This document shows positions 1 through 17,752 of a DNA stretch of 17,752 nucleotides, in pieces. The DNA is from an uncultured Oscillospiraceae bacterium (GTDB lineage Bacteria; Bacillota; Clostridia; Oscillospirales; Oscillospiraceae): positions 1 to 17,752 of the forward strand of contig CAKUPH010000043.1 of assembly GCA_934675115.1 (NCBI GenBank). Reading direction: 5' to 3'. The notes below the pieces were generated by a model. That model saw nothing but the letters and a program-made list of their open reading frames with translations, made no database searches and was not told where the DNA came from. The position numbers and the translations under genes are program-made. Within the stretch, counting starts at the first letter, position 1, and each line of letters starts with the position of its first letter.

Positions 1-56
1 TGCACGGTCTGCTATTGAATCGAAAATCGAGCCGCCGGCCTGGGCGCTGACTGCTG

Positions 57-86
57 AAAAGCGCCGGGCGGCTGCCCGGCGCTTTT
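57..86 (+). terminator. Rho-independent terminator of an upstream plus-strand gene
   Basis: A 13-bp perfect stem (57-69 with 74-86, core GCGCCGGGC) closes on a 4-nt GGCT loop. Its 3' arm ends in TTTT, and a second T-run follows at 90-95. It lies between the left edge and the hpf promoter, so it most likely ends transcription of a gene that lies almost wholly outside the window. Because the stem is preceded by AAAA it could also work in reverse, but no minus-strand gene arrives from the right. Confidence 0.75.
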
Positions 87-117
87 GAATTTTTTGTGAA
101 ATTTGCGCAAAGAACTA

Positions 118-146
118 TGGAAATCCCATCGAAGGTGTGCTACAAT
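118..146 (+). promoter_or_regulatory. Probable sigmaA promoter of hpf (extended -10)
   Basis: The -10 box TACAAT (141-146) is preceded by TG at 138-139, the extended -10 motif. A partial -35 box TGGAAA (118-123, 4 of 6 consensus positions) lies 17 nt upstream. It sits between the upstream terminator and the hpf ribosome binding site, which gives a leader of roughly 55 nt. The motif is read directly from sequence; use in vivo is inferred. Confidence 0.55.
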
Positions 147-209
147 AACGTCAAGAAAGCAAAAGAGATGCTTTCGACCACACCCCCCGGGGTGAAAGGA
201 GCTGAGTAC

Positions 210-752
210 ATGAAGTTTACGTTCACAGAGAAGAAGGTCAACCTGCCCCAGAAGATCCGGAACTACGCGGAGAAAAAGGTGGGCAAGCTGGACCGCTATT
301 TCAGGACGGAGGCTGAGGCCAATCTGGTTTTCAGCGTCGAGAAGGACCGCAACAAGGTGGAGCTGACCATCCGTTCCGGCGGCACCATCCTGCGGGTATC
401 TGAGAGCACTTCGGATATGTTCGCCTCCATCGACGCGGCTGTCACCTCCATGGAACGCCAGCTTCGCAAACACAAGGCCCGTCTGGAAAAGCGGCTGCGT
501 CAGGACGCGTTCGAGCGGACGGTGCCGGCGGAGGAGCTGTCCACCTTTGTGCCGGAGGAAGCGGAGGAGAGCTTTGAGGTGACGCGTACCAAGCGCTTCC
601 CCTTCAAGCCCATGACCGTGGACGAGGCCGTTTTGCAGATGGATCTGCTGGGGCATTCGTTCTTTGCTTTCCGGAACGAGGCGGACGGGGCGTTTGCCGT
701 TGTATATTGCCGGAACGATGGCGGCTACGGCCTCATCGAGGACGGAGATTGA
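210..752 (+). CDS. hpf: Ribosome hibernation promoting factor, long form
   Basis: The 180-residue protein begins MKFTFTEKKV. Residues 1 to about 95 form an S30AE (HPF/YfiA) domain rich in basic residues for 16S rRNA contact. A variable linker follows, then a C-terminal domain from about 122 that starts VTRTKRFPFKPMTVDEAVLQM and ends near GGYGLIED. This second domain defines the long HPF of Firmicutes, which pairs 70S ribosomes into inactive 100S dimers in stationary phase. I chose the ATG at 210 because GAAAGGAG sits 8 nt upstream; an in-frame ATG at 96 overlaps the upstream terminator tail and the promoter. The gene stands alone between a promoter (118-146) and a strong terminator (766-797), so it is probably monocistronic. 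Confidence 0.95.
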   Translation: MKFTFTEKKVNLPQKIRNYAEKKVGKLDRYFRTEAEANLVFSVEKDRNKVELTIRSGGTILRVSESTSDMFASIDAAVTSMERQLRKHKARLEKRLRQDAFERTVPAEELSTFVPEEAEESFEVTRTKRFPFKPMTVDEAVLQMDLLGHSFFAFRNEADGAFAVVYCRNDGGYGLIEDGD

Positions 753-765
753 TAGAATAAACAGC

Positions 766-797
766 GGGCCGCCGGGAATTCCCGGCGGCCCCTTTTT
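766..797 (+). terminator. Rho-independent terminator of hpf
   Basis: Positions 766-791 form a 26-nt perfect palindrome centred on an EcoRI-like GAATTC and made almost entirely of G and C. It is followed by CTTTTT (792-797). It begins 13 nt after the hpf stop codon. Only the plus strand has a T-tract directly after the stem, so it probably serves hpf alone. Confidence 0.85.
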
Positions 798-810
798 GCG
801 CGGAGAGATC

Positions 811-843
811 AAAAAAGCGAGGGCGCGGCTGTGCCGCGCCCTC
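811..843 (-). terminator. Terminator of the cytidylate-kinase-like gene
   Basis: An 11-bp perfect stem (GAGGGCGCGGC at 819-829 with 833-843) has a 3-nt loop. AAAAAA at 811-816 reads as a U-tract in the minus-strand transcript. It lies 19 nt beyond the stop of the minus-strand gene ending at 862, and back to back with the hpf terminator. Confidence 0.85.
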
Positions 844-861
844 CTGCGTAGTTACGTTGTG

Positions 862-1509
862 TTACAGCGGGTGATCCGTGGGGGAGCCTTCGAAGGGGCT
901 CTTTGCCACCTCCACGATGAACTGGGCGGCGCGCTCGATGCCCACTACGCTGGTGTTCAGGGACAGGTCGTAGTTGCTGTACATGCCCCACTCGTTGCCG
1001 GTGTAGTGCTTGTAGTAGGCCCGGCGCTGCTTGTCCTTCTCCTCCAGACGCTTCTCCGGGGTCTTCTCGGACTCGCCATACAGCCGGACGATGCGTTCCG
1101 CCCGGAAGGGGATGTCCGCGTGGATGAAGGTGTGCAGGCAGTCGGTGCGCTCCCGCAGGATGTAGTCGGCGCAGCGGCCCACGATGACGCAGGGGCCCTG
1201 TTCCGCCAGATCGAGGATGACCTTGCACTGCATGACCCAGAGAAAGTCCTCGGCGGACAGGCCGTTCATGGGCTGACGGCCGCCCACTCCGGCGAACGCG
1301 TAGGCGAACAGGCTCTTCCACGGGGAGGCGTACTCACCCTGCTGCTCAATGAATTTTTCGTCAAATCCGGTTTTTGTGGCTACCTGTTTCACAAGTTCCT
1401 TGTCATAGTAGGGGACGTTCAGAAGCTCGGCCACCCGCTTGCCCACGGTGCGGCCGCCGCTGCCGAACTCACGGCTGACGGTGATGATGTTTTTCTTGCT
1501 GCTGCTCAT
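862..1509 (-). CDS. Cytidylate-kinase-like P-loop family protein
   Basis: The 215-residue protein opens with a beta strand and P-loop-like segment, IITVSREFGSGGRTVGK (residues 8-24). This is the form typical of the Firmicutes 'cytidylate kinase-like family', not of housekeeping Cmk. Later come VIVGRCADYIL, a strand and turn seen in this family, and a basic LID-like stretch KDKQRRAYYKHYTGNEWG. The fold suggests a small nucleotide or nucleoside kinase, but the substrate cannot be read from sequence; canonical cmk genes usually sit near rpsA or ispH. The start ATG has AAGGAGG 7 nt upstream. The gene appears monocistronic, with a strong promoter at 1694-1722, a leader of about 175 nt and a terminator at 811-843. 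Confidence 0.85.
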   Translation of the reverse strand: MSSSKKNIITVSREFGSGGRTVGKRVAELLNVPYYDKELVKQVATKTGFDEKFIEQQGEYASPWKSLFAYAFAGVGGRQPMNGLSAEDFLWVMQCKVILDLAEQGPCVIVGRCADYILRERTDCLHTFIHADIPFRAERIVRLYGESEKTPEKRLEEKDKQRRAYYKHYTGNEWGMYSNYDLSLNTSVVGIERAAQFIVEVAKSPFEGSPTDHPL

Positions 1510-1587
1510 AATACGACCTCCTTATTCGTGTTGAGGTGGATCGGTATGGGAAGGGATGGACTCACAGGCAAATGGCCGTGCCGCCAT

Positions 1588-1607
1588 ATGGCAAAACAGC
1601 GTGCCAT
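1588..1607 (-). other. Small stem-loop in the leader of the cytidylate-kinase-like gene
   Basis: ATGGCA (1588-1593) pairs with TGCCAT (1602-1607) around an 8-nt loop. An overlapping palindrome GCCATATGGC (1583-1592) could form instead. The two structures are mutually exclusive and lie in the middle of the untranslated leader. No known riboswitch class is recognised. Confidence 0.3.
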
Positions 1608-1693
1608 CCAGGTGCATATTCAAATAACACCATAGATCACACGCCGGACTTACATCTGTCGGGATGAACACGGGGAAAACTCTCCTTGCCTGA

Positions 1694-1722
1694 ATTATAA
1701 CATGAGACGTAGAAAAAATCAA
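1694..1722 (-). promoter_or_regulatory. sigmaA promoter of the cytidylate-kinase-like gene
   Basis: Reading the minus strand, -35 TTGATT (1722-1717) and a perfect -10 TATAAT (1699-1694) are separated by exactly 17 nt. Transcription would begin near 1687, about 175 nt before the ATG at 1509. This is one of the best promoter matches in the window. Confidence 0.75.
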
Positions 1723-1734
1723 AGGGGAAATGGG

Positions 1735-1772
1735 AAAAAACTCCGGGCGGCGCGGGCCGCCCGGAGTTTTTT
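1735..1772 (-). terminator. Bidirectional terminator after the NYN-LOTUS gene
   Basis: An 11-bp perfect stem CTCCGGGCGGC (1741-1751 with 1756-1766) is flanked by AAAAAA (1735-1740) and TTTTTT (1767-1772), so it can terminate in both directions. It starts 4 nt after the minus-strand stop at 1777 and lies just upstream of the promoter at 1694-1722. It would insulate the two same-strand units. Confidence 0.85.
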
Positions 1773-1776
1773 CATA

Positions 1777-2550
1777 TCACGATTTCTTGTTTCTGAGAAA
1801 GACCTGCGTGCCTTGATAGTTGGCGTTGTGACGCTCATCGATCTCGAAGATGCCCAGCGAGGCGATGAACTTGGACAGCTTGGAGTAGCCGTAGTTCCGG
1901 GCGTCGAAATCCGGCTGCTTTTTCAGCAGCAGGGTGCCCACGTCACCCAGATAGGCGTAGCCGTCCTCGTCCGCCAGATCCTCCACCGACTGGGCGATGA
2001 GCTCCTGCACGGTGAGGGGCTTGTTCTCCGGCTCGGGCTCCGGCTCCGCGTGGGCGGCGGCCTTCTTCTTGCAGGGCTTCGCCGCGGGGACGGCGGCCTC
2101 CGCCGCCTTCAGCGACTCGATATACACGAACTTGTCGCAGGCCACGATGAAGGGCTTGGGGGTCTTTTTCTCCCCCATGCCGTACACCTTCATCCCCGCC
2201 TCCCGGAGCCGGGTGGCCAGCCGGGTGAAGTCGGAGTCGCTGCTCACCAGCACGAAGCCGTCGCAGTTGCCGGAGTACAGGATGTCCATGGCGTCGATGA
2301 TCATGGCCGAGTCGGTGGCGTTCTTGCCGGTGGTGTAGCTGTACTGCTGGAAGGGGGTGATGGCATGCTCCAGCAGGAGGGATTTCCATGTGGACATGTT
2401 GGGGCTGGTCCAGTCGCCGTAAATGCGCTTGATGGTGGGGGTGCCGTAGACGGCCACCTCCGCCATGATCTCCCGCAGGGCGGTGCGTGGGGCGTTGTCC
2501 GCGTCGATGAGGACGGCGAGACGCAGCTCCTGCTCCGTGGTGTGCTCCAT
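1777..2550 (-). CDS. NYN-domain RNase-like protein with C-terminal LOTUS/OST-HTH domain
   Basis: This is a 257-residue protein. Residues 9 to about 140 form a NYN (PIN-like) nuclease domain of the limkain b1/LabA type. Acidic candidates for metal binding are D16 and D18 (VLIDADN), D80 and D86 (TDSAMIIDAMD), and D105 and D107 (SSDSDF). A charged, Ala/Pro/Glu-rich linker (about 150-185) leads to a C-terminal OST-HTH/LOTUS winged-helix domain (LTVQELIAQSVED to QGTQVFLRN), a module that binds RNA in other proteins. I chose the ATG at 2550 because upstream in-frame codons lie inside the preceding gene. It begins 10 nt after that gene's stop, with a weak GAGGG site. The likely role is RNA cleavage or RNA binding; the target is unknown. 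Confidence 0.88.
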   Translation of the reverse strand: MEHTTEQELRLAVLIDADNAPRTALREIMAEVAVYGTPTIKRIYGDWTSPNMSTWKSLLLEHAITPFQQYSYTTGKNATDSAMIIDAMDILYSGNCDGFVLVSSDSDFTRLATRLREAGMKVYGMGEKKTPKPFIVACDKFVYIESLKAAEAAVPAAKPCKKKAAAHAEPEPEPENKPLTVQELIAQSVEDLADEDGYAYLGDVGTLLLKKQPDFDARNYGYSKLSKFIASLGIFEIDERHNANYQGTQVFLRNKKS

Positions 2551-2560
2551 GGCCGGGCCC

Positions 2561-3370
2561 TCAGCCGTCGCTGAGCACGAAGTGGCAGAAGCGCAGCACC
2601 TCGTACCAGTCATCGCTGTCGAAGCAGACGAATTTGTCGTCCTTCAGCGCCGCGCCGGGGTAAAAGCTCTTGGAATAGGCCATCTGGTGATGGACGAAGT
2701 CGATCTCCATGTGGAAGTGCCCGGGCATGGGGACAATGCACTGGGGGGCGTTCTTCACCGCCTGCGCCGCGGCGGCCTCGATGCGCTCCACCGCCTCGTC
2801 CGGGTGGATGGAGGTGACGGAGCCGCCCCGGCCCTCGTTGACGGGGACGGCGGTGATGGCGGGGATGAGGGTGCGGGCGTAGTCGCACAGGGCCTTGTCG
2901 CCGGTGACAAGGGCCACGGGCACGCCGAAGTACCCGGCGGTGTAGGCGTTGATGAGGAATTCGCTGCACATGACGCCGTTGAGGGTGACGTGGTCGTTGC
3001 GGCCGTTCATGGTGTGGGACAGGGGATTGCCGGGGCAGCCCGCCCACGCGTGGTAGCCGGTGAAGAACACGGCGTCATACTTGTCCTGATCCAGCCCGCT
3101 CATCATACTCAGCAGGTCGCCGGACCAGGAGCGGTTCATCTTGATGCCCCGGGGCAGACCGGCGGGGTCGATGTTCCGGGCGGAGTCGTGGGCGTCCTTC
3201 ACTAGGACCTCATCCGCCCCGGCGGACAGGGCACCCCGGCAGGCGGCGGCCACCTCGCGGGTCATCTGCTTCTGGGCGGGGGTGTAGTCCATGGGAGAGG
3301 TGCGCTCCGTCTCCGGCCAGGAGACGATGCCGCAGGTGCCCTCCATATCAGCGCTCAAGAATACTTTCAT
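2561..3370 (-). CDS. M55 family D-aminopeptidase, DppA type
   Basis: The 269-residue protein begins MKVFLSADMEG. The residues that bind the two zinc ions and act in catalysis in Bacillus DppA are all present at matching places: D8, E10, H61 (KDAHDS), H107 (GYHAWAG), the probable nucleophile H119 (LSHTMN) and E137 (CSEF). The family forms a decameric, self-compartmentalised peptidase that releases D-alanine from D-Ala-D-Ala and D-Ala-Gly-Gly, usually linked to peptidoglycan scavenging. A first in-frame ATG lies 9 nt upstream, but it sits inside the AAAGGA ribosome binding site, so the second ATG (3370) is preferred. No dipeptide transporter genes are adjacent. The gene lies between a GlmU-like gene (30-nt gap) and the NYN gene (10-nt gap). 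Confidence 0.92.
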   Translation of the reverse strand: MKVFLSADMEGTCGIVSWPETERTSPMDYTPAQKQMTREVAAACRGALSAGADEVLVKDAHDSARNIDPAGLPRGIKMNRSWSGDLLSMMSGLDQDKYDAVFFTGYHAWAGCPGNPLSHTMNGRNDHVTLNGVMCSEFLINAYTAGYFGVPVALVTGDKALCDYARTLIPAITAVPVNEGRGGSVTSIHPDEAVERIEAAAAQAVKNAPQCIVPMPGHFHMEIDFVHHQMAYSKSFYPGAALKDDKFVCFDSDDWYEVLRFCHFVLSDG

Positions 3371-3400
3371 TGGAATCATCCTTTCGGTGTTGTAGTCGGT

Positions 3401-4144
3401 TTAAGCGCGGGAGCGGATGATCCGCTCCACTTCGTTGAGCTGCTCCACGGTGTTCACGCCCAGCATCTCCGTCTCCGAGCAGCCGTCGCACAGGCCCACC
3501 CGGCCGCCGGCGGCCTTGATGAAGGCGGGCACGTCGGTGAGGTACAGCTCGCCTTGGGCGTTGTCGGTGGTGAGCTTGTCAAGGCTGTCCAGCAGCTCCC
3601 GCACCCGGAACACGTAGGCCCCGGTGTTCACCTCGGTGATGGCGGCCTGCTCCGGCGTGCAGTCCTTGGCCTCCACAATGGCCCGGAAGGAGCCGTCGGC
3701 CTCCCGCAGCACACGGCCATAGCTCCCGCCGTCGCTGAGCCGGGCGGACAGCAGGGTGCAGGCGTTGTTGTTCTTCAGGTGAGTGTCCAGCAGGGCGCGG
3801 AAGGTGGATGCTTCCATCAGCGGCGTGTCGCCGCAGCAGATGAGCACATGGCCGTCGGGATCGTCCAGAAGGGGGGCGGCGTACCGCACCGCGCCGCCGG
3901 TGCCGTTGAGCTCCTCCTGCACGGCGTGGGGGTAGTCGGGGAAGGCGGCCAGCACCTTGTCCTTCATCCAGCCCACCACCAGAACGGTGTTTTCCTTGGG
4001 CAGGAAGGACAGCGAGTCCAGCACGTAGGCCAGCAGGGGACGGCCCGCCGCCTGCCGCAGCACCTTGGGCAGATCCACGCCCTCCGTGCGCAGGCGGGTG
4101 CCCTTTCCGGCGGCCAGCACCAGAGCCTTGACGTTGGTATTCAA
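3401..4144 (-). CDS. Stand-alone GlmU-type nucleotidyltransferase (UDP-GlcNAc pyrophosphorylase domain)
   Basis: The 247-residue protein matches the N-terminal half of GlmU along its whole length: LAAGKGTRL (10-18) with LPKVL, then LNGTGGAV, CCGDTPLM, SYGRVLRE, VEAKD, EVNTGAYVF, NAQGELYLTDV and MLGVNTVEQL. It stops where GlmU would enter its left-handed beta-helix acetyltransferase domain, so only the uridylyltransferase activity (UTP + sugar-1-phosphate to UDP-sugar) is expected. The start is inferred to be TTG at 4144, because AAGGAG lies 9 nt upstream and every in-frame ATG upstream would put that site inside the gene. It heads an operon with M55 and NYN genes, driven by the promoter at 4192-4220. 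GlcNAc-1-P is the likeliest substrate by similarity, but another sugar phosphate is possible. Confidence 0.85.
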   Translation of the reverse strand: MNTNVKALVLAAGKGTRLRTEGVDLPKVLRQAAGRPLLAYVLDSLSFLPKENTVLVVGWMKDKVLAAFPDYPHAVQEELNGTGGAVRYAAPLLDDPDGHVLICCGDTPLMEASTFRALLDTHLKNNNACTLLSARLSDGGSYGRVLREADGSFRAIVEAKDCTPEQAAITEVNTGAYVFRVRELLDSLDKLTTDNAQGELYLTDVPAFIKAAGGRVGLCDGCSETEMLGVNTVEQLNEVERIIRSRA

Positions 4145-4191
4145 TGTAAAACACTCCTTGTGTGGGAAATGGTTGTCACGAAAACAAGGAT

Positions 4192-4220
4192 AGTATATCA
4201 TAGTTCAAAAGCATTGAACA
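4192..4220 (-). promoter_or_regulatory. Promoter of the nucleotidyltransferase-M55-NYN operon
   Basis: On the minus strand, -10 TATACT (4197-4192) is preceded by TGA, an extended -10 motif. A weak -35, TGTTCA, lies at 4220-4215 with a 17-nt spacer. Initiation near 4185 leaves about 40 nt of leader before the TTG at 4144. The -10 element is convincing; the -35 is poor, as is common for extended -10 promoters. Confidence 0.6.
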
Positions 4221-4244
4221 AGGCGCTGGAAAATTTTTTTATCC

Positions 4245-4259
4245 GTTTTGCAGCAAAAC
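4245..4259. promoter_or_regulatory. 15-bp perfect palindrome in the divergent intergenic region (possible operator)
   Basis: GTTTTGC-A-GCAAAAC is a perfect inverted repeat with one central base. It lies 25 bp upstream of the -35 region of the minus-strand operon and 41 bp before the sigma factor start. Its size and place fit a dimeric regulator between divergent units. It has no T-tract on either side, so it is not a terminator. No regulator family is recognised. Confidence 0.35.
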
Positions 4260-4299
4260 AGGCTGCTCAGGCGTGTATTAAGTGAAGGGAGGCGGAGAC

Positions 4300-4773
4300 A
4301 TGGATCGATCCGACCGGCTGGAAACGCTGGTGACAAAGTATGAAAGCACCCTCTTCCGCGCGGCCCTCGCCATTCTGGGAGACGTCCCGGAGGCGGAGGA
4401 CGCGGTGCAGGACACATTCCTGCGCTATCTTGAAAAAGGCCCGGAGTTCCGGGACGAGGGCCACGAGCGGGCGTGGCTGCTGAAGGTGACGGCCAACGGC
4501 TGCAAGAGCCGCCTGCGGAGCCGGAAGCGTCGCCGGACCCAGGAGCTGCCTGACAGCCTCCCTGCCCCGGAGGACGGGAGCCGGGAGGTGCTGGCGGCGG
4601 TGATGGCCCTGCCCGCCAACCAGCGGGCGGCGGTGCACCTCTATTACTATGAGGGCTACTCCACCGGCGAGATCGCCGCCATTCTGGGTCAGCGGCCCGG
4701 GACGGTGCGCAGCCACCTCAGCCGGGCCCGGGACGCCCTCCGGGAGACGCTGAAAGGAGACGTGACGCTGTGA
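4300..4773 (+). CDS. ECF-type RNA polymerase sigma factor
   Basis: The 157-residue protein has the two-domain ECF layout. Sigma region 2 spans about 12-62, with the polymerase-binding and -10 recognition helix around AEDAVQDTFLRYLEK. Sigma region 4 spans about 97-150, beginning LPANQRAAVHLYYYEGYS and containing the helix-turn-helix TGEIAAILGQRPGTVRSHLSRAR that reads the -35 element. A short basic linker (RSRKRRR) separates them. The ATG at 4300 has GGGAGG 7 nt upstream; an in-frame GTG at 4282 is less likely because it precedes that site. Its stop overlaps the next gene's start by 4 nt (GTGA). That overlap and the membrane anchor of the next protein fit a sigma/anti-sigma pair. The signal it responds to is unknown. 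Confidence 0.93.
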   Translation: MDRSDRLETLVTKYESTLFRAALAILGDVPEAEDAVQDTFLRYLEKGPEFRDEGHERAWLLKVTANGCKSRLRSRKRRRTQELPDSLPAPEDGSREVLAAVMALPANQRAAVHLYYYEGYSTGEIAAILGQRPGTVRSHLSRARDALRETLKGDVTL

Positions 4774-5795
4774 AGCGGTACAAGAATATGATGGATCAGG
4801 TGGAGGCTCCGGAGGAGCTCCACCAACGGCTGACGGGGCTGACCGCCCCGAAAAAGGCCGCCCCGTGGAAAAGGTACGGGGCGGTGGCCGCGGCCTTTGT
4901 GCTGGCGGTGGGGATCGGGACGCTGGGCTGGCGGATGCTGGGGCGGAACGCGCCCCCGGCCGGAACGGCGGAGATCGGACGGACCGAACCGGCCGTTGGT
5001 ACGGACACCATCGGCGGTGAGCCCGCGGGAGAGTATGCAGCCGGCAAACGGCACTGGGACACGGACGGCGGCTACGAGGTCGTTGACGGCGAGCTGGCAT
5101 CCTACTATATCCTGCCCGCCATCATCTACAATAGCAGGATGTCGGCGTCCGCCGCCGACTACTCGCTGGCGCCCCCCGGCGCCGTGAGCCAGGAGATCGG
5201 CCGCGCCGACGTGCAGGCCATGCTGGCGGACAAGACGGACATGGCCGTCCACCTGCTGTGGGGGGACGACCTTGACTGGAGCGGTCAGGTGTGGCTGACG
5301 GAGGACGGCACAGTCACCGCCGCGGCGCTGTACGCCGACGGGGCGGAGGTGTCCTTCAGTCTGGAAATGCTGGCGGGGCATGAGGTGCCGGACTGCGTCG
5401 CCTACCCGGACGACGCCTATGAGCGCACCTATTTCTGCGGCACGGAGATCACCGGGCTGAAAAACACGGGCTATATGGTGCGGGAGGACGGCACCGAGCT
5501 GCGGGAGTACCGCCGGGTGTCCTGCTTTGCCAACGGCGTCGGGTACAAGATGACCATTTACGGCGTGGACAGCGAGACGGTGGAAGCCATGTGCGCCCGG
5601 TTCATCCGGTACGCCGCGGTGGAGGGCTTTGACCTTTCCGCCCTGTCCGAGGGCGGCAGCGCCGTGGACGGCACGGTCTCCGGCGGGGAGAGCGAAGCGC
5701 CGGAGGGCGAAGTCAGCGAGGTGGATCAGGCGTCCCTTCCGGCCTACGATCCGGTGGGGGAGCAGCCCGTTCCCAACAGTACGCCGGAGCCGTGA
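4770..5795 (+). CDS. Membrane-anchored probable anti-sigma factor with unknown ectodomain
   Basis: A 341-residue protein. The short cytoplasmic N-terminus (DQVEAPEELHQRL, 9-21) resembles the helical segment seen at the start of many Firmicutes anti-sigma proteins. One transmembrane helix follows at about 37-54, then an extracellular region of some 285 residues. The ectodomain (about 125-290) alternates short strands, contains DDLDWSGQVWLTEDGTVTAA, and is followed by an acidic Gly/Ser/Pro/Glu-rich tail. No zinc-binding HxxxCxxC motif is present, so it is not a ZAS-type anti-sigma factor. The start is GTG at 4770 with AAAGGAG 10 nt upstream, overlapping the sigma stop; ATG at 4788 is an alternative. 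The role is inferred from context; the ectodomain matches no family I recognise. Confidence 0.75.
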   Translation: MKRYKNMMDQVEAPEELHQRLTGLTAPKKAAPWKRYGAVAAAFVLAVGIGTLGWRMLGRNAPPAGTAEIGRTEPAVGTDTIGGEPAGEYAAGKRHWDTDGGYEVVDGELASYYILPAIIYNSRMSASAADYSLAPPGAVSQEIGRADVQAMLADKTDMAVHLLWGDDLDWSGQVWLTEDGTVTAAALYADGAEVSFSLEMLAGHEVPDCVAYPDDAYERTYFCGTEITGLKNTGYMVREDGTELREYRRVSCFANGVGYKMTIYGVDSETVEAMCARFIRYAAVEGFDLSALSEGGSAVDGTVSGGESEAPEGEVSEVDQASLPAYDPVGEQPVPNSTPEP

Positions 5796-5859
5796 AAAAG
5801 CAAAAAGGCACCTGATCTCCGCGAGTTCCCGTGTTAAAAAACAGGAAAATGAGGAGAAA

Positions 5860-5892
5860 CGGCTGGCAGCATTTTGCTGCCAGCCGTTTTTT
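5860..5892 (+). terminator. Terminator of the sigma/anti-sigma unit
   Basis: An 11-bp perfect stem CGGCTGGCAGC (5860-5870 with 5876-5886) has an ATTTT loop and is followed by TTTTTT (5887-5892). It lies 64 nt after the stop at 5795. On the other strand the stem is followed only by TTTCTCC, so it may stop minus-strand transcripts from the gene ending at 5990 only weakly. Confidence 0.88.
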
Positions 5893-5943
5893 ATGCGCCG
5901 TGGGGTAAAATGCGCGGTTTATGCGGGAAACAAGATCCGCGCT

Positions 5944-5970
5944 GTTTCCTCACTCCGGAGTACCGGAAAC
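5944..5970. repeat. Nested palindrome between convergent genes
   Basis: GTTTCC (5944-5949) pairs with GGAAAC (5965-5970), enclosing the 10-bp palindrome ACTCCGGAGT (5952-5961). It lies 20 nt beyond the minus-strand stop at 5990. It has no T-tract and so is not a classical terminator; it could form a 3'-end stem-loop. The remaining bases of this gap show nothing else. Confidence 0.3.
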
Positions 5971-5989
5971 ACGCCGTAGCCCTCCGGAC

Positions 5990-6787
5990 TCACAGGCCCG
6001 GGGAGCGCCCCGCGCTGCCCAGCGCGGGCTGGCCGGACTCGTCCTCCCAAAATTCTGTCATCATGGCCCGGTAGCGCTTGGGCAGGTTGGTGTTCTGACA
6101 GCGGGGATTTTCCCGCTCCCGGATGGCGATGGTCCGGAAAAACCGCCGCCACAGCCGCCGGTAGGTCAGTTCTTCCTCTCCCGGGGGCGCGGGGGCGAAG
6201 TCGTCCAGCGGCACGATGGCGCACTTTCCGGGCCGGTGGACCAGCGCCTCCCGGTGGGTGCGGTCGTAAATGATGAACTGCTCGGTGTTGAACCGGCGGG
6301 AAAAGTGGCCCTTGAGGATGGGCAGAACCCGGTTTTTCGGCTCGATCTCCGAGATGAGCACCCCGTGCTGGTCGGAAAACCGGACGAAGCCGGAATACAG
6401 GTGGGCTTCCTCCCCCAGATGCTGCACCGCCCGGCGGAGGGTGTTCACCCGTTCGTCCCCCAGATCGGCCATGACGGAGGAACCCCGGCGGAAGCCGTAC
6501 TCCACGAACCGCCAGATGTGCAGCTCCCGCTGGTCAAGACAGGTGAGAAACCCCCGGCTCACCAGCTCCCCGGCGGCGGGGGAGATGTTCCGGCAGATGC
6601 CCTTCCACACCCGGACGGCCCGGGCCTCGTCCGTCTCCACCCGGCGGGTGTCCCAGAGGGTATAGCGGCCGTCCTCCGGGCCGAGGAAGCACGCCGGCTC
6701 CTCCTTGTGGGCATAGCTTTCGAACACGCAGGTGAGGAAGCCCGCGAACGTCCCGTCGTACTCGTAGCAGACCTGTGTCCGTTCCAT
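5990..6787 (-). CDS. TIGR03915-type putative DNA repair protein, partner of the radical SAM protein
   Basis: The 265-residue protein begins with the family-typical YEYDGTFAGFLTCVFESY (residues 8-25). It ends with NTNLPKRYRAMMTEFWED, the region usually assigned to DUF4130. The family is named in databases as a putative DNA metabolism/repair protein because it co-occurs with the radical SAM protein encoded just upstream; no activity is established to my knowledge. Some relatives are fused to a uracil-DNA-glycosylase-like domain, which is absent here. The ATG at 6787 has GAGG 8 nt upstream; GTG at 6796 is less well placed. Only 10 nt separate it from the stop of the radical SAM gene, so the two are surely co-transcribed from the promoter at 8097-8124. 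Confidence 0.87.
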   Translation of the reverse strand: MERTQVCYEYDGTFAGFLTCVFESYAHKEEPACFLGPEDGRYTLWDTRRVETDEARAVRVWKGICRNISPAAGELVSRGFLTCLDQRELHIWRFVEYGFRRGSSVMADLGDERVNTLRRAVQHLGEEAHLYSGFVRFSDQHGVLISEIEPKNRVLPILKGHFSRRFNTEQFIIYDRTHREALVHRPGKCAIVPLDDFAPAPPGEEELTYRRLWRRFFRTIAIRERENPRCQNTNLPKRYRAMMTEFWEDESGQPALGSAGRSPGL

Positions 6788-6797
6788 GGCGGACACC

Positions 6798-8063
6798 TCA
6801 GCCCGCGTCGCCGAACAGCGACAGCTGCTCCGGCATGGCGGCCATGAGGGCGGGCTTTTCCAGCGCCACCAGATGGGGCAGGATGCCGTCCTCCCGGAAG
6901 CGCAGCCCCTCCCGCAGCCGCCCGCCGCAGGTGAGGAAATACTGGGCCCGCTTGAGCACCACGCCCACCTTTTTCAGCGTGTCGAAGGACAGCGGCCCCG
7001 CCCGCCGGGCGGTGAGGATCCGCCGGGCGGACTTCACGCCGATCCCCGGCACCCGGAGGAGCATCTCGTAGTCCGCCGTCCCCGCCTCCACCGGGAACTG
7101 GTCCAGGTGCCGCAGGGCCCACGAGCACTTGGGGTCCACCCGGGGGTCGAAGTCCGGCTGGTCGTCGTCCAGAATTTCCTCCGCCCGGAAGCCGTAGTAC
7201 CGCAGCAGCCAGTCCGCCTGATAGAGCCGGTGCTCCCGGAGCAGCGGCGGCTGGAATCCTTGCGGCGCGGGGAGCAGGCTGCTGTCCGACACGGGGATAT
7301 AGGCGGAGTAAAACACCCGCTTGAGCTTGTAGCGGTCGTACAGCGCCTGCGTCAGGGTCAGGATGTGCTTGTCCGTCTCCGGCGTGGCGCCGATGATCAT
7401 CTGGGTAGACTGCCCCGCCGGAGCGAAGCGGGGGGCGTGGCGGTATTTGGCGACCTCCTGCTTCGAGGTATGGATGCCGTCCCGGATCTGTTTCATGGGG
7501 AGCAGAATATTTTCCTTTTTCTTGTCCGGGCACAGCAGGGCCAGCGACCGCTCCGACGGCAGCTCGATGTTCACGCTCATCCGGTCGGCCAGCGTCCCCA
7601 GCCGCCAGTTCAGCCGGGGGTCCGCCCCGGGGATGGCCTTGGCGTGGATGTAGCCCCAGAAGTGGTACTCCTCCCGGAGGATGCGCAGTACCTCGATCAT
7701 CCGCTCGGTGGTGTCGTCCGGGCTGACCACCACCGCCGACGAGAGGAACAGCCCCTCAATGTAGTTGCGGCGGTAGAACTGGATGGTGAGGTCGGCCAGC
7801 TCCCGGGGCTCGAACATGGCCCGGGGCAGGTCATTGGAGCGGCGGTTGACGCAGTACTGGCAGTCGTAGGCGCACACGTTGGTGAGCAGCACCTTCAGCA
7901 GGGTCACGCACCGGCCGTCGGCGGAAAAGGTGTGGCAGCAGCCCGCCATGGTGGTGGAGCCCATGCGGCCCCGCTTTGCCTGCCGGTCAAGGCCGCTGGA
8001 GGTGCAGGCCGCGTCGTATTTGGCGGCGTCCGCCAGAATGGTGAGCTTCTCCATGGTATCCAT
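6798..8063 (-). CDS. TIGR03916-type putative DNA modification/repair radical SAM protein
   Basis: A 421-residue protein. The radical SAM cluster motif is C64-x3-C68-x2-C71 (TNVCAYDCQYC), placed unusually after about 60 N-terminal residues that carry further cysteines (C20, C42, C43, C52). The barrel includes GLFLSSAVVVSPDDT and GYIHAKAIPGADP. Near the C-terminus LLRVPGIGVKSARRIL (G340-I341-G342) is a clear helix-hairpin-helix, a non-sequence-specific DNA-binding motif, and the end reads EQLSLFGDAG. The product therefore looks like a SAM-radical enzyme acting on DNA; chemistry and lesion are unknown. The ATG at 8063 has AAAGGAG 8 nt upstream, while an in-frame GTG at 8072 overlaps that site. 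A LexA-like operator lies in its promoter. Confidence 0.92.
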   Translation of the reverse strand: MDTMEKLTILADAAKYDAACTSSGLDRQAKRGRMGSTTMAGCCHTFSADGRCVTLLKVLLTNVCAYDCQYCVNRRSNDLPRAMFEPRELADLTIQFYRRNYIEGLFLSSAVVVSPDDTTERMIEVLRILREEYHFWGYIHAKAIPGADPRLNWRLGTLADRMSVNIELPSERSLALLCPDKKKENILLPMKQIRDGIHTSKQEVAKYRHAPRFAPAGQSTQMIIGATPETDKHILTLTQALYDRYKLKRVFYSAYIPVSDSSLLPAPQGFQPPLLREHRLYQADWLLRYYGFRAEEILDDDQPDFDPRVDPKCSWALRHLDQFPVEAGTADYEMLLRVPGIGVKSARRILTARRAGPLSFDTLKKVGVVLKRAQYFLTCGGRLREGLRFREDGILPHLVALEKPALMAAMPEQLSLFGDAG

Positions 8064-8079
8064 CTGCCGCACTCCTTTC

Positions 8080-8093
8080 AGAACATTTGTACC
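8080..8093 (-). promoter_or_regulatory. Second, degenerate LexA-like box
   Basis: On the plus strand this reads AGAAC-ATTT-GTACC, which keeps 7 of the 10 half-site bases of CGAAC-N4-GTTCG. It overlaps the expected transcription start of the radical SAM gene and is centred 25 bp from the stronger box. It may be a weak auxiliary site or chance. Confidence 0.3.
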
Positions 8094-8096
8094 ACC

Positions 8097-8124
8097 ATTA
8101 TAATCGAACTTTTGTTCTTGTCAA
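8097..8124 (-). promoter_or_regulatory. sigmaA promoter of the radical SAM/TIGR03915 operon
   Basis: On the minus strand both hexamers match consensus perfectly: -35 TTGACA (8124-8119) and -10 TATAAT (8102-8097), with a 16-nt spacer. Such a strong promoter for a repair enzyme makes sense only if it is repressed, and the spacer is occupied by a LexA-like box. Transcription would start near 8090, about 27 nt before the ATG. Confidence 0.85.
8105..8118. promoter_or_regulatory. LexA/DinR-like SOS box within the promoter spacer
   Basis: The plus strand reads CGAAC-TTTT-GTTCT. The GAAC-N4-GTTC core of the Firmicutes LexA (DinR) operator is perfect, and 9 of the 10 bases of CGAAC-N4-GTTCG match. 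The box fills almost the whole spacer between the perfect -35 and -10 hexamers, so a bound repressor would block RNA polymerase. This supports damage-inducible expression of the downstream radical SAM pair. The lexA gene itself is not in the window. Confidence 0.7.
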
Positions 8125-8129
8125 GGGGT

Positions 8130-8171
8130 AAAAAATACCGGCCCGGGACAGCTTCCCGGGCCGGTATTTTT
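8130..8171 (-). terminator. Bidirectional terminator downstream of truA
   Basis: A 13-bp perfect stem (TACCGGCCCGGGA at 8136-8148 with 8154-8166) closes on CAGCT. AAAAAA precedes it (8130-8135) and TTTTT follows (8167-8171). It lies 6 nt past the truA stop and ends just short of the -35 box of the radical SAM promoter, separating the two same-strand units. Confidence 0.9.
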
Positions 8172-8177
8172 GGTGTT

Positions 8178-8912
8178 TTAATAGATGACCTCCATCAGCG
8201 TCAGGCCCTGCGCCGGGGCGGTAAAGCCGGCGGAGGCGCGGTCCCGGGCCGCCAGCACGGCTGGCATATCCTCCGCCCGGTGCTTGCCGAGGCCCACCTC
8301 CAGCAGCGTGCCGGTGAGGATGCGCACCATGTTGTAGAGGAAGCCCTCGCCCCGAAAGGTGAGGGTCAGTTCGTCCCCATGCCGGGCAAGCTCGATGGCG
8401 GTCACGGTGCGGACGGTGGACTTCTTGCAGCGCTTGTTGGCGCAGAAGGAGCGGTAGTCGTGCCGCCCGCAGAGCAGCTCCGCCGCCCGGGCCATGGCGT
8501 CCAGATCCAGCGGCTCCTCCACCCGGTACTGGTACTTTCGGGCGAATACGTCGGGGACGGTCCCCAGCCGCAGGCGGTAGCGGTACACCTTGCCCTTTGC
8601 GGACAGCCGGGCGTGGAAGCGGTCGTCCGCGGTCTCCGCCGCCGTCACTGCGATGTCCTCCGGCAGGTAGCGGTTGGCGTAGGCCTTGACCTCCGACGCC
8701 GGGCGCTCCCCGGGCAGGCGGACGCTGGCCGTCTGGCCCAGCGCGTGGACCCCCGCATCGGTGCGGCCTGCGCCGTGGACCTCCACCCGCTCTCCCGCCA
8801 GCCGGGACAGCACCTCCTCCAGCTTGGCCTGAATGGTGTTGGCGGTGTTGCCCTGCCGCTGCCAGCCGTCATAGCGGCTGCCGTCGTATTGCAGGGTGAG
8901 CTTGTAGTTCAT
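8178..8912 (-). CDS. truA: tRNA pseudouridine(38-40) synthase TruA
   Basis: A 244-residue protein of normal family length. It begins MNYKLTLQYDGSRYDGWQRQ and carries the catalytic motif GRTDAGVHA with the nucleophile D52. Later family blocks are FHARLSAKGKVYRYR, DYRSFCANK and FLYNMVRILTGTLLEVG. TruA converts uridines 38, 39 and 40 of the tRNA anticodon stem to pseudouridine in the cytoplasm. The ATG overlaps the hemZ stop by 4 nt (ATGA), so translation is probably coupled, and the transcript ends at the terminator 8130-8171. The assignment is secure. Confidence 0.97.
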   Translation of the reverse strand: MNYKLTLQYDGSRYDGWQRQGNTANTIQAKLEEVLSRLAGERVEVHGAGRTDAGVHALGQTASVRLPGERPASEVKAYANRYLPEDIAVTAAETADDRFHARLSAKGKVYRYRLRLGTVPDVFARKYQYRVEEPLDLDAMARAAELLCGRHDYRSFCANKRCKKSTVRTVTAIELARHGDELTLTFRGEGFLYNMVRILTGTLLEVGLGKHRAEDMPAVLAARDRASAGFTAPAQGLTLMEVIY

Positions 8913-10402
8913 GCCGTTCCCTCCGCAAGGCTCCGCTGAAAGTCGGCGGCGGCCTTTTTGTCCGCGGCGATCTTTTCAAAGCTGTTCAGGTATTCCTGCG
9001 GGTATTTGGGGTTGGACAGGCGGGTGATCTTCCCGGTGTTCGGGTCCACCAGCTTGGTGATGCCCCCCGCGCCCAGCGACAGGACGGATTGCAGCTCCTC
9101 CATCATGATGATGTTGTAGGCGCACACCGTCCCCGGACGGCACCAGCCCACATTTTCAAAGGAGCCGGACATATATTTCTGCCGGTAGAGATAATAGGGC
9201 GCGTAGCCCGCCGCCCGGAGCTGTTCCTCCGCCAGCGTCAGCATGGCGGCCACCTCCTCCGGGGTGCAGAGATCGCCCCCTTCCTCCGCCAGCCGCGCGC
9301 CCTTTTTCAGGGCGAGGGTGTGGACGGTGATGTTGGCCGGGGCCATGCCCAGCACGCCGGACAGGGTGCGCTCAAAGCCCGCAAGGCTGTCCGTGGGCAG
9401 GCCCGCGATGAGGTCCATGTTCACCATGCCGCCGAAGTGCTCCTCCGCCAGCGCCATGGCCTCTCCGATCTGGGCGGCGGTGTGGGCGCGGCCCATGGCC
9501 CGGAGGACGTGATCCTCCAGCGTCTGGGGGTTGACGGAAATGCGCTGGATGCCGTGGCGGCGCAGGGTGTCCAGCTTGTCCGCCGTGATGGTGTCCGGCC
9601 GCCCGGCCTCCACGGTGAACTCCGCGCAGCGCTCCATGGGCAGAAATCGTTCCGCCGCCGTCAGCACCCGGTCCAGCTGCTCCGCCGACAGGGTGGTGGG
9701 CGTACCGCCGCCCATGTAGGCGGTGCTGATGTGCAGCCCCCGCTCCCGCAGCAGCGCGCCGGACAGCTCGATCTCCCGGCACAGGGCGTCCACGTATGGC
9801 TCCACCAGCCGCAGCGCCCGGTTCACGTCGGCGGAGATGAAGGAGCAGTAGGCGCAGCGGGTGGGGCAGAAGGGGATGCCGATATAGAGGGACATCCCGT
9901 CGGGTGCAAGGCTCCGGCGGACGGCAAGGGCCGCGTCGGCGCACTCCATGGCAAGCTCCGCCCGGCTCTCGCTGACCCGGAACAGGCCGGTGAGCCGGGA
10001 TTTTGCCGCCGCCCGGCTGTCTCCCGCCGCCATCTGACGGGTGGGCAGCTTCACCGGCCGCACGCCGGTCAGCGCCCCCCATGGCGGCTCGTGGCCCAGC
10101 GCGGCCACCCCGGCGTCGTAAAAGGCCAGCCGCAGCACCCGCTGGCGCACCCGGTCGTCCTCCAGTCCGCCGGTGAGCTCGCTCACCGGGGCGCGGCGGA
10201 CGCCGGCGGTGTGCGCTCCGTTCCACCACAGCTCCGCCCGGGCGACGACCTCACCGCCCTCCACGGCGAGGGTCAGCCAGGCGGCGTTGTCTGTGCCGTC
10301 CGGCCCCTCCGCCGGGTATTCCGGCCGCTGGCCGGGGAAGAGGGTGAGCATCATCTGCTCGGCGGCGTAGCGGTAGTCGTGGCCTTCCAGATACAGCCGC
10401 AT
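8909..10402 (-). CDS. hemZ: HemZ-type coproporphyrinogen dehydrogenase-like radical SAM protein
   Basis: A 497-residue protein. The N-terminal part (1 to about 165) includes EPPWGALTGVRPVKLP, typical of the HemZ branch and absent from HemN/HemW. The radical SAM motif is C179-x3-C183-x2-C186 (FCPTRCAYCSF), followed by MGGGTPTTL, EFTVEAGRPDTI and the SVNPQT block. The C-terminal domain starts around LYRQKYMSGSFENVGW. HemZ of Bacillus is linked to oxygen-independent coproporphyrinogen III oxidation, but many Clostridia with this gene lack complete heme synthesis, so the true substrate is uncertain; no other heme gene is in view. Its start overlaps the stop of the upstream hydrolase gene by one base (TGATG), and its stop overlaps truA. 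Confidence 0.93.
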   Translation of the reverse strand: MRLYLEGHDYRYAAEQMMLTLFPGQRPEYPAEGPDGTDNAAWLTLAVEGGEVVARAELWWNGAHTAGVRRAPVSELTGGLEDDRVRQRVLRLAFYDAGVAALGHEPPWGALTGVRPVKLPTRQMAAGDSRAAAKSRLTGLFRVSESRAELAMECADAALAVRRSLAPDGMSLYIGIPFCPTRCAYCSFISADVNRALRLVEPYVDALCREIELSGALLRERGLHISTAYMGGGTPTTLSAEQLDRVLTAAERFLPMERCAEFTVEAGRPDTITADKLDTLRRHGIQRISVNPQTLEDHVLRAMGRAHTAAQIGEAMALAEEHFGGMVNMDLIAGLPTDSLAGFERTLSGVLGMAPANITVHTLALKKGARLAEEGGDLCTPEEVAAMLTLAEEQLRAAGYAPYYLYRQKYMSGSFENVGWCRPGTVCAYNIIMMEELQSVLSLGAGGITKLVDPNTGKITRLSNPKYPQEYLNSFEKIAADKKAAADFQRSLAEGTA

Positions 10403-11037
10403 CAGCTCTTCATAGCCTCCTGCATGAAGAAGTTGGTCTTCCGCTCGGTGTCGAGGGAGGAGAAGCCCTCGTGGCCGGGGTAGACCTTATAGTCGCCGGG
10501 CAGGGCCGCCAGCTTTTTCAGGGAGGCGGTGAGATCCGCGTAGCTGCCGCCGGGCAGGTCGGTGCGGCCCATGGAGCCGCGGAACAGGGTGTCGCCGGTG
10601 AACAGCACGCCCTCGCCCTCCACCATCAGGGTGACGGAGCCGCGGGTGTGGCCGGGGGTGTGAATGACCTTCACCGTCAGCGGGCCGACGGCTACGGTGT
10701 CGCCCTCGTTATAGGGGGTCACATTGCCAAAGGCGGCCACGGTGGGGACGGTCATGCCGAACATGGTCTCGCTGACCTCTTCGGGGATGTCGGCGGGGTG
10801 GCAGTAGACGGGCAGGCCGGGCCATGTCTCCCGCAGGCCGGGGATGCCCAGCACGTGGTCAAAGTGGCTGTGGGTCAGCAGAATGGCCACGGGGGTGAGT
10901 TTCAGCCCCTGAATCAGGCTGGCCACCTGCTGGCCGTCGTCGCCGGGGTCCACCACGGCGCACTGGTCGGAGCCGTCCGCCCAGAAAATGTAGCAGTTGG
11001 TGCACACCATGCCCAGCTGCATGTACTTGATCTGCAT
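10402..11037 (-). CDS. Metallo-beta-lactamase-fold hydrolase, glyoxalase II-like
   Basis: This is a 211-residue protein of the small single-domain class. The zinc ligands are all visible: H56-x-H58-x-D60-H61 (THSHFDH), H130 (TPGHTRGS), D149 (FTGDTLF) and H189 (YPGHEG). This set fits hydroxyacylglutathione hydrolase-like enzymes, but family members cleave diverse thioesters and other substrates, and the genome type uses little or no glutathione. The ATG at 11037 has a strong GAGGTGAT site 4 nt upstream; in-frame codons farther upstream run through the hairpin block and are rejected. It is the first gene of a tightly overlapping unit with hemZ and truA. Confidence 0.92.
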   Translation of the reverse strand: MQIKYMQLGMVCTNCYIFWADGSDQCAVVDPGDDGQQVASLIQGLKLTPVAILLTHSHFDHVLGIPGLRETWPGLPVYCHPADIPEEVSETMFGMTVPTVAAFGNVTPYNEGDTVAVGPLTVKVIHTPGHTRGSVTLMVEGEGVLFTGDTLFRGSMGRTDLPGGSYADLTASLKKLAALPGDYKVYPGHEGFSSLDTERKTNFFMQEAMKS

Positions 11038-11051
11038 AAGGATCACCTCGG

Positions 11052-11251
11052 AAAAAATTTCATCTCGTCGAAAAAGGCAAAGCCTTTTCCGACGAATAGG
11101 TTGCGCCCCGCCGCAGCGCACAAAATGTCCGCTATCTGCGGCCATTTCGCACGTTTGCGGGGCGAGAAGTGTTTTCTGCCACGCGCATGTCGCGGCAGAA
11201 AACGGATCATATTTCTTTCGCCGCTGCGGCGGCGAAAATCTACGTTTTTTT
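11052..11251. repeat. Palindrome-dense intergenic block of about 200 bp
   Basis: The gene-free space between the mutS stop and the hydrolase start holds four successive inverted repeats, bounded by GAAAAAA on the left (11051-11057) and TTTTTTTC on the right (11245-11252). Hairpin 1 is 11065-11095 (14-bp stem, one mismatch, AAA loop). Repeat 2 has outer arms CGCCCCGC/GCGGGGCG at 11104-11111 and 11157-11164, with possible inner stems. Hairpin 3 is 11171-11180 with 11194-11203 (GTTTTCTGCC/GGCAGAAAAC). Hairpin 4 is 11216-11224 with 11229-11237 (TTTCGCCGC/GCGGCGAAA). No ORF, transposase or tRNA is present. It resembles a dispersed structured intergenic repeat or MITE-like element. Confidence 0.5.
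11065..11095 (-). other. Strong stem-loop before the hydrolase gene, possible attenuator
   Basis: A 14-bp stem (11065-11078 with 11082-11095) has an AAA/TTT loop. On the minus-strand RNA its single mismatch becomes a G-U wobble pair. It is followed in that direction by GATGAAATTTTTT, a T6 run 7 nt from the stem, which is too far for a classical terminator but may act partially. It ends 27 nt before the hydrolase ATG and 13 nt before its ribosome binding site. Confidence 0.35.
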
Positions 11252-11278
11252 CAGCACACTCAAGATTTACAGTGCATT

Positions 11279-13879
11279 TTAGAGCTTCTGCTTCAACTGA
11301 TACAGCAGGTTCATCGCTTCAATCGGCGTCAGGGTTTCCACCGCCGTGTTCCGCAGCTCATCCAGCACGGCGGCGCCCGCCATGTCGCCCATGGACAGCT
11401 GGCTGTCGTCCGGCGAAGCCAGCCGCTCCGCCGCCGGGGCGGCCCGGCCCTCGCGCTCCAGCTCGGCCAGAATGTCCCGGGCCCGGTCGATGACCCGGCC
11501 CGGCACCCCGGCCAGCTTGGCCACCTCGATGCCGTAGCTCTGATCCGCTCCGCCGGGGACGATCTTCCGCAGGAAAATGATGTCGTCCTTCCGCTTTTTG
11601 GCGGCGATGTGGAAGTTTTTCACGCCCTCGATCTCGTTTTCCACCACCGTCAGCTCGTGGTAGTGGGTGGCGAAGAGAGTCTTGGCCCCCAGCCGCTTCT
11701 TGTCCGCACAGTGCTCCAGCACCGCCCGGGCGATGGACATGCCGTCGTAGGTAGAGGTGCCCCGGCCGATCTCGTCCAGCACCAGCAGGGAGCGGCTGGT
11801 GGCGTTTTTCAGCATCTCCGCCACCTCGGTCATCTCCACCATGAAGGTGGACTGGCCCGCCGCCAGATCGTCGGACGCGCCGATGCGGGTGAACACCCGG
11901 TCCACCACGCCGATGCGGGCGGAGCGGGCGGGGACGAAGGAGCCCATCTGGGCCATGAGCACGATGAGGGCCACCTGACGCATATAGGTGGACTTGCCCG
12001 CCATGTTGGGGCCGGTGATGATGTCAAGGCGGCTGTCCCCGCCGTTCATCCGGGTGTCGTTGGGGACGAAGAGGGAGCCCTTGAGCACCTTTTCCACCAC
12101 CGGGTGGCGGCCCTCGCTGATCTCGATGACGTCGCTCTCGTCCACCACCGGGCGGCAGTACCCCCGGTCGGCGGCCACGGCGGCGAAGGAGCACAGCACG
12201 TCCAGCTGGGCCACGGCGGCGGCGGAGCGCTGGATCTCCGTCACGTGCTGGTTGATGGTGTCCCGCACCTGACAGAACAGCTGGTACTCCAGCGCGGTGA
12301 TCTTGTCCTGAGCGGAGAGGATCTCGTGCTCCAGATCCTTCAGCTCCTGGGTGATGAACCGCTCGCAGTTCACCAGCGTCTGCTTGCGGATGTAGTCCTC
12401 GGGCACCTGATCGTAATAGCTCTTGGAGACCTCGATATAGTAGCCGAACACCTTGTTGTAGCGGACCTTCAGGCTCTTGATGCCGGTGCGCTCCTTCTCC
12501 CGGCTCTCCACGGCGGCCACCATGTCCGCCCCGTGGTCAATGATGTCCCGGAGCCGGTCCACGTCGCCGTCGAAGCCCCGGCGGATGAAGCCGCCCTCCC
12601 GGACGGAGAACGGCGGCTCGTCCACCACCGCCCGGCTGATGAGGTCCCGCAGCTCGGGCAGGTCGTCCATGTCCGCCGTCAGGTCGGCCAGCAGGCGGCT
12701 GTCCAGCGGCTTCACCCGCTCCCGCAGGGCGGGCAGCTTGGAAAGTCCGGCGTTCAGGCTCACCAGATCCCGGCCCCCGGCGGTGCCGTAGGCGATGCGG
12801 CCGATGAGCCGCTCGATGTCCGTCACCTCCCGCAGGTCCCGGGCCAGCTCCTCCCGGCCGATGGGGTCACCCACCAGCGCATCTACCGCGCCCAGCCGCC
12901 GGTCGATGGCGGCGGGGGACAGCAGGGGCCGGGCGATCCAGCTGCGCAGCAGCCGGGCGCCCATGGCGGTGCGGGTCTGGTCCAGCACCCACAGCAGGCT
13001 GCCTTTTTTCTCCTTGCCCCGGAAGGTTTCCGTCAGCTCCAGCGTCCGCCGGGCGGTGAGATCCAGCTCCATATACCGGTCGCCGGTGAACCATGTGATG
13101 GTGTTGATGTGGGAAAGGTCGGTCTTCTGCGTCTCCAACAGATAGCTGAGCAGACCGCCCGCCGCCTGCGCCGGGGCGTCCTCCCCGTCGGGCAGGTTGT
13201 CCAGCCCGTGGGTGAACTGATTTTTCAGCAGGCTCCGGGACACGTCGGGCCGGAACCGGCCCTCGCCCCCGTGCTCACAGCGGCAGCCGAACCGGTCAAT
13301 GAGCAGCTCCCGCAGGCTGTCCTCCTGCCACGCGCCGTCGGACAGCACCGCCTCCCGGGGGGAGAAGCGGCCCAGCTCGTTGGTCAGGTGGTCCATACGG
13401 TCGGCCCCGTCGTAGCTGGTGACGGAAAATTCGCCGGTGGACAGGTCGCAGAAGGCGGCCGCCGCGGCGAGAGAACCCATATAAACGGCGCAGATGTAGT
13501 TGTTCCGCCCCTCCTCCAGCATGGAGTCGTCCATGGCGGTGCCGGGGGTGACGATGCGGATGATATCCCGGTCCACAAGGCCCTTGGCGGTGGCCGGATC
13601 CTCCATCTGTTCGCAGATGGCGACCTTATAGCCCCGGGCGATGAGCCGGGCGATGTAGCTGTCCGCCGAGTGGTAGGGCACGCCGCACATGGGGGTGCGC
13701 TCCCCCTCCGGCTTGCTCCGGTCCCGGGTGGTGAGGGTCAGGCCCAGCTCCTCCGCCCCCAGCTTTGCGTCGTCGTGGAACATCTCGTAAAAGTCGCCCA
13801 GCCGGAAAAACACCAGACAGTCGGGATGCTCCGCCTTGATCTTCATATATTGCTGCATCATGGGGGTCAGCTCCGCCAT
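11279..13879 (-). CDS. mutS: DNA mismatch repair ATPase MutS
   Basis: An 866-residue, full-length MutS. The mismatch-wedging motif is F30-Y31-E32 in FFRLGDFYEMF. The connector and lever segments follow, then the ATPase domain with Walker A GPNMAGKST (623-631) and Walker B LLVLDEIGRG (D702, E703). The C-terminus ends in a short helical dimerisation segment (LTPIEAMNLLYQLKQKL). It recognises base mismatches and small loops and recruits MutL. The ATG at 13879 has AAAGGAG 8 nt upstream; a GTG 9 nt earlier overlaps that site. It is the last gene of the U32-maf-mreC-mutS series. mutL, its usual downstream neighbour in Clostridia, is not next to it; the palindrome block follows instead. Confidence 0.98.
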   Translation of the reverse strand: MAELTPMMQQYMKIKAEHPDCLVFFRLGDFYEMFHDDAKLGAEELGLTLTTRDRSKPEGERTPMCGVPYHSADSYIARLIARGYKVAICEQMEDPATAKGLVDRDIIRIVTPGTAMDDSMLEEGRNNYICAVYMGSLAAAAAFCDLSTGEFSVTSYDGADRMDHLTNELGRFSPREAVLSDGAWQEDSLRELLIDRFGCRCEHGGEGRFRPDVSRSLLKNQFTHGLDNLPDGEDAPAQAAGGLLSYLLETQKTDLSHINTITWFTGDRYMELDLTARRTLELTETFRGKEKKGSLLWVLDQTRTAMGARLLRSWIARPLLSPAAIDRRLGAVDALVGDPIGREELARDLREVTDIERLIGRIAYGTAGGRDLVSLNAGLSKLPALRERVKPLDSRLLADLTADMDDLPELRDLISRAVVDEPPFSVREGGFIRRGFDGDVDRLRDIIDHGADMVAAVESREKERTGIKSLKVRYNKVFGYYIEVSKSYYDQVPEDYIRKQTLVNCERFITQELKDLEHEILSAQDKITALEYQLFCQVRDTINQHVTEIQRSAAAVAQLDVLCSFAAVAADRGYCRPVVDESDVIEISEGRHPVVEKVLKGSLFVPNDTRMNGGDSRLDIITGPNMAGKSTYMRQVALIVLMAQMGSFVPARSARIGVVDRVFTRIGASDDLAAGQSTFMVEMTEVAEMLKNATSRSLLVLDEIGRGTSTYDGMSIARAVLEHCADKKRLGAKTLFATHYHELTVVENEIEGVKNFHIAAKKRKDDIIFLRKIVPGGADQSYGIEVAKLAGVPGRVIDRARDILAELEREGRAAPAAERLASPDDSQLSMGDMAGAAVLDELRNTAVETLTPIEAMNLLYQLKQKL

Positions 13880-13921
13880 GGTGGTCACTCCTTTTGTCTC
13901 TCTGTATGGGAATGAAACGGG

Positions 13922-14758
13922 TCACTCCACCACGTCGAATTCCTTGATGATGAACACGTACTTCTGCCCCTCCAGATCGGCGGAGGGCTTGACCACCGCG
14001 TAGCGGTCAAGGCCGTTGGCCTCGGTGTGGATGGACTCGATGGTGCCCACCACCAGCCCGGCGGGGTACACAAGGCCCAGCCCGGAGGTGGTGATCTGGT
14101 CGCCGGAGATGAGCTCCGTGTCCTCGGGCAGGTAGCTGAGCTTCAGCCGCCCGTCCAGCATGAGGGTGAAGTCCCCCTCCAGAATGGCGGCGTCGTCCGT
14201 CCGGGCCACCCGGCCGCCCAGCTCCACCTCCGCGTCGGTGATGTAGGACATGACGCAGCTGTTGTAGTCCACCTCGGTGACGATGCCCACCAGATTGCCG
14301 TACTGGTCCACCACGCAGTCGTTTTCCTCCACGTCCTGCTTGGAGCCCTTGTTCAGCGTGGCCGTCCGGGTCCAGCTGGAGGTGGTGCGCTGGGTCACCG
14401 TGGCCTCCTCAAAGACGAAGTCCGACCGCTTCTGGGCAAGGCCCAGCAGCTCCCGGTACAGCTCGTTCTGCCGGACGGCGTCCTCGTAGTCCCGCTCCAG
14501 CTTTTCAAGGTCGGCCACCCGGGACTTGAGCTCCTCGTTGGACTCCTCCAGCGCGTCGTAGCGGAAGGCCCGGTCGTACCGGTCCTCTACCCATTCCGCC
14601 GCGGCGGAGGACAGGCTCCGGAAGGGGGTGGTGACGACCCCCAGCACGTCGGCCAGCGGATCCCCGCCCAGAATGAAGGCGCCCACCGCCAGCACCGCCG
14701 CCAGCAGGACGGCGGCGATGAGGATCAGTGCGCCGTTGTTGCGGAAAAACTGCTTCAT
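13922..14758 (-). CDS. mreC: Rod shape-determining protein MreC
   Basis: A 278-residue protein with the classic MreC plan. It has a short cytoplasmic N-terminus, one transmembrane helix (about 10-31), a coiled coil (about 65-105, with EESNEELKSRVADLEKLERD), and an extracytoplasmic double beta-barrel (VTQRTTSSWTRTATLNKG, then GNLVGIVTEV and TTSGLGLVYPAGLVVGTI). MreC dimerises and links the elongasome (PBP2/RodA, MreB, MreD) outside the membrane. AAAGGAG lies 7 nt before the ATG. It sits 22 nt after maf and 42 nt before mutS. mreB and mreD, normally directly adjacent, are missing from both sides. Confidence 0.95.
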   Translation of the reverse strand: MKQFFRNNGALILIAAVLLAAVLAVGAFILGGDPLADVLGVVTTPFRSLSSAAAEWVEDRYDRAFRYDALEESNEELKSRVADLEKLERDYEDAVRQNELYRELLGLAQKRSDFVFEEATVTQRTTSSWTRTATLNKGSKQDVEENDCVVDQYGNLVGIVTEVDYNSCVMSYITDAEVELGGRVARTDDAAILEGDFTLMLDGRLKLSYLPEDTELISGDQITTSGLGLVYPAGLVVGTIESIHTEANGLDRYAVVKPSADLEGQKYVFIIKEFDVVE

Positions 14759-14780
14759 GTTGCCGCTCCTTTATGCCGTC

Positions 14781-15368
14781 TCACTGGGCGGCCATGGCCA
14801 GCAGGTCCAGCCCGAAGTCCGCCAGAATACGGCCCAGCCGGAACACCGGCAGGCCCATGACGTTGAAATAGTCGCCCTCGATGCCGGACACCAGCATGGC
14901 CCCCAGCCCCTGAATGCCGTAGGCCCCGGCCTTGTCCATGGGCTCGCCGGTGGCGATGTAATTGCTGATCTCGTCAGGCTCCAGCTCCCGGAAGGTGACC
15001 AGCGTCTCCTCATGGGCGGTGACGGTCTTGTCCCCCCGAGTGACGGTGACGCCGGTATACACCCGGTGGCGGTTGCCCGACAGGGCGGACAGCATGGCGA
15101 AGGCCGCCCGCTCATCCTCCGGCTTGCCCAGCACCGCGCCGTCCAGCGCCACCACCGTGTCGGCGGCGATGATGATGTCATCTGCGTCGGCGTGCTCCGC
15201 CACCGCCCGGGCCTTGCGCAGGCTCAGCTCCTCCACCAGCTGGGCGGGGGAGGGGTTGCCCTCCACGTGCTCGTCCGCGTCCGACGAGATGACCTTGAAG
15301 CCCTTCAGCCCCATCTGGCCCAGAAGCTCCCGCCGCCGGGGCGACTGGGACGCCAAAATGATGTCCAT
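14781..15368 (-). CDS. maf: Maf family nucleoside triphosphate pyrophosphatase (dTTP/UTP type)
   Basis: A 195-residue protein. The N-terminal signature LASQSPRRRELL (5-16), the metal/catalytic segment AADTVV (D70), LGKP and the C-terminal EPMDKAGAYGIQG block are all present. The SPRRRELL form matches the YhdE/Maf branch that hydrolyses dTTP, UTP and some modified pyrimidine nucleotides, rather than the YceF m7GTP branch. In Bacillus, Maf is also linked to septum inhibition. CAGGAGG lies 9 nt before the ATG. It precedes mreC by 22 nt, which keeps the widespread maf-mre neighbourhood. Confidence 0.95.
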   Translation of the reverse strand: MDIILASQSPRRRELLGQMGLKGFKVISSDADEHVEGNPSPAQLVEELSLRKARAVAEHADADDIIIAADTVVALDGAVLGKPEDERAAFAMLSALSGNRHRVYTGVTVTRGDKTVTAHEETLVTFRELEPDEISNYIATGEPMDKAGAYGIQGLGAMLVSGIEGDYFNVMGLPVFRLGRILADFGLDLLAMAAQ

Positions 15369-15454
15369 GTTGATGATCCTCCTGAAAAAATGCTGTGGTA
15401 TTGTGAGTTACTGCTGCCGCGCCGCGCCTGCTCCCAACGGCTCCGCGCTTCCGG

Positions 15455-17542
15455 TCACTCCACATCCCGGTAATACAGCCCGCGGGTATAGTTGTTCGGC
15501 GTATACGGCCCGAGCCCCAGATAGCGCTCCATGACCTGCACGCACTCCATTGGGTTCTCCGTGGTGAACATGAGCCGGATGGCCCAGAGCCCCGCCCTCC
15601 GGTAATCCTGCGCCTTGTCCGCCAGAAAGAGCTTGTTGGCGTTCAGGATCTCGTTGCGGCAGCCGTAGGCCCGCACCACCGGGAACTGCACGCCCTTCCG
15701 GTCGGTGAGCTGGTTGACGTTGCCGCACTGGCACCGGCCGGACCGGTTCTTGATGGCGCAGTTTTCCGTGAGCATCAGCGGCAGGCGGCCGTAGGCGATG
15801 AGCTCCGTGTCCACCGCCTTGGAAAGGTCCCGGATCTGGGCCAGCTTCAACTCGAAGGAGGCGGTGAGGGACTTGAAGCCCTGCCGCTTGTACTCCTTCT
15901 CCGCCTGGGCGTTGAACACCTGAAGGCCATAGTCCCCCCGGAGCGCAAAGCCTATCTGCCGGGCGGTCTCCGCCATGCCGATGGTGCCCGCCAGCGCGTC
16001 GGTGATGCCCAGCTCCCGGACCGTTTCCAGCTGCTTTTGCAGCTCGGGCAGTTCCCGGTCGAAGCACACCCGGGGCAGGGTTACCGCCACCGGGACGCCC
16101 CGGTCCATGGCCTCCCGCACCGCGTCCGGGTGCTCCGCGATCTCCTGCGCCGGCAGGTACACCAGCGCCGGGGCCAGCTTCTGTAATTCAAAGGTGAGCT
16201 GGGACGCCTTCATCAGCGACACCGTCACCACCGGCTCCTCCCGGCGGTTCTCGTACCGGACACCTACTTTATATTCTCCATGGCGGCGCTCCGGCGGGGC
16301 GGAGCGCTGGGCGGACAGGTCGTCCAGCACTTGCCGCCGCAGGCCGTTGAGGGCGGACAGGGGCACCGCGAGACCCTTTTCCACCAGCGACCGCGCCCCC
16401 TCGCAGCGGTAGGGCGTGCCGCCGGTCTTGCTCAGCTGGGTCTCAACGTCCAGCCGGGTGATGGGCCGGTTCCGGGCCGCCTCGGGCACGGGGCCCTCTG
16501 CCGCGGCCACGTGGCCGTCGTGATCCTCCACGCCCACCTGCACCGGTTCTCCGGCCCGGACCATGGCGTAGAACTTCACGGGGACACCCGGGCCGTTTCC
16601 CTCTTTTTCATAGGCCGCCCGGGCCTCGGCAAACAGCGCCCGGGGCTCCGGCGTGTTCTCCCGGACGCCGAACATCTCCGGCCCCTTGCGCTCCATGTAG
16701 TAGCCGTCGGTAAAGCCCTGCCGGGAAAAGGCCTCCTCCAGCGCCCGCAGCTCCCGGGCGGTGGGTTCCCGGCCCTCCCGCAGGGCGTCGGCATAAATTT
16801 TCGTGACCACCCAGACGTATTCCGGCCGCTTCATGCGGCCCTCGATCTTGGCGCAGGCCACCCCCATTTCGCTGAGCTCACGGAGGTGCCCCGCCAGCGA
16901 CATATCCTTCAGCGACAGGGGGTGGCCGTCCGCCCGGCCGTTCCAGCCGTAGCTCAGGCGGCAGGGCTGGGCGCACAGGCCCCGGTTGCCGCTGCGTCCG
17001 CCGATGACGGAGGACATATAGCACTGGCCGGAGTAGCACATGCACAGCGCCCCGTGGACGAACACCTCGATCTCGATGGGGGAGCGCTCGCAGATATAGG
17101 CGATGTCCCGCCGGGACAGCTCCCGGCTGAGCACCGCCCGGGTCATGCCCAGATCCGCCGCCGCCTTCACGCCGTCCAGACTGGAAATGGTCATCTGGGT
17201 GGACGCGTGGACGGGCAGGTCGGGGGCGCACTGCCGCAGCACCCGCACAAGACCCATGTCCTGTACCAGCACCGCGTCCGCCCCGATTTTAGACGCCTCC
17301 ACCGCGTCCGCCGCCGCGTCGGCCAGCTCCCGGTCCCCCACCAGCGTGTTGAGGGTGAGGTACACCTTCACCCCGTGGGTGTGGCAGTAGGCCACCGCCG
17401 CCGCGAACTCCTCCGGGGAGAAGTTTTTGGCGTTGCGGCGGGCGTTGAAGCGGCCGTAGCCCATATAGACCGCATCCGCGCCTGCACTGACTGCGGCGCG
17501 GACGGCTTCCTGACTCCCGGCGGGAGCAAGCAGTTCCAGCAT
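15455..17542 (-). CDS. U32 family protein with DUF3656-type C-terminal region, RlhA-like
   Basis: A 695-residue protein. The N-terminal TIM-barrel-like part starts MLELLAPAGSQEAV. It contains the U32 signature E159-x-F-x2-G-A-L-C167-x4-G-x-C174-x-M-S. With C190 (NRGLCAQPC) and C230 (GVACAKIEG) the cysteine spacing matches the four [4Fe-4S] ligands known in U32 hydroxylases such as UbiU and RlhA. The long second half (about 300-695) holds further cysteines (TENCAIKNRSGRCQCGN) and corresponds to DUF3656-bearing members. E. coli RlhA of this layout hydroxylates C2501 of 23S rRNA; genome labels of 'peptidase' or 'collagenase' are probably misleading. The ATG at 17542 has GGAGG 5 nt upstream. It likely heads the unit with maf, mreC and mutS (86-nt gap to maf). 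Confidence 0.92.
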   Translation of the reverse strand: MLELLAPAGSQEAVRAAVSAGADAVYMGYGRFNARRNAKNFSPEEFAAAVAYCHTHGVKVYLTLNTLVGDRELADAAADAVEASKIGADAVLVQDMGLVRVLRQCAPDLPVHASTQMTISSLDGVKAAADLGMTRAVLSRELSRRDIAYICERSPIEIEVFVHGALCMCYSGQCYMSSVIGGRSGNRGLCAQPCRLSYGWNGRADGHPLSLKDMSLAGHLRELSEMGVACAKIEGRMKRPEYVWVVTKIYADALREGREPTARELRALEEAFSRQGFTDGYYMERKGPEMFGVRENTPEPRALFAEARAAYEKEGNGPGVPVKFYAMVRAGEPVQVGVEDHDGHVAAAEGPVPEAARNRPITRLDVETQLSKTGGTPYRCEGARSLVEKGLAVPLSALNGLRRQVLDDLSAQRSAPPERRHGEYKVGVRYENRREEPVVTVSLMKASQLTFELQKLAPALVYLPAQEIAEHPDAVREAMDRGVPVAVTLPRVCFDRELPELQKQLETVRELGITDALAGTIGMAETARQIGFALRGDYGLQVFNAQAEKEYKRQGFKSLTASFELKLAQIRDLSKAVDTELIAYGRLPLMLTENCAIKNRSGRCQCGNVNQLTDRKGVQFPVVRAYGCRNEILNANKLFLADKAQDYRRAGLWAIRLMFTTENPMECVQVMERYLGLGPYTPNNYTRGLYYRDVE

Positions 17543-17557
17543 GATGGCCTCCAAATT

Positions 17558-17578
17558 TGCAAGGGCGGGGCCCTTGCA
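17558..17578 (-). other. Stem-loop just upstream of the U32 gene ribosome binding site
   Basis: TGCAAGGGC (17558-17566) pairs perfectly with GCCCTTGCA (17570-17578) around GGG. In the minus-strand transcript it ends 6 nt before GGAGG and could influence initiation. On the plus strand it is followed by TCCTTTTTTCTT and would resemble a terminator, but no plus-strand gene reaches it. Confidence 0.4.
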
Positions 17579-17592
17579 TCCTTTTTTCTTAT

Positions 17593-17675
17593 TCGCCGAA
17601 AAGCGGCGATCTCTTTCGTATCCCTCATCTACCCCGTAGGGCGGGGGTTCCTCAAAGGGGGCTGGCCCCCTTTGA
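17593..17675. repeat. Palindrome-rich intergenic sequence at the right edge
   Basis: This gap holds a 6-bp hairpin TCGCCG/CGGCGA (17593-17598 with 17604-17609). It also holds an 11-bp perfect palindrome with a TG spacer (TCAAAGGGGGC at 17652-17662 with 17665-17675). Between them lies a C/G-mirrored stretch around CCCCGTAGGGCGGGGG. From 17676 to the end there are only short imperfect repeats. No gene, promoter of quality or RNA gene is recognised, so the source of transcription for the U32 unit may lie beyond the window. Confidence 0.4.
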
Positions 17676-17752
17676 AGGCGCGTCGCGTCAGCGATAATGG
17701 CGTTTCCGCAGAAATGCCCGCGCCTAATGCTCCGCTTTGGTGACTTTCTGTG

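Follow-up and report, generated by a model that had tools for sequence, protein, structure and literature searches.

A two-gene operon encoding a TIGR03916 radical SAM protein and a TIGR03915 protein in an uncultured Oscillospiraceae bacterium is headed by what appears, from its sequence and that of its relatives, to be a real pair of LexA operators. LexA control of such an operon had already been predicted. What is new is a candidate repressor in LexA-less relatives, well supported by comparative evidence, which is predicted to have replaced LexA and to use an operator of its own at both the operon and recA. Throughout, the window is the whole stretch of DNA that we analysed (17,752 nt).

Promoter and putative operator layout

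The initial annotation had described a promoter in which TTGACA and TATAAT are separated by 16 nt, with the spacer (8118 to 8103) filled by AGAACAAAAGTTCG, and both the sequence read and motif scans confirmed this arrangement, on the minus strand (Table 1). The two hexamers form the sole 12/12 sigma-70 match within 5700–9200, a region that holds three promoter-like sites against a mean of 0.4 in shuffles, and the promoter lies 33 nt upstream of the radical SAM ATG (8063). The box in the spacer, O1, is the only match in the window to CGAACNNNNGTTCG with one mismatch; when up to three mismatches are allowed, the window has 51 matches, fewer than the shuffle mean of 77. An operator of the GAAC-N4-GTTC type, characteristic of a Firmicutes-type LexA/SOS regulon, overlaps the promoter. 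A second box, O2, which was missing from the earlier description, lies directly downstream of the −10 hexamer and covers the expected transcription start.

Table 1. Coordinates of the promoter, putative operators, genes and related loci.
Feature	Position	Strand	Basis or remark
−35 hexamer TTGACA	8119..8124	−	sequence read, promoter scan
−10 hexamer TATAAT	8097..8102	−	sequence read, promoter scan
Putative operator O1, AGAACAAAAGTTCG	8105..8118	−	within −35/−10 spacer; 10.8 bits, lexA-derived matrix
Putative operator O2, GTACAAATGTTC (+ strand GAACATTTGTAC)	8081..8092	−	6.0 bits, lexA-derived matrix
TIGR03916 radical SAM gene	6798..8063	−	NCBIfam profile 634.2 bits, cut-off 343.5
TIGR03915 putative DNA repair protein (DUF4130), 268 aa	5990..6796	−	225.8 bits, cut-off 112.25
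Strong terminator-like hairpin, 18 pairs	8131..8171	found on +	between truA and promoter
HTH + S24 repressor gene upstream of radical SAM–TIGR03915 operon	loci L331–L352 (G001, G506, G221, others)		
ACAAC-N5-GTTGT at recA −35	loci L375, L380, L373, L374, around position 1500		

The TIGR03915 gene begins next to the radical SAM stop codon, and both proteins score above their curated cut-offs. For the TIGR03916 protein, the Pfam matches to radical SAM and helix-hairpin-helix domains are weak and below Pfam's own cut-offs; the second protein matches DUF4130. A search by sequence revealed no relative of the radical SAM protein with a solved structure. The weak matches suggest chemistry on DNA, and the pair is probably a DNA-repair operon. 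The hairpin sits a few bases upstream of the promoter and separates it from truA; it presumably also terminates truA on the minus strand and would thereby set the operon apart as its own transcription unit. Elsewhere in the window, on the plus strand at 4282–5795, an ECF sigma factor gene followed by a possible anti-sigma partner converges with the repair operon; the candidate anti-sigma gene had no NCBIfam match.

We scored these boxes with a palindromic LexA matrix learned from random seeds on lexA upstreams only (61 of 75 were extracted and 14 left out). The motif GCAAACATATGTTTGC was recovered in seven of the eight best learning runs shown. One quarter of the 61 lexA upstreams score below 2.7 bits with this matrix, so lexA either lacks autoregulation in those genomes or has a misplaced gene start. 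O1 has the top score in the whole window and O2 ranks third, each with one position that the matrix disfavors; each may therefore be a weaker site, and the two stronger together. Rank two is a match of 7.1 bits at 11234–11249, before a metallo-beta-lactamase-fold gene on the minus strand. There is also a weak match of 4.3 bits at 13952–13967, before mutS on the minus strand. Both of these are within chance expectation for the window.

When only the 71-nt promoter stretch was shuffled, the O1 score was reached in 26 of 5000 shuffles, and two matches of at least 5.9 bits occurred together in 5 of 5000. Across whole-window shuffles, 1.6 matches of at least 5.9 bits are expected per window, and in 12.5% of 400 such shuffles the O1 score is reached at some position. 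The window sequence alone would therefore not settle the LexA reading. It makes a LexA operator suggestive; conservation in relatives makes this predicted operator solid.

Conservation of the putative operator in relatives

A contig scan gave just two relatives, and we therefore gathered them by whole-genome searches for TIGR03916 genes in four rounds. TIGR03916 was above cut-off in 24 of 200 genomes of one family (round 1) and matched in 161 of 396 genomes of a second (round 2). These first families, those of G002 and G001, differ from the window's own, and rounds 3 and 4 moved through relatives toward the family nearest to the window, which was reached via G649. We scored 144 genomes over a 170-nt stretch that extends about 45 nt into the gene (200 nt for G632, G619, G604 and G628); radical SAM upstreams of G050, G029, G093, G447, G376 and G679 were left out. 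LexA was counted as present when a protein scored above the curated lexA cut-off. As a control, 118 of the 144 upstreams were given 20 plain shuffles each (2360 in total).

The operator is conserved in orthologous promoters and tracks the presence of LexA. Of the 109 genomes with LexA, 102 have a site above 6 bits before the orthologous gene, but only 8 of the 35 without LexA do (Fisher test, P = 6 × 10−16, although the genomes are related and their independence is thus overstated); such a site occurs in 94 of the 2360 shuffled upstreams (4%). At 10 bits, the corresponding counts are 85 of 109, 8 of 35 and 10 of 2360. Across 77 of 78 loci, the 150 nt upstream of the gene contain 63 sites of at least 10 bits, versus 13 in 303,395 other positions, and by eye the DNA flanking the boxes has diverged among genomes. 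Some of the seven LexA-bearing genomes without a site above 6 bits have other box centers (for example, GAACTTAAGTTC in G722). Incomplete assemblies are a possible cause of the eight LexA-less genomes with a box; genome completeness was not given. In one family, five loci (L033, L035, L036, L037 and L038) share a conserved TGTTCG-AATTTTAC-TGGCGTTCGGTTGATT-like stretch before the −10 of the radical SAM gene, with LexA-like half-sites spaced too widely for a standard box.

Conservation is also evident among the closest relatives. The nearest-family radical SAM proteins are 72 to 79% identical to that of the window, and in the radical SAM tree, 20 nearest-family rows and the window form one set (support 100/99). 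By eye, 18 of these 20 promoters have a LexA-like box in the same −35/−10 spacer as O1, such as GTACRTTTGTTCGA; its left half is mostly GTAC or GAAC, with two cases of GCAC and one of ATAC. An O2-like box directly after the −10 is present in 7 of the 20, and both boxes are present in 5 (again by eye). Of three further members of the family, the first carries a 16.5-bit site, the second carries GAACTTAAGTTC at 4.9 bits, and the third, G688, shows no box.

LexA is above cut-off in 22 of 23 nearest-family genomes, the remaining one having a lexA fragment at a contig edge. A LexA consensus of a different kind in these genomes would have told against the initial annotation's reading of O1, yet the lexA promoters of these relatives carry GAAC-N4-GTTT sites, mostly GAACAAATGTTTGC, which exceed 10 bits in 21 of 22. 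Together with the recurrence of the box in orthologous promoters and its association with LexA presence, this supports the interpretation as a LexA site. That annotation had also looked to the box for independent support of a repair role for the operon, and its conservation in relatives lends such support, pointing to a damage-linked role.

One result tells against a textbook SOS regulon in the nearest family: recA, taken as a positive control, shows no LexA box. Of the 23 nearest-family genomes covered by the recA search, two were unusable, and 20 of the other 21 upstreams score at or below 6 bits. The stretch upstream of recA at L310 and at other nearest-family loci looks coding; recA is thus preceded by an apparent coding frame, and its promoter may therefore lie further upstream.

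A candidate replacement repressor in LexA-less relatives

Among the 27 genomes with neither LexA nor the box, 19 have a same-strand gene upstream of the operon, roughly 36 to 1512 nt from the radical SAM start, that encodes a protein with a Cro/CI-type HTH and an S24 peptidase. No same-strand S24 gene is shown upstream in the other eight (G068, G211, G693, G712, G632, G604, G585 and G526); in G585 the operon is at a contig end, and in G526 an S24 match lies nearby on the opposite strand. Note that G221 and G567 are nearly single contigs, and their missing LexA is therefore not merely missing sequence. A single change on the radical SAM tree accounts for the S24-linked genes (nine rows, support 88/63).

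We examined 21 S24 proteins, namely those of the 19 genomes plus G447 and G581. All 21 keep V[RK]AG[YF], which is the Ala-Gly site, as well as GDSMEPRI, TLK[KR] and the HTH signature Q.VGKWE. They have an HTH and an S24 domain with the Ala-Gly cleavage site and a Ser-Lys pair, and Pfam assigned HTH_3 and Peptidase_S24 to the one protein submitted. One S24 protein scored 72.6 bits with the NCBIfam lexA profile, for which the cut-off is 110.95, and matched positions 77–196 of 203, the S24 part only; it is therefore not canonical LexA. In databases, its close relatives have entries whose names point to Fournierella/Allofournierella and are called 'LexA family protein', a label that conceals the switch of regulator. 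The LexA-bearing genomes G522 and G425 also encode such proteins at loci apart from the operon, and LexA-bearing G558 has an S24 match just upstream of the operon as well.

The S24 upstreams share a palindrome of their own. A de novo search, with near-copies excluded, returned CAACAA-N4-TTGTTG (score 101 versus 32 for shuffled sequence). An ACAAC-N5-GTTGT-like site is present in 17 of 21 S24 upstreams (all except G226, G280, G371 and G567), compared with 0.6% of shuffles and 0 of 88 radical SAM upstreams. Likewise, in 17 of 21 (all except G001, G226, G280 and G447), a GTTGTA-type half-site abuts the −10 behind a TTTAC −35. The spacer architecture of the S24 promoters equals that of the window, while the palindrome differs.

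The same palindrome is found at recA, which was not used in deriving it. Across five LexA-less genomes there are 11 distinct exact ACAAC-N5-GTTGT sites, of which three are at the S24–radical SAM operon, four at recA and four elsewhere; two LexA-bearing genomes have one and none. The count does not exceed that of the reversed control (11 versus 14), and only the locations of the sites therefore carry weight. An exact palindrome precedes recA in four of the five LexA-less genomes, lying 100 to 134 nt upstream of the start and, judged by eye, overlapping the −35 each time. For G567 and G371, the recA site is the sole exact match in the genome. We identified recA by NCBIfam for one protein (555.9 bits) and from the N-termini for three.

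The S24 repressor thus has the look of an SOS regulator that replaces LexA and has not been described before. We think it likely that in a LexA-less Oscillospiraceae lineage, a CI-type HTH and S24 repressor became the SOS regulator, coming to head the radical SAM–TIGR03915 operon, to repress itself and that operon via ACAAC-N5-GTTGT-like sites, one of which is in the −35/−10 spacer, and to repress recA via the same palindrome over the −35. If so, damage control of the repair operon outlasted a change of both repressor and DNA site, and the operon came to be physically linked with its own regulator.

Mechanism and alternative explanations

LexA repression with induction by damage is the best explanation of the window promoter, and we regard it as very probable. 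Positions 8081–8118 are best explained as the part of a sigma-70 promoter that holds two LexA operators, given the layout, its conservation and the association of the box with LexA presence across genomes. We infer that LexA binds here, that it uses O2 as well as O1, that induction depends on RecA and that the enzymes act in repair. LexA would cover the −35/−10 spacer when on O1 and the start site when on O2, and from both sites it would keep RNA polymerase off a promoter of consensus strength. Upon DNA damage, RecA filaments would trigger self-cleavage of LexA, and once the sites were vacated the TIGR03916–TIGR03915 operon would be strongly switched on.

An ordinary objection is that the box is a functionless chance palindrome in the AT-rich promoter of a GC-rich genome, as the frequency of equally good matches in whole-window shuffles might suggest. 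However, 18 of the 20 nearest promoters have a box in the same place, and shuffled orthologous upstreams rarely reach 6 bits; we consider this explanation barely credible. Alternatively, the box could serve as operator for a palindrome-binding repressor other than LexA whose site resembles that of LexA. Many of these genomes encode additional S24-type regulators, and the GTAC half-site that is frequent in nearest-family boxes is unseen in the lexA promoters of the same family. However, the matrix that finds the box was derived solely from lexA upstreams, the presence of the box follows lexA across genomes, and the S24 repressor of the LexA-less relatives has a different palindrome, all of which makes a repressor other than LexA quite improbable.

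It is also conceivable that LexA binds but that the operon is expressed about equally with or without damage, in which case LexA would exert little control and none that bears on repair. In favor of this, the promoter has consensus strength, and the radical SAM protein has no solved relative by sequence. Against this, the operon stands behind another damage-type repressor gene in 19 of the 27 genomes without LexA and box, and the damage-sensing link therefore seems to have been kept despite the change of regulator. We judge such a minor role unlikely, and damage-inducible repression by LexA remains our preferred explanation of the window promoter. The result supports a damage-linked role of the operon and does not address its chemistry.

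Relation to known SOS systems

We take CAC3344 to be a member of TIGR03915, and COG4277 to be probably the same radical SAM family as TIGR03916. LexA control of an operon like that of the window was already predicted in C. acetobutylicum, where footprinting and co-expression place CAC3343–CAC3344 in the LexA regulon (PMC3828012). In Bacteroidetes, Verrucomicrobia and Alphaproteobacteria, a uracil-DNA glycosylase (UDG) operon, COG1573–COG4277, is described as being under SOS control (PMC8565304); its partner gene encodes a uracil-DNA glycosylase, whereas the partner in the window is TIGR03915. Our findings provide strong and independent support for a place of the TIGR03916/TIGR03915 pair in the DNA-damage response of Clostridia, beyond one earlier prediction.

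The B. subtilis LexA (DinR) operator is given as GAAC-N4-GTTC (PMC4234289). The boxes in the window resemble those of Firmicutes LexA (DinR) in their half-sites, 4-nt center, position over promoter elements and presence at the lexA genes of relatives. Unlike the B. subtilis operator, the window has one disfavored position per box and two boxes flanking the −10, and GTAC half-sites are common in its nearest family.

S24 repressors that replace LexA are described for Streptococcaceae (HdiR), Moraxellaceae, Bacteroidetes and Francisella (PMC8565304, PMC13148647); HdiR regulates its own gene and, in S. thermophilus, also cinA-recA (PMC8565304). HdiR and the Bacteroidetes and Francisella repressors are like the one in our LexA-less relatives in combining an HTH with a self-cleaving S24 domain. 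The latter differs in its Oscillospiraceae lineage, its linkage to the radical SAM operon and its ACAAC-N5-GTTGT operator. Among the literature matches listed, a set in which subscription journals are mostly absent, none describes an S24 SOS regulator in Oscillospiraceae, Ruminococcaceae, Faecalibacterium or Fournierella. The exchange of regulators in LexA-less relatives amounts to a natural test, as a repressor of the damage type is kept although repressor and operator both change, and it offers a concrete hypothesis for the SOS response in gut bacteria that do not have LexA.

Further exact palindromes lie near other genes in these LexA-less genomes. In G221, a double exact site (L377, 1501–1545) is located about 300 nt before a 413-aa open reading frame on the other strand, and in G335, an exact site (L371, 1501) precedes a 380-aa open reading frame that looks restriction-like by eye.
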